Assembly: GCF_014647375.1 (NCBI RefSeq)
Contig: NZ_BMPB01000017.1
Coordinates: 62,001-126,000 of the forward strand
Origin: Parabacteroides faecis
Lineage (GTDB): Bacteria; Bacteroidota; Bacteroidia; Bacteroidales; Tannerellaceae
Length of the DNA: 64,000 nucleotides
Reading direction: 5' to 3'
Positions 1-64,000 of this stretch are shown piece by piece. Every line of letters starts with the position of its first letter. Positions within the stretch are counted from its first letter, which is position 1. A model generated the notes under the pieces. The model did not search any database. It saw only the letters and a program-made list of their open reading frames with translations, and had not been told where the DNA came from. The position numbers were made by a program, and so were the translations under genes.

Positions 1-36
1 TTCATGGTATTAGATTTAAGGTTAGCAATGAAGATT

Positions 37-66
37 GGTTGTCGGGAGACAACCTTTTCTTTTTTA
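37..66 (+). terminator. Rho-independent terminator of an upstream gene
   Basis: GGTTGTC, a GGGA loop and GACAACC form a perfect 7-bp stem followed by a T-rich tract. It would end transcription of a gene lying before the window. Confidence 0.75.
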
Positions 67-120
67 TATACCTTACTGAATCATTTTCAGCCTTTCTCCC
101 TTTTAATTCCGAAATAATAT

Positions 121-128
121 TACTTTTG
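121..128 (+). promoter_or_regulatory. Bacteroidetes -7 promoter element
   Basis: TACTTTTG matches the TAnnTTTG -7 consensus and lies 26 nt before the GTG start of the nuclease gene. The -33 region (TTTT at about 101) is weak. It probably drives the three-gene run ending with rsmE. Confidence 0.6.
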
Positions 129-154
129 TATAGTGACTATAAAATTTATGTGGT

Positions 155-793
155 GTGGATGCAAAAATAAAATTACGGGTTCAGGGGCTAACGAATAGTC
201 AGATCCAGTCTGGAGCTTATGCTTTGATACTGGCGGAAGAAAACGGAGCCCGTCGTATACCTATTATAGTAGGGACCTCAGAGGCGCAGTCTATTGCTAT
301 TGCGTTGGAACATATTACGCCTCCCAGACCTCTTACGCACGATTTATTTGTGACCTTTGCACAGGCTTTTGCTATTCAGTTGCAGGAGGTTTTCATTTAT
401 AAATTCGAAGACGGGGTTTTTTATTCGGAACTATTGTTTGACGATGGTATTACCCAGATACGTCTTGACTCCCGCACATCGGATGCGATAGCGATCGCTC
501 TTCGTGTGAAATGTGATATCTATACAACAGAACAAATTGTTTCTGAATGCGGTGTGGTTTTGGAGGAAGCTACATTGTTGGAAGATAAGGACGATGATGA
601 ATATTCTTTGCTGGATAAAGAGCCTGAAGATATAGAAGATGAGGCGGAGTTAAAGAAATGGCTTTCTCTTTTGGATGAAGAAGAATTGAGTGAACGGCTG
701 GAAGAAGCGATTGCCGATGAGAATTACGAATACGCCAAGATGTATAAAGATGAGATACGTCGACGTGAAGAAGAAGAGGGGAACGCCAAATGA
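155..793 (+). CDS. Bifunctional nuclease (DUF151) family protein with UVR motif
   Basis: A 212-residue protein. Residues 1-130 match the bifunctional nuclease/DUF151 fold (IPIIVGTSEAQSIAIALE is the conserved core; SDAIAIALR follows). Acidic linker residues lead to a UvrB/UvrC-type helical motif near 170-205 (LEEAIADENYEYAKMYKDEI), usually an interaction module. The family is reported to have DNase and RNase activity, but its physiological role in Bacteroidetes is unsettled. The start is GTG; the nearby ATG at 148 is in another frame and the ATG at 159 meets a stop at once. The stop overlaps the start of the transporter gene by 4 nt, so the two are probably co-translated. Confidence 0.88.
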   Translation: MDAKIKLRVQGLTNSQIQSGAYALILAEENGARRIPIIVGTSEAQSIAIALEHITPPRPLTHDLFVTFAQAFAIQLQEVFIYKFEDGVFYSELLFDDGITQIRLDSRTSDAIAIALRVKCDIYTTEQIVSECGVVLEEATLLEDKDDDEYSLLDKEPEDIEDEAELKKWLSLLDEEELSERLEEAIADENYEYAKMYKDEIRRREEEEGNAK

Positions 794-2106
794 TAGATCA
801 ACAGAGCGGGATCAGCTTTGAATCCCTTTTACGTGGAATATTAGGGATTGTAACGGTTCTGGCTGTGGCTTACGCTTTGAGTCAGGATCGGAAACGGATC
901 GATTGGAAGTTGATCGGAGGAGGTCTGGTCATGCAGATCATATTTGCTTTGGCAGTTCTTTATATTCCTTTTGTGGGAACCGCTTTGGAATGGATAGGAA
1001 GAGCTTTTATCAAACTGATGGATTTTACGCAGGCAGGTGTAGGTTTTTTATTGGGACCGTATGCCACTAAAAGTAATGGCTTTATTTTCCTGATCCATTC
1101 ATTACCGGTTGTTATATTCTTTTCTGCGTTGGTATCACTCTTTTATCATTGGGGTATTATTCAGCGTGTAGTAGGAGCTTTTTCCTGGGTATTGCGGAAG
1201 TTTATGAACATTTCCGGAGCGGAAGGACTGGTGACTTCCGGTAATATATTTATGGGAATGACTGAATCTCCCGTACTTATAAAGAATTATTTGCCGGCAA
1301 TGAATCGGTCTGAAATATTTCTGGTTATGGTATCGGGAATGGGAACGATTGCCGGAACAGTAATGGCTACTTATATAGGAATGCTTTCGGGAGGAGATCC
1401 GGTTGCACGGGTTTTGTTTGCCAAGCATCTCATCTCAGCATCGTTGATGGCTGCCCCCGGATCGATCGTTTTGGCGAAGATGCTTTGTCCTCAGACAGAA
1501 GTTGTAGTTGATCAGGCTGCGAGTCTGGAAAAGGGTAGTTCTCATCCGACGGCATTGGATGCGTTGGCTTCCGGAACGTCAACAGGGATTCGGTTGATGG
1601 TTAATATAGCAGCCATGTTGCTGGTCTTCATTGCGTTGGTCGCATTAGCCAATTACTTGTTGGAAGGTTTGTTGGGGCGCTATACCGGATTGAATGAATG
1701 GATTGTCTCGGTGACTGACGGGAAGGCTCATGGATTGACGTTCCAGTTTATTCTGGGAATAATTCTTGCGCCGTTCATGTGGTTGATCGGTATTCCGTCA
1801 CCGGATATTATGTTGGTAGGCTCTTTGCTGGGGCAGAAGACTATCCTGAATGAATTTGTCGCTTATTTTCAGTTGCAGGAATGGAAAGATGCCGGTATGT
1901 TTATGTACCAGAAATCGATTTTGATGTCTACTTATATATTATGTGGTTTTGCCAATATCTCGTCTATCGGGATTTTATTAGGTGGAATGGGAGTGCTGGC
2001 TCCGGAAAAAAAGGAGATGATTACTCGTTTCGGCTTTCCTGCCATGATTGCCGGAGCTTTGGTATCAGTTCTTTCCGCTACGATTATTGGCATGATACTC
2101 GGGTAA
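790..2106 (+). CDS. Concentrative nucleoside transporter (CNT/NupC family)
   Basis: A 438-residue inner-membrane protein with many hydrophobic segments, typical in length for CNT nucleoside:cation symporters. It carries the family signature GQK..NEFVAY at about residues 346-356 and the gate-region motif GMTESPVLIKNYL at about 153-165. It should import nucleosides using the H+ or Na+ gradient; the cation and nucleoside preference cannot be read from sequence. Translation is likely coupled to the nuclease gene, whose last codon it overlaps. Length and both ends look intact. Confidence 0.92.
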   Translation: MIDQQSGISFESLLRGILGIVTVLAVAYALSQDRKRIDWKLIGGGLVMQIIFALAVLYIPFVGTALEWIGRAFIKLMDFTQAGVGFLLGPYATKSNGFIFLIHSLPVVIFFSALVSLFYHWGIIQRVVGAFSWVLRKFMNISGAEGLVTSGNIFMGMTESPVLIKNYLPAMNRSEIFLVMVSGMGTIAGTVMATYIGMLSGGDPVARVLFAKHLISASLMAAPGSIVLAKMLCPQTEVVVDQAASLEKGSSHPTALDALASGTSTGIRLMVNIAAMLLVFIALVALANYLLEGLLGRYTGLNEWIVSVTDGKAHGLTFQFILGIILAPFMWLIGIPSPDIMLVGSLLGQKTILNEFVAYFQLQEWKDAGMFMYQKSILMSTYILCGFANISSIGILLGGMGVLAPEKKEMITRFGFPAMIAGALVSVLSATIIGMILG

Positions 2107-2140
2107 TTGATCATTGAAAGTTGAAAATTGATAATTTGAG

Positions 2141-2839
2141 ATGCAGATATTTTATACGCCGGATATAGCGGTGAATCCTGAATTACCGGAAGAAGAAGCC
2201 GGTCATTGTATTCGTGTGCTTCGTTTGAGTGAAGGAGACGAGATTCTGTTGACAGACGGTAAAGGCTTTTTTTATAAAGCGGCCATCAGTCGTGCCCACC
2301 ATAAACATTGTGAAGTTTCTATTCTGGAAAGTTGGGAACAACCTGCTTTGTGGAATTTTCATCTTCATATTGCCGTCGCACCTACAAAAAATATGGACCG
2401 GATGGAATGGTTTACGGAAAAGGCTACCGAGATAGGTATTGATGCGATAACTTGCCTGAACTGTCGTTTCTCGGAACGGCGCGAAATTAAACCGGCCCGT
2501 TTGGAGAAAATATTGGTCAGTGCGATGAAGCAGTCACAAAAAGCGACCTTACCGGAATTGACCGGTATGATTGATTTTAAGACCTTTGTAAAACAACCGT
2601 TTGAAGGTCGTAAATTTATTGCCCATTGTGAAGAAGCTGAGAAAAAATTGCTGAAACAACTTTATCATCCGGGAGAGAATGCTTTGGTTCTGATTGGGCC
2701 GGAAGGTGATTTCAGTCCTGAAGAGATAGAATTGGCTTTACAGCAAGGATTTGAACCGATCTCATTAGGAGAGAGCCGTTTGCGGACGGAAACTGCCGCG
2801 TTGGTAGCTTGTCATACGATACATGTATTGAATCAGTAA
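2141..2839 (+). CDS. rsmE: 16S rRNA m3U1498 methyltransferase
   Basis: A 232-residue SPOUT-class methyltransferase that methylates N3 of U1498 in the 30S decoding region with S-adenosylmethionine. The N-terminal 70 residues form the PUA-like RNA-binding part. The trefoil-knot cofactor site is visible in LIGPEGDFSPEE (about 185-196) and LGESRLRTETAALVAC (about 212-227), both diagnostic of RsmE. The gene starts 34 nt after the transporter. The gap holds a short TTGAAAGTTGAAAATTGA-like repeat but no obvious promoter, so it is probably the last gene of the operon. A strong terminator follows. Confidence 0.95.
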   Translation: MQIFYTPDIAVNPELPEEEAGHCIRVLRLSEGDEILLTDGKGFFYKAAISRAHHKHCEVSILESWEQPALWNFHLHIAVAPTKNMDRMEWFTEKATEIGIDAITCLNCRFSERREIKPARLEKILVSAMKQSQKATLPELTGMIDFKTFVKQPFEGRKFIAHCEEAEKKLLKQLYHPGENALVLIGPEGDFSPEEIELALQQGFEPISLGESRLRTETAALVACHTIHVLNQ

Positions 2840-2854
2840 CAGCATATAGAGACA

Positions 2855-2907
2855 GAAAAAAGGATATGTTAACCGAAAGGATTCTTTTGGTTCATATCCT
2901 TTTTTTA
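2855..2907 (+). terminator. Rho-independent terminator after rsmE
   Basis: A long hairpin: AAAAAAGGATATG pairs with CATATCCTTTTTT, and an inner AACCGAAA/TTTTGGTT stem closes the loop. The flanking A and T runs would let it work in both directions. Confidence 0.85.
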
Positions 2908-3000
2908 TTTTTCTTTGGATCATTCTTTAGTATTCTAACGGAAAAGGAGGAGATAAATAGTAGCTGATAGCTAAACATTGATAGCCGTTTTTTGCACGAA

Positions 3001-3066
3001 TGGTAAAATACCATGATTTTATGTGAATATCGTAGAAATAACAAAATATGCTTGATCGTATATTTG
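3001..3066 (+). promoter_or_regulatory. Autoregulatory operator and promoter of the AraC-family gene
   Basis: The palindrome TGGTAAAATACCA at 3001-3013 is followed by a -7 box, TATATTTG, at 3059-3066. The same 13-bp palindrome recurs at 4018 before the glycoside hydrolase gene, again exactly 58 nt from the start of its -7 box. Conserved positions continue past the palindrome to about 3030 (ATTTTATGTGAATATC here; ATTATACGCAAGAATC in the other copy). The transcript leader would be about 50 nt. The rest of the 282-nt gap from 2840 holds only the terminator above. Confidence 0.65.
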
Positions 3067-3121
3067 TGCAAGTGACATGAGTATACTATTTGACAACCTT
3101 TTTCTTTAATAATTTAATATT

Positions 3122-4006
3122 ATGATACCACTTTATCAGGAATTACCATTTACAAGTAATAGTTACATAAACTTCTATAAAGAGGATCTGCCGCATTTCA
3201 TTGTTCCGTGGCACTATCATCCGGAAATAGAAATTATGTATATACTGGAAGGTACCGGTACACGTTTTGTAGGAGATCATATTGACAGATACCAGGAAGG
3301 TGATGTTTGTATGGTCGGTCCTAAACTGCCGCATGAATGGAGGAATGACGATGAATTCTTCAAACAGGGGGCAGGATTGAAAGCATCCTGCTTGTGTCTC
3401 TTTTTCCTGAAAGATATTTTTGAAGAAAACCTGATCCGCTTGCCGGAAATGCAAAATATACGTCAGTTGATAGAGCGTTCCAGGCGGGGAATAAAATTTA
3501 TGGGTAAGTCTAGGGATGCCATAGGTTCTTTTATTCAACGATCGGTGAGTGATACAGGGGCTACCCGTATCATTAATTTCATCTCATTGCTGGAAATGAT
3601 GGCTACAACGGACGAATATGAATTACTTGCCAGTGTGGGGTTTACAGAATCTGTCAATTCATCGGATTTTGAAAGATTTGATAAAGTTTACCAGTATATG
3701 ATGAAGAACTTTACGAAACCCATCAAACTGGAAGAGGTCGCATCTTTGGTCGGTTTGACACCTAATGCCTTTTGCCGTTATTTCAGAGGACGGACCAAGA
3801 AGACGTTTGTCCAGTATTTGAATGACATACGTATAGGTCATGCTAAAAAGCTTTTGATAGAGGGACGTATGAAAATCTCCACATTAAGTATGGAATCCGG
3901 TTTTAATAATCTGTCGAACTTTATAGAACAGTTTAAACGTTCCACTCAAATGTCGCCATCTGAATATCAGAAAAAATTCGGAGTGAAGAACCAAAAAGTT
4001 ATCTGA
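3122..4006 (+). CDS. AraC-family transcriptional regulator with cupin sensor domain
   Basis: A 294-residue regulator. The N-terminal half is a cupin-like ligand-sensing domain (HFIVPWHYHPEIEIMYILEG near residues 28-47; EGDVCMVGPKLPHEW near 59-73). The C-terminal 100 residues hold two helix-turn-helix motifs, with FCRYFRGRTKKTFVQYLNDIR and the signature end SGFNNLSNFIEQFKR...SPSEYQKKF. Position at the head of the carbohydrate locus and the matching operators before this gene and the next one suggest that it activates the locus and regulates itself. The ligand is unknown; a sugar released by the locus is the obvious guess. No terminator separates it from the next promoter. Confidence 0.9.
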   Translation: MIPLYQELPFTSNSYINFYKEDLPHFIVPWHYHPEIEIMYILEGTGTRFVGDHIDRYQEGDVCMVGPKLPHEWRNDDEFFKQGAGLKASCLCLFFLKDIFEENLIRLPEMQNIRQLIERSRRGIKFMGKSRDAIGSFIQRSVSDTGATRIINFISLLEMMATTDEYELLASVGFTESVNSSDFERFDKVYQYMMKNFTKPIKLEEVASLVGLTPNAFCRYFRGRTKKTFVQYLNDIRIGHAKKLLIEGRMKISTLSMESGFNNLSNFIEQFKRSTQMSPSEYQKKFGVKNQKVI

Positions 4007-4017
4007 TGCAGAAATTA

Positions 4018-4083
4018 TGGTAAAATACCAGAATTATACGCAAGAATCAAGAAAAGAAATAGAGCTAACTGATTATATCTTTG
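4018..4083 (+). promoter_or_regulatory. Operator and promoter of the carbohydrate-utilisation operon
   Basis: TGGTAAAATACCA at 4018-4030, identical to the copy at 3001, is followed 58 nt on by the -7 box TATCTTTG at 4076-4083. No clear -33 box is present, which fits a promoter that needs an activator. It probably drives the long run from the GH5-like gene through the sugar transporter. Confidence 0.65.
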
Positions 4084-4204
4084 CAATATAGATATATCGA
4101 AATGTAGTTAACAGTTATAATTCTAATAAGAAAGCCTATGGATGCAACAGTTTTTTGAATGAACAGTTTTGAGTGAAAAATACAAATTATCCCGTTTTTT
4201 AGTA

Positions 4205-5479
4205 ATGAATATGGACAGAAGGAATTTTATAAAACATACTACTATGGCTACTTTAGGTGGTCTTGCTTCTTTTGAAACATTAAGAGCTTCTTCTTATGAC
4301 AGAATAGCAGGAGTCTCTGAAATAAGTAAAAATAAAGTATCGCCTCGTGCCATTACCATGTGGGACTTTTCCTGGTTGGAACGCCGCTGGCCCGGTGCCG
4401 GTTACGAAGATTGGGATAAAGTATTGGATGAATTGCTGGAACGGGGTTATAATGCTATACGTATCGATGCTTACCCACATTTGATAGCAGAAGATCCGAC
4501 CAAAAAATGGATGTTGAACGAAGTTTGGAATCAACAGGTTTGGGGTAGTCCGGATCTGAACGAAGTTCAGGTTCAGCCCAACTTGAATAAGTTTCTTGAA
4601 AAATGTAAGGAGCGTGATATTAAAGTCGGACTTTCATCCTGGTATCGTCAGGATGTAGATGACACCCGGATGAAAATAACGACCGCTGATAAAATGGCTG
4701 ATTGCTGGATCTCGACTCTCAGGACCATAGAGACAGACGGATTGTTGGATACGGTATTATATGTGGATTTGTGTAATGAATGGCCGGGTAATTTGTGGGC
4801 ACCTTTTTTCTCTTCCCGGTATCCGCATGTTGTGTGGGGACAATGGCATAAAGAAGAGTCTCTCCAATGGATGAAACATGCCTTGACCCGGATGAGGAAA
4901 GAATATCCGGATATGCCTTTCCTTTTCTCTTTCGATAACGGAGATGTTTTAAAATATGAAGAAATAGACACTTCTTTTTTGGATTTGTATGAGCATCATA
5001 TATGGATGGTACATCAGAATAATAGCGAGTTCTATAAACTCGTTGATTATAAAGATGGACAATATTCTCCTGAAGCGTATAAAAAAGTAGTCAAAGTAGC
5101 AGAAAAGCTTTATAAGGAAAAACCTTCCTACTGGCAAAAGTTATTGACGGATAAAATAGAGCTAACTGGAATAATAGCAAAGAGAACGGGCCGTCCCCTT
5201 ATTACAACAGAATGTTGGGGGATTGTGGATTACAAAGACTGGCCTTTACTGAATTGGGATTGGGTGAAGGAACTTTGTGCACTGGGTACGGTTACTGCTG
5301 CTCAGACAGGCATGTGGGCAGGGATAGCAACCAGTAATTTTTGTGGACCTCAGTTTGTCGGCATGTGGCGTGATGTAAAATGGCATCAGCATTTGACAAC
5401 AATAATCAAATCGGCTATACTGGATGAATCTATTATCATGGACAATGAAGTTGCAGCGAAGTTATTGAGGCGGCTTTAG
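4205..5479 (+). CDS. Secreted cellulase-like glycoside hydrolase (GH5/clan GH-A fold)
   Basis: A 424-residue protein. The first 30 residues carry a twin-arginine-like export signal (MDRRNFIKHTTMATLGGLA), which supports the start at 4205 (or the ATG at 4211) over an in-frame TTG at 4169. The rest resembles the cellulase-like proteins of Bacteroidales with a clan GH-A barrel. The likely acid/base is Glu192 in DLCNEWPG and the likely nucleophile is Glu336 in TTECWG, the expected pair after strands 4 and 7. It probably cuts a beta-linked glycan inside the periplasm or at the surface; the exact linkage cannot be assigned. It is the first gene after the regulated promoter. Confidence 0.8.
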   Translation: MNMDRRNFIKHTTMATLGGLASFETLRASSYDRIAGVSEISKNKVSPRAITMWDFSWLERRWPGAGYEDWDKVLDELLERGYNAIRIDAYPHLIAEDPTKKWMLNEVWNQQVWGSPDLNEVQVQPNLNKFLEKCKERDIKVGLSSWYRQDVDDTRMKITTADKMADCWISTLRTIETDGLLDTVLYVDLCNEWPGNLWAPFFSSRYPHVVWGQWHKEESLQWMKHALTRMRKEYPDMPFLFSFDNGDVLKYEEIDTSFLDLYEHHIWMVHQNNSEFYKLVDYKDGQYSPEAYKKVVKVAEKLYKEKPSYWQKLLTDKIELTGIIAKRTGRPLITTECWGIVDYKDWPLLNWDWVKELCALGTVTAAQTGMWAGIATSNFCGPQFVGMWRDVKWHQHLTTIIKSAILDESIIMDNEVAAKLLRRL

Positions 5480-5517
5480 GTTTCAGTAATCAAAATTCTT
5501 ATGTTAAAATATATATA

Positions 5518-5541
5518 GGCAGGAGCTTTTTCGTTCCCGCC
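5518..5541 (+). other. Intercistronic stem-loop before susC-like gene
   Basis: GGCAGGAGC and GTTCCCGCC can pair as a 9-bp stem with one mismatch. No T run follows, so it may be an RNA-processing or attenuation site. I saw no TAnnTTTG box between 5479 and 5594, so the SusC gene is probably read from the upstream promoter. Confidence 0.35.
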
Positions 5542-5593
5542 AGGGAAGTTACATTAAAAAAAATAGTGATTAATCAATTAAATCAATTCTTTT

Positions 5594-8500
5594 ATGGGAA
5601 AGAAAAATAGAAATTTTTATCTGGTTTTCATTTCCGTTTTCCTGCTTTTAGGAAATCTGCTGGCAGAAGCTCAAACGGGAAAAAACATTTCCGGAATCGT
5701 GGTATCAGAGGTCGGAAATGAACCTCTGATCGGTGTAAATGTGGTTCAGAAGGGGACGACAAATGGTTCGGTCACAGATTTGGACGGAAGATTCACTCTG
5801 ACGGTACCGGACGGCAGTATTTTACAAATCTCGTATATCGGCTATCAGGAACAATTGGTAACAGTCAAGCCTGATGTTGCTATGTATCATGTTGTTTTAA
5901 AAGAAGATTCACAAGCTCTGGAGGAAGTAGTAGTAATCGGCTATGGTATTCAGAAGAAGAAACTGGTAACGGGCGCAACTGTACAGGTTAAAGGCGATGA
6001 TATTCAAAAATTGAATACGGTAAGTGCCTTGGGGGCTTTGCAAAGTCAGACACCCGGGGTGAATATAACGCAATCGTCAGGTATGCCTGGTGAGGGTTTC
6101 AACGTGACGATACGTGGTTTGGGAACAACAGGTTCTTCCGGCCCCTTGTATATTATTGATGGGGTAACCGGTGCGGATATTAATAATCTGAATCCTGCAG
6201 ACATCGAATCTATCGATGTATTGAAAGATGCTGCATCTGCTGCGATTTACGGTTCGCGCGCTGCAAATGGAGTAGTATTGGTGACAACTAAACAAGGACG
6301 TGCCGGAAAAGCATCGATTTCTTATGATGGGTATTTTGGTGTGCAGAATGTATATAAAATGGCTTCGACATTGAATGCTCAGGAATATGCGATGATACAG
6401 AATGAAGGTCGTTTAATGGATGGTTTGCCCGCTTATGATTTTAGTTCGATGGTACCGAACTGGGAAAGTTATGCCAATGGGACAAATAAAGGGACAAACT
6501 GGTTGGATGCTATGAGGAATAAAAATGCACCGATTCAAAATCATGCATTGAATATAACAGGAGGAAGTGAACAGTCTGTCTATTCTATCGGTATATCATA
6601 CACTTCGCAGGAAGGTATTTTAGGAAAACCCGTACAACCTAAGTACGATCGTTATACATTCCGTTTGAATACTGAACATACTTTATTGAAAAATCAGGAT
6701 CTGGATATTATTAAGTTTGGAGAGAATCTGACATATTCTTATAGTGAGAAATCGGGAATCTCTATCGGTAACCAGTATCAGAACGATATAAACGGGGCTT
6801 TGAAGGCAAATCCGTTTCTTCCGATGTATGATGAAAACGGAGATTATCATTATGCATTGAATTGGGATCCTACCGGCGAAAACCCGATTGCCCTGATGGA
6901 ATATGCACATGGTCAGAATTTGACGAAGAAACATAATATTAAAGCCAATGCTTATGTGACCTTACAGCCCATCAAAAATTTGAAGATCAAGAGTAGTTTC
7001 GGTTTGACGATGGAGGCTAATTCTTATCGTAGTTTTGAACCTGTTTATGAATTGGCTTCAAATGTGTATAATAAAGAGAATGAAGTAACTCAGCGTATGT
7101 TTATCAATTCCGGCTGGCTTTGGGAAAATACGATAAGCTATGATTTCAAGATAAATAATGATCATAGTTTCAGTGCATTGATCGGCCAGTCCATGGAGAG
7201 AAGTGGCTTGGGAGATAATTTATCAGCCAGCAATGTTAATTCAATATTCGATGATTTCGATCATGCATATTTGGATAATACAACAGTCATCTATGCCGAT
7301 AAAACGACTGTAGGAGGTTCTCCCTATATGAAAAATAAGATTTTACAGAAAAGAGGGATCGCTTCTTTTTTCGGTCGTATAAATTATGATTATAAAGAAA
7401 CTTATTTGCTGACATTGGTCATGCGTGCAGATGGTTCATCCAATTTTGCAAAAGGACACCGTTGGGGATATTTCCCTTCTGTATCTGCCGGTTGGGTGAT
7501 GAGTAATGAAGCCTTTATGGAATCGACGAGAAATTATCTGGATTTCCTTAAAATCCGTGCCAGTTGGGGGCAGAATGGTAATCAGGATATCGATCCGTTC
7601 CAGTATTTGGCTACGATATCTTTCCTGAAGTCCAACTATTTCTTCGGACCGGATAAACAAACTATTTCTTCCGGTGCTTATCCGGATATTTTACCGAATA
7701 AAAATGTAACCTGGGAAACTTCCGAACAATTGGATTTAGGTTTGGATGCCCGTTTCCTGGGTGGTCGCTTGGGATTCTCATTCGATTATTATATAAAGAC
7801 TACTAAAGATTGGCTGGTACAGGCACCGGTTTTGGATTCTTACGGTACGAGCGCTCCTTATATCAATGGCGGAGATGTCCGGAATAAGGGGGTGGAACTT
7901 GCTTTGAACTGGAATGATCATGCCGGAGATTTTACTTATGGAGTAAACCTGAATTTGTCGCATAATAAAAATGAAGTAACCCGTATTGCTAATTCAGAAG
8001 GAATTATTCACGGAAGTCCTAACATTTTGAGTGAAGGTACTACTGAAATGTATCGGGCACAGGAAGGCTATCCTATCGGTTATTTTTATGGATATAAAAC
8101 TTTAGGAGTTTTCCAGAGTGAAAAACAGATAGCGGAATATTCCGGAGCCAAATTATCCGGTACCGCTCCCGGTGACTTGATCTTTGCCGATACGAATAAT
8201 GACGGAGTAATTGATGACAAGGATAAATGTATGATCGGAAATCCTCATCCCGATGTGACTATGGGATTGACTTTAAATTTAGGGTATAAAGGATTTGATC
8301 TGGGAATAACGACCAATGCCGTATTTGGAAATCAGATCGCCAAGTCGTACCGGTCGTTTACTGACCAACCGAAAGAGAATTATACCATTGATATTCTGGA
8401 TCGTTGGCATGGTGAGGGAACATCCAACCGTCTGCCTCGTGTAGCATCGGGAACAAACGCAAACTGGTTGTATATTTCGGATATATTTATTGAAGACGGG

Positions 8501-8740
8501 GATTATTTCCGTATCCAGAATGTGACCTTGGGATATGATTTTAAAAAATTATTCCCCCGCATGCCGTTAGGGCAGGCCAGATTGTATGTAACTGCTCAAA
8601 ACCTGGCAACTTTCACCAAATATTCAGGCATGGACCCGGAAATTGGATATGGTGCAGACAAAAGTTGGGTTTCCGGAATCGATGTAGGTTTCTATCCGAG
8701 TCCGAGAACATATATGGTAGGTGTTAATTTAAAATTCTAA
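5594..8740 (+). CDS. SusC/RagA-family TonB-linked outer membrane transporter
   Basis: A 1048-residue outer-membrane protein. It has a signal peptide (about 1-27), a carboxypeptidase-regulatory-like domain (about 30-108, ISGIVVSEVGNEPLIGVNV), a TonB-box region EEVVVIGYG (about 112-120), the plug domain with the SusC hallmarks LYIIDGV and DIESIDVLKDAASAAIYGSRAANGV (split around 185-225), and a long beta-barrel ending in an aromatic-rich final strand (MVGVNLKF). It imports oligosaccharides using TonB energy, capped by the SusD-like lipoprotein encoded next. Length is normal for the family and the frame is intact. Confidence 0.96.
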   Translation: MGKKNRNFYLVFISVFLLLGNLLAEAQTGKNISGIVVSEVGNEPLIGVNVVQKGTTNGSVTDLDGRFTLTVPDGSILQISYIGYQEQLVTVKPDVAMYHVVLKEDSQALEEVVVIGYGIQKKKLVTGATVQVKGDDIQKLNTVSALGALQSQTPGVNITQSSGMPGEGFNVTIRGLGTTGSSGPLYIIDGVTGADINNLNPADIESIDVLKDAASAAIYGSRAANGVVLVTTKQGRAGKASISYDGYFGVQNVYKMASTLNAQEYAMIQNEGRLMDGLPAYDFSSMVPNWESYANGTNKGTNWLDAMRNKNAPIQNHALNITGGSEQSVYSIGISYTSQEGILGKPVQPKYDRYTFRLNTEHTLLKNQDLDIIKFGENLTYSYSEKSGISIGNQYQNDINGALKANPFLPMYDENGDYHYALNWDPTGENPIALMEYAHGQNLTKKHNIKANAYVTLQPIKNLKIKSSFGLTMEANSYRSFEPVYELASNVYNKENEVTQRMFINSGWLWENTISYDFKINNDHSFSALIGQSMERSGLGDNLSASNVNSIFDDFDHAYLDNTTVIYADKTTVGGSPYMKNKILQKRGIASFFGRINYDYKETYLLTLVMRADGSSNFAKGHRWGYFPSVSAGWVMSNEAFMESTRNYLDFLKIRASWGQNGNQDIDPFQYLATISFLKSNYFFGPDKQTISSGAYPDILPNKNVTWETSEQLDLGLDARFLGGRLGFSFDYYIKTTKDWLVQAPVLDSYGTSAPYINGGDVRNKGVELALNWNDHAGDFTYGVNLNLSHNKNEVTRIANSEGIIHGSPNILSEGTTEMYRAQEGYPIGYFYGYKTLGVFQSEKQIAEYSGAKLSGTAPGDLIFADTNNDGVIDDKDKCMIGNPHPDVTMGLTLNLGYKGFDLGITTNAVFGNQIAKSYRSFTDQPKENYTIDILDRWHGEGTSNRLPRVASGTNANWLYISDIFIEDGDYFRIQNVTLGYDFKKLFPRMPLGQARLYVTAQNLATFTKYSGMDPEIGYGADKSWVSGIDVGFYPSPRTYMVGVNLKF

Positions 8741-8753
8741 TCGATTTGAAAAT

Positions 8754-10448
8754 ATGAAAAAAATAGCATTTCTTTCATTACTCGTATTCCTTTTGACAGG
8801 TTGCGACAGTTTTCTGGACTCAGAAAACTTGGTGAAAAAAGATACGTCGAGTTTCCCTGAAACTTCGCAGGATGCATTGGATGCGTTGACCGGAGTCTAT
8901 TCTATATTACCGTCAGTTAATGTCAACCAGTGTACTTTCCTGGTGTCTGAGTTACTTTCGGATGATCGCTTGGGAGGTGGAGCTGCGGTAGACAGAAGTT
9001 GGGCTGCGATGGATCAACTGAAAAAGATAAATGATGACATGTTTCCGGATTTCTGGAAAAAGATGTATCAGGGAATTTTCCGTTCCAATATGTTACTGGA
9101 AACTCTTGATGTTGTAAAAACATGGGAAAAACCGGAACTAAAGGAGCAGATCGCGGCGGAAGCCAGATTTTTGCGCGCTTACTTTTATTTTGAGTTATGC
9201 CGTATGTTTGGAACAGTTCCTTTGATCTTAACAACAGAGGCTGTGAATAATCCACGGGCTGAAGCAAAAGATTTATATGCACAAATGGCCGAAGATCTGA
9301 AATATGCAATTCAGACTTTGCCGGATAAGAAATATGAGGTAAAAGACAGTCAGCTGGGGCACGCTACAAAATGGGCTGCCGAATCGTTAATGGCACGTGT
9401 TTATTTATTTTATACAGGATACTATAAACAGGAGACACTTCCTTTACTGGATGGTGGTTCTGTATCGAAGCAGGAAGTGATCAGTTGGTTGGATGACTGT
9501 ATCAATAATAGTGGTCATGGTTTGGTTTCCAATTTTGGTAATTTGTGGCCTTATGCAAACTCGGCAACAGCTCCTGATTATAAGTTTGCTACCGATAACA
9601 ACTTGAGCTGGGTGGGGGACGACCAGAATAATGAAACAATCTTTTCTATTAAATATTCTTCAATGGGGAATCATTCGACCAGTATCTATTATGGGAATCA
9701 GCCGGTACTTTATTTCTCTATTCGGGAACAACCGAATTACGAGAATATATTTCCTTTCGGGCAGGGATGGGGAGCCGGACCGGTCAGTACAAATCTGGTA
9801 AGTGATTGGGAAATAAGTGAACCGAATGATTTCAGACGCGCTGCATCTATTCTGGATGTAAATAACCCGGATGAAAATATAAAAAGCTATACATGGGGAG
9901 CCAGTATGCAGATTCAGGAAACCGGTTACTGGCAGAAAAAATATATCGCAATAAATGCACACCAGGCTAAGTCGGACGGGACAACGGCATGTGTCAATTA
10001 CAGCTGTATATTATACGGACGTACTCCTGACTTCCAGATCGATAATACCCAGGACCAGGTGATTATCCGTTTTGCAGATGTTTTGTTGATGATGGCTGAA
10101 TTAAAGAAAGATGTCAGCTATCTGAACAGAGTGCGCGAACGTGCAGGTTTGACTCCTTTGACGGGCTATACTGATAAAGCATTGCAGAATGAACGCCGTT
10201 GGGAATTAGCCTTTGAAGGCTCCCGTTATTACGACTTGCTGCGTTGGGGAATCGCTGGTGAATCCCTGGAAAAGCAGAATGGGGTAAAGGTGAAGAACAA
10301 CGGTGTGGATGATGTAATGAGTATGGGTAATTTGACACAACGTATTCAGGAAACAGGTGGTTTTATGCCTATTCCTAAAACGCAGATAGATTTATCGGCA
10401 GGGGTGCTTGAACAAACTCCGGGCTGGGGTAACGATGCATTGTATTAA
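8754..10448 (+). CDS. RagB/SusD-family surface glycan-binding lipoprotein
   Basis: A 564-residue lipoprotein: signal peptide with lipobox LLTGC (Cys17), then the helical TPR-like SusD fold. AARFLRAYFYFELCRMFGTVPLI near residue 137 and ELAFEGSRYYDLLRWG near residue 483 are the family signatures. It sits on the outer face of the cell and forms the lid of the SusC channel. It begins 13 nt after the susC-like gene, the standard pair arrangement. Confidence 0.95.
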   Translation: MKKIAFLSLLVFLLTGCDSFLDSENLVKKDTSSFPETSQDALDALTGVYSILPSVNVNQCTFLVSELLSDDRLGGGAAVDRSWAAMDQLKKINDDMFPDFWKKMYQGIFRSNMLLETLDVVKTWEKPELKEQIAAEARFLRAYFYFELCRMFGTVPLILTTEAVNNPRAEAKDLYAQMAEDLKYAIQTLPDKKYEVKDSQLGHATKWAAESLMARVYLFYTGYYKQETLPLLDGGSVSKQEVISWLDDCINNSGHGLVSNFGNLWPYANSATAPDYKFATDNNLSWVGDDQNNETIFSIKYSSMGNHSTSIYYGNQPVLYFSIREQPNYENIFPFGQGWGAGPVSTNLVSDWEISEPNDFRRAASILDVNNPDENIKSYTWGASMQIQETGYWQKKYIAINAHQAKSDGTTACVNYSCILYGRTPDFQIDNTQDQVIIRFADVLLMMAELKKDVSYLNRVRERAGLTPLTGYTDKALQNERRWELAFEGSRYYDLLRWGIAGESLEKQNGVKVKNNGVDDVMSMGNLTQRIQETGGFMPIPKTQIDLSAGVLEQTPGWGNDALY

Positions 10449-10470
10449 TCAAACAGTTAAATGGAATTAT

Positions 10471-11304
10471 ATGAAAAAGATAATGATCGCTCTTTTTTCA
10501 TTACTGGCAATATTTCAATTGTCTTGTAATCCAATAGAAGAGGAGCATAAACAAGGTAGTATTGTCGCAGAGAGCGAATTGAATTTGGATGTTTATCCGC
10601 TGACGGAAGGTGGAAATAAGATTGTAATGATAAATAAAACTCCGATGGTCGGATCACATTGGAATTATGGTTCAGGCATTTCTGTTCGTCAGCAGGATAC
10701 GGTTCTGGTCCCCTTTTTAGGAGAAAAAGAGATTGTTTTTACGGGAATTTGTGCTGGTGGAACAGTTTCGACAGTACGTAAAGTGACTATCGACAATATT
10801 CTTTATCCGATAGAAGATGAATGGGCGATTTTTGCCGGTACGGACAAAGAAGGTAAATCATGGATGTGGGATTATACCAGCCCGGATGATGTTGTTTGGG
10901 GCAATGGCGGTTATCCTGGTAATACAGCTCCGGCCTGGGCAACGATCAAAGCTGGAGATATGGACCAGCAAGATCCGGAAGTAGGGAAAGACGGTGTCAT
11001 GCATTTCGATTTGAACGGTGCGGCGAATTTCACAAAAATAAGCCAGACTGGAAAAGTCGTGGAAAGTGGTAGTTTTAATTTTGATATGACCAAGCAAAAA
11101 GTAATGGCAGACGGGACGCCTTGGTCTATCGGTACGTTGACTATTGTGAATGGAACAATTTTGAAAGGCGTTTCTCCGAATGAAGGTGGAAAGACTATTC
11201 ATGAATTCGATATCCTGAAGTTGACAGAAGACAAAATGGTATTGGCTCATGTATTGTCTAATGGTTGGGAAGCCTGGTTCTGGTGTTTTAAAGTCAAAAA
11301 ATAG
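10471..11304 (+). CDS. Predicted surface lipoprotein of the carbohydrate locus
   Basis: A 277-residue protein beginning MKKIMIALFSLLAIF with lipobox QLSC (Cys19), hence a lipoprotein. An upstream in-frame start at 10408 overlaps the SusD gene and gives no signal peptide, so the ATG at 10471 is preferred. The body is rich in Trp, Gly and Asp (for example WNYGSGISVRQQDTV) and looks like an all-beta protein. I do not recognise the family. Its place right after SusC/SusD is where SusE/SusF-type glycan-binding proteins are encoded, so binding of the same glycan is a positional inference only. Confidence 0.8.
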   Translation: MKKIMIALFSLLAIFQLSCNPIEEEHKQGSIVAESELNLDVYPLTEGGNKIVMINKTPMVGSHWNYGSGISVRQQDTVLVPFLGEKEIVFTGICAGGTVSTVRKVTIDNILYPIEDEWAIFAGTDKEGKSWMWDYTSPDDVVWGNGGYPGNTAPAWATIKAGDMDQQDPEVGKDGVMHFDLNGAANFTKISQTGKVVESGSFNFDMTKQKVMADGTPWSIGTLTIVNGTILKGVSPNEGGKTIHEFDILKLTEDKMVLAHVLSNGWEAWFWCFKVKK

Positions 11305-11366
11305 GGAGAAAGGAGCATGTCGGGAATAAGAATGAGTAACGCTCATCGATTCCCGGCATATCTCCG
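11305..11366 (+). other. Stem-loop inside the carbohydrate operon
   Basis: CGGGAAT at 11321 pairs with ATTCCCG at 11349, with GGAGA/TCTCC extending the outer stem and GAG/CTC the inner. No T run follows, so it may cause partial termination or stabilise the upstream mRNA, separating SusC/SusD expression from the enzyme genes. Confidence 0.45.
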
Positions 11367-11411
11367 GTATTTGTGAGGTGTTGAATGTGCAGTAAAGAAA
11401 GGTTAGTTGGC

Positions 11412-12077
11412 ATGAAAAAGATAGTTCTGCTTTGTGTTTTACTCTGTCATTGCATTTGTGTTTCGGCGCAATATGAACGGGCGCAGCAATGGGAGGAAAA
11501 GATTCAGGAGTTAAGAGATAAAAACGAAAAAGAAGGAATCAAACAAGGTTGTGTTTTATTTATAGGTAGCTCTACGTTCACGAGATGGGGAGATACAGAG
11601 AAATATTTCCCTAATTCTGTAGTGGTGAATCGAGCATTTGGAGGTTCCATGATGTGTGATCAGATCTATTATTTCGATGAAGTTGTCAAACCTTTTAACC
11701 CTCGGCAAATAGTTATTTATGAGGGAGATAATGATTTGAATGAGACGGAAACAACTCCGGAACAGTTTATGGAAGATGTGATTTGTATGTGCCGTCTCAT
11801 TCATTACCATTATCCGGAGTGCCGTATCTTACTTGTATCGATCAAACCTTGTCCGGCCCGGGTAAAATCTTTTGAAAAATATAAAAGAGCCAATCATTTG
11901 ATGGAGGAATATGCTGCATTGTATGATTATATGGATTATGTAAGTGTCTGGGACAAATTTGTCGATGAGAAGGATCGTCCTGTCATGAAATATTTTACCC
12001 AGGACCATATTCACATAACTCCTGAAGCATATCTTCTTTTTAAGGAGGTGATGGAAGATAAATTGTTGAAAAAGTAG
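11412..12077 (+). CDS. Secreted SGNH/GDSL-family hydrolase (probable esterase)
   Basis: A 221-residue protein with a signal peptide ending near VSA-Q (about residue 19). SGNH blocks are clear: block I LFIGSSTFTRWG with the catalytic Ser, block II GGSMMCD with the oxyanion Gly, block III GDNDLN with the Asn, and block V DHIHIT with the Asp-His pair. The family includes deacetylases acting on glycans. In this locus it would remove acetyl or other acyl groups from the imported glycan. Substrate is inferred from context. The in-frame ATG at 11385 would precede the signal peptide and is less likely. Confidence 0.85.
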   Translation: MKKIVLLCVLLCHCICVSAQYERAQQWEEKIQELRDKNEKEGIKQGCVLFIGSSTFTRWGDTEKYFPNSVVVNRAFGGSMMCDQIYYFDEVVKPFNPRQIVIYEGDNDLNETETTPEQFMEDVICMCRLIHYHYPECRILLVSIKPCPARVKSFEKYKRANHLMEEYAALYDYMDYVSVWDKFVDEKDRPVMKYFTQDHIHITPEAYLLFKEVMEDKLLKK

Positions 12078-12086
12078 AATAAAGAT

Positions 12087-14942
12087 ATGACAAAGGTATA
12101 TTGGTTAAGCCTACTCTTTTTCTTGATGATGGGAGAGTTGGTCACAGGACAAAGTAAATTGAATTTTGGCAGAAGCGTCAGGCAACAGCCAAATGAGCTC
12201 CCTCGTTCAAAAGCCGGGAAAAATATATTGGAAAGGAAAGCTTATCAGGCTATACCCGGACAATTACAAAAAGATGAAGAAGGTAATTACCTGTTTTCCG
12301 GTGGCTGGGAAATGATTGAAGGATACAAGTTAGCAGGAAAAGGTATGTCTTTGTGGGATACCGGCACCAATTCTTCCGAATGGTATAATGCTGTGGTACC
12401 GGGAACGGTTCTTACGACATTAGTAGAACAGTCCGTATATCCGGATCCTTATTATGGCTTGAATAATTTACTTATACCAGATACGCTTTGCCGTATGGAT
12501 TGGTGGTACCGGATATCTTTTGAAACGCCGCAGGAGATGGAGGAAACGAACTGCCGGCTTTTGTTGAATGGCATTAATTATAAAGCTGAAGTCTGGTTAA
12601 ATGGCTACCGGCTGGGGACTATGAACGGCGCTTTTAAGAGAGGTCTTTTCTCAGTGGGGAGTTTACTGAACAGGCAGGGAATAAACACATTGGCTGTTCA
12701 TATTTTTCCTCCCGATAATCCGGGAATCCCCTTTGAAGAAACTAAGGAATGGTTCGGAGGAAACGGAGGTGCTCTTTGCCTGGATGGCCCTACTTTTATT
12801 TCATCGGAAGGATGGGATTGGATACCGGGTATCCGGGATAGAAATATAGGTATATGGCAGGATGTGAAACTGATGCGGGGGGGAGATGTCTGGATGGAAG
12901 ACCCTCAGGTCATAACAGATTTGCCATTGCCTGATACTACTTATGCCGATATTAAAATAAAAACACGGTTGGTTAATACGACAGAGGAGGTAAAAACTGT
13001 TTCAGTGAATGGAAAAATTGACCATATTACCTTTTCTCAGAAAGTCGTATTGAAACCGTCTGAACAGAAAGAAATTTGTTTTACGCCGGAACAATTCGAA
13101 CAACTCTGTATCCATAATCCTGCTTTATGGTGGCCGAACGGTTACGGTGCACAGCCTTTATATACATTGACTATGACTGTGACTCAGGATGATCAGGTGC
13201 AACAAAAAAAAGAAATCCGTTTTGGCATTCGGGAGTTTTCCTATGAGTTAATGGCACAGTCTGCCGAAAAAAAGAATATTCGTTTTCAATATAGCCCCAC
13301 GGATATAGAAGAAACCGGAAAACCTTTGTTTGACTATAAAAAACGTGTGACAGTTGAAAATACTAGCTTCCCCCAGGTCATTATTCCTTCATTAACAGAT
13401 GGTGCGATAAAATATCTCCGGGAAGAAACAACACAACCGGAAAATCCTTTTCTGACTATTTGTGTCAATGGAAAACCTATTTTTTGCCGGGGTGGAAATT
13501 GGGGTATGGATGATGGAATGAAACGAGTGACTCGTGAACGCCTGGAACCTTATTTCCGTTTGCATAAAGAAGCGAATTTTACAATGGTACGGAACTGGAC
13601 AGGGGAATCTACAGAAGAATTATTTTATACTCTCTGTGATGAATATGGTTTGCTTGTATGGAATGACTTTTCCATCTCAACCCAGGATTATAACCTGGAA
13701 CCTCTCGATGATGAATTATTCCTAGCTAATGCACAGGATATTGTTCTTCGTTTCCGTAATCATCCGTCCATTGCCGTATGGTGTCCGCGAAATGAAGGAT
13801 ATGCCCCGGAAATCTTGGAAGATGGTTTTCAGAGAATAATAAGTACGATGGACGGGACCCGCCACTATCATGGTAATTCAAGGGATTTAAACCTTTGTTC
13901 AAGTGGCCCCTGGCATTATATCGATAATCAATTGGAATATCTGACCAAGAAAGCCGATGGCTTCAGTACAGAACTGGGAGCGCCCTCCGTGCCGACAGCG
14001 GAAACTCTTCGCAAATTTATACCGGCAGAAGATTTATGGCCTATTGGCGATGTCTGGTATTATCATGATTTGCATTATGAAAGTTTTGATTGGAAGAATT
14101 ATATCCGCGATATAGATCGGTTAGGAGCAGAGCCGTCCCGCGATGCAGATGAATTTTGTTCACGAGCTCAATTTATTAATTATAACCTGTATCGTAACAT
14201 GTTTGAGACCTGGAATCAGAAAATGTGGAATTATGCCAGTGGCTTATTGCTGTGGATGAGTCATCCGGCATGGCCTAGTGTGATTTGGCAGACTTATTCA
14301 TTCGATTATGAAACGCATGGTTCTTTTTATGGGGCAAAGAAAGCATGTGAACCGGTACATATCCAGTGGAATTCAGTAAACAGGAAATTGCAGGTAATCA
14401 ATACCACACTTAAAGAACTCCCGGGAACAAAGGCTTTTTTCAGAATATATGATCTGAAAGGAAAGAAGTTATATGAAAGAAATAGTTTAGTAAACTTAGC
14501 AGCGAACAAGTTGACCGATTGTATGGAAGTCGCGTTCCCCCCGGAAATAAAAGATGTATCCCTTGTTCGTCTTCAGTTATTCGACCGGAGAGGAAAGATG
14601 CTTTCTGAAAATGACTATTGGATCAACCCTGTTTCGCCGTCTGATTTTTCAGTTTTGCAAAAAGGAGGAAAATCACAGCTTCGTATCAAACAGACTGTTC
14701 GTAAGACGGAAGAAGGAAAAGTCGTGGTTCAGGCAGATATCAGGAATAATTCGAAACAGATAGCAACGGGAATTAAAGTGAATGTTCGGGAGAAGGAATC
14801 CGGAAAGTCTTTATTACCAGTATATGTTTCTGACGGTTATTTCAATTTATTACCAGGCGAAGAGAAACGTATCTATATGGAAACTCCCGAGGGGCAGGCC
14901 GACAAAGCATTTTATTTATCGGCTGATGAATGGATCAGATAA
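12087..14942 (+). CDS. Glycoside hydrolase family 2 enzyme, beta-mannosidase/endo-beta-mannosidase-like
   Basis: A 951-residue exported enzyme: signal peptide (1-21), N-terminal sugar-binding jelly roll (about 60-270), an immunoglobulin-like domain, and a GH2 TIM barrel from about 450. FCRGGNWGMDDGMKR (about 465-479) resembles the mannosidase-type GH2 subgroup rather than classic beta-galactosidases. The probable acid/base is Glu570 in PRNEGYAP and the probable nucleophile is Glu629 in STELGAPSVPT. C-terminal beta domains follow. It starts 9 nt after the esterase gene. Release of terminal beta-linked mannose or a similar sugar is the best guess; beta-glucosaminidase-like activity is an alternative. 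Confidence 0.85.
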   Translation: MTKVYWLSLLFFLMMGELVTGQSKLNFGRSVRQQPNELPRSKAGKNILERKAYQAIPGQLQKDEEGNYLFSGGWEMIEGYKLAGKGMSLWDTGTNSSEWYNAVVPGTVLTTLVEQSVYPDPYYGLNNLLIPDTLCRMDWWYRISFETPQEMEETNCRLLLNGINYKAEVWLNGYRLGTMNGAFKRGLFSVGSLLNRQGINTLAVHIFPPDNPGIPFEETKEWFGGNGGALCLDGPTFISSEGWDWIPGIRDRNIGIWQDVKLMRGGDVWMEDPQVITDLPLPDTTYADIKIKTRLVNTTEEVKTVSVNGKIDHITFSQKVVLKPSEQKEICFTPEQFEQLCIHNPALWWPNGYGAQPLYTLTMTVTQDDQVQQKKEIRFGIREFSYELMAQSAEKKNIRFQYSPTDIEETGKPLFDYKKRVTVENTSFPQVIIPSLTDGAIKYLREETTQPENPFLTICVNGKPIFCRGGNWGMDDGMKRVTRERLEPYFRLHKEANFTMVRNWTGESTEELFYTLCDEYGLLVWNDFSISTQDYNLEPLDDELFLANAQDIVLRFRNHPSIAVWCPRNEGYAPEILEDGFQRIISTMDGTRHYHGNSRDLNLCSSGPWHYIDNQLEYLTKKADGFSTELGAPSVPTAETLRKFIPAEDLWPIGDVWYYHDLHYESFDWKNYIRDIDRLGAEPSRDADEFCSRAQFINYNLYRNMFETWNQKMWNYASGLLLWMSHPAWPSVIWQTYSFDYETHGSFYGAKKACEPVHIQWNSVNRKLQVINTTLKELPGTKAFFRIYDLKGKKLYERNSLVNLAANKLTDCMEVAFPPEIKDVSLVRLQLFDRRGKMLSENDYWINPVSPSDFSVLQKGGKSQLRIKQTVRKTEEGKVVVQADIRNNSKQIATGIKVNVREKESGKSLLPVYVSDGYFNLLPGEEKRIYMETPEGQADKAFYLSADEWIR

Positions 14943-14972
14943 AGATAAAAATCAATGTAAAAAATAAGGATT

Positions 14973-15530
14973 ATGAGAACAAATAGAATTTTTATACCCG
15001 AAGTCTTTTTTACCAACAATTGCCTTACTGGGGAAGATGTGATAAAATCGACTCGTGTACTGGGTGAATTGGATGGGATATTTGGAGACAGACAGGCATT
15101 TGATGGAATGGATAAAGATCAGGTCATTTATCAGGTCAGTAGTTATCTCCCGGTTTTAGAGAATACACCCGGTGGTCTGTTTATGGGGATTACTACCCTT
15201 TATCCGGGGAAGGTCGGCTCTGAATTTTTTATGACAAAGGGCCATTTTCACTCAAATAGCGATCGGGCAGAATTTTATTGGGGAGTGGAAGGTGAAGGTA
15301 TGCTGATTTTGATGAATGAACAGAGAGAGGTATGGGCTGAACGGATATTCCCCGGTAGTTTGCATTACATACCCGGAAAAGTAGCTCATCGGGTGGCTAA
15401 TACAGGATATCAGAAGTTAGTGTTTTCTGCTTGTTGGCCTTCTGATGCCGGGCATGATTATGCAACAATCTCTGCTGCCGGGTTTGCACAGCGTTTGATA
15501 GATGTAAACGGAGTACCTACTTTAGTTTAA
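14973..15530 (+). CDS. Cupin-type glucose-6-phosphate isomerase
   Basis: A 185-residue cytoplasmic cupin of the metal-dependent phosphoglucose isomerase family known from archaea and some bacteria. The metal-binding motif is visible as TKGHFHSNSDRAEFYW (about 89-104, two His and a Glu) with a later His in GKVAHRVAN (about 139). It interconverts aldose and ketose hexose 6-phosphates. It is unrelated in fold to the ordinary pgi gene at 35.4-36.7 kb, so the locus brings its own enzyme. Known relatives also act on mannose 6-phosphate, which would suit a mannoside locus. Confidence 0.88.
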   Translation: MRTNRIFIPEVFFTNNCLTGEDVIKSTRVLGELDGIFGDRQAFDGMDKDQVIYQVSSYLPVLENTPGGLFMGITTLYPGKVGSEFFMTKGHFHSNSDRAEFYWGVEGEGMLILMNEQREVWAERIFPGSLHYIPGKVAHRVANTGYQKLVFSACWPSDAGHDYATISAAGFAQRLIDVNGVPTLV

Positions 15531-15535
15531 AGGAT

Positions 15536-16504
15536 ATGATTAAATATACTGTTGGAATAGATTTAGGAGGAACCTTTATAAAGATCGGATTGATCCAGTC
15601 CGGTCAAGTTTTGAATTTTATAATTCTGCCTGCTTATTCGGAAAAGGGGCTTCGAAGTAATTTACCTAAAATAAAAGAAGCGGTTAATGCTTTGTTACAT
15701 GACAGTAAAATCCGGACTTCCGATCTGGTGGGGATTAGTCTGGCTTTTCCTGGGATTGTCGATGTGAAACATTGCCAGGTGCTTGCCACCAATGAGAAAT
15801 ATAATGACGCCTGTGAATTGAATCTCCGGCTATGGTGTGAGTTGAACTGGGGGGTTCCTTTTTATATGGACAATGATACCCGGATGGCAACTGTTGGTGA
15901 ATGGGTTTGTGGAGCGGCACGAGGATTGGACAATGTGGTAATGATGACAATAGGAACCGGAATAGGAACCGGAGTCGTTTTGGATGGTCGTGTTTTGTAC
16001 GGTGAACATTATCAGGCAGGTTCGTTAGGCGGTCATTTCGTGATCGACTATAAGGGACGTAAATGTAGCTGTGGAAATGTGGGGTGTGTGGAAGCACTTT
16101 CTTCGTCATTTTTCCTGTCTTCTATTATAAAAGAAAACCCAAAACTATCCGCTGCTTTTCGGGAAAAAGCGGATAGCTATGATTTTGAAGAAATTTTTAA
16201 TTTGGCCTCTAGCGGCGACATCGATGCTTTGATCGTAAGGAACGAATGTATGGACGTATGGAGTGCTGCTATTGTTACTTATATACATGCATATGATCCT
16301 CAGGTGATTGTGCTGGGAGGGGGCGTAATGAAGAGCAAAGATGTTATATTACCTTATATCTGCGAACGGGTCGGACGACTGGCATGGTGCCCTACGGAGA
16401 ATGTGAAAATTGTGGCATCGGAACTGGGGGATAATGCAGCTGTACTGGCGGCGGAATATAGTTTTACCAATCAAAGAAGGAAGAATGAAATCTTATCTGC
16501 ATGA
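15536..16504 (+). CDS. ROK-family sugar kinase
   Basis: A 322-residue ROK protein without the DNA-binding domain of ROK repressors. It shows the ATP-binding start GIDLGGTFIKIGLI (about 5-18), the second phosphate loop TIGTGIGTGVV (about 138-148), and the zinc motif CSCGNVGCVEA (about 177-187). It should phosphorylate the hexose taken up by the locus, feeding the adjacent isomerase. It starts 5 nt after the first cupin isomerase and overlaps the second by 20 nt, indicating one transcript. The exact sugar is not determinable. Confidence 0.9.
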   Translation: MIKYTVGIDLGGTFIKIGLIQSGQVLNFIILPAYSEKGLRSNLPKIKEAVNALLHDSKIRTSDLVGISLAFPGIVDVKHCQVLATNEKYNDACELNLRLWCELNWGVPFYMDNDTRMATVGEWVCGAARGLDNVVMMTIGTGIGTGVVLDGRVLYGEHYQAGSLGGHFVIDYKGRKCSCGNVGCVEALSSSFFLSSIIKENPKLSAAFREKADSYDFEEIFNLASSGDIDALIVRNECMDVWSAAIVTYIHAYDPQVIVLGGGVMKSKDVILPYICERVGRLAWCPTENVKIVASELGDNAAVLAAEYSFTNQRRKNEILSA

Positions 16505-17312
16505 AGATAAACCGGGTGTTTCTCCGGTTATTAATGTATTTGATCCGGGACTCGATATCGGTTTGATCGAAGAGCCTATGGGCTTTTCCTACGGTCCGGG
16601 TATTTTTGGCCCTCAGGTAGAGAGACGAAAGTTGAAAGACATTTCAAAAAGTTTGATGGACCCCGACTGTGCCGGGCCTGATATAGTCTATTCTATTGCA
16701 ATGGATGTAGGTAAAATAAAACATAAAGAACTATTGAATTCGATGCATTTGCTGTACGGTGTCGTAACCTATGCTACCGGAAAGCTGGGGATAGAGCCTA
16801 TCCGGAGTCAGGGACATATCCATAAAGTTTCTTCTTTCAGTAACTGGTCTACTCCTGAGGTGTATGAGATATGGTCCGGTGAAGCAATTATTTATATGCA
16901 GGAATATGCAGAAGATAATCCGGGGCGTTGTTTTGCAGTTTATGCCAATCCGGGTGATGTAGTTATTGTTCCTCCTTATTGGGCACATGCGACTATCAGT
17001 GCCAATCCGGATAAACCGCTTACTTTTGGTGCCTGGTGCGATCGGGAATATGGTTTCGTTTATGAGGGGGTAAGAAAACATAACGGAATAGCCTGGTATC
17101 CGGTTTTTGATGAATTGAATGAGATTCAATGGTTGGAGAATCCAGCCTATCAACCGTCGGAACTGATATGTAAGTCTCCTGCCGATTATTTGGAATTAGG
17201 GATAAAAAAAGATAAATCTATTTATTGTACATTTGAAGAAGATCCGGAGACTTTTTTATTTGTTCCTTCTCCACAAATAAAAGAGGAATATTGGAGACGA
17301 TTTATTCCATAA
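16485..17312 (+). CDS. Second cupin phosphoglucose-isomerase-like protein
   Basis: A 275-residue protein starting at the ATG preceded by AGAAGGA, inside the end of the kinase gene; an in-frame earlier start at 16410 would overlap far more. It has the cupin metal motif SQGHIHKVSSFSNWSTPEVYE (His, His and Glu at about 107-124) and a later His in PPYWAHATI. The layout parallels the cupin isomerase at 14973 but the protein is about 90 residues longer, with an N-terminal extension. It may isomerise a different phosphosugar or act as an epimerase or mutarotase. The family call is firm; the reaction is inferred. Confidence 0.78.
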   Translation: MKSYLHEDKPGVSPVINVFDPGLDIGLIEEPMGFSYGPGIFGPQVERRKLKDISKSLMDPDCAGPDIVYSIAMDVGKIKHKELLNSMHLLYGVVTYATGKLGIEPIRSQGHIHKVSSFSNWSTPEVYEIWSGEAIIYMQEYAEDNPGRCFAVYANPGDVVIVPPYWAHATISANPDKPLTFGAWCDREYGFVYEGVRKHNGIAWYPVFDELNEIQWLENPAYQPSELICKSPADYLELGIKKDKSIYCTFEEDPETFLFVPSPQIKEEYWRRFIP

Positions 17313-17339
17313 AGGGATTTTATATATAATTTGAATACC

Positions 17340-18770
17340 ATGAAAACAGAGCATAATAAGATGTTGATTTATATCATAGCGATGATTGCGGCGACTGGAG
17401 GTTTACTTTTCGGCTTTGATACGGGTGTGATTTCGGGAGCCATTCCATTTTTTCAGAAGGATTTTGGAATAGACAATAATATGATAGAACTGATTACGTC
17501 GGCAGGTTTGCTGGGGGCAATCTTAGGTGCTTTGTTTTGTGGTAGGTTGACAGACCGTTTAGGACGTAAAAAAGTAATTTTAGCCTCTGCCGTAATCTTT
17601 GCTGTAGGGGCAATTTGGTCCGGAGTTGCGGTTGATGCCTGGAATTTGGTTCTGGCTCGTCTTTTTCTGGGAATAGCGATTGGGGTTTCTTCTTTTGCCG
17701 TCCCTTTGTATATTGCAGAAATTTCGCCAGCCAAAGTGAGGGGAATGCTTGTTTCAATGTTTCAGTTGATGGTTACAATTGGGGTTTTGGTTTCTTATTT
17801 ATCAGATTTATATTTTGCAGATGAAGGTGATATGTCTTGTTGGAGACCAATGTTCTATGTGGGAGTTATTCCAGCCTGTATATTGCTTGTGGGTATGATC
17901 TTTATGCCTGAGACTCCCCGTTGGCTGATGTCGAAGGGAAGGCATAGCGAAAGTATCCGTATTTTGAAAAGAATAGAAGGAGAAGAGCAGGCAAAGGATT
18001 CTTTTCAACAGATGCAAGAGGAAATAAAAAGAAGCGAAACAGAAAAATCCGGATGGAAAGAACTTTTGCAACCTTGGTTGAGAACCCCTCTGATCATCTG
18101 TATAGGGATTATGTTCTTTCAGCAGTTTGTCGGGATCAATACAGTGATCTATTATAGTCCTAAGATCTTTCTGATGGCAGGTTTTGACGGGACTGTTGCG
18201 GCAATTTGGGCTTCTGTCGGAGTTGGGGTGGTCAATGTTATTTTCACGGTTGTATCTGTTTATTTTGTAGATCGCTTGGGAAGAAGAAAGCTTTATTTTA
18301 TCGGATTGTCAGGGATTGTCGTATCTCTTTTAATCCTGGGGTTATGCTTTGTTTTTGTAAATCAGTTGGGCGATTCGGTAAAATGGGTGGCTATTTTGCT
18401 TATATTCTGTTATGTCGCTTTTTTTGCGATCAGTATAGGTCCTTTAGGCTGGCTTATTATTTCAGAAATATTCCCTTTGAAATTACGTGGGTTAGGAGCT
18501 TCTCTCGGCTCGCTGTCTGTTTGGCTTTTCAATAGCATCGTTTCATTTACTTTCTTTAAAATTGTAAAAGCATTGACAATACCCGGAAAAGAAATAATAC
18601 TGGATGGTGAAAATCTGGGGAATCCGGCAGGTGCTTTTTGGTTTTATGGAGGAGTTGCTTTTCTTGCGTTGATTTGGGGGTATTTCTATGTTCCGGAAAC
18701 AAAAGGTGTTTCACTGGAACAAATTGAAAATTTCTGGCGGAAAAGAGAAAGTCCTCGTAAGCTGAAATAA
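17340..18770 (+). CDS. MFS sugar porter (sugar:H+ symporter)
   Basis: A 476-residue inner-membrane transporter of the sugar porter family (relatives of XylE and GLUT proteins). Signatures: RLTDRLGRKK between helices 2 and 3, PETPRWLMSKGR after helix 6, QQFVGINTVIYYSP in helix 7, DRLGRRK between helices 8 and 9, and PETKGVSLEQIE at the end of helix 12. Twelve hydrophobic segments are present. The ATG at 17340 is preferred to an in-frame TTG 9 nt earlier. It would carry the monosaccharide released in the periplasm to the ROK kinase, and is the last clear gene of the operon. Confidence 0.93.
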   Translation: MKTEHNKMLIYIIAMIAATGGLLFGFDTGVISGAIPFFQKDFGIDNNMIELITSAGLLGAILGALFCGRLTDRLGRKKVILASAVIFAVGAIWSGVAVDAWNLVLARLFLGIAIGVSSFAVPLYIAEISPAKVRGMLVSMFQLMVTIGVLVSYLSDLYFADEGDMSCWRPMFYVGVIPACILLVGMIFMPETPRWLMSKGRHSESIRILKRIEGEEQAKDSFQQMQEEIKRSETEKSGWKELLQPWLRTPLIICIGIMFFQQFVGINTVIYYSPKIFLMAGFDGTVAAIWASVGVGVVNVIFTVVSVYFVDRLGRRKLYFIGLSGIVVSLLILGLCFVFVNQLGDSVKWVAILLIFCYVAFFAISIGPLGWLIISEIFPLKLRGLGASLGSLSVWLFNSIVSFTFFKIVKALTIPGKEIILDGENLGNPAGAFWFYGGVAFLALIWGYFYVPETKGVSLEQIENFWRKRESPRKLK

Positions 18771-18776
18771 ATCTCC

Positions 18777-18784
18777 TATATTTG
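18777..18784 (+). promoter_or_regulatory. -7 promoter element of the acetyltransferase gene
   Basis: TATATTTG, 6 nt after the transporter stop and 24 nt before the next start, bracketed by CTCC and GGAG. It suggests that the acetyltransferase is expressed separately from the carbohydrate operon. Confidence 0.55.
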
Positions 18785-18807
18785 CGGAGAACATAAAGAT
18801 GTAAATA

Positions 18808-19386
18808 ATGACTGAAAAGGAAAAATGCCGTCTGGGGTTGTTGTATGATGCCAATTATGATACAGAGATATTGGCTGACCGTGAAAAGGCGAAAGAGTTA
18901 CTTTACGATTACAATCGCCTGCGCCCTTCACAACAAACAGAAAAGGCAGAGTTGTTAAAGCTCTTATTGGGTAAAACAGGTGATAGTCTGATTATTGAGC
19001 CCCCTTTTGCCTGCGACTACGGATATAATATCGAAGTAGGAGAGAATTTCTATGCGAATGTGAACCTGGTTATTCTGGACGGGGCAAAAGTCTGTATCGG
19101 CGATAATGCCTTTATTGCCCCGAATGTTGGTATTTATACGGCTGGGCATCCATTGGATGTGGAACAGAGGAACCGGGGACTTGAATATGCCCGTCCGGTA
19201 ACGATCGGTCATAATGTGTGGATCGGTGCGGGAGTCTCTGTCTTACCGGGAGTGACTATCGGCGATAATGCTGTCATCGGTGCCGGAAGTGTAGTGACGA
19301 AAGATATTCCGTCGAATGTACTGGCTGTCGGTAATCCTTGTCGGGTAATAAAAGAGATAAAGCAGGGAGAGTCCGGTTGTCAATAA
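18808..19386 (+). CDS. maa: Sugar O-acetyltransferase (maltose acetyltransferase-like)
   Basis: A 192-residue protein with the Mac N-terminal helical domain (about 1-60, MTEKEKCRLGLLYDANYD) and a left-handed parallel beta-helix of hexapeptide repeats (about 75-180). The acceptor-site His is visible in AGHPLDVEQRNRG (about residue 113). It transfers acetyl from acetyl-CoA to the 6-hydroxyl of free sugars, a detoxification or overflow reaction in the cytoplasm. It has its own -7 box and a strong terminator, so it is likely independent of the upstream operon. The sugar specificity is not readable from sequence. Confidence 0.88.
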   Translation: MTEKEKCRLGLLYDANYDTEILADREKAKELLYDYNRLRPSQQTEKAELLKLLLGKTGDSLIIEPPFACDYGYNIEVGENFYANVNLVILDGAKVCIGDNAFIAPNVGIYTAGHPLDVEQRNRGLEYARPVTIGHNVWIGAGVSVLPGVTIGDNAVIGAGSVVTKDIPSNVLAVGNPCRVIKEIKQGESGCQ

Positions 19387-19408
19387 GGGATGTTCTATTC
19401 TGAAATAT

Positions 19409-19446
19409 AATAAAGCCCGGTTCAGATTTCAAGACCGGGCTTTATT
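19409..19446. terminator. Bidirectional terminator between convergent genes
   Basis: AATAAAGCCCGG pairs perfectly with CCGGGCTTTATT around a 14-nt loop. It lies between the acetyltransferase gene and the convergent short guaA gene and would serve both. Confidence 0.88.
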
Positions 19447-19467
19447 GTTATAGGATGTTTGTATCGA

Positions 19468-20775
19468 TTATTCCCACTCGATAGTTGCATTCGGTTTTGG
19501 GGACATATCGTAGCAAACGCGGTTTACGTTTTTCACCTCTTTCAGTATACGGTCCGTGATCTTCATCAGGATAGGCCAGTCAACCGGTTCGATTGTTGCA
19601 GTCATAGCATCTACGGTGTTGACAGCACGGATGATAACAGGCCAGTCGAAGGAACGGGCATTATCACGTACACCTACTGATTTGAAATCAGGTACAACAG
19701 TAAAATACTGCCATACTTTCTTGTCTAAACCGGCAAGCTGGAACTCTTCACGCAAAATCGCATCGGCTTCACGAACAGCTTCCAGTCTATCACGAGTGAT
19801 AGCCCCTAAACAACGTACACCTAAGCCAGGACCAGGGAACGGCTGACGGAAAACCATTTCGTACGGCAAGCCCAGTTCCAGACCGCAAGCACGAACTTCG
19901 TCTTTGAATAACTGACGCAGCGGTTCAACCAGTTCGAATTGTAAATCTTCAGGCAGACCACCTACATTATGGTGAGACTTCACCATCTTGGCTGTCTTTG
20001 TTCCGCTTTCCACGATATCCGGATAAATAGTACCTTGAGCCAGATAATCTATGCCGTCCAGTTTGCGTGCTTCTTCTTCGAATACGCGGATAAATTCGCC
20101 GCCGATAATCTTACGTTTTTCTTCAGGATCGGCAACGCCTGCCAGTTTATCCAGAAAACGATCGGTTACGTCTTTATATATCAGGTTTGCCTTCAGCTGA
20201 TTTTTGAATACTTCAACTACATCTTCCGATTCACCTTTACGCATCAAACCGTGGTTTACATGTACGCAAACGAGTTTATTCCCGATAGCTTTCAGAAGCA
20301 GTGCGGCAACAACCGAACTGTCAACTCCGCCCGATAAGGCCAATAATACTTTTTTATCACCAACCTGACGTCTGACAAGTTCAATCTGGTCATTGACAAA
20401 GTTTGTCATATTCCAGTTGGCTTCCGCTTTGCAAGTATCGAAAACAAAAGATTTGACAGCTTTCTTGATCCCTTCTATATCATCGGTAAATTCATCCAAT
20501 TTAACTTCGCATAAAGCTTTGTCGTGACCGGCAGCCATGACAGGAATGCCCATAGAATAAATAGCCGGGTCTACATCGATAGCAACGCCGTCGATCACAT
20601 GGTTAGGACCACCGTTGATGATGATACCTTTTACGTTCGGGAGAGCTTTCAATTCCCCGACAGTGATGTCGTGAGGATAAATTTCACTATAAACTCCCAA
20701 TGCACGGATAGCTCTTGCCAATACCGTATTTTCATGACTTCCCAGGTCTAAAATAACGATCATATCTTGTTTCAT
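19468..20775 (-). CDS. GMP synthase paralogue with degenerate glutaminase domain
   Basis: A 435-residue GuaA homologue. The ATP-pyrophosphatase half is intact: SGGVDSS at 148-154, [16 protein letters not shown], and the dimerisation end KPNATIEWE. The N-terminal amidotransferase is cut to about 115 residues; where the neighbouring GuaA has GICYG with its Cys, this one reads MAAGHD (80-85), and the His-Glu segment is missing. It could make GMP from XMP with free ammonia, take ammonia from a partner, or have another role. An unusually good AGGAGGA sits 5 nt before the ATG, unlike most genes here, hinting at foreign origin. It lies 50 nt after guaA. Confidence 0.88.
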   Translation of the reverse strand: MKQDMIVILDLGSHENTVLARAIRALGVYSEIYPHDITVGELKALPNVKGIIINGGPNHVIDGVAIDVDPAIYSMGIPVMAAGHDKALCEVKLDEFTDDIEGIKKAVKSFVFDTCKAEANWNMTNFVNDQIELVRRQVGDKKVLLALSGGVDSSVVAALLLKAIGNKLVCVHVNHGLMRKGESEDVVEVFKNQLKANLIYKDVTDRFLDKLAGVADPEEKRKIIGGEFIRVFEEEARKLDGIDYLAQGTIYPDIVESGTKTAKMVKSHHNVGGLPEDLQFELVEPLRQLFKDEVRACGLELGLPYEMVFRQPFPGPGLGVRCLGAITRDRLEAVREADAILREEFQLAGLDKKVWQYFTVVPDFKSVGVRDNARSFDWPVIIRAVNTVDAMTATIEPVDWPILMKITDRILKEVKNVNRVCYDMSPKPNATIEWE

Positions 20776-20825
20776 CGTATTCCTCCTAAAATTATTAAGT
20801 TGATTAGATTATCCTTCTGTTGATT

Positions 20826-22346
20826 TTATTCCCACTCGATTGTTGCTGGTGGTTTGGAACTGATGTCATACACAACGCGGTTTACACCTTTTACCTTATT
20901 GATGATTTCGTTGGATACTTTAGCCAGAAAATCGTAAGGTAATTGTGCCCAGTCGGCTGTCATGGCATCGGTTGATGTTACGGCACGCAAAGCAACGGTA
21001 TTTTCATAGGTACGTTCGTCACCCATTACTCCGACCGACTGGATCGGGAGCAGGATTACTCCGGCCTGCCAGATCTTGTCGTAAAGACCCCATTCGCGCA
21101 TCAGTGACATATAAATATCGTCGGCATCCTGCAGGATACGTACTTTTTCAGGTGTTATATCACCTAAAATACGGATACCCAAACCCGGACCGGGGAACGG
21201 ATGGCGTTTGATCAGGTGCGGCTGCATACCCATCTCGATACCGACACGGCGGACTTCATCTTTGAAAAGGAGACGAAGCGGTTCCACCAGCTTCAGTTTC
21301 ATGGTATCCGGCAGGCCGCCTACGTTGTGATGGCTTTTGATCACGGTACCAGTAATGGATAAAGACTCGATTACGTCCGGATAGATTGTGCCTTGTCCCA
21401 GCCATTTGATATCTTTTAGTTTATGGGCTTCTTCGTCGAATACATCGATAAAACCTTTACCGATGATCTTACGTTTCTGTTCCGGCTCGGTCACTCCGGC
21501 CAGCGCTTTATAGAATTTCTCTTTTGCATTTACCCCGATCACATTCAATCCCAAATGCTCGTAATCTTTCATCACGTTCTCAAACTCGTTCTTGCGCAAC
21601 AAGCCGTGATCGACGAAGATACAAGTGAGGTTTTTACCGATTGCCTTGTTCAGCAATACGGCTGTAACGGAAGAATCCACACCGCCCGATAAGGCAAGGA
21701 TCACTTTGTCGTCACCCAACTGCTCTTTCAGTTCAGCAACAGTCGATTCGATGAAAGAGGCTGGAGTCCAGTCTTTGGCACATCCGCAGATATTCAGGAA
21801 ATTATCCAGTAATTTGGTTCCGTCTGTAGAGTGGAATACTTCCGGATGGAATTGTACTCCCCATGTCTGTTCGCCTTCCACATGATAAGCTGCAGCCTTC
21901 ACATCGTCCGTGCTGGCTATAACCTTAAAGTGATCAGGTAATACGGTAATTGTATCTCCATGTGACATCCATATCTGGGAACCCGTATCGATGCCTTTCA
22001 GCAGAGGATCTTCATTGTTGATATACGATAGATTCGCACGTCCATACTCGCGGGAGTTGGCCGGTTCTACATTGCCTCCGGATGTGTAAGCCAGAAACTG
22101 AGCCCCATAACAAATACCTAAAACCGGATACTTGCCACGAATTTCACTCAAGTCAGCCTTAAAAGCATTTTCGTCGTAAACGGAGTAAGGACTTCCTGAA
22201 AGGATCACACCTTTCACATCTGTAGCATCATGCGGGAATTTGTTGTAGGGAATGATCTCGCAATACATGTTTAATTCTCTGACCCTGCGGCCAATCAATT
22301 GCGTTGTTTGCGAGCCGAAATCAAGAATAATAAGTTTCTCGTGCAT
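20826..22346 (-). CDS. guaA: GMP synthase (glutamine-hydrolysing)
   Basis: A 506-residue enzyme that converts XMP to GMP with ATP and glutamine. The class I amidotransferase domain (1-190) has the nucleophile Cys79 in GICYG and the His167/Glu169 pair in QFHPE. The PP-loop SGGVDSS at 220-226 starts the ATP-pyrophosphatase domain, and the dimerisation domain ends in KPPATIEWE. All catalytic parts are present and length is normal. It is the first gene of a two-gene unit with the shortened paralogue; transcription probably starts from the -7 box at 22374-22381. Confidence 0.97.
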
Positions 22347-22373
22347 GCAGTGTTATTATTTAATTGAGTGCGG

Positions 22374-22381
22374 CAAAGGTA
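22374..22381 (-). promoter_or_regulatory. -7 promoter element of guaA
   Basis: Reads TACCTTTG on the minus strand, 28 nt before the guaA ATG. Confidence 0.6.
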
Positions 22382-22487
22382 GTAATTTTATTTAGAAAAT
22401 CTGTACAGCGCTTGCTGTATATATAGGGAATCGATAGGGGAATTTCAATATATTTTTTATGATTTCACATAAGTTTTATTGCTGTGA

Positions 22488-22566
22488 AGCAGAATTTCCA
22501 TGCGGGTGGGGATTTTTCCCCACTTAGATGGGTAATAATCCCCACCCGTATGGGGAAATAATCTGC
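22488..22566. repeat. Large nested inverted repeat in the divergent guaA intergenic region
   Basis: CGGGTGGGGATT at 22503-22514 pairs perfectly with AATCCCCACCCG at 22537-22548. Outside it AGCAGA and TTTCC pair with GGAAA and TCTGCT. Inside, GTGGGGA and TCCCCAC around TTTT can form an alternative hairpin. It lies outside both predicted transcripts, so it is more likely a DNA element than a riboswitch. The remaining sequence of the 399-nt gap (22347-22745) shows only the two promoters. Confidence 0.7.
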
Positions 22567-22712
22567 TGCTATAAATAGCACAGGAAAACCCAATAGAATG
22601 AATAGTTCTTCCGGACGGAGCTAAAACCGTTTCATATTTGTTGAAAGAATGGTTAAGTTCTTAAAAAATGTATAAACGGTCAGGATATGTTTTAATACAT
22701 CTGATTAAACAT

Positions 22713-22720
22713 TACCTTTG
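22713..22720 (+). promoter_or_regulatory. -7 promoter element of the coiled-coil protein gene
   Basis: TACCTTTG, 26 nt before the ATG at 22746. Its position makes the upstream in-frame start at 22668 unlikely. Confidence 0.6.
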
Positions 22721-22745
22721 TACGTTCATTTTTAGAAGGAACCGT

Positions 22746-23651
22746 ATGGATACAGAAAAGAAAGAAGCAAAAGAAATAAATAAGCTCTCATTATTGATCA
22801 TGGCAGTGGTCATTTTGATATTGATTATCGCTGGTGCCGCTTACTATATTTATCAGCAAAAGCAGCAGATGACTGACTTGGTCGAGGCTTATGATCTGGA
22901 TAAGCAAACGCTTGAAGACGAGTTCAATGAACTCTCTATGCAATATGAGGGTTACCAATTCAAAGTCGGTAATGACTCATTGATGAGTCTGTTATCTACG
23001 GAGCAGGCGAAAGTTCAGCGTTTGATGGAAGAGCTTCGCACGGTGAAAGCGACAAATACCAAGGAAATAGCCCGTTTGAAGAAAGAACTGGAAACGCTTC
23101 GTAAGATCATGCGTAATTATGTTGTGCAGATCGACTCTTTGAACAGAGCGAATGAACAATTGCAGGTAGAGAAAAAAGAAGCCGTTCAAAAATATCAGCG
23201 TGCCACTTCACAGGCTGCAACCTTGAAGAAAGAGAAAGAGAAGCTATCCGAACGCGTTACGTTGGCAAGCCGCCTGGATGCTACAGGTATAACGGTTACT
23301 CCGGTCAATTCGCGTGGAAAGCTGGCGAAGAAGATCAAACGGATGGAACGTTTCGTTGTGGACTTCCGTATTGCGAAAAATATTACTGCTCCCGTTGGAG
23401 AGAAGACTGTTTATGTACGTATCCTGAAACCGGACGACGACGTGCTGGTAAAGAGCCGTGCCGATGTTTTTCCTTTTGAAGGAAAAGATATCAACTATTC
23501 CATGAAGAAGCTGATCGAATACGATGGAGAAGAATATCCGGTTACGATGTACTGGGATATTGAAGAGTTCCTGTCTCCGGGAACTTACCGGGTCGATATA
23601 TTTATTGATGGTAACCATATCGGAAAGAAAAGCTTTACGTTGGAAGATTAA
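22746..23651 (+). CDS. Membrane-anchored coiled-coil protein, function unknown
   Basis: A 301-residue protein. A short charged N-terminus (MDTEKKEAKEINK) precedes one transmembrane helix at about 14-36. Residues 45-190 are rich in Glu, Lys, Leu and Gln with heptad character and should form a long coiled coil. A compact C-terminal domain (about 200-301) contains TVYVRILKPDDDVL and DIFIDGNHIGKKSF and looks like a beta-rich fold. I do not recognise a characterised family. It is separated from the Crp-like gene by 2 nt, so the two are co-expressed. Confidence 0.85.
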   Translation: MDTEKKEAKEINKLSLLIMAVVILILIIAGAAYYIYQQKQQMTDLVEAYDLDKQTLEDEFNELSMQYEGYQFKVGNDSLMSLLSTEQAKVQRLMEELRTVKATNTKEIARLKKELETLRKIMRNYVVQIDSLNRANEQLQVEKKEAVQKYQRATSQAATLKKEKEKLSERVTLASRLDATGITVTPVNSRGKLAKKIKRMERFVVDFRIAKNITAPVGEKTVYVRILKPDDDVLVKSRADVFPFEGKDINYSMKKLIEYDGEEYPVTMYWDIEEFLSPGTYRVDIFIDGNHIGKKSFTLED

Positions 23652-23653
23652 CG

Positions 23654-24247
23654 ATGGAGACAGATTGCCACTTAGCAAAACTTTTAGCGGATCTTCCGGA
23701 ATCTCTGGCCCGTGACGAGGTTTTTGTAGGCGAACTCAGTAATATCACAAAAGTGATTGCTGTCGATAAAGGAGACTATCTGCTCCGCACCGGCGAAATA
23801 TGCCAGGATGCCTATTTTATCAATAAAGGACTGTTCATTAATTTATATGTAAGTGAAAAGGGGGATGAATGCGTAACCGGCTTTTCATCTGACTATCTGT
23901 ATCCTTTCCTGTCTGCTATCGGGTATTTTACTCAGGCGCCTTCCGAGTTCGAGATCAAGGCGCTGGAATCCGGTGAACTGTTACGGTTGTCACGTACTCA
24001 TATCGAAGACTTGTCCTTGCGTTATCCGTTATTTGCATCGTACTACCAGAATGCGATGCTGACTATTATATCAAAACTTTACTCCATGTTCGCCATCCGT
24101 CAGTCCTGTACGGCTGAAGAATTTATCAAATATCTTTATAATCACTACATGTGGATCATGCAACGTGTCCCCGACAAGTATATTGCTCAGTATATGGGGA
24201 TCAGTAATGCATGGTACTGCAAGCTGAAAAAGCGCATCTTTAATTGA
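23654..24247 (+). CDS. Crp/Fnr-family transcriptional regulator
   Basis: A 197-residue protein with a cyclic-nucleotide-binding-like beta-roll (about 30-120; DKGDYLLRTGEICQDAYFINKG) and a short C-terminal DNA-binding part in which VPDKYIAQYMGISNAWYCKLKKR is the recognisable helix-turn-helix. Many Bacteroidetes proteins of this type do not bind cAMP and sense unknown signals. The gene lies directly before the export operon, with a perfect 18-bp palindrome starting within its last codons, so control of that operon is plausible but unproven. Confidence 0.85.
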   Translation: METDCHLAKLLADLPESLARDEVFVGELSNITKVIAVDKGDYLLRTGEICQDAYFINKGLFINLYVSEKGDECVTGFSSDYLYPFLSAIGYFTQAPSEFEIKALESGELLRLSRTHIEDLSLRYPLFASYYQNAMLTIISKLYSMFAIRQSCTAEEFIKYLYNHYMWIMQRVPDKYIAQYMGISNAWYCKLKKRIFN

Positions 24248-24308
24248 ATTAATTCAATTTTATATTTAAAGTAAACCAGTACTTTTGCATCGGAAAGTCG
24301 TACTTTTG
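24242..24308 (+). promoter_or_regulatory. Palindrome and tandem -7 boxes before the export operon
   Basis: AATTGAATTAATTCAATT at 24242-24259 is a perfect 18-bp palindrome overlapping the regulator's stop codon. Two TACTTTTG boxes follow, at 24280-24287 and 24301-24308, 21 nt apart. The leader to the TolC start is about 130 nt. Confidence 0.5.
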
Positions 24309-24440
24309 TTTGTGTACGAAGATTATAGGTTTATCGAATATAAACAATAGGAGATAACCAGTTGTTTTTTATTATGAATAAGGGTGATAAATTGTTTTAG
24401 TGGTTAAAATAAAATCTCCGGATGAAAAAACAATAAAAAG

Positions 24441-25832
24441 ATGAAACGGATTATCGTATTAGTAGGATTGTTGGTCTGGTCTGGTTATGCTAATTCCCAA
24501 CAGACATTGACATTGGAAGAATGTCGAAACTTAGCTATTCAGAATAATAAGGAATTGCAAATGTCCGGCGAAAAGGTAAAGGCGGCGAATGAAGAAAAGA
24601 AGGCAGCTTTTACCAAATATTTCCCGCAACTTTCCGCGATGGGAGGTTATATGTGGAATCAGAAAGATATCAATCTGCTGGACATGGATGCTTTGAGTGC
24701 CAAACTCGGTTCTGCCTTGGGGCCGATTGCCCAACTTCCTGTTTTCGGACAATTGATGGGAGGAGTAGATGAGATGCAGCATCTGGATGTACAGAATATC
24801 TGGGTAGGAGGTGTTTCGCTGGTTCAACCCGTCTTCATGGGGGGGAAGATCGCATCCTATAATCAAATTACCAAATATGCGCGTGAGTTGGCTGAGTCGA
24901 TGAACGACCTCCAATTGCAGGAAGTCATTTATAAAACCGACGAAACGTACTGGCAAGTGATCTCTTTGGTCAATAAAAAGAAGTTGGCGGATGCCTATGT
25001 CGGACTGCTCCGTAAAATGGATAGCGATGTGACTGCCATGATTACAGAAGGTGTTGCCACACAGGCGGATGGCCTTTCTGTGAAGGTGAAGCTGAATGAG
25101 GCGGAAATGGCACAGACAAAAGTGGATAACGGACTCGCCTTGTCACGTATGTTGCTGGCCCAAATTTGCGGATTGCCTCTCGACGAGCCATTGGCACTGG
25201 CGGATGAAAATATAGAGAACTTCCCTGTACATTCCAATGATGCCGTAGCGAATGTGAATGAAGCCTTTGCCAATCGCGATGAACTGAAAAGCCTGGAACT
25301 GGCAACAAAGATCTATCAGAAAAAAGAACGCATCGTTTTAGCGGATATGTTGCCCAATGTCGCTCTGTCGGCAAATTATCTGGTAACGAACCCGAATGCA
25401 TTCAACGGCTTTAAAAATGAATTTGCCGGAATGTTCAATGTCGGTGTAATGGTAAAAGTACCCCTGTCCGGTTGGTGGGAAGGCAGTTACAAACGGAATG
25501 CCGCTCGTGCCGAAACACGTATCCAGATGTTACAACTAATGGAAGCGCGTGAGAAGGTGGAATTGCAAGTGAACCAATCCGTCTATAAGGTGAATGAAGC
25601 CAATAAGAAACTGACGGCTTCTTCCCGTAACATGGAAAATGCGGAAGAGAACCTTCGTCATGCCAATCTGGGCTTTGAAGAAGGTGTTATTCCGGCACTG
25701 AATCTGATGGAAGCGCAAACCGCCTGGGTTTCGGCACGCTCCAGCCTGATCGATGCCCAGATAGAGGTGAAATTAACGGAAGTTTACCTGTCGAAAGCAA
25801 TGGGTAATCTCTCGGTAGACAAACAGAAGTAA
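24441..25832 (+). CDS. TolC-family outer membrane efflux protein
   Basis: A 463-residue outer membrane factor: signal peptide ending near ANSQQ (about 20) and two long alpha-helical outer-membrane-efflux repeats. Typical pieces are LTLEECRNLAIQNNKELQ at the start and LNLMEAQTAWVSARSSLIDAQ near the end. It forms the outer-membrane and periplasmic tunnel of a tripartite pump, with the HlyD-type adaptor encoded 21 nt downstream. The transported compound is unknown. Confidence 0.93.
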   Translation: MKRIIVLVGLLVWSGYANSQQTLTLEECRNLAIQNNKELQMSGEKVKAANEEKKAAFTKYFPQLSAMGGYMWNQKDINLLDMDALSAKLGSALGPIAQLPVFGQLMGGVDEMQHLDVQNIWVGGVSLVQPVFMGGKIASYNQITKYARELAESMNDLQLQEVIYKTDETYWQVISLVNKKKLADAYVGLLRKMDSDVTAMITEGVATQADGLSVKVKLNEAEMAQTKVDNGLALSRMLLAQICGLPLDEPLALADENIENFPVHSNDAVANVNEAFANRDELKSLELATKIYQKKERIVLADMLPNVALSANYLVTNPNAFNGFKNEFAGMFNVGVMVKVPLSGWWEGSYKRNAARAETRIQMLQLMEAREKVELQVNQSVYKVNEANKKLTASSRNMENAEENLRHANLGFEEGVIPALNLMEAQTAWVSARSSLIDAQIEVKLTEVYLSKAMGNLSVDKQK

Positions 25833-25853
25833 TAACAATAAAAATATACAAAG

Positions 25854-26867
25854 ATGAACGAGAATAAAAAGTTTTCGATCAGCAACATGATGTTGGCATT
25901 TATCACGGTATTGGTCGTGATCGGATTAGTCGCATTGACCGGTTTCTTTTTGCTTACTCCTCCTGATGATATTATTATGGGGCAGGCTGAAGCCAATCAG
26001 GTCCGTATTTCCGGGAAAGTTCCCGGACGGATCGAATCATATCGTTTTGACGAAGGAGATAAAGTAAAAGCCGGTGATACACTGGTTTATCTGAATACGC
26101 CGGAGGTGCTGGCAAAATTGCAACAGGCGGAAGCTGCTCAGAAAGCGGCTGAAGCGCAGAATGCCAAAGCAATCAAAGGAGCCCGTGCACAGGAAATAGC
26201 CGGAGCTTATGAAATGTGGCAGAAAGCACAGGCCGGTCTTGAAATAGCAAAGAAATCGTATACCCGTGTTCAGAATCTGTATGAAAAAGGCGTTATGTCT
26301 GCCCAGAAAAGAGATGAAGCGGAAGCGAATTATAAGGCGATGGTAGCCACGGAGAAAGCGGCAAAGTCACAGTATGATATGGCAATGGACGGTGCCCGTT
26401 CGGAAGACAAAGCAGCGGCTGCCGCCCTGGTTCAGCAGGCTGGCGGTGCTGTAGCCGAAGTGGAGTCTTATCTGAAAGAGTCGGCTTTGGTTTCACCGAT
26501 TGACGGTGAAGTATCCGAACGTTTCCCACAAGTGGGAGAGTTGGTCGGAACCGGTGCGCCGATCATGAATATTACAGACCTGAACGATATGTGGGTGTCA
26601 TTCAGTGTGCGTGAAGATCTGTTGAAAGATATCAAGATCGGATCGGAACTGAATGCTTTTATACCGGCACTCGACAATAAGCCTGTAAAACTGAAAGTAT
26701 ATTATATGAAAGATATGGGATCGTATGCTGCCTGGAAAGCGACAAAGACAACCGGACAGTTCGACTCTAAGACTTTCGAAGTGCGTGCACGTCCGCAGGA
26801 GAAAATCGCTGATCTGCGTCCCGGCATGTCTGTTGTAATGAAGAAAAAAGGAAACGAAATATTATGA
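25854..26867 (+). CDS. HlyD-family periplasmic adaptor (membrane fusion protein)
   Basis: A 337-residue protein with one N-terminal transmembrane helix (about 16-37), a lipoyl-like half (VRISGKVPGRIESYRFDEGDKVKAGD), an Ala-rich alpha hairpin (about 80-200), the second lipoyl half ALVSPIDGEVSERF, and a beta-barrel domain. It links the inner-membrane ABC-2 permeases to TolC. Its last codons overlap the next gene's start by 4 nt. Confidence 0.92.
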   Translation: MNENKKFSISNMMLAFITVLVVIGLVALTGFFLLTPPDDIIMGQAEANQVRISGKVPGRIESYRFDEGDKVKAGDTLVYLNTPEVLAKLQQAEAAQKAAEAQNAKAIKGARAQEIAGAYEMWQKAQAGLEIAKKSYTRVQNLYEKGVMSAQKRDEAEANYKAMVATEKAAKSQYDMAMDGARSEDKAAAAALVQQAGGAVAEVESYLKESALVSPIDGEVSERFPQVGELVGTGAPIMNITDLNDMWVSFSVREDLLKDIKIGSELNAFIPALDNKPVKLKVYYMKDMGSYAAWKATKTTGQFDSKTFEVRARPQEKIADLRPGMSVVMKKKGNEIL

Positions 26868-28042
26868 CCCTGAAGCAGAGTTTACATAGTATCTGGAATG
26901 TAGCGAAGCGGGAGATACACCGGCTGACATCGAAGCCGATCTATTTCTTCTGTATGCTGATCGCTCCGGTTCTCTGTGTCGTCTTCTTCCTGTCACTGAT
27001 GCAGGAGGGGTTGCCAACCAATTTGCCGATCGCAGTGGTCGACATGGATGGTTCTGCCACTTCCCGCAACCTGATCCGGCAGCTGGATGCTTTTGAGCAG
27101 ACAGAGGTTGTTTATAAGACTGCAACATTCGATGATGCACGCCGGGAAATGCAAAAAGGAAATGTATATGGAATTTTCTATATACCGAAAGATTTTGCCG
27201 TGGAAGCGACTACGGGAAAACAACCGACGTTGTCTTTTTATACGAACGGAACTTATCTGATTGCTGCTTCCCTGCTTTTCAGGGATATGAAGACAATGTC
27301 TGTTCTGGCGGGTGCTTCAGTCGGTTTGCAGACTGGACTGGCGAAAGGATATACGACCGACCAGATCATGGGGCAACTTCAACCTGTGGTTGTAGATACA
27401 CATGCGCTCGGTAATCCCTGGCTGAACTATTCCGTTTACCTGAATAATACGATTTTGCCGGGTGTGCTCCAGTTGATGATCTTCTTGGTGACGGTTTTCA
27501 GTATCGGAACGGAACTGAAATACTCGACAGCCCGTCAATGGCTACAGACCGGAGGCAACTCGTTTACATTAAGTCTGTTGGGGAAACTTTTGCCGCAAAC
27601 GGTTATTTTCACGGTAATAGCTTTATTGTGCTGTTCCGCTCTATATGGTTTTAATGCGTTCCCGTTGAATAGCGGATGGATGCCTATGATCGTTGCTTTG
27701 TTCCTGCTGGTCATTGCCTCGCAGGCTGTAGGTGTATTTATGATCGGGGCATTGCCGACTTTACGTCTGGGACTGAGTTTTGCCAGTTTGTTCGGTATGA
27801 TCGCTTTTTCAATTGTCGGCTTTTCCTTTCCGGTTCTGGGTATGGACCCGACATTGCAGGCTTTGAGTACCTTATTTCCCCTTCGTCATTATTTCCTGAT
27901 CTATGTGGATCAGGCATTGAATGGGAGAGACCTGTTTTATTCATGGACTGAGTATGCCTGGTTGATCGGTTTTCTGATCTTGCCGTTCCTGATCGGAAAA
28001 CATCTCAAAAATGCATTGCTGTACTTTAAGTATATTCCGTAA
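26864..28042 (+). CDS. ABC-2 type transporter permease
   Basis: A 392-residue permease: one helix at about 25-45, a large periplasmic domain (about 50-180, with LPIAVVDMDGSATSRNLIRQLDAF), then five to six helices in the C-terminal half. This is the YhiI/YbhR-like ABC-2 architecture that normally pairs with a second such subunit, encoded next, and with an ATPase. No ATPase gene lies in this operon. Translation is coupled to the adaptor gene through the ATGA overlap. Confidence 0.9.
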   Translation: MTLKQSLHSIWNVAKREIHRLTSKPIYFFCMLIAPVLCVVFFLSLMQEGLPTNLPIAVVDMDGSATSRNLIRQLDAFEQTEVVYKTATFDDARREMQKGNVYGIFYIPKDFAVEATTGKQPTLSFYTNGTYLIAASLLFRDMKTMSVLAGASVGLQTGLAKGYTTDQIMGQLQPVVVDTHALGNPWLNYSVYLNNTILPGVLQLMIFLVTVFSIGTELKYSTARQWLQTGGNSFTLSLLGKLLPQTVIFTVIALLCCSALYGFNAFPLNSGWMPMIVALFLLVIASQAVGVFMIGALPTLRLGLSFASLFGMIAFSIVGFSFPVLGMDPTLQALSTLFPLRHYFLIYVDQALNGRDLFYSWTEYAWLIGFLILPFLIGKHLKNALLYFKYIP

Positions 28043-28053
28043 AACTGAAAGTA

Positions 28054-29304
28054 ATGAAAAGAGAACATCGTTTACGATATATAATCAAAGAAGGCATTCA
28101 GGATACCTTTTTTATCTGGAAAGACGAGCTGAAGAACGTCTTCAAAGACTCGGGAGTAATGATCTTTTTCTTCCTGGTTCCGTTCGTCTATCCGCTATTG
28201 TATGCCTTTATTTACAATAACGAAGTGGTGCATGATGCCAAGATGGTAGTGGTGGACCAATCGGACTCGTATCTGAGCCGCGAATATATCCGTAAGGTGG
28301 ATGCGACGGCCGATGTGAAGGTGGTTGCCGTATGTGCGGATATGGAAGAAGCAAAGCGGATGCTGGATGAGAAGAAGGCATACGGGATATTGTATTTTCC
28401 CAGTGAGTTCAGTAAAAATATACATAAAGGAAAGCAGGCGACCGTTTCGCTTTATTGCGATATGAGTGCTTTGTTGTTTTATAAAGCGTTCCTGTTGGCT
28501 ACCACCGAAGTCTCACTTGAGATAGGAAAGGAGTTACGGGCACAGAACAACCCGTCGTCGACGATAGAACAGGAGAAGATTACGATCAACCCTATTCCGT
28601 ATGAATCGGTCGCTTTATTTAATTCGCAGAACGGGTTTGCCAGTTTCCTTGTACCGGCTATCCTGATTCTGGTTATCCAGCAGACACTGATTCTGGGAAT
28701 TGGTATGTTGGGAGGAACGGCGCGGGAGAAAAATCGTTTTCACAGCCTGGTCCCTATCAGCCGTCATTTTAACGGGACATTACGTATCGTATTCGGAAAA
28801 TCGCTTACCTATATATTATTATATGTGGTCGTTTGTATCTGGGCATTGGCGGTGGTCCCGAAATTATTCTCATTGCCGCAGGTAGGGGAACCGTGGACTG
28901 TCATGCTGTTTGTTTTGCCTTATTTGTTTGCTTCTATCTTTTTATCTATGACATTATCCGGTTTCATGACAAGCCGCGAATCGCCGATGCTGGTATTTGT
29001 ATTTACCTCGGTGATCCTGTTGTTTATTTCCGGTGTGTCCTGGCCCAAGGAAGCGATTCCTCCGTTCTGGAAAGCAATAGGTTATTTGTTTCCATCCACG
29101 CCTGGAATACAAGGGTTTATCCGTATCAATACGGCAGGAGCCACATTGAATGAAGTAGCTCACGAATACCGTACGCTTTGGGTGCAGGCTGGAGTCTATT
29201 TTATTACTTCCTGTATGATTTACAGGTATCAGATTATGCGCAGCCGGAAACTGATAATAAAACAATATCGATACATGAAGATGCAACGAATGATGCATAG
29301 ATAA
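28054..29304 (+). CDS. ABC-2 type transporter permease, second subunit
   Basis: A 416-residue paralogue of the preceding permease: helix near 30-50, periplasmic domain containing AKMVVVDQSDSYLSREYIRKVDA, then a C-terminal membrane domain. It starts 11 nt after its partner and is the last gene of the export operon. Together they likely form the heterodimeric inner-membrane channel; the energy source is missing locally. Confidence 0.9.
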   Translation: MKREHRLRYIIKEGIQDTFFIWKDELKNVFKDSGVMIFFFLVPFVYPLLYAFIYNNEVVHDAKMVVVDQSDSYLSREYIRKVDATADVKVVAVCADMEEAKRMLDEKKAYGILYFPSEFSKNIHKGKQATVSLYCDMSALLFYKAFLLATTEVSLEIGKELRAQNNPSSTIEQEKITINPIPYESVALFNSQNGFASFLVPAILILVIQQTLILGIGMLGGTAREKNRFHSLVPISRHFNGTLRIVFGKSLTYILLYVVVCIWALAVVPKLFSLPQVGEPWTVMLFVLPYLFASIFLSMTLSGFMTSRESPMLVFVFTSVILLFISGVSWPKEAIPPFWKAIGYLFPSTPGIQGFIRINTAGATLNEVAHEYRTLWVQAGVYFITSCMIYRYQIMRSRKLIIKQYRYMKMQRMMHR

Positions 29305-29319
29305 TCAAAAGTGGTCTTT

Positions 29320-29374
29320 TTGATGGATTTTAACGAAATAATGTTAGAATCCATCAAATATAGTCTTACTTTTG
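29320..29374 (+). promoter_or_regulatory. Operator-like inverted repeat and promoter of the secreted isomerase gene
   Basis: TTGATGGATT and TAAC at 29320-29334 pair with GTTA and AATCCATCAA at 29343-29357. A -7 box TACTTTTG follows at 29367-29374. The palindrome covers the -33 region and has no T run after it, so an operator is more likely than a terminator, though it could weakly end the export operon. Confidence 0.5.
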
Positions 29375-29408
29375 TACAGATTCTCAATCAAACTTAATTT
29401 TTAGTACT

Positions 29409-30281
29409 ATGCAGAACAGACGTAACTTTTTGAAGCAAGCTTCATTGTTGCTTGCAGGAGGTTTAGTTGCACCTCAGTTATTATCTTCTTGTGCCGAAAA
29501 ATCGAAGAAACATATCGGTTTACAGTTGTATTCTTTAAGAGACCTTGTAAAAGACGAAGGTATTCAGAAGGTTTTGGAAACAGCTTCCAAAATAGGATAT
29601 ACAAATCTGGAAACAGCCGGTTATGACAATGGTAAGATTTATGGTATGGCCCCGGCCGAATTCAAGAAAATGTGTAATGATCTTGGTATGAAGTGTACAA
29701 GTGCCCATCTGGGACAAGCTTTTACCAAAGAAAAGGAAGCAGAAGTAATGAGTTGGTGGGATCAGGCGATCGATGCTCATAACGAACTCGGCGTAAAATA
29801 TATGGTTCAGCCCTGGATGCCGGTCAATGATGAAACGACATTGGATGACCTGAAGATGTATTGCGATTATTTCAATACGGTTGGTTATAAGACTGCAGCT
29901 GCCAGTATCGCTTTCGGGTATCATAACCATAACTTCGAATTCCGTAAAATTGGCGATCAGTTGATCTACGACTTCCTGTTGGATAACGTAAGTCCGAATC
30001 ATGTATTCTTCCAGATGGACGTTTATTGGGTGAAAGAAGGCGGTGCCGACCCTGTTGCTTATCTGAAAGCTCGCCCCAGCCAGTTCAAGACTATCCATAT
30101 TAAGGATGACAAGGAAATTGGTGCCAGCGGCAAGATCGATTTCAAACCGATTTTCGACCAGATGTATGCTAATAACGTAAAAGACTGGTATGTTGAAGTT
30201 GAACAATATACCAATAACGATCCGGTAGCTAGTTGCCAGGAAAGTTTCGACTTCCTGAACAATGCGGATTTTGTGAAATAA
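29409..30281 (+). CDS. Exported sugar phosphate isomerase/epimerase-like TIM barrel protein
   Basis: A 290-residue protein of the xylose isomerase-like TIM barrel family. The N-terminus has both a twin-arginine motif (RRNFLKQASLLLAGG) and a lipobox-like LLSSC near residue 28, so it may be exported folded and lipidated. Metal-site candidates include YHNHNFEF (about 178-185), MDVYWVKEGG, HIKD and EVEQY. Relatives in Bacteroidetes are annotated as sugar isomerases or epimerases, but few are characterised, and a periplasmic location makes a free sugar or inositol a more likely substrate than a phosphosugar. It has its own promoter and terminator. Confidence 0.85.
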   Translation: MQNRRNFLKQASLLLAGGLVAPQLLSSCAEKSKKHIGLQLYSLRDLVKDEGIQKVLETASKIGYTNLETAGYDNGKIYGMAPAEFKKMCNDLGMKCTSAHLGQAFTKEKEAEVMSWWDQAIDAHNELGVKYMVQPWMPVNDETTLDDLKMYCDYFNTVGYKTAAASIAFGYHNHNFEFRKIGDQLIYDFLLDNVSPNHVFFQMDVYWVKEGGADPVAYLKARPSQFKTIHIKDDKEIGASGKIDFKPIFDQMYANNVKDWYVEVEQYTNNDPVASCQESFDFLNNADFVK

Positions 30282-30308
30282 ATAATTTACGAATATTCAT
30301 TCGTTATG

Positions 30309-30357
30309 AAAGCGATGTTTATCGGTGATTATCCGGTGAACATCGCTTTTTTGTTTT
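30309..30357. terminator. Bidirectional terminator between convergent genes
   Basis: AAAGCGATGTT pairs with AACATCGCTTT, followed by TTTTGTTTT. It serves the isomerase gene and possibly the convergent HAD gene. Confidence 0.85.
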
Positions 30358-30374
30358 GAAAATAATTGTCTGTG

Positions 30375-31124
30375 CTAATTGCCCGATTTCTTAATACATT
30401 CCATAATATTATTCCAATCCTTTGCCAGACTTGTCATATCCGGATACAACAGGTCTGCCCCCGCATCCAGCAATACTTTATCCGGCAGCGGTCCTGTATT
30501 GACTGCAATCGTAAAAATACCGGCAGCGACACCGGCTTCTACCCCCATCGGGGCATTCTCTACGACAAAAGCTTCATTGGCCTTTACTCCGGCTTTCTCC
30601 AGTCCCATCAGGTAAGGTTCAGGATGAGGCTTTCCGTATTTTACATCAAAGGCCGTTACCATCTTCTCACGTGTGAAATATCCCGGATAAGTATGTTCCA
30701 GCTTATTGATAAGGCTATGTTGTCCGGAACCGGTAACGACTAACGTCTGTAAGCCCGCGTTTTTAACTGCAGCCAGGACATCTGCTGCCCCAGTCATCGC
30801 TTTCCCGTCATTGTACCGGTTGAAAAACGTTGCTTTCTCTTCGTATATTTCTTTCTTTTCTTTCTCGGTCGCATCGCGCTGGAAAGTACGTTGGTATAGT
30901 TCGTTGATAGTACTGTCTCCGGTACGTCCTTCATACATGTAAAAGTCTTCTTCTACAGCCTGCAGGTGATGGTTCATAGCTGTTTCATGCCAGGCACGGG
31001 CATGAAAACGCATAGAGTCGTATAAGACACCATCCATATCGAAAAGTACAGCTTTGGGAGAGAGGCAATTCTGCTTAGTCTTTAGCAGATAACGGTTGAT
31101 AGCTTCTTGTATCATTCTGTTCAT
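30375..31124 (-). CDS. HAD-superfamily sugar phosphatase/phosphomutase-like protein
   Basis: A 249-residue beta-phosphoglucomutase-like HAD enzyme. Motif I is FDMDGVLYDS (about 28-37), motif II includes VVTGSGQ, the lysine of motif III is in KYGKPHPEPY, and motif IV is VVENAPMGVEAG. The helical cap sits between motifs I and II. It should remove or move phosphate on a small phosphosugar; the substrate cannot be told. Single gene with its own minus-strand promoter. Confidence 0.9.
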   Translation of the reverse strand: MNRMIQEAINRYLLKTKQNCLSPKAVLFDMDGVLYDSMRFHARAWHETAMNHHLQAVEEDFYMYEGRTGDSTINELYQRTFQRDATEKEKKEIYEEKATFFNRYNDGKAMTGAADVLAAVKNAGLQTLVVTGSGQHSLINKLEHTYPGYFTREKMVTAFDVKYGKPHPEPYLMGLEKAGVKANEAFVVENAPMGVEAGVAAGIFTIAVNTGPLPDKVLLDAGADLLYPDMTSLAKDWNNIMECIKKSGN

Positions 31125-31143
31125 ATTCTTATATATATCTTTG

Positions 31144-31182
31144 CAAAGTTACGAAATTTCTTATTCTTATTTCCTATCTTTG
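31144..31182. promoter_or_regulatory. Divergent, overlapping promoters
   Basis: Minus-strand TAACTTTG at 31144-31151 serves the HAD gene. Plus-strand TATCTTTG at 31175-31182 serves the barrel-like protein. The two -7 boxes are only 23 nt apart and face so that each promoter's upstream region covers the other. Confidence 0.6.
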
Positions 31183-31231
31183 ATGTGAACAACCCGTAAA
31201 AACAGGGTGCGGTAATAACGATTAAAAACTG

Positions 31232-31843
31232 ATGAGTATGAAGAAGAGTTTACTATTGTTATCGATGATGCTGTTTGCTTTCTGTTTTCAGAGCAAAGCT
31301 CAGGACTGGATGGATCTGCAGCATGAAGTTTCTTTGAGTTACGGTGGTCTGCCGGTAGTCGACTTGTTACATCATTATGAGAATTATTTCGACCCATCGA
31401 CTGAATCGGTCAATTTGTATGATGATAAAGGCAAGTTCGGAGCACTGAATATCAGCTATATCTTTTATCCTGATGAGGATTGGGGAATTGGATTGGTATA
31501 TTCTTATACAAATAGCGACAAGCGTATTATTGCGAATGAAAAGATTGTCGGAGACTTCGTAAGTTCTTTCCACTCCATCTGTCCTTCTTTTAAGTATAAT
31601 TGGTATAACTACAACTTTGTCACGTTATATTCACGTTTGAATGCAGGTGTCGCTATTGCTACGGCCAAAGCCTCTTTTATCAACGAAGAGAACCGTCCGG
31701 ATGAAGAAACAAAGGTGAAAGCATTCTTCATGTATCAGGTTTCCCCGATCGGTATTGAACTGGGACGGCAGATAGCCGGATTTGTCGAAGTCGGTTTCGG
31801 TCATATGGGTACTGCGATGGCTGGAATACGGTATAGAATGTAA
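31232..31843 (+). CDS. Secreted protein, probable small outer-membrane beta-barrel
   Basis: A 203-residue protein with a signal peptide (MKKSLLLLSMMLFAFCF, cleavage near SKAQ). Start is the ATG at 31232 or the in-frame one at 31238. The mature part alternates aromatic and polar residues in strand-like stretches (FGALNISYIFYPDEDWGIGLVYSYT) and ends in an aromatic-poor RYRM strand. This resembles small outer-membrane barrels of Bacteroidetes. No specific function is assignable. It is followed by a stem-loop terminator. Confidence 0.78.
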   Translation: MSMKKSLLLLSMMLFAFCFQSKAQDWMDLQHEVSLSYGGLPVVDLLHHYENYFDPSTESVNLYDDKGKFGALNISYIFYPDEDWGIGLVYSYTNSDKRIIANEKIVGDFVSSFHSICPSFKYNWYNYNFVTLYSRLNAGVAIATAKASFINEENRPDEETKVKAFFMYQVSPIGIELGRQIAGFVEVGFGHMGTAMAGIRYRM

Positions 31844-31920
31844 AAAATATAGTATTTGATAAATTTAATTTATTTCCGTTTAATAGTATCGGATTTGGTA
31901 GGCTAGTTAAGTCGTACTAT

Positions 31921-31967
31921 AAAATAGCCGTTGATATATCGCGAAAGGCGTATATTAACGGCTTTTA
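31921..31967 (+). terminator. Probable terminator after the barrel-like protein gene
   Basis: AAAATAGCCGTT with ATATA pairs with TATAT and AACGGCTTTT, followed by AATTTT. Confidence 0.6.
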
Positions 31968-32172
31968 ATTTTGAACAGAGTTCGATTAGAACTCTGTTAA
32001 TGTTGCCGTAAAACTAATGAATAAATCTAAATAAATACCCTGTTTGACTTAAAAATAACTGTCAAACGATGATTTTTATTCCAAGGGGGAGACCTAAATT
32101 GATTTTTTTGTATATCAAGATTACTAAAGGCTGCAAAAAAAGAATGAGTTCTAATCGAACTCATTCAAAATT
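31967..32172. repeat. Pair of self-palindromic repeats in inverted orientation
   Basis: GAGTTCGATTAGAACTC at 31978-31994 and its reverse complement at 32146-32162 are each palindromic around a 5-nt centre. AATTTTGAA at 31967 and TTCAAAATT at 32164 extend the match outward. Between them GTTTGAC at 32042 and GTCAAAC at 32061 form another inverted repeat. The 151-bp spacer holds no clear -7 box. This is most of the 336-nt gap between genes. Confidence 0.6.
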
Positions 32173-32179
32173 TAGTAAT

Positions 32180-32428
32180 ATGGCATCAGAAGAACTGAAA
32201 ATGTGCAATATCACAGGAAAACTCATACCTAACAAATTGATCGAAAGAGAAGATGATTTCACATTAAATGTAATTTATTTAGCAAACAGGAAAGTTAAAT
32301 GTCTTTGTATGTTTTTTGCTAAGAGTAACGGTCAGTTTATCCCATCAGAATTGGGGAGTGCTTACAAGGGTATAGAAACTCAAGCTTTAACAGAACTCTA
32401 TTCTTTATTCTGTTTGGAAATAGAATAA
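32180..32428 (+). CDS. Small hypothetical protein
   Basis: An 82-residue open frame starting MASEELKMCNITGK, in an AT-rich stretch. In-frame starts further upstream (32069, 32144) would run through the inverted repeat, so the ATG at 32180 is chosen. It has four Cys and mixed charged and hydrophobic residues, no signal peptide and no membrane segment. I do not recognise it. It could be a real small gene or a remnant. Confidence 0.4.
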   Translation: MASEELKMCNITGKLIPNKLIEREDDFTLNVIYLANRKVKCLCMFFAKSNGQFIPSELGSAYKGIETQALTELYSLFCLEIE

Positions 32429-32565
32429 ATTGGTATATGATGACTGTATAGAATTGGCCCTGATATAAATTCTCTGAGTATCCCGACCAAATCTGACTTT
32501 TGATATTATTTTATGAGATAGTAGTTCTTCCTTTAGTAGTCAAATTTATTATAATTCAGAAAGAT

Positions 32566-34086
32566 ATGAAAAGAGTATATTTTTATTTATTGTTAGTCTT
32601 ATTGTTTAATTGCACTTTCATCTGTGCCCAAAAAAACAAAGGATATATTATTAATATTGAAGGAGAAAAGATTTATGTAGACCTGACTTCTCCGGTAATA
32701 AGTGTAGGTGATGAATTAGGCGTTTATGTAGCCGGAGGTTATATGACTCATCCTGTTACTAAGCAAAGAGTCAAAAAAGCAGATGAACTAATTTGTAAAA
32801 TGGTGATCAGTAGTATATATGCTGATTATTCAATAGCTCTAGCACATGATCCGTCTTCTCTTAATAAAATAAAAGCAGGTCAGGTAGTACAGCTAATAGA
32901 AAAGGCAACAAAGAAAATCGATAATAGTTCCCCTGTTACATTATCTGTTTCTTCAAACTCAGATATGTCGGCCTACAAAAAAAATCCTGCGAATAGTAAT
33001 ACGAGTATGGAAAATGATGATAGGATAGCTGTTGTTATTGCACCGGCAGAAATAAATGATGTTGTCAATTCTGGTCATTTTGGAGGTTATGTTGCTGATG
33101 TCTTAATGGAGCAATTATTAATGAATAATAAAGTTCGATTATTGGATCGTAGTGTTTTGAATGCGCAATTGGACGAAGTGGATCTTGCGGGTAATGCAAT
33201 TGATCCTTCGACTGCAATTCAAAGGGGGAAGATTGTAGGAGCACGTTATATAATCCAGGTTACGATGCAAAAGCCTGATGTTGTGAATATTCGTACGGGA
33301 ATACCTTTGGCTTCTGTTATGGGAGCTATAGGGATGGCAACTGGTAAGAATGTTGGTGCCCAATATGCCTCAAATATGCAAATGGGTAACTTGAAAGCTG
33401 CTGTAAACATAAGTACACGTGTAGTGGATTTACAAACAGGAGAAGTCCTTTTTATGACAAGTGGGACTGGAAAAGCACAAGGTAAAGCTCAATTGGCTCT
33501 AGAATATGGTGCATTAGGAGGAGCCGAAATCAATGGAGGGGCAGATGGATTCAAACAAACAATAACAGGGAAGGCTATCCAGAAAGCCTTTTTGATAATT
33601 GGGCGTAATCTGGATCAGTTTTTTAGTGGAGATATAGATAAAAAGGTCGTTGGTAGTGCTGGTGGTTTTGGTAATTATGGTCAAAATCTGGCATCTCGTG
33701 GTTCTAAGCTGTATCTGGGAACAGAGGCTTTGGACAAAGATGGCATACAGATGCTTTTTACAGATCGTCAGGATCTATTTTTTAGATATAAAAGTGCTAA
33801 AAAAACAAAAGCCTGGGGATTTGGTATTTTAACTGTAGGTATTGCAGGTGGAGCTGTAGCAGGTGCTGTGGCTGGATTGTCAGATACTGAAGGGACAACG
33901 GTCGGTTGTGTTATTGGAGGATGCGTTTTAGTAGGGATAACAGGTTTAACTTTATGTTGTATTTCATCCAATCGATCAATAAAGAATATAGTGAAAGACT
34001 ATAATAGATCTCAGGAGAAAACTGCTGACTGGCATCTGGATTTTACAACAAGTGGAAATGGGTTAGGGATTCGATTAATATTTTAA
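32566..34086 (+). CDS. CsgG/HfaB-family secreted protein
   Basis: A 506-residue protein with a signal peptide (about 1-22, ending ICAQ). Residues 24-115 form a module also found at the start of the next gene (GYIINIEGEKIYVDLTSP, HPVTKQRVKK). Residues about 150-360 resemble the CsgG curli-secretion domain: IAVVIAPAEIND, LMEQLLMNNKVRLLDRSVL, and GARYIIQVTM. A glycine/alanine-rich hydrophobic hairpin lies at about 415-465. CsgG proteins form outer-membrane pores or assemble surface structures, but this one lacks a lipobox Cys at the expected place. The ATG at 32500 in frame would add 22 residues before the signal and is disfavoured. Confidence 0.8.
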   Translation: MKRVYFYLLLVLLFNCTFICAQKNKGYIINIEGEKIYVDLTSPVISVGDELGVYVAGGYMTHPVTKQRVKKADELICKMVISSIYADYSIALAHDPSSLNKIKAGQVVQLIEKATKKIDNSSPVTLSVSSNSDMSAYKKNPANSNTSMENDDRIAVVIAPAEINDVVNSGHFGGYVADVLMEQLLMNNKVRLLDRSVLNAQLDEVDLAGNAIDPSTAIQRGKIVGARYIIQVTMQKPDVVNIRTGIPLASVMGAIGMATGKNVGAQYASNMQMGNLKAAVNISTRVVDLQTGEVLFMTSGTGKAQGKAQLALEYGALGGAEINGGADGFKQTITGKAIQKAFLIIGRNLDQFFSGDIDKKVVGSAGGFGNYGQNLASRGSKLYLGTEALDKDGIQMLFTDRQDLFFRYKSAKKTKAWGFGILTVGIAGGAVAGAVAGLSDTEGTTVGCVIGGCVLVGITGLTLCCISSNRSIKNIVKDYNRSQEKTADWHLDFTTSGNGLGIRLIF

Positions 34087-34099
34087 TGTTATAAAAAGG

Positions 34100-35239
34100 A
34101 TGAGAAAAACAATTATTCTGATGCTCTTAGCCATTTTTATTGTAATGGCAAAAGCTCAACAAGTCATTCAAGGGTATATTATCAGCATTGAAGATAATAA
34201 AGTCTATTTGGATGTTACTTCTCCTAAAGTTGTAGTAGGCGATGTTCTTTCTGTATATTCAGACGCCGGATATATAATCCATCCGGTCACCAAAAAGAAA
34301 ATAAAAAAAGAAGGAAGTATTATTGCCGACTTGGAAATAATAGAGGTTAATAATGACTATTCTGTTGCAACTATTTACCCAGAGGATGCGATCAAAAAAT
34401 TAAAACTAGGAATGACTGCTCAAATGCCGGAGTTGACTCAGGAAATGAAAGAGGCGATAGAAAAAGAGCAAGAAGCAGAGTTGGCAAATGAGGCCGAACT
34501 TGTATTCGATAATCCGGAGAATTTCACTACAGCCGAACAGGTTATACAATGGCACTTAAAGTCGACAGGTTTGGATAAGATGGCTGCGAATCCACCTCGA
34601 AGTTACCTGATAGAAACGAAGGCAACAACAATAAACAAAAAAGGTAAGACGGTATCAGTCACTCATATTACTCGTATAGTGGATATTATGTCTTCAAGTG
34701 TTTACACAAAAGCGGATGTTACGTTAGTTGTAGCATTGAAAAACTTGGAAGTATCATCTTCTTCTGTTGTAAGTAATGGTATTGGTTGGCTTAAAGAAGG
34801 GAAGAAAAAAGCTAAACCGCTTGATAATTATAGAATAAAAGAAATAATAAGAGGAATAGATATAATAAAGGATTTCACTTGTAAAGGTTATACTTGTACA
34901 TTATACGGTGATTTGGTAGTAGATGGAAAGTCCTGTTTTGAGTTGGTGTTTAGTAATAATGTCAAAAGCTGTATTGACAAGAATACAGGATTAATAGTAG
35001 CCAAAAGTAGTGTAGGTGAATTTAGGAAGATAGGGATACTAAGCACGAAAGTAGAGAAGAGTCTTGCGATGGAGAAAGTCATTGCTTATCGCCAATTTGG
35101 AGATTATATGCTACCATCCATGACGCAAACAGAATTAGATAATGGATTTCTTGTAAAGACTGAAATACTTCAATTTGTGTCCAATTATCCGGTCAAAGAT
35201 TCCCAATTTACAAAAGAAGCACTGAGTGGTATAAAATAA
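34100..35239 (+). CDS. Secreted protein sharing the N-terminal module of its CsgG-like neighbour
   Basis: A 379-residue protein, signal peptide 1-19 (AKAQ). Residues 20-112 align closely with the neighbour: GYIISIEDNKVYLDVTSP, VGDVLSVYSDAGYIIHPVTK and a following Lys-rich stretch. The C-terminal 230 residues (from about 145) are predicted mixed alpha/beta, with TAEQVIQWHLKSTGLDKMA and a run resembling outer-membrane-lipoprotein-sorting (LolA/LolB-like) proteins; that resemblance is weak. It starts 13 nt after the CsgG-like gene, so they form one operon, likely at the cell envelope. Confidence 0.75.
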   Translation: MRKTIILMLLAIFIVMAKAQQVIQGYIISIEDNKVYLDVTSPKVVVGDVLSVYSDAGYIIHPVTKKKIKKEGSIIADLEIIEVNNDYSVATIYPEDAIKKLKLGMTAQMPELTQEMKEAIEKEQEAELANEAELVFDNPENFTTAEQVIQWHLKSTGLDKMAANPPRSYLIETKATTINKKGKTVSVTHITRIVDIMSSSVYTKADVTLVVALKNLEVSSSSVVSNGIGWLKEGKKKAKPLDNYRIKEIIRGIDIIKDFTCKGYTCTLYGDLVVDGKSCFELVFSNNVKSCIDKNTGLIVAKSSVGEFRKIGILSTKVEKSLAMEKVIAYRQFGDYMLPSMTQTELDNGFLVKTEILQFVSNYPVKDSQFTKEALSGIK

Positions 35240-35296
35240 AAAAGATATTTAGTGAACTGTCCGCTAATAGGCTGAGTTTTTAAATGTTAAGATAAT

Positions 35297-35340
35297 AAGG
35301 TGAAAGTAGGAAGTATCGTAACTCCGACTTTCACCTTTTA
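35297..35340. terminator. Bidirectional terminator between convergent genes
   Basis: AAGGTGAAAGT pairs perfectly with ACTTTCACCTT at 35327-35337. A T-rich tract follows on the plus strand; it also lies just after pgi on the minus strand. Confidence 0.82.
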
Positions 35341-35359
35341 TTTAACTTATAACTATCTA

Positions 35360-36703
35360 TTACAGCTTTTTGCGGATCTCTTCGCTCTCTTTTTCATATC
35401 CCGGCTTGTTCAGCAACGCGAACATGTTCTTTTTGTAAGCTTCAACGCCCGGCTGGTCGAATGGGTTGACTCCCAGCATATAACCGCTGATGCCACAACC
35501 TTTTTCGAAGAAATAGAACAACTGGCCGATATAATACGCATTTACTTCCGGCATAGTGATCTTGATGTTAGGAACACCACCGTCGACATGTGCCAGCTGA
35601 GTACCCAGTTCTGCCATTTTATTTACTTCGTCCACTCGTTTTCCGGCAAGGAAGTTCAATCCGTCCAGATTCGCTTCGTCAGTCGGAACTTCTACCTTAT
35701 GAGAAGGAGTTTCAACAGAGATAACAGTTTCGAAGATCGTACGTTCGCCATCCTGTATCCACTGCCCCATAGAGTGCAGGTCGGTTGTCAGGTCGACAGA
35801 TGCAGGGAAAATACCTTTACCGTCTTTACCTTCGCTTTCGCCGTATAACTGTTTCCACCATTCAGCGATGTAATGCAATTTCGGATGGAAGTTTGCCAGG
35901 ATTTCGATCTTCTTGCCACTCTTATATAATTCGTTACGTGTAGCAGCGTAGATTGCAGAAATATTTTCATTGAAAGGAACGTTCATTCCAGTCGCTTTTT
36001 CCATAGATACAGCACCGGCAACCAGGTCACGGATACTGATACCAGCAACAGCGATAGGCAACAAACCGACCGGAGTCAGTACAGAGAAACGTCCGCCCAC
36101 ATTATCAGGGATAATGAATGTCTTATAACCTTCCTGATCTGCTAAAGTACGCAGGGCACCTCTTTTAGCATCAGTAATAGCAACGATACGATGTTTAGCT
36201 TCTTCTTTACCGACAGCATCTTCCAGTTGTTTTTTCAACATTCGGAATGCAAGAGCAGGTTCTGTTGTCGTACCAGATTTGGAGATGTTGATCAGACCGA
36301 ACTGTTTTCCCTTCAGGATCTCACACAGTTCATACAGGTAATCTTCACCAATATTTTGTCCGGCATACAGGATAACCGGGTTCTTACGATCAGATTGCAA
36401 CCAATCGAAGCTATTGTTCAATGCTTCAACAACCGCCTTTGTTCCGAGGTAACTTCCGCCGATACCGATAGCAACAACAACTTCACATTTTGAACGAAGC
36501 ACATTGGCTGTGTTCTCGATGTCTGTCAATTCTGCATCCGTGATAGAAGAGGGGAGGTTTAACCAGCCTAAAAAGTCGTTACCGGCTCCGTTCCCATTAT
36601 GTAAAGTGGCAATACATTCGTTTGCCTTAGCTTCCTGTGCATAGATCTGTTCTTTTGTAACAGTGCCCAGTGCTTTGTCGATGTTAATACTGATGTTTTT
36701 CAT
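35360..36703 (-). CDS. pgi: Glucose-6-phosphate isomerase
   Basis: A 447-residue enzyme of the short bacterial PGI type, interconverting glucose 6-phosphate and fructose 6-phosphate. Conserved blocks: [20 protein letters not shown] (about 74-93), [17 protein letters not shown] (about 138-154), [17 protein letters not shown], and [10 protein letters not shown]. It ends the lysS-gpsA-pgi operon, 2 nt after gpsA. It is unrelated to the cupin isomerases at 15-17 kb. Confidence 0.96.
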
Positions 36704-36705
36704 AC

Positions 36706-37701
36706 CTATTTAAATGTTTCTGTCAACTGCCGTATAACGGTAGTCGGCGATTTTCTTTCATATAAAATATCGTATAAGGCATCCAGGATCGGCATGTTTA
36801 CCTTATATTTTTCATTTATTTCATGAATACACTTGGTTCCGTAATATCCTTCGGCGATCATTTCCATTTCCAGTTGGGCGATCTTCACTGAATATCCCTT
36901 TCCGATCATGGTGCCGAATGTACGGTTACGGCTGAAACGGGAATAAGCTGTTACCAACAGGTCTCCCAGATAAACAGAATCGGTTACGTCGCGTTCCAGG
37001 CTGTGCACGGAATTCAGGAAATTGCGCATTTCTTCGATCGCATTGCAAATAAATACAGCCAGGAAATTATCGCCATATTTCATCCCGTGACAAATACCGG
37101 CAACGATTGCATATACATTCTTTAGAACAGAAGCATATTCTATTCCTCTAACATCTTTGCAGCAATAGTTGTTTAAGTACGGATTCTGAAATACGTGTGC
37201 GACAGCCCGGGCATTCTCTATATTGGAGCAGGCCAATGTTATGTAGGAAAGCCGTTCGAGTGCGATTTCTTCCGCATGACACGGACCGCCTATTACAGCA
37301 ATATTTTCCGTCGGAACATTGTAATATTCCGTGAAATAATCTGCAATCAACATATTCTCGTCCGGGACGATTCCCTTGATGGCAGAGATGATGAATTTGT
37401 CATTCAACGGAGTGGTGACTTTCATCAGATGCTGTTTCAGGAAAGGAGAAGGGGTTGCAAAGATCAGTGTATCGGAATCTTTAACAACTTCGTTTATATC
37501 TGTATAAAAGTTTATTTTATCTGTATCGAACTTTACAGCCGACAAATAACTGGGGTTATGTCCGGTTTTTATAAAGTCGTCAACCTGGTCCTGCCGACGC
37601 ATATACCAGTTAATACTATCCTGTGTAGAAAGAACAATCTTGGCTAAGGCGGTAGCCCAGCTACCACCTCCCATTATTGCAATTTTACCGGGTAATTTCA
37701 T
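36706..37701 (-). CDS. gpsA: Glycerol-3-phosphate dehydrogenase [NAD(P)+]
   Basis: A 331-residue cytoplasmic enzyme making sn-glycerol 3-phosphate for phospholipids. The Rossmann loop [14 protein letters not shown] (about 9-22) and the catalytic-domain block [23 protein letters not shown] (Lys in LKN) are clear. It lies between lysS and pgi with gaps of 11 and 2 nt. Confidence 0.96.
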
Positions 37702-37712
37702 GGCATTCCCTT

Positions 37713-39443
37713 TTATTTGGCCGCATTAGCAATCCAGGCTTCAACTTCTTCAGCCGCAGGATTTTGCAGTTCCAGCTTATACTTCTTGTTCATTTCACAA
37801 AGCTCCTGACGTAACTTGTTAGGATTTAACTCTTTCAGAGTGTCAACAGTTACGTATCCGGCTTTTTGTAATGCCGGAACCCAAGCTTCATCGATTCCTA
37901 ATGCTACATATTTATCAGCAGCGTCTTTCTTAACTGTTTTTTCCGGACGCATCTGTGGGAAGAATAAAACTTCCTGGATCGTTGTCTGGCCTGTCATTAA
38001 CATAACCAAGCGGTCGATACCGATACCGATACCGGATGTAGGCGGCATACCGAATTGCAATGCACGTAAAAAGTCCTGGTCGATGAACATCGCTTCATCG
38101 TCGCCTTTTTCACTTAATTGCAATTGGTCTTTGAAGCGTTCTTCCTGGTCGATCGGGTCGTTCAGCTCGCTATAAGCATTCGCCAATTCTTTACCGTTCA
38201 CCATCAATTCGAAACGTTCGGTCAATCCCGGTTTGCTGCGGTGCATTTTGGTAAGCGGGCTCATTTCAACCGGATAGTCGATAATGAAAGTCGGCTGGAT
38301 GAATGTGCCTTCGCAGAATTCTCCGAAGATTTCATCGATCAGCTTACCTTTACCCATCGTATCGTCGATCTCCATCTTCAACTCTTTACAAATTGAACGG
38401 ATTTCATCTTCGCTTTTGCCGTTCAGGTCATAACCTGTCTTTTCCTGGATTGCTTCCAGAATAGGCAAACGGCGGAAAGGTGCTTTAAAGCTGATGGTCT
38501 TGCCGTCGACTACAGTTTCGCATGTTCCGTTGACTGCCATACAGATTTTTTCCAGCAATTGTTCCGTGAAGCTCATCATCCAGTTATAATCCTTATACTG
38601 GACATACAGTTCCACGCAGGTAAACTCCGGATTATGTGTCCGGTCCATACCTTCGTTACGGAAGTTCTTGCCTATTTCATAAACACCTTCGAAACCGCCG
38701 ACGATCAGTCTTTTCAGATACAGTTCGGTAGCGATACGCAGATAGAGGTCGATATCTAATGAGTTATGATGCGTGATAAACGGACGTGCACTTGCTCCAC
38801 CGGCGATAGATTGCAGGATCGGAGTTTCTACTTCCGTATATCCGGCTTCGTCGAGTACGGCGCGCATCGTTTTGATCACTTTTGCTCGTTTCAGGAAAAT
38901 ATCTTTTACACCATCGTTTACGATCAGGTCGACATAACGCTGACGGTAACGTAGTTCAGGATCGTTGAATCCGTCATAAGCCACACCGTCTTTGTACTTA
39001 ACGACCGGCAGAGGTCTGAGTGATTTGGACAAGACTGTTATCTCTTGTGCATGTACGGAGATTTCACCCATCTGTGTACGGAATACAAAGCCTTTGATTC
39101 CGACAATATCTCCGATGTCGAGCAACTTTTTGAAAACGACGTTATATAAATCTTTGTTTTCGTCCGGACAAATATCATCGCGGGAGATATAAACCTGTAT
39201 TCTGCCTTCAGAATCCTGCAACTCCATGAAAGAAGCCTTTCCCATGATACGGCGGCTCATGATACGTCCGGCAATATTTACGGGACGAGGTTCTGCATCG
39301 TCTTTAAAGGATGCCTTTATTTCATTGGAATATGCGTTTGTTACGTACTCGGCAGCGGGATAAGGTTCTATCCCCATTTGGCGCAATTGCTCCATGCTAT
39401 TGCGTCTTATGATTTCCTGTTCACTCAGTTCTAATAGATTCAT
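37713..39443 (-). CDS. lysS: Lysyl-tRNA synthetase (class II)
   Basis: A 576-residue class II synthetase. N-terminal OB-fold anticodon-binding domain (about 55-165), then the catalytic domain with motif 1 near [26 protein letters not shown], motif 2 [18 protein letters not shown] and motif 3 [17 protein letters not shown]-terminal extension of about 70 residues ends in a helix-hairpin-like segment ([20 protein letters not shown]), as in other Bacteroidetes LysS. The start at 39443 is chosen because the -7 box lies upstream at 39471 and would overlap the longer form. Confidence 0.96.
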
Positions 39444-39470
39444 TACGCTATTATTTTGTATAATACGGCG

Positions 39471-39478
39471 CAAAAGTA
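39471..39478 (-). promoter_or_regulatory. -7 promoter element of the lysS operon
   Basis: Reads TACTTTTG on the minus strand, 27 nt before the lysS ATG; decides the start codon. Confidence 0.65.
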
Positions 39479-39526
39479 CAAAACTTTTCTCACTTATCGG
39501 CTAAATGTGGGTAGTAGTTTGCTTAA

Positions 39527-40126
39527 TTATATATTAGAAAAGCACTTATGGTTTCGTATCGCTTCCGGCAGAAAGAAACGCACATCCTTCCCGGCTTTCA
39601 ATGATTCGCGGATGAACGTAGAGGAGATCTCCATTAAAGGAGCATCCACTTTGCGGATGGAGGGAATATCGGACGGGATCTGTATCTCGTACCCTTTACG
39701 CGGATAGACAAGGATTGGATAGTTAGAGATCAGCTGGTCAGACTCTTTCCACCGTTTTATGAAAGCCCAGTTATCGGCACCCATGATGAAATGGAACTGA
39801 CGGTCGGGATATGTTTTTTCAAGTGCACGTAGCGTGTCGATGGTGTAAGTAGGCTGGGGGAGAGAAAACTCGAAATCACTAGCCTTGAATTTAGGATACC
39901 CGGCAATGGAAGCCTCTACCAATTCATATCGAAGCCGGTCGTCCATCAGGTTGCTACGGTCTTTCAGCGGATTGTGGGGAGTGATGACGAACCAGACTTC
40001 ATCCAAGCCGGCAAATTCACACAGCCAGTTAGCCAAAGCCAGATGGCCGATGTGAACCGGGTTGAACGAACCGGAGAAGATTCCGGTATTCAGTTTTTTT
40101 ATTTCCTTTATCGCTGTCTTTTCCAC
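39527..40126 (-). CDS. nadD: Nicotinate-nucleotide adenylyltransferase
   Basis: A 199-residue enzyme of NAD synthesis that adenylates nicotinate mononucleotide. Nucleotidyltransferase motifs [14 protein letters not shown] (about 15-28) and the C-terminal [10 protein letters not shown] are clear. The start is GTG, and it overlaps the preceding 59-residue membrane protein gene by 19 nt. It is the last gene of the yicC-gmk operon. Confidence 0.94.
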
Positions 40127-40287
40127 TTGATAAAATTAAAGACTTGCACACCGAATACAAGTCCGGTGGCGAAGGCTATGATATATTCTTTATAAATAAG
40201 TCCGGCGATGCAGGTTCCCAATGCTGCAAGAGCGGTTATGCCAAAGATATATCCCCACTTACGTGGTAATTGTCCGTTATTGTTCAT
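40108..40287 (-). CDS. Small conserved-looking membrane protein (59 aa)
   Basis: A 59-residue open frame that begins directly after the gmk stop codon (TAAATG) and overlaps the nadD start by 19 nt, so it is embedded in the operon. It starts [20 protein letters not shown] and has two hydrophobic helices (about 12-31 and 35-53) joined by YKEY, then a basic tail KWKRQR. The exact fit between gmk and nadD and the two-helix design make it a credible gene. Function unknown. Confidence 0.72.
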
Positions 40288-40854
40288 TTATTTAGCAAGG
40301 AAATTTTTAATTACTTCGAACGTTTCCGTTTGTGCTGTTTCGAGATCGTCGTTCATAATACAAACATCGAAATGAGGAATGAACCCCAATTCAAACTCCG
40401 CTTTTGCAATACGGTTGTCGATCACTTCCGGTGCATCTGTTCCGCGGCCTTCCAGACGTTTACGCAGATGATCTATGCTGGGGGGCTGAATGAAAACCGA
40501 CAAAGCACGGTCGCCATAAAACTTCTTGATGTTACAGCCGCCTACCACATCGACGTCGAATATCACATTATTACCTTCATTCAGGATACGTTCTACTTCA
40601 CTTTTCAGTGTCCCGTAGTACTTGTCGGTATACACTTCCTCATATTCCAGAAAATCACCAGCTGCGATATGGGCACGAAATTCGTCGGGAGTCAGGAAGT
40701 AATATTCCACACCGTTCTTTTCTGTTCCACGCGGCGCACGGCTTGTTGCCGAGATGGAAAAATGCAGGTTCAGGTTCTGCTTCAGCAGATAGTTGATAAT
40801 GGTTGATTTACCTGAGCCTGACGGAGCAGAGAATATAATGAGTTTACCAGCCAT
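40288..40854 (-). CDS. gmk: Guanylate kinase
   Basis: A 188-residue P-loop kinase phosphorylating GMP to GDP. Walker A APSGSGKST (about 10-18), the GMP-binding SATSRAPRGTEKNGVEYYFL, and the DVDVVGG block are visible. It follows yicC by one nucleotide. Its start codon and length are standard. Confidence 0.97.
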   Translation of the reverse strand: MAGKLIIFSAPSGSGKSTIINYLLKQNLNLHFSISATSRAPRGTEKNGVEYYFLTPDEFRAHIAAGDFLEYEEVYTDKYYGTLKSEVERILNEGNNVIFDVDVVGGCNIKKFYGDRALSVFIQPPSIDHLRKRLEGRGTDAPEVIDNRIAKAEFELGFIPHFDVCIMNDDLETAQTETFEVIKNFLAK

Positions 40855-40855
40855 A

Positions 40856-41728
40856 TTATAAAACGTTTAGTACCTGTTCTTTGATCTGTTCCAGTTCGTC
40901 TTTCATCTGAACGACGATCTTTTGCATTTCCGCATGGTTACTTTTCGAGCCGAGCGTATTGATTTCGCGTCCCATTTCCTGGGCGATGAAACCGAGTTTC
41001 TTTCCCTGGCCGTGTCCGTCTTTCATCGTACTGATGAAATATTTCAGGTGATTGTCGAGACGGTTCTTTTCTTCGTTTACATCCAGTTTCTCTATGTAAT
41101 AGATCATTTCCTGTTCGAAACGATTCTTATCGTAATCCTGATTGGCCACCTTTTCGAGGTTATCCATGATACGTGTTTTGATCTTTTCGATGCGTTCGCC
41201 TTCGTATTCTTCTACTTCGGTGAGCAGGCGGGCAATGTTGCCGATCTTTTCTTCAAACAGTTTCTGAAGCATGGCGCCTTCCTGGATACGGAAGTCGCAA
41301 AGATGCTTGATGGCCTCTTTTACTGCATTGAAAACTACTTCCCATTCGCTTTCGTCTACCTCTACGATTTCCGATTTGATCACATCCGGCATTTTCAGCA
41401 AGGTCTGAAACCAGTCTGCGGGCAATCCTATGTTCAATTTTTCAGCAATATCCTTGATCTGGCTGTAATAGCTTTCGAAAGCTGTCAGGTTGATCTGAGT
41501 AGGAGTATCTTTTCCAATGTATTCAATATAAATGCTGAAATCGACTTTACCCCGTTCAAGCGACTGAAGCAATTGACTACGAATCTGCATCTCTTTATCC
41601 TTATAAATGGACGGAATACGGGTCGATAAATCCAGTTGTTTGCTGTTAAGCGCTTTTATTTCTACGGTTACCTTTTTTGAAGGAAGTTCGGCAGTAACCT
41701 TACCGAATCCAGTCATTGATTGTATCAT
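40856..41728 (-). CDS. yicC: YicC family endoribonuclease-like protein
   Basis: A 290-residue protein starting MIQSMTGFGK, the typical YicC N-terminus. The C-terminal DUF1732 ends HAEMQKIVVQMKDELEQIKEQVLNVL, with GKKLGFIAQEMGREINTLGSK as the core motif. Family members act as RNases in RNA turnover. The -7 box at 41746 rules out the longer in-frame start at 41791. Co-transcription with gmk is a recurring arrangement in bacteria. Confidence 0.92.
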   Translation of the reverse strand: MIQSMTGFGKVTAELPSKKVTVEIKALNSKQLDLSTRIPSIYKDKEMQIRSQLLQSLERGKVDFSIYIEYIGKDTPTQINLTAFESYYSQIKDIAEKLNIGLPADWFQTLLKMPDVIKSEIVEVDESEWEVVFNAVKEAIKHLCDFRIQEGAMLQKLFEEKIGNIARLLTEVEEYEGERIEKIKTRIMDNLEKVANQDYDKNRFEQEMIYYIEKLDVNEEKNRLDNHLKYFISTMKDGHGQGKKLGFIAQEMGREINTLGSKSNHAEMQKIVVQMKDELEQIKEQVLNVL

Positions 41729-41745
41729 TGTGCTAAAAATTTGTG

Positions 41746-41753
41746 CAAAGATA
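41746..41753 (-). promoter_or_regulatory. -7 promoter element of the yicC operon
   Basis: Reads TATCTTTG on the minus strand, 17 nt before the yicC ATG. Confidence 0.62.
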
Positions 41754-41760
41754 GGGTATT

Positions 41761-41938
41761 CAGTTGACAGTTGACGGTTGACAGTTGACAATTCTTCGTC
41801 AGGATAGAGAAAAAGTTCGTTTTTTTCGCTTTGTTACAGAGACGATTTTGTACTTTTGCGGCCAATTAATTCGGTTGATAACTGATAGAGTAGTTTTGAA
41901 AAATATCTGTCACTTGTCAACTGTCAACTGTCAACTAT
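41761..41938. repeat. TTGACAG-type repeats flanking the divergent yicC/tsaB promoters
   Basis: 41761-41793 holds four GTTGAC units (one with GG). 41907-41938 holds the complementary run CTGTCACTTGTCAACTGTCA and further CAACTGT units, ending at the base before the tsaB start. The same sequence type recurs at 50186-50257. Confidence 0.7.
41851..41858 (+). promoter_or_regulatory. -7 promoter element of tsaB
   Basis: TACTTTTG, 81 nt before the tsaB ATG. Confidence 0.58.
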
Positions 41939-41939
41939 T

Positions 41940-42635
41940 ATGTCTTGCATTTTAAATATTGAAACATCTACCTCTGTATGTTCCGTAGCTTTGTCTGCCA
42001 ACGGTGAGGTGCTTTTTGAGAAAAGTTCGTTTGAAGGTCCTTCACATGCAGCATTGTTGGGCGTTTACGTGGAAGAAGCCATTGCGGTAGTGAAAGATAA
42101 AGGTTTGAAGCTGGAGGCTGTTGCCGTGAGTAGTGGTCCAGGTTCATATACCGGATTGCGTATCGGTGTTTCGGTAGCCAAAGGATTATGCTTCGGATAC
42201 GGTATTCCTCTGATCGGTATTCCTACCCTTGAAGTTTTGACGGTTGCCGCTTTGAAACAGCAGCATGCTGAAAAAGATGCTTTCTATTGTGCCATGCTGG
42301 ATGCCCGCCGCATGGAAGTGTATGCCGCTATTTATGATGCTGACCTGAAAGAGGTCCGTACTACTTCGGCCGATATTGTGGATGCCGATACATATGCTTC
42401 TTATCTGGAAAAAGGTAAGGTTTGCTTTTTCGGTAATGGCGCTGCCAAATGCCGTGAGGTGATCGCATCTCCGAACGCTGTATTTATGGATGATATTCAT
42501 CCGCTGGCAGTCAATATGATCCCTCTGTCGGAAAAAGCTTTCGCAGAAGGTCAATTTGAAGATGTCGCTTATTTCGAACCGTTCTATCTGAAAGAGTTCC
42601 AGGCGACGATCGCTAAAAATAAGGTATTAGGATAA
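41940..42635 (+). CDS. tsaB: tRNA threonylcarbamoyladenosine biosynthesis protein TsaB
   Basis: A 231-residue ASKHA-fold partner of TsaD in making t6A37 on tRNAs reading ANN codons. LNIETSTSVCSVAL (about 4-17) and AVSSGPGSYTGLRIGVSVAKGLCFG (about 62-86) are the family signatures. It lacks the metal site of TsaD, as expected. The start abuts a TTGACAG-type repeat. Confidence 0.94.
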   Translation: MSCILNIETSTSVCSVALSANGEVLFEKSSFEGPSHAALLGVYVEEAIAVVKDKGLKLEAVAVSSGPGSYTGLRIGVSVAKGLCFGYGIPLIGIPTLEVLTVAALKQQHAEKDAFYCAMLDARRMEVYAAIYDADLKEVRTTSADIVDADTYASYLEKGKVCFFGNGAAKCREVIASPNAVFMDDIHPLAVNMIPLSEKAFAEGQFEDVAYFEPFYLKEFQATIAKNKVLG

Positions 42636-42674
42636 ACTCCCCGGTTAACCACATCCCATTTTCAGGAAATCATT

Positions 42675-42703
42675 CAGGCACTTCGATGAATTGTAAGTGC
42701 CTG
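42675..42703 (+). terminator. Possible terminator after tsaB
   Basis: CAGGCACTT pairs perfectly with AAGTGCCTG; only a broken T-rich stretch follows. Confidence 0.45.
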
Positions 42704-42752
42704 CTAAGTTCGTGTCTTTCTTTCTCTAATTGCATATATAATTTGTAAAATA

Positions 42753-42854
42753 ACTATCATACTATCATTTTCTAATATAAATAGCAGATTATTAGTTTGT
42801 TATATTATGATAGTTGTTGAAAAAAACTATCATTCAACTATCATGAACTATCAT
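42753..42854. repeat. Left ACTATCAT array
   Basis: Six perfect units: direct at 42753, 42761, 42826, 42837 and 42847, inverted (ATGATAGT) at 42807. The units at 42807 and 42826 are 11 nt apart, the same as in the right array. A near copy, ATGATAAT, is at 42857. Confidence 0.85.
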
Positions 42855-42964
42855 ACATGATAATTATATCCCGGAAGAGAAAACCGTAGTTTAAAGTGCT
42901 GTAAATAGACTGAATAAAATTAGATAAACTATTGAAAAACATTGCTTATATATAATATTTTTCT

Positions 42965-42972
42965 TATATTTG
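42965..42972 (+). promoter_or_regulatory. -7 promoter element of the HU/VirE operon
   Basis: TATATTTG; transcription would start near 42979, just before the ACCCGGGTGT array, leaving a leader of about 140 nt. Confidence 0.6.
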
Positions 42973-42993
42973 TAAGTATAAGAAGTTGCTGAC

Positions 42994-43049
42994 ACCCGGG
43001 TGTCGATACCCCTGAGACCCGGGTGTGAGCATCGTTCAGATCCGGGTGT
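42994..43049 (+). promoter_or_regulatory. Three 10-bp repeats at exact 23-bp spacing
   Basis: ACCCGGGTGT at 42994 and 43017 and ATCCGGGTGT at 43040. The first lies in a perfect 14-bp palindrome, GACACCCGGGTGTC (42991-43004). Regular two-turn spacing next to the transcription start is typical of an operator or origin iteron array. It could be bound by the HU-like protein or an unseen regulator. Confidence 0.65.
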
Positions 43050-43116
43050 AAAATGGGGTGAAATGCCCGTCCTGATGAAGTTTTCCAGTATTATTATTAA
43101 ACTAAAATACCTGTTT

Positions 43117-43506
43117 ATGGCACATTTCTATGTTGTTCGCACGAAATCGGATAAGACAGGTCCGATAGAAAAGAAGCTGTTTTATGGAGTTCCCGTTACG
43201 ACGGGGCGGGTCACTACCGAGCAGTTGGCAGAAGAGATTGCCGACCGTTGTTCATTGACGCGGGGAGATGTGCTTGCTGCCGTCTGCGAGATGAGCGACA
43301 TTATTCTTGAACGTTTGAAAGATGGTTATTCGGTCGAACTGAAAGATATGGGCGATCTGTATCTCTCGGCAGGGAGTGAAGGTTATGAGAAAGCGAAGGA
43401 TTGTACTCCCCATCGGGTAAAAGCGAAGCGGGTTTGTTTCAGGATGGGCACGCGACTACGTAAGGAAATGAAGTTTTTTAAATTTGAAAGATACCCGTTC
43501 GAATGA
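43117..43506 (+). CDS. HU-family DNA-binding protein (Bacteroidetes HU-like)
   Basis: A 129-residue protein of the Bacteroidetes HU-related type, with an N-terminal extension (MAHFYVVRTKSDKTG) before the HU fold. TTEQLAEEIADRCSLTRGDVLAAVCEMSDIILERL gives the helical part and GYSVELKDMGDLYLSAGSEG the start of the arm. The C-terminal basic region (HRVKAKRVCFRMGTRLRKEMK) should contact DNA. The ATG at 43117 is chosen; an in-frame start at 43000 would read through the regular repeats. Its stop overlaps the helicase gene start by 4 nt, so they are translated together, and it may bind the surrounding repeats. Confidence 0.82.
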   Translation: MAHFYVVRTKSDKTGPIEKKLFYGVPVTTGRVTTEQLAEEIADRCSLTRGDVLAAVCEMSDIILERLKDGYSVELKDMGDLYLSAGSEGYEKAKDCTPHRVKAKRVCFRMGTRLRKEMKFFKFERYPFE

Positions 43507-45584
43507 AAGTAAGCCAATATCGTTATAAGAAAGACCAGCTTATGTTACAGATACGTAGCCTGGAGCCTGTGGTGGAGATGTTACGCTCTGAGAATATGGG
43601 TGTACAAGTTGCTGATGTGCGTAATAGCCTGCATTTTTTCTTGCCGGGGCGTGCCAATGAATGGGTACGGAAATTACCTGTTATCGTTTGGGGTGCAACG
43701 TTCCTGAGGAAAGAGGGGAAGGTACGGATGAAAAATTATAACGGATGTGTCTTGTTGGAGATAAACGGTTTGTCGTCTCCTGAAGAGGCGGCTTCGATAC
43801 GTGAGGAAGCTGCCGCCATGCCTCAGACTTTGCTGGCTTTTATCGGACTGAGCGGTAAGTCGGTGAAGATTATCGTACCGTTTACATTGCCCGACGGTAA
43901 GCTGCCGCATAACAAGGAAAAAGCCGGAATGTTTCATGCGGCGGCCTATCAATTGGCAGTCAGACATTTTCAGCCGCAGTTGAGCAGTATGATCACCTTG
44001 AAAGAACCCTTGCTGATGCGGGGGACGCGTGTCAGTTATGATACCGGACTGTACTATAACCCTGCGGCAGTTCCTATCCGGTTGGAACAGCCGTTGCAAA
44101 TGCCGGGTGAGAGCGAACTGCGTGTTATTCAGGATATGCCGGCCGATCCGGTCGAACGTCTACTACCCGGAGTAGAACGTAATACGCAGATAGCCACGTT
44201 GTTCAGTGTCGTGCTGGTAGAGGCGGTCCGTAAGTTTGCCGGGAGTAACAGCAACGATCTGCATGCCTTGTTTACCGAGATGGCGCAAAATTGTTGCCGT
44301 CTGGGTATCCCGGAGGAGGAAGCGGTGGGATGGACTTTGCGTTATGAGGCTTTGGAGCCGCATGCGTTATTGGTACGACAGGTATTCCGTTCCGTTTATT
44401 TGTTGAAAAAGGCGATGGGAAATAAGTTGCCTTTGCCGGAATGTCTTTCGATGGTAATGCAACTGGATGAATTTATGTCGAGGCGTTATTTCTTCCGTAT
44501 GAATGAGATGAGCGGGGGAGTGGAATATCTCGATCGTTCAGTCATACAGTTTGTGTACCGTCCTTATACACTGAAAGTCCGTAACAGTATTTGTCTGGAA
44601 GCACAGAAGGAAGGATTGAATGTATGGGATAAAGATATAGACCGGTATGTGAATTCCGACCAGATCCCTCTATTCCATCCGATCGGGTCGTATCTGGCGA
44701 ATCTCCCTGCTTGGGATGGGAAACCGCATATCCGTGCGATGGCCGACAGGGTTCCTAATAGTAATCCGTCGTGGAGCGATTGTTTTTACCGTTGGTTCCT
44801 GAGTATGGTTGCCCATTGGATGCAACTGGATAAGGATCATGGGAACAGTACGACGCCGTTGTTGGTCGGTGACCAGGGGTGTGGCAAGTCGACCTATTGC
44901 CTGCATTTGTTACCTCCGCCGCTCCGTCCTTTTTATACCGACAGCATCGATTTCGGTAACAAGAAAGAGGCGGAACTGGCTTTGCATCGGTATGCATTGA
45001 TCAATATCGACGAATTCGATTCGGTAAAACCGTCACACCAGAGTTTCCTGAAGCATGTATTGCAAAAGGCTGTGGTCAATGCGCGGTTGCCTTACCAGAG
45101 TACGACGCGTAGCTTGCGGCGTTATGCCACCTTTATTGCTACCAGTAATAATTTCGATTTGTTGACCGATCCGACCGGAAGCCGTCGTTTTGTCTGTGTG
45201 GAGGTAGAAGGATTGATCGACTATATCCAGCCGGTCGATTATGAACAGCTTTATGCCGAAGCGAAAGAGATGCTGCGCCGTGGGGAGCGTTTCTGGTTTA
45301 CACATGAGGAGGAGGCGGCAATTGTTGAGAACAACCGGCGTTTCCAGCAATTACCGGCAGAAGAACAGTTATTCTTACGTTATTTCTGTATCCCGGACGA
45401 TACGGAAGGGATAAAGCCTTTACTGGCATCGGAGATATTGGATATAATTGCAGAGAAACAGCCCGGTTTTGTTGTCACAAAGAAGATGATACTCAATTTT
45501 GGTAAGCTTTTGAAGCGAAATAGCGTACCCAATAAGCGGACGACACGGGGAAATTGCTATTACGTGGAAGAACTATATTCTTGA
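43503..45584 (+). CDS. VirE/VapE-family helicase-primase-like protein (BT4734-like N-terminus, DUF3874 C-terminus)
   Basis: A 693-residue protein. Residues 1-230 resemble the BT4734/VirE N-terminal domain (a primase-like fold; LLAFIGLSGKSVKIIVPF). The VirE P-loop domain spans about 390-600: Walker A GDQGCGKST at about 456-464, Walker B LINIDEFDSV at about 499-508, then FIATSNNFDLLTDPTGSRRF as sensor and arginine-finger region. DUF3874 follows at about 620-690 (KRTTRGNCYYVEEL). Superfamily 3-like VirE proteins occur in phage, satellites and integrative elements, often as replication proteins. With HU and terminal iterons this suggests replication or maintenance of the enclosed unit. No partner primase is nearby. 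Confidence 0.85.
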   Translation: MKVSQYRYKKDQLMLQIRSLEPVVEMLRSENMGVQVADVRNSLHFFLPGRANEWVRKLPVIVWGATFLRKEGKVRMKNYNGCVLLEINGLSSPEEAASIREEAAAMPQTLLAFIGLSGKSVKIIVPFTLPDGKLPHNKEKAGMFHAAAYQLAVRHFQPQLSSMITLKEPLLMRGTRVSYDTGLYYNPAAVPIRLEQPLQMPGESELRVIQDMPADPVERLLPGVERNTQIATLFSVVLVEAVRKFAGSNSNDLHALFTEMAQNCCRLGIPEEEAVGWTLRYEALEPHALLVRQVFRSVYLLKKAMGNKLPLPECLSMVMQLDEFMSRRYFFRMNEMSGGVEYLDRSVIQFVYRPYTLKVRNSICLEAQKEGLNVWDKDIDRYVNSDQIPLFHPIGSYLANLPAWDGKPHIRAMADRVPNSNPSWSDCFYRWFLSMVAHWMQLDKDHGNSTTPLLVGDQGCGKSTYCLHLLPPPLRPFYTDSIDFGNKKEAELALHRYALINIDEFDSVKPSHQSFLKHVLQKAVVNARLPYQSTTRSLRRYATFIATSNNFDLLTDPTGSRRFVCVEVEGLIDYIQPVDYEQLYAEAKEMLRRGERFWFTHEEEAAIVENNRRFQQLPAEEQLFLRYFCIPDDTEGIKPLLASEILDIIAEKQPGFVVTKKMILNFGKLLKRNSVPNKRTTRGNCYYVEELYS

Positions 45585-45610
45585 TTGTTAGTTGTTTGTG
45601 TGGATTGTGT

Positions 45611-45704
45611 ATGATAGATGCCATGATAGTTATTTGTTTTAACTATCATGGTATTAAGTGTTTTATAATCAGTGATTTATTTGTGAATATGATAGTATGA
45701 CAGT
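45611..45704. repeat. Right ATGATAGT array
   Basis: Perfect units at 45623 (ATGATAGT), 45642 (ACTATCAT) and 45689 (ATGATAGT), and one-mismatch units at 45611 (ATGATAGA) and 45697 (ATGACAGT). The 45623/45642 pair lies in a perfect 11-bp inverted repeat, CCATGATAGTT with AACTATCATGG. The order mirrors the left array. Confidence 0.8.
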
Positions 45705-45821
45705 ATATTTTGCATATATCCAAAACTACACAGACAATAAAAGAAGAGATAATGATTTTTAAACCAAATCCGGATTTCTGTTGTTTAATGGTCATATATT
45801 AAGAATTAGACTTGCAAAAGT

Positions 45822-45953
45822 ATGAAAAAGAAAAATGTATGGTTGATCATCGGGATAGTTGTAGCAATTGTTCTTCTGATGATATGGTTATTCGTCGGAA
45901 CGACAGTGGAAGAAGTGGCAGATCCGGTAGTAAGTCCGATGGTAGTTGAATAA
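45822..45953 (+). CDS. Small membrane protein (43 aa)
   Basis: A 43-residue open frame starting MKKKNVWLIIGIVVAIVLLM: basic start, one transmembrane helix (about 6-25), acidic C-terminus ending MVVE. It lies just outside the right repeat array, with a strong terminator 28 nt after its stop. It could be an inner-membrane microprotein or a signal-anchored remnant. Family not recognised. Confidence 0.55.
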   Translation: MKKKNVWLIIGIVVAIVLLMIWLFVGTTVEEVADPVVSPMVVE

Positions 45954-45980
45954 AGTATGTAAGTGAACTGCTATTAACAC

Positions 45981-46035
45981 AAAGATGGCATGCAAAATGG
46001 AGTTTAATATCCATTTCACATGCCATCCTTTATTT
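45981..46035. terminator. Bidirectional terminator between convergent transcripts
   Basis: GATGGCATG and AATGG pair with CCATT and CATGCCATC, followed by CTTTATTTG. It separates the small protein gene from the decarboxylase operon. Confidence 0.8.
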
Positions 46036-46070
46036 GTTTATAGGTATTTATTGAATACCCGGATTAAATC

Positions 46071-47231
46071 TTATCCCAAGAATCCTAACAGGATACCGGC
46101 TGCTACAGCAGAACCGATTACACCTGCTACGTTCGGACCCATAGCGTGCATCAACAGATAGTTGGTCGGGTCGTATTCCAAACCTACGATCTGAGAGATA
46201 CGTGCAGAGTCAGGAACGGCGGATACACCGGCGTTACCGATAAGCGGGTTGATCTTGTTACCTTGTTTCAGGAACAGGTTGAAGAACTTCACGAACAATA
46301 CACCGGCACATGTTGCGATTACGAATGACAACGCACCCAGACCGAAAATCTTAACAGAGTTCAGGGTCAGGAACTGAGTTGCCTGCGTAGAAGCACCTAC
46401 TGTAATACCTAACAGGATCGTGATTGTATCGATCAGCGGACCGCGGGCAGTTTCTGCCAGACGACGTGTCACACCACTTTCTTTCAACAGGTTTCCGAAG
46501 AACAACATACCCAGCAAAGGCAGACCGGAAGGAACCAGGAAGCAAGTCAGCAACAGACCAACGATCGGGAAGATGATCTTTTCTGTGGAAGAAACGGCTC
46601 TCGGCGGTTTCATACGGATCAGACGTTCTTTCTTTGTCGTAAGCAGTCTCATGAACGGCGGCTGGATAATAGGCACCAACGCCATATATGAGTAGGCCGA
46701 CACCGCAATGGCACCCATCAGGTTCGGAGCTAGTTTAGAAGACAGGAAGATAGCCGTAGGGCCGTCGGCACCACCGATAATACCGATAGCACCAGCCTGG
46801 TTCGGTTCGAATCCCATCTGAAGAGCGATGATGTAAGCACCAAAGATACCGAACTGGGCAGCAGCACCGATCAACATCAACTTTGGATTGGATATCAAAG
46901 CAGAGAAGTCGGTCATGGCCCCGATACCGAGGAAGATCAATGGCGGATACCATCCGGAGGTCACCCCCTGATAGAGGATGTTGAGCACAGACCCTTGTTC
47001 GTAGATACCTACCTGTAATCCTGCATCTTTAAAAGGAATATTACCGATCAGGATACCGAATCCGATAGGGATCAGCAGCATGGGTTCAAATTCATATTTA
47101 ATCGCAAGGAATATAAAGAGCAAACCTACCAATATCATGACGATATGACCGGGAGTTGCATTATATACCCCTGTGTAGGTGAGGAACAGCTGTAGGTTCT
47201 CACCCAGGAATGACATAAAACTCTCTTGCAT
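46071..47231 (-). CDS. Sodium-translocating decarboxylase beta subunit
   Basis: A 386-residue integral membrane protein of the OadB/MmdB/GcdB family that couples decarboxylation of carboxybiotin to Na+ export. Typical blocks are GAMTDFSALISNPKLMLIGAAAQFGIF, IIGGADGPTAIFLSSKLAP with its conserved Asp, and GNAGVSAVPDSARI. The operon (carboxyltransferase, gamma-like subunit, biotin carrier) points to methylmalonyl-CoA as substrate. It starts 4 nt after the biotin carrier gene; the in-frame Met at residue 6 is an alternative start. Confidence 0.95.
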   Translation of the reverse strand: MQESFMSFLGENLQLFLTYTGVYNATPGHIVMILVGLLFIFLAIKYEFEPMLLIPIGFGILIGNIPFKDAGLQVGIYEQGSVLNILYQGVTSGWYPPLIFLGIGAMTDFSALISNPKLMLIGAAAQFGIFGAYIIALQMGFEPNQAGAIGIIGGADGPTAIFLSSKLAPNLMGAIAVSAYSYMALVPIIQPPFMRLLTTKKERLIRMKPPRAVSSTEKIIFPIVGLLLTCFLVPSGLPLLGMLFFGNLLKESGVTRRLAETARGPLIDTITILLGITVGASTQATQFLTLNSVKIFGLGALSFVIATCAGVLFVKFFNLFLKQGNKINPLIGNAGVSAVPDSARISQIVGLEYDPTNYLLMHAMGPNVAGVIGSAVAAGILLGFLG

Positions 47232-47235
47232 ACTC

Positions 47236-47667
47236 TTATCCGATTACGACGAGATCGGCACCTTCCAGTACAGAATCTCCTTTATTTACTTTAATTTCAA
47301 TAACTTTACCGTCGCGGTCTGCGTTGATGTTATTTTCCATCTTCATGGCCTCAAGGATAAGAAGTGTTTGTCCTCTTTTTACTGTGTCGCCTACATTGCA
47401 TTTGATCTGTAAGATAACACCGGGCAGCGGAGTTTTAACAGCTCCCTGTGTGGTAGATGCGGCCGGACGTGTAATAACCGATTCGCCTGAAGGAGTTGTC
47501 GGAGCCTGTGCCGGACGTTTCAGAGTAACCATTTGTTTCTTTGCTGGTTTCTCCATCTTTACATTATAGGGAGTACCGTTTACTTCTACTTCAGCGATGT
47601 CGTCAACCACTGAATTGATATGTACTTTATATACGTTACCGTTGATGGTATATTTAAAACTTTTCAT
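47236..47667 (-). CDS. Biotin carboxyl carrier protein of the decarboxylase
   Basis: A 143-residue protein. The N-terminal 60 residues are a small beta domain (KYTINGNVYKVHINSVVDDIAEVEVNGTPYNVKM), then a Pro/Thr/Ala linker, then a biotinyl domain with the biotinylation site EAMKM at about 107-111. It carries CO2 from the carboxyltransferase to the membrane beta subunit. Confidence 0.94.
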   Translation of the reverse strand: MKSFKYTINGNVYKVHINSVVDDIAEVEVNGTPYNVKMEKPAKKQMVTLKRPAQAPTTPSGESVITRPAASTTQGAVKTPLPGVILQIKCNVGDTVKRGQTLLILEAMKMENNINADRDGKVIEIKVNKGDSVLEGADLVVIG

Positions 47668-47689
47668 TCTTGTTTGTTTTTAGAGATAA

Positions 47690-48580
47690 TCACTTTCTGG
47701 GAGTTTCACGTAAGCTATAGATCTTTGAACTCCATGGAGAATATGCACGGCGAACCTTGCGGATCGTAAGTACTGTATGTTCGATGTCATGGTTGTCATC
47801 GCTCATTTCATACAGAGCCGTAGCGATAGCTGCAAAGACTTCTCCTGATACCTCGTCAGGTGCACTGGCACTGGCTGGTACTCCGGCTTTCTGTGCATTA
47901 CGTTTGCTGGCAGCGATAGCTGCTTTACCTACCTGTTTGAAGATGAGATAAAGAAGAAGCAACCCCAGGAATACAACCACCATTGCGGTGATAGTCATAC
48001 CGATACCGAGCGAGTCATTTCGTTTGAAGTTTTCAATCTTTTCGTTAGAATCTAACGTCAGGTTGTTTGTGTCGGGAGTCACTTTTGTTAACTGTGCCCA
48101 TTTGTCCTGACCATCAATTATTCTACCGTAGCTGATATCCGGCTTTTGTGAAGCAGGAATCGTTACTTCATCAATCAGAGTTTTACCATCGGCATCATAA
48201 AGTGCAATGTAGTTTTCTTTTGTCGGATCGAAAGTGAAATTCACATGGAAAGTACCACGATCAGGTTCTCCATCTACCCAGAACAATGTATGCTGATGGG
48301 GTTGTATGAGCGTTTTTACATCCCCTTTGGGGATTGGATATTTTTTAGGGTTGTTCTTGTCATCAGTCAGGAAGCAACCGGCTATGTTTACCGAACCGGC
48401 AGAGGTATTGAATAACTCCAGCCAGGGGTGGCGTTTGCCATAGTCGTCAACGAAGTTGTCGTCGTTGATGACCAGCACTTCATTTATTCGCATGGAGGTT
48501 GCACGCTGCGCTTTTGCTCCGAATGAAACGAGCAGAACGAACAGCAGCAATACTCCAATTTTTTTGTTAATCATATTCAT
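47690..48580 (-). CDS. OadG-like gamma subunit fused to a lamin-tail domain
   Basis: A 296-residue protein. Signal peptide (about 1-24), then a lamin-tail-type beta domain (about 28-175: INEVLVINDDNFVDDYGKRHPWLELFNTS, SYGRIIDG), then a single transmembrane helix (about 193-215) with the short cytoplasmic tail of OadG-like subunits. Normal gamma subunits are about 80-100 residues, so the extra periplasmic domain is notable. It lies between the carboxyltransferase and biotin carrier genes, so it belongs to the decarboxylase complex and may help assemble or anchor it. Confidence 0.85.
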   Translation of the reverse strand: MNMINKKIGVLLLFVLLVSFGAKAQRATSMRINEVLVINDDNFVDDYGKRHPWLELFNTSAGSVNIAGCFLTDDKNNPKKYPIPKGDVKTLIQPHQHTLFWVDGEPDRGTFHVNFTFDPTKENYIALYDADGKTLIDEVTIPASQKPDISYGRIIDGQDKWAQLTKVTPDTNNLTLDSNEKIENFKRNDSLGIGMTITAMVVVFLGLLLLYLIFKQVGKAAIAASKRNAQKAGVPASASAPDEVSGEVFAAIATALYEMSDDNHDIEHTVLTIRKVRRAYSPWSSKIYSLRETPRK

Positions 48581-48595
48581 TTCCTGTTTTAAGAA

Positions 48596-50149
48596 TTATA
48601 GAGGCAGATTGTCATGTTTCTTAGCAGGATTGCTTAACTTCTTAGTCTGCAATTGTTGTAATGCACGAATAATACGGAAACGAGTGTTACGCGGTTCGAT
48701 CACATCGTCGATATAACCGTACTGAGCGGCATTGTATGGATTTGCAAATGCTTTCTTGTATTCTGCTTCTTTTTCTGCGGTTGCTTTTGCAGGATCTTCC
48801 GATGCAGCTACTTCTTTAGCGAAGATTACTTCTACAGCTCCGCTCGGTCCCATAACAGCGATTTCAGCAGTAGGCCATGCGTAGTTCATATCGCCACGAA
48901 GGTGTTTAGAACTCATCACACAGTAAGCTCCACCGTAAGATTTACGCAGGGTGACTGTGATTTTAGGCACAGTGGCTTCGCCGTAAGCGTAAAGCAATTT
49001 GGCACCGTGAAGGATTACACCATTGTATTCCTGGCCTGTTCCCGGAAGGAATCCTGGAACGTCTACCAATGTTACCAGAGGAATGTTGAATGCGTCGCAG
49101 AAACGAACGAAACGGCCTGCTTTACGTGAAGCGTTGCTGTCGAGGCAGCCTGCCATTACTTTCGGCTGGTTAGCTACGATACCAACAGACTGGCCGTTGA
49201 AACGGGCGAAACCAACGATGATATTTTTAGCATAATCGGCATGTACTTCCAGGAACTCGCTATTGTCGACGATTGTTCCGATCACTTCGTACATGTCGTA
49301 TGACTGGTTTGCATTGTCAGGAATGATGTCGTTCAATACGTCATCCAAACGGTCGATCGGGTCTGTACATTCGATCAGCGGAGTTTCTTCCAGGTTGTTC
49401 TGCGGAAGGAAACTGAGCAATTTGCGGATCAGTTGCAGACCGTCTTCTTCAGTGTCGACTGCAAAGTGGGCAACACCTGATTTTGTTGTGTGAACGCTTG
49501 CGCCACCCAGTTCTTCCTGGGTTACGTCTTCACCGGTAACGGTTTTTACTACTTTCGGACCAGTCAGGAACATGTAGCTGGTACCGCGTGTCATGATGTT
49601 AAAGTCGGTCAGTGCCGGAGAATAAACAGCACCACCTGCACACGGGCCGAAGATACCTGAGATCTGGGGAACAACACCGGATGCGAGGATATTACGCTGG
49701 AAGATTTCTGCATATCCTGCCAGGGCATTAACACCTTCCTGGATACGTGCTCCACCTGAGTCGTTCAAGCCGATGACAGGGGCACCCATCTTCATGGCCT
49801 GATCCATAACTTTACAAATCTTCATGGCCAGTGATTCTGACAAAGCTCCGCCGAATACGGTGAAGTCCTGTGCGAAGATGTAGACCAGACGTCCGTCGAT
49901 CGTACCATATCCGGTTACGATACCATCACCCAGGAATTTTGTTTTTTCAATACCGAAGTTAGTACAACGGTGCTGAACGAACATATCAAACTCTTCGAAA
50001 CTACCTTCATCAAGCAACATGGCGATACGTTCGCGTGCTGTGTACTTGCCTTTCTTGTGCTGAGATTCGATTCTTTTTTCTCCACCACCTAAACGGGCTT
50101 GTTCGCGAAGAGCGATAAGCTCTTTTACTTTTTCAAGTTGGTTACTCAT
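48596..50149 (-). CDS. mmdA: Methylmalonyl-CoA decarboxylase/acyl-CoA carboxylase carboxyltransferase subunit
   Basis: A 517-residue carboxyltransferase with the two crotonase-like halves of the propionyl-CoA carboxylase beta/MmdA family. [20 protein letters not shown] (oxyanion region, about 128-147), [32 protein letters not shown] and [14 protein letters not shown] are diagnostic. With the membrane beta subunit and biotin carrier in the same operon it should transfer CO2 from methylmalonyl-CoA, giving propionyl-CoA and Na+ pumping. The related propionyl-CoA carboxylase reaction is possible in reverse. Confidence 0.94.
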
Positions 50150-50185
50150 TGTATTTCTGATTTGTTGTTAGAAATGAACTAAATT

Positions 50186-50257
50186 AGTTGACAAGTGACA
50201 GTTGACAGTTGACAGTTTTTTCAGGTTATTCAACCTGTTAACTGTCACTTGTCAACT
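50186..50257. repeat. TTGACAG-type inverted repeat between mce and mmdA
   Basis: AGTTGACAAGTGACAGTT at 50186-50203 pairs perfectly with AACTGTCACTTGTCAACT at 50240-50257. CAGGTT/AACCTG form an inner stem, with extra GTTGACA units in the loop. It can fold into a stable hairpin in the mRNA and matches the repeats at 41.8-41.9 kb. Confidence 0.75.
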
Positions 50258-50267
50258 GTCAACTGAA

Positions 50268-50678
50268 TTATTTATTGCCCGGCATGCAAAGTTCTGTCAA
50301 TACGCTGCAAGTTGATTTCGGGTGAAGGAATGCGATGTTCAAGCCTTCTGCACCACCACGGGGAGCTTTGTCGATCAGCTTAACGCCTTTTTCTTCGACT
50401 TCATTCAATGCTGCCTGTACGTCAGGTACAGCAAATGCGATGTGATGGATACCTTCGCCTTTCTTTTCGATAAATTTAGCAATAGTACTGTCTTCGCTGG
50501 TCGGTTCAAGTAATTCAATTTTGGTCTGGCCTACTTTAAAGAAAGCAGTTTTCACTTTCTGGTCAGCTACTTCTTCGATGTTATAGCATTTCATGCCTAA
50601 AATTTCTTCGTAATACGGCAGACAAGCTTCGATACTTTTCACTGCAATGCCCAGATGTTCAATATGTGTAATTTCCAT
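50268..50678 (-). CDS. mce: Methylmalonyl-CoA epimerase
   Basis: A 136-residue protein of the glyoxalase/VOC fold converting (R)- and (S)-methylmalonyl-CoA. Paired beta-alpha-beta modules carry the metal ligands in HLGIAV (His8), GIHHIAFAV and VLTEL (Glu near 130). It supplies the S isomer to the decarboxylase encoded downstream, completing the propionate branch of the succinate pathway. It is the first gene of the unit, separated from mmdA by the repeat above. Confidence 0.95.
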   Translation of the reverse strand: MEITHIEHLGIAVKSIEACLPYYEEILGMKCYNIEEVADQKVKTAFFKVGQTKIELLEPTSEDSTIAKFIEKKGEGIHHIAFAVPDVQAALNEVEEKGVKLIDKAPRGGAEGLNIAFLHPKSTCSVLTELCMPGNK

Positions 50679-50723
50679 GTCAATAATAATTTATTAATTG
50701 ATAAATGCTTTTTGTTCTGATGG

Positions 50724-50731
50724 CAAAGGTA
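50724..50731 (-). promoter_or_regulatory. -7 promoter element of the mce-mmdA operon
   Basis: Reads TACCTTTG on the minus strand, 46 nt before the mce ATG. Confidence 0.58.
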
Positions 50732-50823
50732 CATTCTTTTTAAAGAATCAAGAAATATTTCATTAATTATTATCCACAGGAAAATGATATGTTCAAAAGA
50801 ACCTGAATAATGTTGGTTTCAGA

Positions 50824-53238
50824 CTAAAAATCAACTATCAGCCGAGCGTTGAGTTGTCGACCTGTCAGGTAGTTAGGTACTGCGTACTGCTGGTTGTCGA
50901 TGTTGGTGATCCAGTAGTAGGAACTAACATTTTTTATGTCAAATAAGTTGAACACATCGAGCCCGATCCAGATGTTTTTCAGGTGGCGGAAGAAGCCGCG
51001 GTCCATGATTGCATCGGTGCCTCCGGCCAGCTGATAGGAGAAGCCCAGATCGACACGTTTGTAGGCCGGGGTACGGAATGTACTTTTGACGTCTTCGTAT
51101 TTTGTGCGAGGTGCAATAAAAGGAAGTCCGCCGGAGATAACGCCCTTCAGATTCAGTTTTACACGTTTGTATCCCGGAAAATAATCCTGGAAGAATAAGG
51201 ACACGTTATAGCCCTGGCTGTTAGGCATCGGAACGGTCACTTTGTCGCGGATCGTTTGTTCGGCTTTCATCAGTGAGAAGCTGATCCATGAATCGGTTCC
51301 CGGAACAAACTCTCCGAAGAATTTGACATCGATACCCATTGCATGTCCTTTAGCGCAGTTTTCACCGTAGTAACGGATCTTTACGTTGTCGACGGTATAG
51401 GGGATGAGGTCATCCAGTTTTTTATAATAGAGATCGGTGCTGACCTTGAAGTTACGGTCACCGGCCTTGAAGGTATAGTCGCCGCCCAGAATGAAATGGA
51501 TGGAGCGTTGCGATTTGATATCTTTGTTCAGTTCGATGACATCGTTGCCTGCTGCGTCCTGTACGGTGGTTCGTAGTTCCTTATAGAACGGCGATTGGTA
51601 ATAGATACCTGTTGCTGCGCGGAATGTCAGTCTCTGGTCGAAATTAGGAATGAATCCCAGGGATACACGCGGACTGAAAATGAATTCTTTATTATAGCTC
51701 CAATAACTTCCGCGGATACCTCCGATAAGGGTAAACATTCCTTGTTTGGTACGGAATTTGAAAACATCCTGGATGTATCCCGATACACGTGTACTGGATA
51801 AATCATTGTTCGAATAAAGGTTGGAGATCACGTTGACGCCATCTCCCGTTTGAGGCAGCGAATATCCGGCCGAGTCACGTTTTTCCCATTCGCTGATACG
51901 GTCGTTTATTTTTTCCATCTGCACGGTCGCTCCCCATTGGATCGTGTTGTTCCTGATCTTGCTGCTACCGTAATGGCCTACATTCATAATCGTAGAACTC
52001 AGGCGGTTGCGGGCATGTTCGTGATAACGGGCTACCTCAAGAGCTTCTTGTCCGCTATTGTTTTCTGTTGTTGCATTGCCCAGCCAGTATTCGCCGGTGA
52101 TGTCATACGTTTCTATCTCTTTGCTGGAAAAAGCGGAAGCCTGGAGACCCAGTTCTGTTTTCTCGTTCGGGTTATGTTTAAGGGTCAGTGCCCCGAATAA
52201 AGTCTGGAATTTATCCCGTTCGCGGCTGTTGGGGAAATATACTTCAAAACGTTGGGCGTTTTCCACCGTACCGAAATTGGTCTCCCGCTTATTAGGCGTA
52301 AATTTGAATGTGTTGGATGCCAGGTTTCCGAGGAAGTTCACTTCCCATTTCGGAGCCAGCTGATAAGTCATATACGATTGCAGGTCGACGAAGTCCGGCT
52401 GGTATTCCGCATCCGTATCCATTGTTTTCAGCAGCGAGCGTCCGGTCTTATATCGAATACCGGTGATCTGTGTGAATTTTCCGACTGCACTCCCGACATA
52501 AGCATTGGCTCCCAGTAAACTGGCGGATGCCGAGCCCTCGAACAACTTGGGCTTTTTATAGGTAATGTCGAGAACGGAACTCATTTTATCGCCGTATCGT
52601 GCCTCGAATCCTCCGGCGGCAAAGTTTACGGCTTCGGTCAGGTCCGGATTGATAAAACTCAAACCTTCTTGTTGCCCGGAGCGGATCAGCAACGGACGGA
52701 ACACTTCCAGGCCGTTTACATAAACTATATTTTCATCGTAACTACCGCCGCGAACCGAATATTGAGAGCTTAATTCATTACTGGACGATACCCCGGCGAA
52801 GGTAACCACCAGACTTTCGATACTACCTCCGGCAGGGTCGGGGAGTAGCTTGACACGATCTGCATTCATGGTTTGAAGGGTGCTGGTCTGGTAACGGGTA
52901 CCTACGGCAACAACTTCCCCCAGGTCGATACTGGTATAGTTCATCTGTACATTCAGGCGCATATCCTGTTGCAGGCTGGGCAGGATGCGTTCCGCTTTAT
53001 TGTAACCCAGGCATGAGAATATGACCGCAACGGAATCACCCGGAGAGGTTGTGATCGAGTAGTAACCCTTTTCATTTGTCATAGCCCCGTTCAGGGTATT
53101 TTTTATCTGGACGAGTACCAGTTCGAGCGGACTACCGTCGGCATCCCGTACATATCCCGTTATTTTGACATGCTTTTGTCCAAAAGCACTGATTGAAACC
53201 AATATAAATAGCAGTGCAGCTATCGCACGAATCTTCAT
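50824..53238 (-). CDS. TonB-dependent outer membrane receptor
   Basis: An 804-residue receptor with signal peptide (1-20), carboxypeptidase-regulatory-like domain (about 24-105; ITGYVRDADGSPLELVLVQI), plug (about 115-220; SQYSVRGGSYDENIVYVNGLEV) and beta-barrel to the final strand ARLIVDF. It is shorter than SusC proteins, lacks their long signature around the plug and has no SusD partner next to it. It more likely takes up a small ligand such as an iron chelate, vitamin or peptide. The ligand is unknown and the gene stands alone. Confidence 0.92.
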   Translation of the reverse strand: MKIRAIAALLFILVSISAFGQKHVKITGYVRDADGSPLELVLVQIKNTLNGAMTNEKGYYSITTSPGDSVAVIFSCLGYNKAERILPSLQQDMRLNVQMNYTSIDLGEVVAVGTRYQTSTLQTMNADRVKLLPDPAGGSIESLVVTFAGVSSSNELSSQYSVRGGSYDENIVYVNGLEVFRPLLIRSGQQEGLSFINPDLTEAVNFAAGGFEARYGDKMSSVLDITYKKPKLFEGSASASLLGANAYVGSAVGKFTQITGIRYKTGRSLLKTMDTDAEYQPDFVDLQSYMTYQLAPKWEVNFLGNLASNTFKFTPNKRETNFGTVENAQRFEVYFPNSRERDKFQTLFGALTLKHNPNEKTELGLQASAFSSKEIETYDITGEYWLGNATTENNSGQEALEVARYHEHARNRLSSTIMNVGHYGSSKIRNNTIQWGATVQMEKINDRISEWEKRDSAGYSLPQTGDGVNVISNLYSNNDLSSTRVSGYIQDVFKFRTKQGMFTLIGGIRGSYWSYNKEFIFSPRVSLGFIPNFDQRLTFRAATGIYYQSPFYKELRTTVQDAAGNDVIELNKDIKSQRSIHFILGGDYTFKAGDRNFKVSTDLYYKKLDDLIPYTVDNVKIRYYGENCAKGHAMGIDVKFFGEFVPGTDSWISFSLMKAEQTIRDKVTVPMPNSQGYNVSLFFQDYFPGYKRVKLNLKGVISGGLPFIAPRTKYEDVKSTFRTPAYKRVDLGFSYQLAGGTDAIMDRGFFRHLKNIWIGLDVFNLFDIKNVSSYYWITNIDNQQYAVPNYLTGRQLNARLIVDF

Positions 53239-53308
53239 AATAAATAATGTTATAGCTTTACTAACGCGAAAAATGAAGGAAGCGTATATTCAGCGTGTAA
53301 AAAATCTT

Positions 53309-53316
53309 TATCTTTG
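53309..53316 (+). promoter_or_regulatory. -7 promoter element of the nitroreductase operon
   Basis: TATCTTTG, 68 nt before the nitroreductase ATG; it is overlapped by the leader of the divergent receptor transcript. Confidence 0.55.
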
Positions 53317-53367
53317 TCCTGTTCAGAAATATCTTCCCTATTGGATGAAGATGATTAATTAATAGTA

Positions 53368-53375
53368 CAAAAGTA
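53368..53375 (-). promoter_or_regulatory. -7 promoter element of the TonB-dependent receptor
   Basis: Reads TACTTTTG on the minus strand, about 130 nt before the receptor ATG, inside the divergent leader. Confidence 0.5.
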
Positions 53376-53383
53376 AGATAAAA

Positions 53384-53938
53384 ATGGATAGTTTTGCAAC
53401 ACTGATCAAGAATAGAAGAAGCACGCGTAAGTTTACTGACCGGTTGCTTTCACCTGAACAAGTCGAAATGATTTTGAAAGCTGCCTTGATGGCTCCCGCT
53501 TCCAAGCGTAAGAATCCCTGGCAGTTCATAGTGGTGGAAGATAAGGAAATGTTGAAAAAGCTGGCTGGCTGTAAAGCGGCAGGTTCCTCGTTTCTTGAGG
53601 GGTGTGCACTGGCTGTTGTGGTTATAGCGAATGTGATGGAAAGCGACGTCTGGGTGGAAGATGCTTCTATTGCCTCTATCTATATGCAACTTCAGGCGGA
53701 AGATCTGGGACTAGGTAGCTGCTGGTGCCAGATACGTAACCGTCAGACGGAAGACGATACCGACGCAAATACTTATGTACGTGATCTGCTCGATATCCCT
53801 TATCAGCTGGAAGTCCTTTCAATAATCGGTTTCGGTTATAAGGACCAGGAGCGTAAGCCGTTTGATGAAGCTCATTTGCAGTGGGAGAAGATTCACCTGG
53901 GCACATTTAAAATGCCGGAAGAAAATAAGGAAGCATGA
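53384..53938 (+). CDS. Nitroreductase family protein
   Basis: A 184-residue FMN-dependent oxidoreductase of the nitroreductase fold. The phosphate-binding start KNRRSTRKFTDR (about 8-19), the PASKRKNPWQF stretch and GLGSCWCQIRNR around 105-116 are typical. It would reduce nitro compounds, quinones or an unknown metabolite with NAD(P)H. It overlaps the next gene by 4 nt and heads a four-gene operon. Confidence 0.9.
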   Translation: MDSFATLIKNRRSTRKFTDRLLSPEQVEMILKAALMAPASKRKNPWQFIVVEDKEMLKKLAGCKAAGSSFLEGCALAVVVIANVMESDVWVEDASIASIYMQLQAEDLGLGSCWCQIRNRQTEDDTDANTYVRDLLDIPYQLEVLSIIGFGYKDQERKPFDEAHLQWEKIHLGTFKMPEENKEA

Positions 53939-54702
53939 AAATAGTTTTTGTCGGAGCCGGAAATCTGGCAACACGTTTGTCGCTTGCCATGCAACGGGTC
54001 GGAATGCAGATAGGGCAGGTGTATAGCCATACGGAAGAGAGTGCCCGTCAGTTGGCTGTGCAGCTGGGATGTCCGTGGACCAACGATCTGTCTGCCTTGC
54101 AGGAGGATGCGGATCTGTATGTCTTTTCTTTAAAGGATACGGTTTTGCAGGAGGTGATTTCTAAAGTCAAACCGAACAGCGGCATGTGGGTTCATACGGC
54201 TGGAAGTATGCCGATGAATGTTTTTGAAGGATATACCCGGAGATTCGGAGTTCTTTATCCTTTGCAGACTTTCAGTAAAGGCCGGAATGTGAGTTTCGAC
54301 GTAATCCCTTTTTTCCTGGAAGCCAATACGGAGAAGGAGGCGGATTATCTGAAAAATATAGCCAGCGCTCTTTCTGAAAATGTCCGTTTCATGTCTTCTG
54401 AAAAGCGCCGGAGTCTGCATCTGGCAGCTGTGTTTGCCTGTAATTTTACCAATCATATTTATACATTATCTTATAAATTGCTGGAAAACGAATCCATCCC
54501 GGCGGATGTCCTGTTGCCGCTTATCGATGAGACGGCAGCAAAAATACATTCCATGTCGCCGTCAGCCGCTCAAACCGGTCCGGCGATCCGGTATGATGAA
54601 AATGTGATCAATAAACATCTGGCTATGCTGGACGATCCGGATATGAAAGCGATCTACCAGCTTCTAAGCCGGAGCATACATAAGGAGGCCCAAAATGAGT
54701 AG
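53935..54702 (+). CDS. Rossmann-like and DUF2520 domain protein
   Basis: A 255-residue protein with an N-terminal NAD(P)-binding fold ([19 protein letters not shown]) and a C-terminal all-helical DUF2520 domain ([41 protein letters not shown]). It resembles pyrroline-5-carboxylate reductase or 6-phosphogluconate-type dehydrogenases in layout; the substrate is unknown. It overlaps the genes on both sides (4 and 8 nt). Confidence 0.9.
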
Positions 54703-55216
54703 TATCAATTATGACCTGACAAAGATAAAAGCATTTGTATTCGATGTAGACGGTGTGTTGTCGTGCGACGTGATCCCGCTTCATCCTGATGGCGATCCGA
54801 TGCGTACAGTCAATATCAAAGACGGTTACGCCTTGCAGTTGGCTGTAAAGAAAGGCTATCAGGTTGGAATTATTACCGGTGGCTATACGGAAGCCGTACA
54901 AATTCGTTTCTCCCGGTTGGGTATCGAACATATATATATGCGCAGTGCTGTAAAGATACATGACTTCCATGATTTTCTGCAAAAGACCGGGTTAAAACCG
55001 GAAGAGGTTATGTATGCCGGCGACGATATTCCGGATTATGATGTGATGAAGCTGGTGGGATTGCCTGTAGCTCCAGCCGATGCCGCACCGGAAATCAAAC
55101 AGATTGCCAGGTATATCTCCTTGCGTAACGGGGGCGAAGGTGTTGCCCGCGATGTGATAGAACAAACAATGAAAGCACAAGGCCATTGGATGAGCGCGGA
55201 AGCCTTCGGATGGTAA
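54695..55216 (+). CDS. kdsC: 3-deoxy-D-manno-octulosonate 8-phosphate phosphatase
   Basis: A 173-residue C0-type HAD phosphatase without a cap domain, forming tetramers in the family. Motifs: [13 protein letters not shown] (about 12-24), [14 protein letters not shown] (about 53-66), and [11 protein letters not shown]. It releases Kdo from Kdo 8-phosphate for lipopolysaccharide synthesis. In some Bacteroidetes close relatives act in KDN synthesis instead, so that is the alternative. Confidence 0.9.
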
Positions 55217-55221
55217 TAACA

Positions 55222-55812
55222 ATGAAACATATGTTGACTAACCTACGTAAATACCGGATTGTACTGGGGTCTAACTCGCCTCGCCGGAAAGAATTATTGT
55301 CCGGACTTGATCTCGAGTTTGAGGTCGAGGTGATTCCCGGTATCGATGAATCGTATCCTGAAACATTGACGGCAGAAGAGATTCCTTTGCATATCGCCCG
55401 CAGGAAGGCGGAAGCGTATCTGGAAAAAATGACTGATGATGAATTGCTGATTACGGCTGATACCATCGTGGCTACTTACGATCGTATTTTGGGTAAACCT
55501 GCAAATCGTGAAGAGGCGATCGAAATGTTAAACTATTTGTCCGATCATGTCCATGAGGTTGTGACAGGAGTTTGCTTGACGACCAAAGAGAAGAGTATCT
55601 CTTTCTCTGTAGCTTCGGCCGTCAGCTTTGCGAAGCTGGAAGAGGATGATATTATCTATTATGTAGATAAATATCGTCCGTTCGACAAAGCCGGTAGTTA
55701 TGGTATACAGGAATGGATCGGGTATATCGGTGTGGAGGCCATCAACGGATCATTTTATAATGTGATGGGGTTGCCGGTACAACGATTGTATCAGGAGCTG
55801 AAAAAGTTTTAA
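55222..55812 (+). CDS. maf: Maf-family nucleotide pyrophosphatase
   Basis: A 196-residue protein of the Maf/YhdE family, which hydrolyses dTTP, UTP and modified nucleotides. IVLGSNSPRRKELLSGL near the start, TADTIVATYDRILGKP, and the late KAGSYGIQEW give the family identity. In-frame ATGs occur at 55210, 55222 and 55231; the second is chosen because it avoids overlap with kdsC and sits a few bases after it. The longer form beginning at 55186 is unlikely. It is the last gene of the operon. Confidence 0.92.
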   Translation: MKHMLTNLRKYRIVLGSNSPRRKELLSGLDLEFEVEVIPGIDESYPETLTAEEIPLHIARRKAEAYLEKMTDDELLITADTIVATYDRILGKPANREEAIEMLNYLSDHVHEVVTGVCLTTKEKSISFSVASAVSFAKLEEDDIIYYVDKYRPFDKAGSYGIQEWIGYIGVEAINGSFYNVMGLPVQRLYQELKKF

Positions 55813-55816
55813 GTAG

Positions 55817-56626
55817 TCATTTTATCTCGATAACATTTCCTGTGTAGTTGTAAAATACACGGTCGTTGAATTGTTGATGGAAGAGGGCGTATTTATCGAC
55901 CCCTGTACAATGACAAGTACCAATTCGTTCGACCGGATTTGTTTTAAAGTGATTGGCGATCACTTCAAATTTCTCAGTTGCAGCATTGTGGATATGGAAG
56001 CCTCCCAGGATCAGATCGGGAGATAAGGCAGGGAATCTATCTCGTACTGTCCGGTAAATATTAGTGATCCCCCGGTGTGAACAGGCACTGATGATTGAAA
56101 AAGAATTATTAGTTGTCAGAGCTAATGCCAGTTCGTCTTCAAAGTTATCAGGGATTTTACCCGTATTGCCCCGGGTATAGAAACGATCGAAGTGTGTATC
56201 TTCCGGATCGGAAATTTCTATCTGAGGAAAAATAAAAACTCCGGAAACCAGTTCTGTTATACTATTAATGTATAAGAAGCGGGAACGTTCGGACACCGGT
56301 ACTTCCCTGATCCCGTTTTCTCTGTCATCTTTGAATTTAGGACAAAGAATTTCCTGTTTACAGACAATCTTTGCCGTTTCATTCAATGCCATGAAATGCC
56401 GTAAGCCTCCGGTATGGTCGCTGTGTCCGTGTGAAAGGATCAGGTAGTCTGTCTTTTTCAGATCGATATTCAGTATATGGGCGTTATGAATGAACAAGTC
56501 GGAGGCGCCTGTATCGAAAAGTATATTATATTCAGGGGTTTCGATATATAATGACAAACCATGTTCTGCACGCAGTTGGCGTCCGTAGACACAGTTTTCG
56601 ACCAAAGTGGTTATTTTGTATTTCAT
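55817..56626 (-). CDS. Metallo-beta-lactamase fold hydrolase
   Basis: A 269-residue protein with the metal motif LSHGHSDHTGG (about 63-73) and later HCTG and SACSHRGI segments. It is like the subgroup annotated as dihydropteridine-related or phosphorylcholine-type hydrolases (annotated in many genomes as 7,8-dihydropterin-6-methyl-4-(beta-D-ribofuranosyl)aminobenzene-5'-phosphate synthase-like). Substrate unknown. An in-frame upstream ATG at 56677 would add a hydrophobic start with no family counterpart, so the ATG at 56626 is preferred. It converges on maf with 4 nt between the stops. Confidence 0.85.
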   Translation of the reverse strand: MKYKITTLVENCVYGRQLRAEHGLSLYIETPEYNILFDTGASDLFIHNAHILNIDLKKTDYLILSHGHSDHTGGLRHFMALNETAKIVCKQEILCPKFKDDRENGIREVPVSERSRFLYINSITELVSGVFIFPQIEISDPEDTHFDRFYTRGNTGKIPDNFEDELALALTTNNSFSIISACSHRGITNIYRTVRDRFPALSPDLILGGFHIHNAATEKFEVIANHFKTNPVERIGTCHCTGVDKYALFHQQFNDRVFYNYTGNVIEIK

Positions 56627-56712
56627 ACGGAATAATATTTTATTCAACTGATAAAATTCAGTCATAAAGATAAACAATTCTTCTGGGATGAATAAAAAAA
56701 TCCAGTTAATCC

Positions 56713-56743
56713 TTGCATAATATATTCGGAAACAGTAATTTTG
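56713..56743 (+). promoter_or_regulatory. Promoter of the rplU-rpmA operon
   Basis: TTG at 56713-56715 and the -7 box TAATTTTG at 56736-56743 have the expected 20-nt gap. The leader to rplU is about 80 nt. Confidence 0.6.
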
Positions 56744-56830
56744 CGGTCTGAAATTCTGCAGAGGGTAAACAAGTGATACCTAATATGTATCCACCCCCGG
56801 GACATAACCTGTTTAAATATAAAAAGACAG

Positions 56831-57148
56831 ATGTACGTAATCGTAGAAATTAACGGACAGCAGTTCAAAGCTGAAGAAGGAAAGAAATTGTTCGTTCATC
56901 ACATTCAGAACGCAGAAAGCGGTGCTGTTGTTGAGTTTGACAAAGTATTGTTGGTTGACAACAATGGTGATGTAAAAGTAGGTGTTCCTACAGTTGATGG
57001 CGCAAAGGTAGTATGTGAAGTACTGTCTCCGCTGGTAAAAGGTGATAAAGTGCTGATCTTTCACAAGAAGAGAAGAAAAGGTTATCGTAAACTGAACGGT
57101 CACCGTCAGCAGTTCACTGAAGTGAGTGTAAAAGAAATTGTTGCTTAA
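56831..57148 (+). CDS. rplU: 50S ribosomal protein L21
   Basis: A 105-residue protein binding 23S rRNA in the large subunit. [20 protein letters not shown] at the start and [20 protein letters not shown] near the end are the L21 signature. It is followed 22 nt later by rpmA, the usual pairing. Confidence 0.98.
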
Positions 57149-57170
57149 CGTTTAAAGGAGAAAAAAAGAA

Positions 57171-57437
57171 ATGGCACATAAAAAAGGTGTTGGTAGTTCT
57201 AAGAACGGCCGTGAATCACAAAGTAAGAGATTAGGTGTTAAGCTTTTTGGTGGTGAAGTAGCTAAAGCTGGTAACATTTTGGTTCGCCAGAGAGGTACAG
57301 TTCATCATCCGGGTGAAAACGTTGGTATCGGTAAAGATCATACGTTGTACGCTTTGAAAGATGGTGTTGTTACTTTCCGTAGAGGTAAAGAAAACAGATC
57401 TTTCGTTTCTATTCAGGAAATCGTAGCAGAAGCATAA
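57171..57437 (+). CDS. rpmA: 50S ribosomal protein L27
   Basis: An 88-residue protein near the peptidyl-transferase centre. [20 protein letters not shown], then [20 protein letters not shown], are diagnostic. The start lacks the N-terminal extension that is cleaved in some Firmicutes. A terminator follows. Confidence 0.98.
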
Positions 57438-57461
57438 TTCGCTTTACTCGAAAAGAATAAG

Positions 57462-57498
57462 AAAAGCGGAATATCCGAAAGGATGTTTCGCTTTTTTA
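57462..57498 (+). terminator. Rho-independent terminator of the rplU-rpmA operon
   Basis: AAAAGCGGAATATCC and GGATGTTTCGCTTTT pair around GAAA with one bulge or mismatch, followed by a T run. Confidence 0.85.
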
Positions 57499-57568
57499 TT
57501 TTGTTTCACTTAGGAGAAACAGTTGTTTCTTCGAGTAGGAACAAACGTTTCTTAAGATGAAACAAATG

Positions 57569-58786
57569 TTAGCCTTGGGGATTGAACAAAACAGTAAAAG
57601 CACTTCCCGCCTTTTCCTGGCTTTGCACATGCAACTTAGCGTTATGTAACTTGACGATTTCCCGGGAGATACTCAGGCCGATGCCGTTACCGTTTTTCTT
57701 TGTACTGAAGAAGGGGATAAATATTTTGTCGCGTACCGCATCGGATATACCGCATCCGTTATCGGCAACGGTGACATAAGGATGCCCTTCGGCATCGCAA
57801 CCGGAGAAGAGATGTATTTCCGGCTTCTTTTTTTCGCAAATAGCATAGGCGGCATTGGTTACGAAGTTGATTATCACCTGTTCGATCAGATCTCTGTCTA
57901 TATAGGCCGTTACGTCCGGATCGTCCGTTTTGAGAGTGAATTCGATCCCTTTTTGCTGCAAGGAAGGGTTCATCAGGGAATGAATGGAGTTCAACAGGTC
58001 GTAGAGGTTATAGGATTTCATATCGGGCACTATCTTCTGGCTCAAACTGCGATACGTCTCGGCGAAACGTAGCAACCCGTCACTGCGGCGATGTATTGTA
58101 TCCAATGCCAGTTCCATATCTTCCAGATCCGGCTCTGACAGTTGGGATGATCTTTCTTTCAGGACATGTATTTTTCTTCTGAGCGTATCCGAAAGGGAGG
58201 AGACGGGGACGATAGAATTCATTATTTCATGAGTCATCACATTAAGCAATCCTTTCCAGGCCCCCGATTCAACCTCTTCCATAGTAGCGCTGACATTATG
58301 GAAAGCTATCAGTTTATAGGTTTTTCCTCCTGTTTGGAAAATGGAGGCATTGGTCATCGTTTTGATGGTTTGTTTCCGGGCATGGATCGTGATCAATGTA
58401 CTTTCATTTACCGGAATATCGAGCAATTCATTGAACAGATCTTCATTTTGTTTTTTCAACCAGTTGATGTTCTTTATATGGGGAATATTGAGCATAGTTG
58501 TAAAAGAGTCGTTCATCCACAATGTTTCGTGTGTTTCTATCTCATAGGCGAGAATGCCGGTGTCGACCAGTTCCAACATCTCTTTCAGATAATGTTGCTG
58601 CGCTTCTTTTTCGCTTGCCAGGTTCAGGAAAGCGTCCGTGATGGTCTGGAACCGGGGATATTTTCTTGAGAAATCTTTGTAAAGGATAGACTCGGCAAAT
58701 TCGTCGATCTCCCGGTTGGTCTTTTTCCGTACGTACATTATATATATAAGGAGTACGGCAATTATACTGGATAACAGGATAGTCAT
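57569..58786 (-). CDS. Sensor histidine kinase (NtrB-like partner)
   Basis: A 405-residue kinase with one N-terminal transmembrane helix (about 2-20) and almost no periplasmic part. A PAS-like domain (about 65-165) is followed by HisKA with the phospho-accepting His in [14 protein letters not shown] (about 191) and HATPase_c with N-box [10 protein letters not shown]1 VADNGCGIS, and G2 [10 protein letters not shown]. It likely senses a cytoplasmic or membrane signal and phosphorylates the regulator encoded just before it in the transcript; the ORFs overlap by 4 nt. Confidence 0.92.
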
Positions 58787-60135
58787 AGTCCGTATTTTTC
58801 TAACCGACGGTATAAAGCTCCCCGGGTCAGTCCCAGCTCTTTAGCAGCCTGTGATATGTTTCCGTTATGTTTTTGGATCACCTGTTCGATAGCGGTTCTT
58901 TCCAGATCTTCCAGATTATGGGTCGGTATCGGTTGGTTGTTTTCTTCCGGTTGTTCCATCGGCGAGAAGGTGATATCCTCCGCTTTCAGCACATTGCTGT
59001 CGGACATAATAACACCTCTTTCTATGGTATATTGCAATTCGCGTACATTTCCCGGGTAATGATACAGCATCAGTTTCTTTTTGGCTGAGTCGGATAAACG
59101 GAACTTTTGCTTGAAATACTTTTTCTCATATATCTCCAGGAAGTGTTCTGCCAGCAGGATGATATCTTCGCCCCGTTCACGGAGAGGAGGCACTGTTATT
59201 TCTACCGTATTGATCCGGTAGATCAAGTCCCTGCGAAAATGTGTCTCATTAGCCAGTTCCCGTAGCGGAAGATTGGTTGCGGATAATAAACGAATATCTA
59301 CCGGTGTCGGTGCATTGGCTCCCAGGCGTGTTACCTCCCGGTTTTGTAATACGGTCAGCAGTTTGGCCTGTTGTTGCAAAGTAATATTACCTATTTCGTC
59401 CAGAAAGAGCGTGCCTTTGTCGGCCGCCTCGATTAATCCGGTTCGGTCTTCGCGTGCATCTGTAAAGGCTCCTTTTTTATGTCCGAAAAGCTCGCTTTCA
59501 AAAAGAGTCTCTGTCAGGGAACCTACATCCACTTTTATATACGGGTAGTTTCGGCGGAGAGATAACTGATAAATATAACGGGCTACCAGATCCTTACCTG
59601 TACCGTTCTCTCCCAGTATTAATATATTGGCATCGGTAGGTGCTATCTTTTGTAATTTATGGAACAATAGCTGCATGCTTTCCGAAGCACCTATAATCTT
59701 TACATCTGTTTTCCTTTCATTTATCTTTTCTTTGATCTCAGGAGATGTCTGTTTATATAATGTTTCCGTCAGGAGATTTATCAGGTTTTCATTATGCCAG
59801 GGTTTAACGATAAAGTCGGCTGCCCCTTCTTTCAGGCTTTTGATTGCCAGATCTATATCGGCATAGGCCGTGATCATGATAACGGATTGAGCCGGTTTCC
59901 ATTTCTTGATTTCCTTCAACCAGTACAAACCTTCATTGCCGGTATTGATGGAGCTTCTGAAATTCATATCCAACATAACAATGTCGATATCGTTTGTCAT
60001 GATCAGTTTATGGATGTTTTCAGGGTTCGTTTCGGTCAATACCGTTTTTGCTTCCATCTTCAGCAAGAAACGAACTGCGGTCAGAACGTCTTTATCATCA
60101 TCAACAATCAGTATATTTGCCTGGTGTAAGTTCAT
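58783..60135 (-). CDS. Sigma-54-dependent response regulator (NtrC family)
   Basis: A 450-residue activator. Receiver domain (about 5-125) with the likely phospho-Asp in VMLDMNF (about 56) and Lys in FIVKPW. The AAA+ domain (about 150-375) has Walker A GENGTGKD, the sigma-54 contact loop as GAFTDA (a known variant of GAFTGA), and Walker B GTLFLDEIGN. The C-terminal Fis-type helix-turn-helix is NISQAAKELGLTRGALYRRLEKYG. It acts with RNA polymerase sigma-54; the predicted sigma-54 promoter for the divergent ABC operon is immediately adjacent. Confidence 0.95.
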   Translation of the reverse strand: MNLHQANILIVDDDKDVLTAVRFLLKMEAKTVLTETNPENIHKLIMTNDIDIVMLDMNFRSSINTGNEGLYWLKEIKKWKPAQSVIMITAYADIDLAIKSLKEGAADFIVKPWHNENLINLLTETLYKQTSPEIKEKINERKTDVKIIGASESMQLLFHKLQKIAPTDANILILGENGTGKDLVARYIYQLSLRRNYPYIKVDVGSLTETLFESELFGHKKGAFTDAREDRTGLIEAADKGTLFLDEIGNITLQQQAKLLTVLQNREVTRLGANAPTPVDIRLLSATNLPLRELANETHFRRDLIYRINTVEITVPPLRERGEDIILLAEHFLEIYEKKYFKQKFRLSDSAKKKLMLYHYPGNVRELQYTIERGVIMSDSNVLKAEDITFSPMEQPEENNQPIPTHNLEDLERTAIEQVIQKHNGNISQAAKELGLTRGALYRRLEKYGL

Positions 60136-60158
60136 AACAACTCTTTTTTAGTAGGTTG

Positions 60159-60166
60159 CAAATATA
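60159..60166 (-). promoter_or_regulatory. -7 promoter element of the regulator/kinase operon
   Basis: Reads TATATTTG on the minus strand, 23 nt before the regulator ATG. Confidence 0.55.
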
Positions 60167-60224
60167 TCAAGAATGAGGTGAATCCCAAAGTCGTTTCTGT
60201 TTTTTGTCCACAGGCATACAGAAG

Positions 60225-60311
60225 GTGTCCGTTAATGGACACTTTGGAAATTAGCGCATTTGACTAATGGGTTAATAGATAGTGCGTTAATGCTTTGGTA
60301 CGCTACTTGTT
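60225..60311 (+). promoter_or_regulatory. Predicted sigma-54 promoter with upstream activator palindrome
   Basis: TTGGTACG, CTAC, TTGTT at 60295-60311 fits the sigma-54 pattern TTGGCACG-N4-TTGCA, with GG at 60297 and G at 60309 (GT instead of GC at -12). 53 nt upstream of its first base, GTGTCC-GTTAAT-GGACAC at 60225-60242 is a perfect 6-bp palindrome with further weak pairing outward, a plausible binding site for the Fis-type domain of the adjacent regulator. Confidence 0.6.
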
Positions 60312-60349
60312 CCTGATAATATGTAATATACTGAATAATTCATAAAACT

Positions 60350-61048
60350 ATGATTCGAATAAATGATTTGAGAAAAGTATACCGAACGGATGAAGTTGAG
60401 ACGATTGCGCTGGATAATATGTCGCTTCACGTAAAGGAACATGAATTTGTTGCTATCATGGGGCCTTCAGGATGTGGTAAGTCTACTTTGCTGAATATTC
60501 TGGGATTGCTCGACGATCCTACTTCGGGTTTTTATCTTCTTAATGGCGTCGAAATGACCGGCCTGAATGAAAATAAACGATGTGACTTGCGGCGGGAGAA
60601 TATAGGGTTTGTCTTCCAGAGCTTCAATTTGATCGAGGAACTTACCGTATTCGAGAATATCGAATTACCTCTGGAAAATTGCGGAATGAAAGCTTCCCTG
60701 CGGAAGATGAAGGTGGAAAAGGCTTTAAAAAGCGTTTTGTTAAATCACCGGCGTAACTATTTCCCGTCACAGCTTTCCGGCGGACAGCAGCAGAGAGTGG
60801 CAATTGCCCGGGCAATTGTCAATGACCCGAAGCTGATCCTGGCAGATGAGCCTACCGGTAATCTGGATAGCCAGAATGGTCTGGAAATTATGGATCTGCT
60901 GACTTCTCTCAACGATGCGGGTACTACCGTCGTTATGGTGACGCACAGTGAACATGATGCCCGTTACAGTCATCGTATCGTTCACATGCTGGATGGGAAA
61001 CCGGTTACAGAAAATTTCCTGAAAGAATTGGCTTACACTACAAACTAA
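60350..61048 (+). CDS. MacB/LolD-like ABC transporter ATP-binding protein
   Basis: A 232-residue ATPase: Walker [10 protein letters not shown] (about 38-46), Q-loop FVFQSFNL, signature LSGGQQQR (about 142-149), Walker [13 protein letters not shown], and the H-loop THSEHD. It is of the type that drives FtsX-like mechanotransmission transporters. The permease gene follows after 12 nt. Confidence 0.94.
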
Positions 61049-61060
61049 AGACTTACACAA

Positions 61061-63442
61061 ATGAATATAAGAAGATCTATCCGGATTATTTTCCGGAGTA
61101 AAACATATAGTTTATTGAATATCGTCGGGCTGGCAATCGGAATTACTTCGGCAGCACTGATCTTTCTTTGGGTCGAGAGCAAGGTGAATTTCAATAAGGC
61201 AATCCCCAATTCCCGGAATATATATGTCAGTGCTTATCACTATTATCCGGGATCGGGTGAGTGTATCACTTCTTTTGAATCAAATAATTTACTAGCAAAA
61301 GCTTTGGATGATGACTTTCCGGAAGTGAAAAGTTGTGCCAGGTACAATAGTGAAACACTCGTTTTTGTGCCGGAGAATACGACAAACTCTTTTGAGGAAA
61401 AAGGTGCATATGCCGATTCTTCTCTCTTTAATATGATCGGAATGGAGTTTATATACGGAGATATATCCTATGTCTTTGAACCCCAATATTCGATCATCCT
61501 CAGTCGTTCGATGGCCCGGAAGATTTATGGGAACGAAAACCCGATAGGAAAAGGCCTTGTCAATGAAGGGGCTATATATCAAGTGACGGGTGTGTTTGAA
61601 GATATGCCGGATAATACCTCCTTTCAGTTTGAATGGTTGATTCCTTTTCGTATCATGGAGCAGAAAGTAAAAAAAGTATTCGATATAGGCGAATGGGGGG
61701 CTTCCTGGTTGCATACTTATGTCGAACTGGAACCGGGTGTCGATTTAAAATTGTTGAATGATAAATTGGACAAACTGTCTTTCCTGAAAGCTGGTCCGAC
61801 GTATAAAAGTTTTCATATATTTCTTTATCCTTTGAATAGAATGCTTTTATACGGGCAGTATAAAAATGGGGTGGAAACCGGAGGGGGGTATATTAAGACT
61901 GTTTCGCTCTTTTTTCTGATCGGAGTATTGATTCTGCTGATTGCTTGTATTAATTTTATGAACCTGTCGACAGCCCGTTCTCAAAAGCGGGCATTGGAAG
62001 TCGGGGTACGGAAAACGTTCGGGACTAAAAGGAAGTACCTGATCAGGCAATTCCTGGTGGAGTCGGGACTGATAACGTCGATAGCCCTTTTGTTGTCGGT
62101 CGGGTTGATCTGGCTGAGTCTTCCCTTGTTTAATGAATTTATAGGTGTCCGGTTATCCTTCAGTCTTCTTAATCCGACGATTGTGATAGGGTTGTTGGTA
62201 ATCGGGTTATTCTGTACTTTTCTGGCAGGCAGTTATCCAGCCTTGTATTTATCTTCTTACAATCCGTTGGCTACGTTGAAAATGCAGAAAGTGAGTAAAG
62301 GGGGGAGTGCCGCATGGATACGTCAGGGGTTAGTCGTCTTTCAGTTTACGATGGCATTTATTCTGATTTGCAGCACTTTTGTTATTTATCTTCAGATACA
62401 ACTGATACAAAAACGTGATATCGGGATAGTAAAAGACAATCTGGTGAGTTTTTCTGTCACGGCTGAGTTATATAATTCGTCATCGGCTGTGCTGAACGAA
62501 TTGAGAAATACAGGTGTGGTAGAGAAATGTGGATTTTCTGCCAATCAGATCCTGAATTCGAGTATGAAAACCAATCCCTGGGTCTGGAATGGGAAAGATC
62601 CGGAGGATGATGCCTATGTCTCTGTGAATTTTGTATCGGAAGGTTTAATCGGTGCTGCCGGTATAAAACTTATAGACGGAACGGATATTGATCCGACTAA
62701 GAAAAATAATAAAGGGGAGGCTGGGGTTCTTATCAATGAAACTCTGGCAAAAAGAATGGGAAAAGAAGGACGTATAGGAGGACAGATCGGACAGTCGGCA
62801 GAACGTAAATGGGAAATCGTAGGTATTATGAAAGATTTTGTGTTCGATGATTTTTATGCAATCGAACCGGCGTCGGCATTGTTTTTTTATGATCCGAAAA
62901 GAACGAACCTATTGTTTGTCCGTCTGAAACCGGATATCGAGACATACAAAGCAATAGGGCAGGTGCAAACTGTATTACGTTCTTTTACGCCGTATCACGC
63001 ATTCGAACCGACCTTTATGACTGACGATTTCGATCGTTTATTCGAGAATGAACATCTGGTAGAAAAACTGTCCGCCTTGTTTGCCGTGCTGGCTATTTTC
63101 ATATCCTGTTTAGGATTATTGGGGTTAAGTGCTTTCTCTGCCGAACAACGAACCAAAGAGATCGGTATCCGTAAGGTTTTGGGTGCTAAGATAATAGATA
63201 TACTTTTCCTGTTGGGAAAAGCGTATATGGTGCTTCTGCTTATTTCTTTTGTAATAGGTATTCCTGTCTCATTATATGCCGGTACTCGTTACCTGAAAGA
63301 TTATGCTTATCGTATTGTGCTCAGTTGGAATATCTTTGTTGGGGTTGCTTTGCTGATCACCCTGATAGCCCTTCTGACAGTTAGTTTCCAGTCACTGAAA
63401 GCTGCCATTGCCAATCCGGTGAAGTCGATAAAGACGGAGTGA
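61061..63442 (+). CDS. MacB/FtsX-family ABC transporter permease
   Basis: A 793-residue permease with two MacB_PCD/FtsX units: helix near 20-40, periplasmic domain (about 45-275), three helices (about 280-400), a second extracytoplasmic domain (about 430-660), then three helices. The coupling segments GVRKTFGTKRKYLIRQFLVES and GIRKVLGAKIIDIL are typical. Family members export peptides or lipoproteins or transmit force; substrates here are unknown. With the adjacent two-component pair it may respond to envelope stress or peptides. Confidence 0.9.
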   Translation: MNIRRSIRIIFRSKTYSLLNIVGLAIGITSAALIFLWVESKVNFNKAIPNSRNIYVSAYHYYPGSGECITSFESNNLLAKALDDDFPEVKSCARYNSETLVFVPENTTNSFEEKGAYADSSLFNMIGMEFIYGDISYVFEPQYSIILSRSMARKIYGNENPIGKGLVNEGAIYQVTGVFEDMPDNTSFQFEWLIPFRIMEQKVKKVFDIGEWGASWLHTYVELEPGVDLKLLNDKLDKLSFLKAGPTYKSFHIFLYPLNRMLLYGQYKNGVETGGGYIKTVSLFFLIGVLILLIACINFMNLSTARSQKRALEVGVRKTFGTKRKYLIRQFLVESGLITSIALLLSVGLIWLSLPLFNEFIGVRLSFSLLNPTIVIGLLVIGLFCTFLAGSYPALYLSSYNPLATLKMQKVSKGGSAAWIRQGLVVFQFTMAFILICSTFVIYLQIQLIQKRDIGIVKDNLVSFSVTAELYNSSSAVLNELRNTGVVEKCGFSANQILNSSMKTNPWVWNGKDPEDDAYVSVNFVSEGLIGAAGIKLIDGTDIDPTKKNNKGEAGVLINETLAKRMGKEGRIGGQIGQSAERKWEIVGIMKDFVFDDFYAIEPASALFFYDPKRTNLLFVRLKPDIETYKAIGQVQTVLRSFTPYHAFEPTFMTDDFDRLFENEHLVEKLSALFAVLAIFISCLGLLGLSAFSAEQRTKEIGIRKVLGAKIIDILFLLGKAYMVLLLISFVIGIPVSLYAGTRYLKDYAYRIVLSWNIFVGVALLITLIALLTVSFQSLKAAIANPVKSIKTE

Positions 63443-63469
63443 GTCTGATATAGGTCTTATAGAACAATT

Positions 63470-63518
63470 ATGACTCGTAGAAATTTCATCATATCCTGTC
63501 TTTGAGGACTTCTGTTTA
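63470..63518 (+). repeat. Decayed copy of the 5' end of the following lipoprotein gene
   Basis: This segment matches 63638-63686, the start of the NlpC/P60 lipoprotein gene, at about 39 of 49 positions by hand alignment, offset by 168 nt. Its reading frame begins MTRRNFIISCL and then stops. It looks like a partial tandem duplication that has decayed. Between the copies, AGGGTTATAACCA and TGGTTATATCCCT form an inverted repeat with one mismatch. Confidence 0.6.
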
Positions 63519-63594
63519 GGGTTATAACCATAACAAAAGAATAGTATTGCAGGTTTTTTGGGGCTACAACCCTAAAAGCTTATTGGAAATATAC

Positions 63595-63602
63595 TATATT
63601 TG
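63595..63602 (+). promoter_or_regulatory. -7 promoter element of the NlpC/P60 lipoprotein gene
   Basis: TATATTTG, 35 nt before the ATG at 63638. Confidence 0.55.
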
Positions 63603-63637
63603 TGGTTATATCCCTAAAATTAGTTGTATGATAAGTC

Positions 63638-64000
63638 ATGACTTGTAGAAATTTTATCATATCCCATCTCTGGATGCTTTTGTTTATTCTGGCACTGACA
63701 TCCTGCGGTAGCAAGAAGCGTGTTGCACTTCCGGCTGACTTTAAAGGGCCTAAAGAATTATCGCGTTTGTATGGAGTCCGTATTACTCCCGATGATAATA
63801 TATTCCTTTATAATGAGGGAGCTAAATGGCTCGGTACGCCTCACCGGATGGGAGGAAGTACGAAACGGGGAGTCGATTGTTCCGGATTTGTGGCGATTGT
63901 CTTTCGGGAGGTTTATGGAAAACAATTGTCGCGTTCGTCGGCGGATATGCTGAAATATAACTGCCGGAAGGTTAGCCGGGGTAAATTGCAGGAAGGCGAC
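63638..64000 (+). CDS. NlpC/P60-family lipoprotein, partial (runs off window)
   Basis: The first 121 codons of a C40-family cysteine peptidase that cuts peptidoglycan peptides. A signal peptide with lipobox LTSC precedes a Ser/Lys-rich start. The catalytic Cys lies in RGVDCSGFVAIVF (about residue 92), and the His part lies beyond the window end. The ATG at 63638 or an in-frame ATG at 63674 could be the start; the first fits the -7 box better. It stands alone after the ABC operon. Confidence 0.85.
   Translation, partial: MTCRNFIISHLWMLLFILALTSCGSKKRVALPADFKGPKELSRLYGVRITPDDNIFLYNEGAKWLGTPHRMGGSTKRGVDCSGFVAIVFREVYGKQLSRSSADMLKYNCRKVSRGKLQEGD

Follow-up and report, generated by a model that had tools for sequence, protein, structure and literature searches.

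A two-gene unit of Parabacteroides faecis, enclosed by two arrays of an 8-bp repeat, is read here, at slightly better than an even chance, as a chromosomal Rep/origin cassette of SaPI-like type that has an HU partner and origin-like sites dispersed through the chromosome as MITE-like elements still tied to the protein. The window (the whole stretch of DNA analysed, 64,000 nucleotides) contains 11 sites of the word ACTATCAT where 2.74 are expected, a number reached in 0 of 100 shuffles, and nine of the 11 lie within 42753-45696, which bears out the claim of an earlier, sequence-only reading that repeat arrays flank the two genes. That reading also described the arrays as mirrored: the spacing (38 or 39 nt, and 11 nt) is indeed shared, but the mirror is imperfect, with six exact sites on the left and three exact sites plus degenerate copies on the right. 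The scores of the two arrays for a strict geometry (Table 1) compare with at most 15 for 39 window tiles and 60 shuffled flanks. Only two plausible genes are found between the arrays, and the neighbours are tsaB and, past a short orf, oadB. The unit contains no transposase or integrase in the orf list and the family scans, in agreement with the earlier description of a compact unit lacking a recognisable transposase, and inspection of its genes and neighbours revealed no integrase, master repressor or island gene order of PICI/SaPI. The spacers between outer and inverted pairs average 74.5% AT (29 such spacers, from several genomes) versus 57.5% for the whole window including its genes. The element TATATTTG on the 5′ side of the HU gene is promoter-like and may be compared with the Bacteroidetes consensus TAnnTTTG.

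Table 1. Features of the two-gene unit and its borders, in window coordinates.
Feature	Position	Strand	Details
TGCATATAT, proposed border repeat, left copy	42731..42739		chance level
Left array	42753..42854	+	ACTATCAT at 42753 and 42761, 38 nt, 42807(-), 11 nt, 42826(+), plus 42837 and 42847; geometry 24/24
AT-rich spacer (38 nt), outer pair to inverted pair	42769..42806		candidate melting region, putative role
Promoter-like element TATATTTG, 5′ of HU gene	42965..42972	+	sequence
HU-upstream module	42991..43050	+	three units, palindrome-like, recurring every 23 bp: GACACCCGGGTGTC, GAGACCCGGGTGTG, CAGATCCGGGTGTA
HU-HIG family DNA-binding protein, 129 aa	43117..43506	+	PF18291 1.5e-25; TIGR01201 1.4e-23
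Primase-helicase-like protein (VirE), 693 aa	43503..45584	+	BT4734-like N-terminal, VapE-like and DUF3874 domains
DUF3874 region	45354..45566	+	candidate iteron-binding domain, by analogy with SaPI Rep and Cch2
Right array	45611..45704	-	45623(-), 11 nt, 45642(+), 39 nt, 45689(-), then one-mismatch copy at 45697; degenerate copies 45611 and 45697; geometry 23/24
TGCATATAT, proposed border repeat, right copy	45711..45719		chance level

The pairing of an HU gene with a VirE gene was upheld by the family matches. The VirE protein consists of a BT4734-like N-terminal domain (aa 56-185), a VapE-like AAA+ domain (401-615) and DUF3874 (618-688). When a profile of 11 relatives was compared with solved structures, PriRep1 of SaPI5 (7pds) was the sole relative with a clear score (1e-18; the next, 0.17), and when a predicted model (mean pLDDT 72.3, pTM 0.47) was used for a fold search, the six PriRep1 chains led (2.1e-13 to 2.3e-12), followed by two PrimPols, from African swine fever virus and from NrS-1. 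By profile and by fold, then, the protein is a Rep-type AAA+ initiator related to SaPI Rep; the replication role suggested earlier is compatible with such a helicase, and the arrays are iteron-like. The P-loop GxxGCGKS is present in nine of 11 sequences (the exceptions being GPQGCRKS and GGQGLGKT, one each), while DE and GSRRF motifs do not vary among the 11 aligned sequences. Primase activity is doubtful because the window protein has LLEIN at the acidic motif of its N-terminal primase domain, which looks degenerate there, and priming may have been lost. For the earlier idea of locus defence, one library scan matched a PrimPol model and, less strongly, a VirE model associated with DRT. Helicases of the window type are present in 48 of the 198 Bacteroidales-level genomes searched, and to our knowledge their role is mostly unassigned. 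The genome of P. faecis itself (G000) encodes four more VirE-type genes (L002, L003, L004 and L005) with 31-51% identity over the matched part; their flanks carry other repeat words, and L003 is matched in two separate frames.

A helicase of at least 68% identity is encoded by eight of 39 genomes of the genus. In seven of these the unit is located 0.9-7.7 kb downstream of tsaB, and in the remaining genome, G021, a different contig carries it; the proposed movement of the window unit is not supported by these positions. In tsaB regions that lack the unit, oadB directly adjoins tsaB in seven of the 13 fetched. The direct repeat TGCATATAT, which the sequence-only reading had proposed as the border of the unit, is not supported as a target duplication: two or more copies arise in 19 of 100 shuffles, and none borders any of seven orthologous units. 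Of these seven, six show the strict layout upstream (L037 fails) and four show it downstream; the P. gordonii unit (G009) has mostly lost its right array, and both it and the scattered copies in that genome read ACTATCAC.

The flanks of other units also carry repeats beside the helicase gene, with another word. Around a VirE with 50% identity the mirrored geometry recurs, the word there being TTTGCAA, and it is matched by one of 812 mismatched flank pairs. Exact mirrored geometry was detected at two of 29 unit loci, by a test devised after L057 had been seen, and is claimed for two word families only. A 7-mer cluster test gave p ≤0.019 at L001, L032, L036, L054, L055, L002, L057 and L044 and did not do so at the other 16 of 24 loci; the P. 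gordonii unit L034 failed it. Beyond the orthologs of the window unit, a geometry scan placed L054 (21), L058 (20), L040 (19) and L042 (18) above the null maximum and missed L057 because the two outer sites there are spaced at 7 bp. Arrays were significantly enriched on the downstream side of the helicase at six of 15 order-level and four of 21 genus-level loci, with one hit per shifted control; the window's own unit was not significant in this test, which is a weak one. No description of these arrays was found among titles and the starts of abstracts, in a literature coverage that mostly lies outside subscription journals.

Copies of the arrays recur without the genes. In what follows, an inverted pair of the ACTATCAT type is termed a T-dyad and one of the ACTATCAC type a C-dyad, according to the eighth base. 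The P. faecis genome has ten T-dyads, two in the unit and eight at seven other loci; ten loci were fetched when weaker DNA matches were included, among them the remnant L031, which retains a single exact site. In seven of the eight genomes with a close unit, gene-less copies occupy 3-15 further loci (G000, 7; G013, 5; G014, 3; G012, 6; G015, 15; G038, 3; G009, 11), and G021 has none; some of the copies carry a second array. None of 63 fetched copy stretches gave a match to HU or VirE. Repeats without the genes, which the sequence-only reading had counted against a mobile unit, are thus literally present, yet the gene-less copies resemble non-autonomous relatives of it. The 54/19 spacing of the window's left array is exact at 51 of 77 array ends, obtained by a tolerant search that itself imposed an approximate spacing and probably took in a few spurious ends among those with low scores. 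Immediately outside the array ends the consensus is TTTTGCAAAACA.

Several of these copies are insertions relative to other genomes, as expected of MITEs or DNA transposons. Between hisG and hisD there are 165 bp in P. faecis versus a 3-bp gap in all six relatives searched. L025 is an insertion with respect to four aligned relatives, flanked by ATAAAA on either side. G009 has either no L024 or a shorter one, and the same is true of L030 in G038. The copy between ychF and polA is common to G000, G013, G038 and G009. Clear outcomes were confined to the copies just named, in a comparison that also took in L022, L026, L027, L028 and L029. Among 13 loci of G015 that were queried, L130, L131, L134, L136, L141 and L142 have an empty counterpart in one or more of three relatives, and the site of L143 is occupied in G012.

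The scattered copies share the palindromes of the unit as well as its arrays. At least two palindromes at a 23-bp period were found in 48 of 56 scattered loci of this family (family 1) and in none of 29 control tiles; they are missing from eight of the 56, five of these in P. gordonii. In a second family of units (L002/L055), with 48-49% identity, the arrays are of the TCTGCCA type and the palindromes, TGTACA, recur every 22 bp. The TGTACA chain is present in five of seven fetched copies of family 2 and in 0 of 56 loci of family 1, and the palindrome chain of family 1 in none of the seven; these seven were picked by eye from matches to a dyad pattern of poor specificity (22 of 39 genomes; reversed control, 11 of 39). 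At L214 and L219, copies of different families adjoin each other, a third-family TTTGCAAT array directly preceding the family 2 array. Immediately upstream of VirE in L041, at 1200-1420, there are repeats of about 22 nt (GTTTCTC...TTAG), and L041 has no HU match.

The word of the copies changes together with that of the unit. T-dyads occur in nine of the 39 genomes (reversed control, two of 39; for C-dyads, none of 39), including seven of the eight with a close helicase. The exception is P. gordonii, with no T-dyads and 12 C-dyads, one of which belongs to its own unit. Among the 31 genomes without a close helicase, T-dyads were found in G001 and G002 and C-dyads in G022; those of G002 are spaced differently and may be due to chance, and no close helicase gene was found in G001 (three T-dyads) or G022 (five C-dyads). 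The eighth base is C or T in the ratio 58:5 at the scattered loci of P. gordonii (C in 58 of 63) versus 4:198 in five other genomes pooled, one G having been dropped (a Fisher test on these counts took the sites as independent, which they are not), and it is T at all 40 sites in the fetched loci of P. goldsteinii (G013). In G038 it is mixed, with 3 T and 4 C in the unit and 14 T, 7 C and 1 G elsewhere; the last 100 residues of the G038 protein scarcely differ from those of the P. gordonii protein, which would fit a change in the protein first, with the sites following. Shared insertions differ in the same manner: the ychF-polA copy reads T in G000 and G013 and C in G009 (aligned over both flanks for G013 and G009, and for G000 without the right flank), and the pyrD copy, whose flanks also match, reads T in G000 and C in G022. 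Gene conversion from the unit is not favoured as the cause, because at both insertions the letters of the spacer are unlike those of the unit. The concerted change of the word in unit and copies points to a DNA word that is read by the cassette's own proteins, and offers a natural experiment on protein-DNA specificity at standing sites.

The scattered pieces might instead be ordinary MITEs mobilised in trans by a classical IS transposase, with the arrays as passengers from the unit, a reading considered unlikely. In one species group (G012, G014 and G015), an outer end resembling CAGGGCAACCGCACCAAAA (≤4 mismatches) is present on eight copies, four of which have it at both ends, a further copy (L221) also has both, and L141 of G015 is a clean insertion relative to two empty relatives, with terminal inverted repeats and an abutting duplication, CCATTTC, on both sides. 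Ends of this kind also delimit an element of 317 bp in G024 (L223:1501-1817) that has no arrays, and L026 of P. faecis has a single three-mismatch match beside its array. Exact ends of this type are confined to three of 39 genomes, however, and no similar end was found in the other G000 copies or in the copies of G013, G009 and G038 that were examined, where the only other outer inverted ends (L029 and L152) are slightly above the best of eight shuffles; terminal repeats with target duplication were seen neither at the window unit nor convincingly at the G000 copies. No transposase with such ends was identified in the orf list, and passenger arrays should not alter their 8-bp words together at shared insertions. 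An ordinary transposon end appears to be the simplest mover in the one species group, and this explanation can hold for movement while the SaPI-like reading holds for the sites.

Alternatively, HU and VirE may form a domesticated regulatory or nucleoid system that binds sites near genes, selection on regulation or folding keeping the sites matched. Word-by-word change at standing sites with differing spacers is how a regulon behaves, and several G000 copies adjoin core genes (hisG-hisD, ychF-polA, pyrD), but the positions vary between species, as the empty relatives at hisG-hisD and L025 demonstrate, and an AAA+ initiator-type helicase would be an unusual regulator; this alternative is judged rather improbable. 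That the arrays are merely the vertically inherited autoregulatory or origin sites of an immobile relic would suit the position downstream of tsaB and the tsaB-oadB junction of genomes lacking the unit. It is very unlikely, as it leaves the scattered copies, the palindrome pairing and the lockstep change unexplained.

According to the SaPI-like reading, the VapE-type protein, probably via its C-terminal DUF3874, would read its own 8-bp word in the arrays, load as a helicase at the AT-rich spacer and melt it, and HU-HIG would read the 23-bp palindromes beside the array and shape or regulate the complex. Gene-less pieces comprising array and palindromes would be scattered as MITE-like elements that the same proteins still recognise, and therefore their words would change together. 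We infer the binding, melting and replication, the roles of DUF3874 and HU, and the spreading or upkeep of the copies from these patterns. The reading is made somewhat less secure by the departures of L037 and of three right-hand arrays from the strict layout, and by the eight loci that have no palindromes. Matched arrays and palindromes nevertheless provide a testable DNA target for a cassette.

According to the accessible text of the published work, the iterons recognised by SaPI Rep helicases lie immediately 3′ of the helicase gene, and SaPI Rep and Cch2 recognise DNA through a C-terminal domain (PMC7581432). As far as the available descriptions go, PICI origins consist of two iteron sets flanking an AT-rich region, and SaPI/PICI initiators are specific for their cognate origins. 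The unit resembles these islands (PriRep1, 7pds) in its VapE/D5-like AAA+ helicase with an N-terminal primase-type domain, in the short repeats beside the gene and, to judge from those descriptions, in having two repeat sets around an AT-rich stretch; its layout and composition fit a two-iteron-set origin, as seen in the letters alone. In contrast to SaPI/PICI, it has no integrase, repressor or packaging genes, its arrays are on both sides, HU is a partner with palindromes, and gene-less array copies are found across the chromosome. Cch2 of SCCmec conforms to the proposal in that the helicase binds direct repeats downstream of its gene via its C-terminal domain, but it has other partner proteins, and the accessible text does not mention scattered copies (PMC7581432). 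What looks new is that arrays stand on both sides, that the HU partner comes with palindromes of its own, and that matched sites are scattered. It can tentatively be suggested, with considerable doubt, that helicase-HU cassettes constitute a new mobile or selfish network, in which origins are dispersed as non-autonomous elements, their 8-bp word being interchangeable and their 38/11 geometry fixed, several mutually blind families share a genome, and words drift in concert.

Concerted change also suggests where the autonomous partners of orphan repeat elements may be sought, for example those of the BrickBuilt MITE of Porphyromonas gingivalis. Compared by its description, BrickBuilt is like the copies in being intergenic and scattered and having 23-nt tandem repeats, but differs in its IS5-like ends, which resemble ISPg1, and up to 22.8 repeats, and the accessible part of that description does not mention a helicase unit (PMC4596501). 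BrickBuilt_14 (84 nt, at PGN_0871/PGN_0872 of Porphyromonas gingivalis) is described there as adjoining a gene for a PF00216 DNA-binding protein (PMC4596501), which may be compared with the palindromes beside HU.
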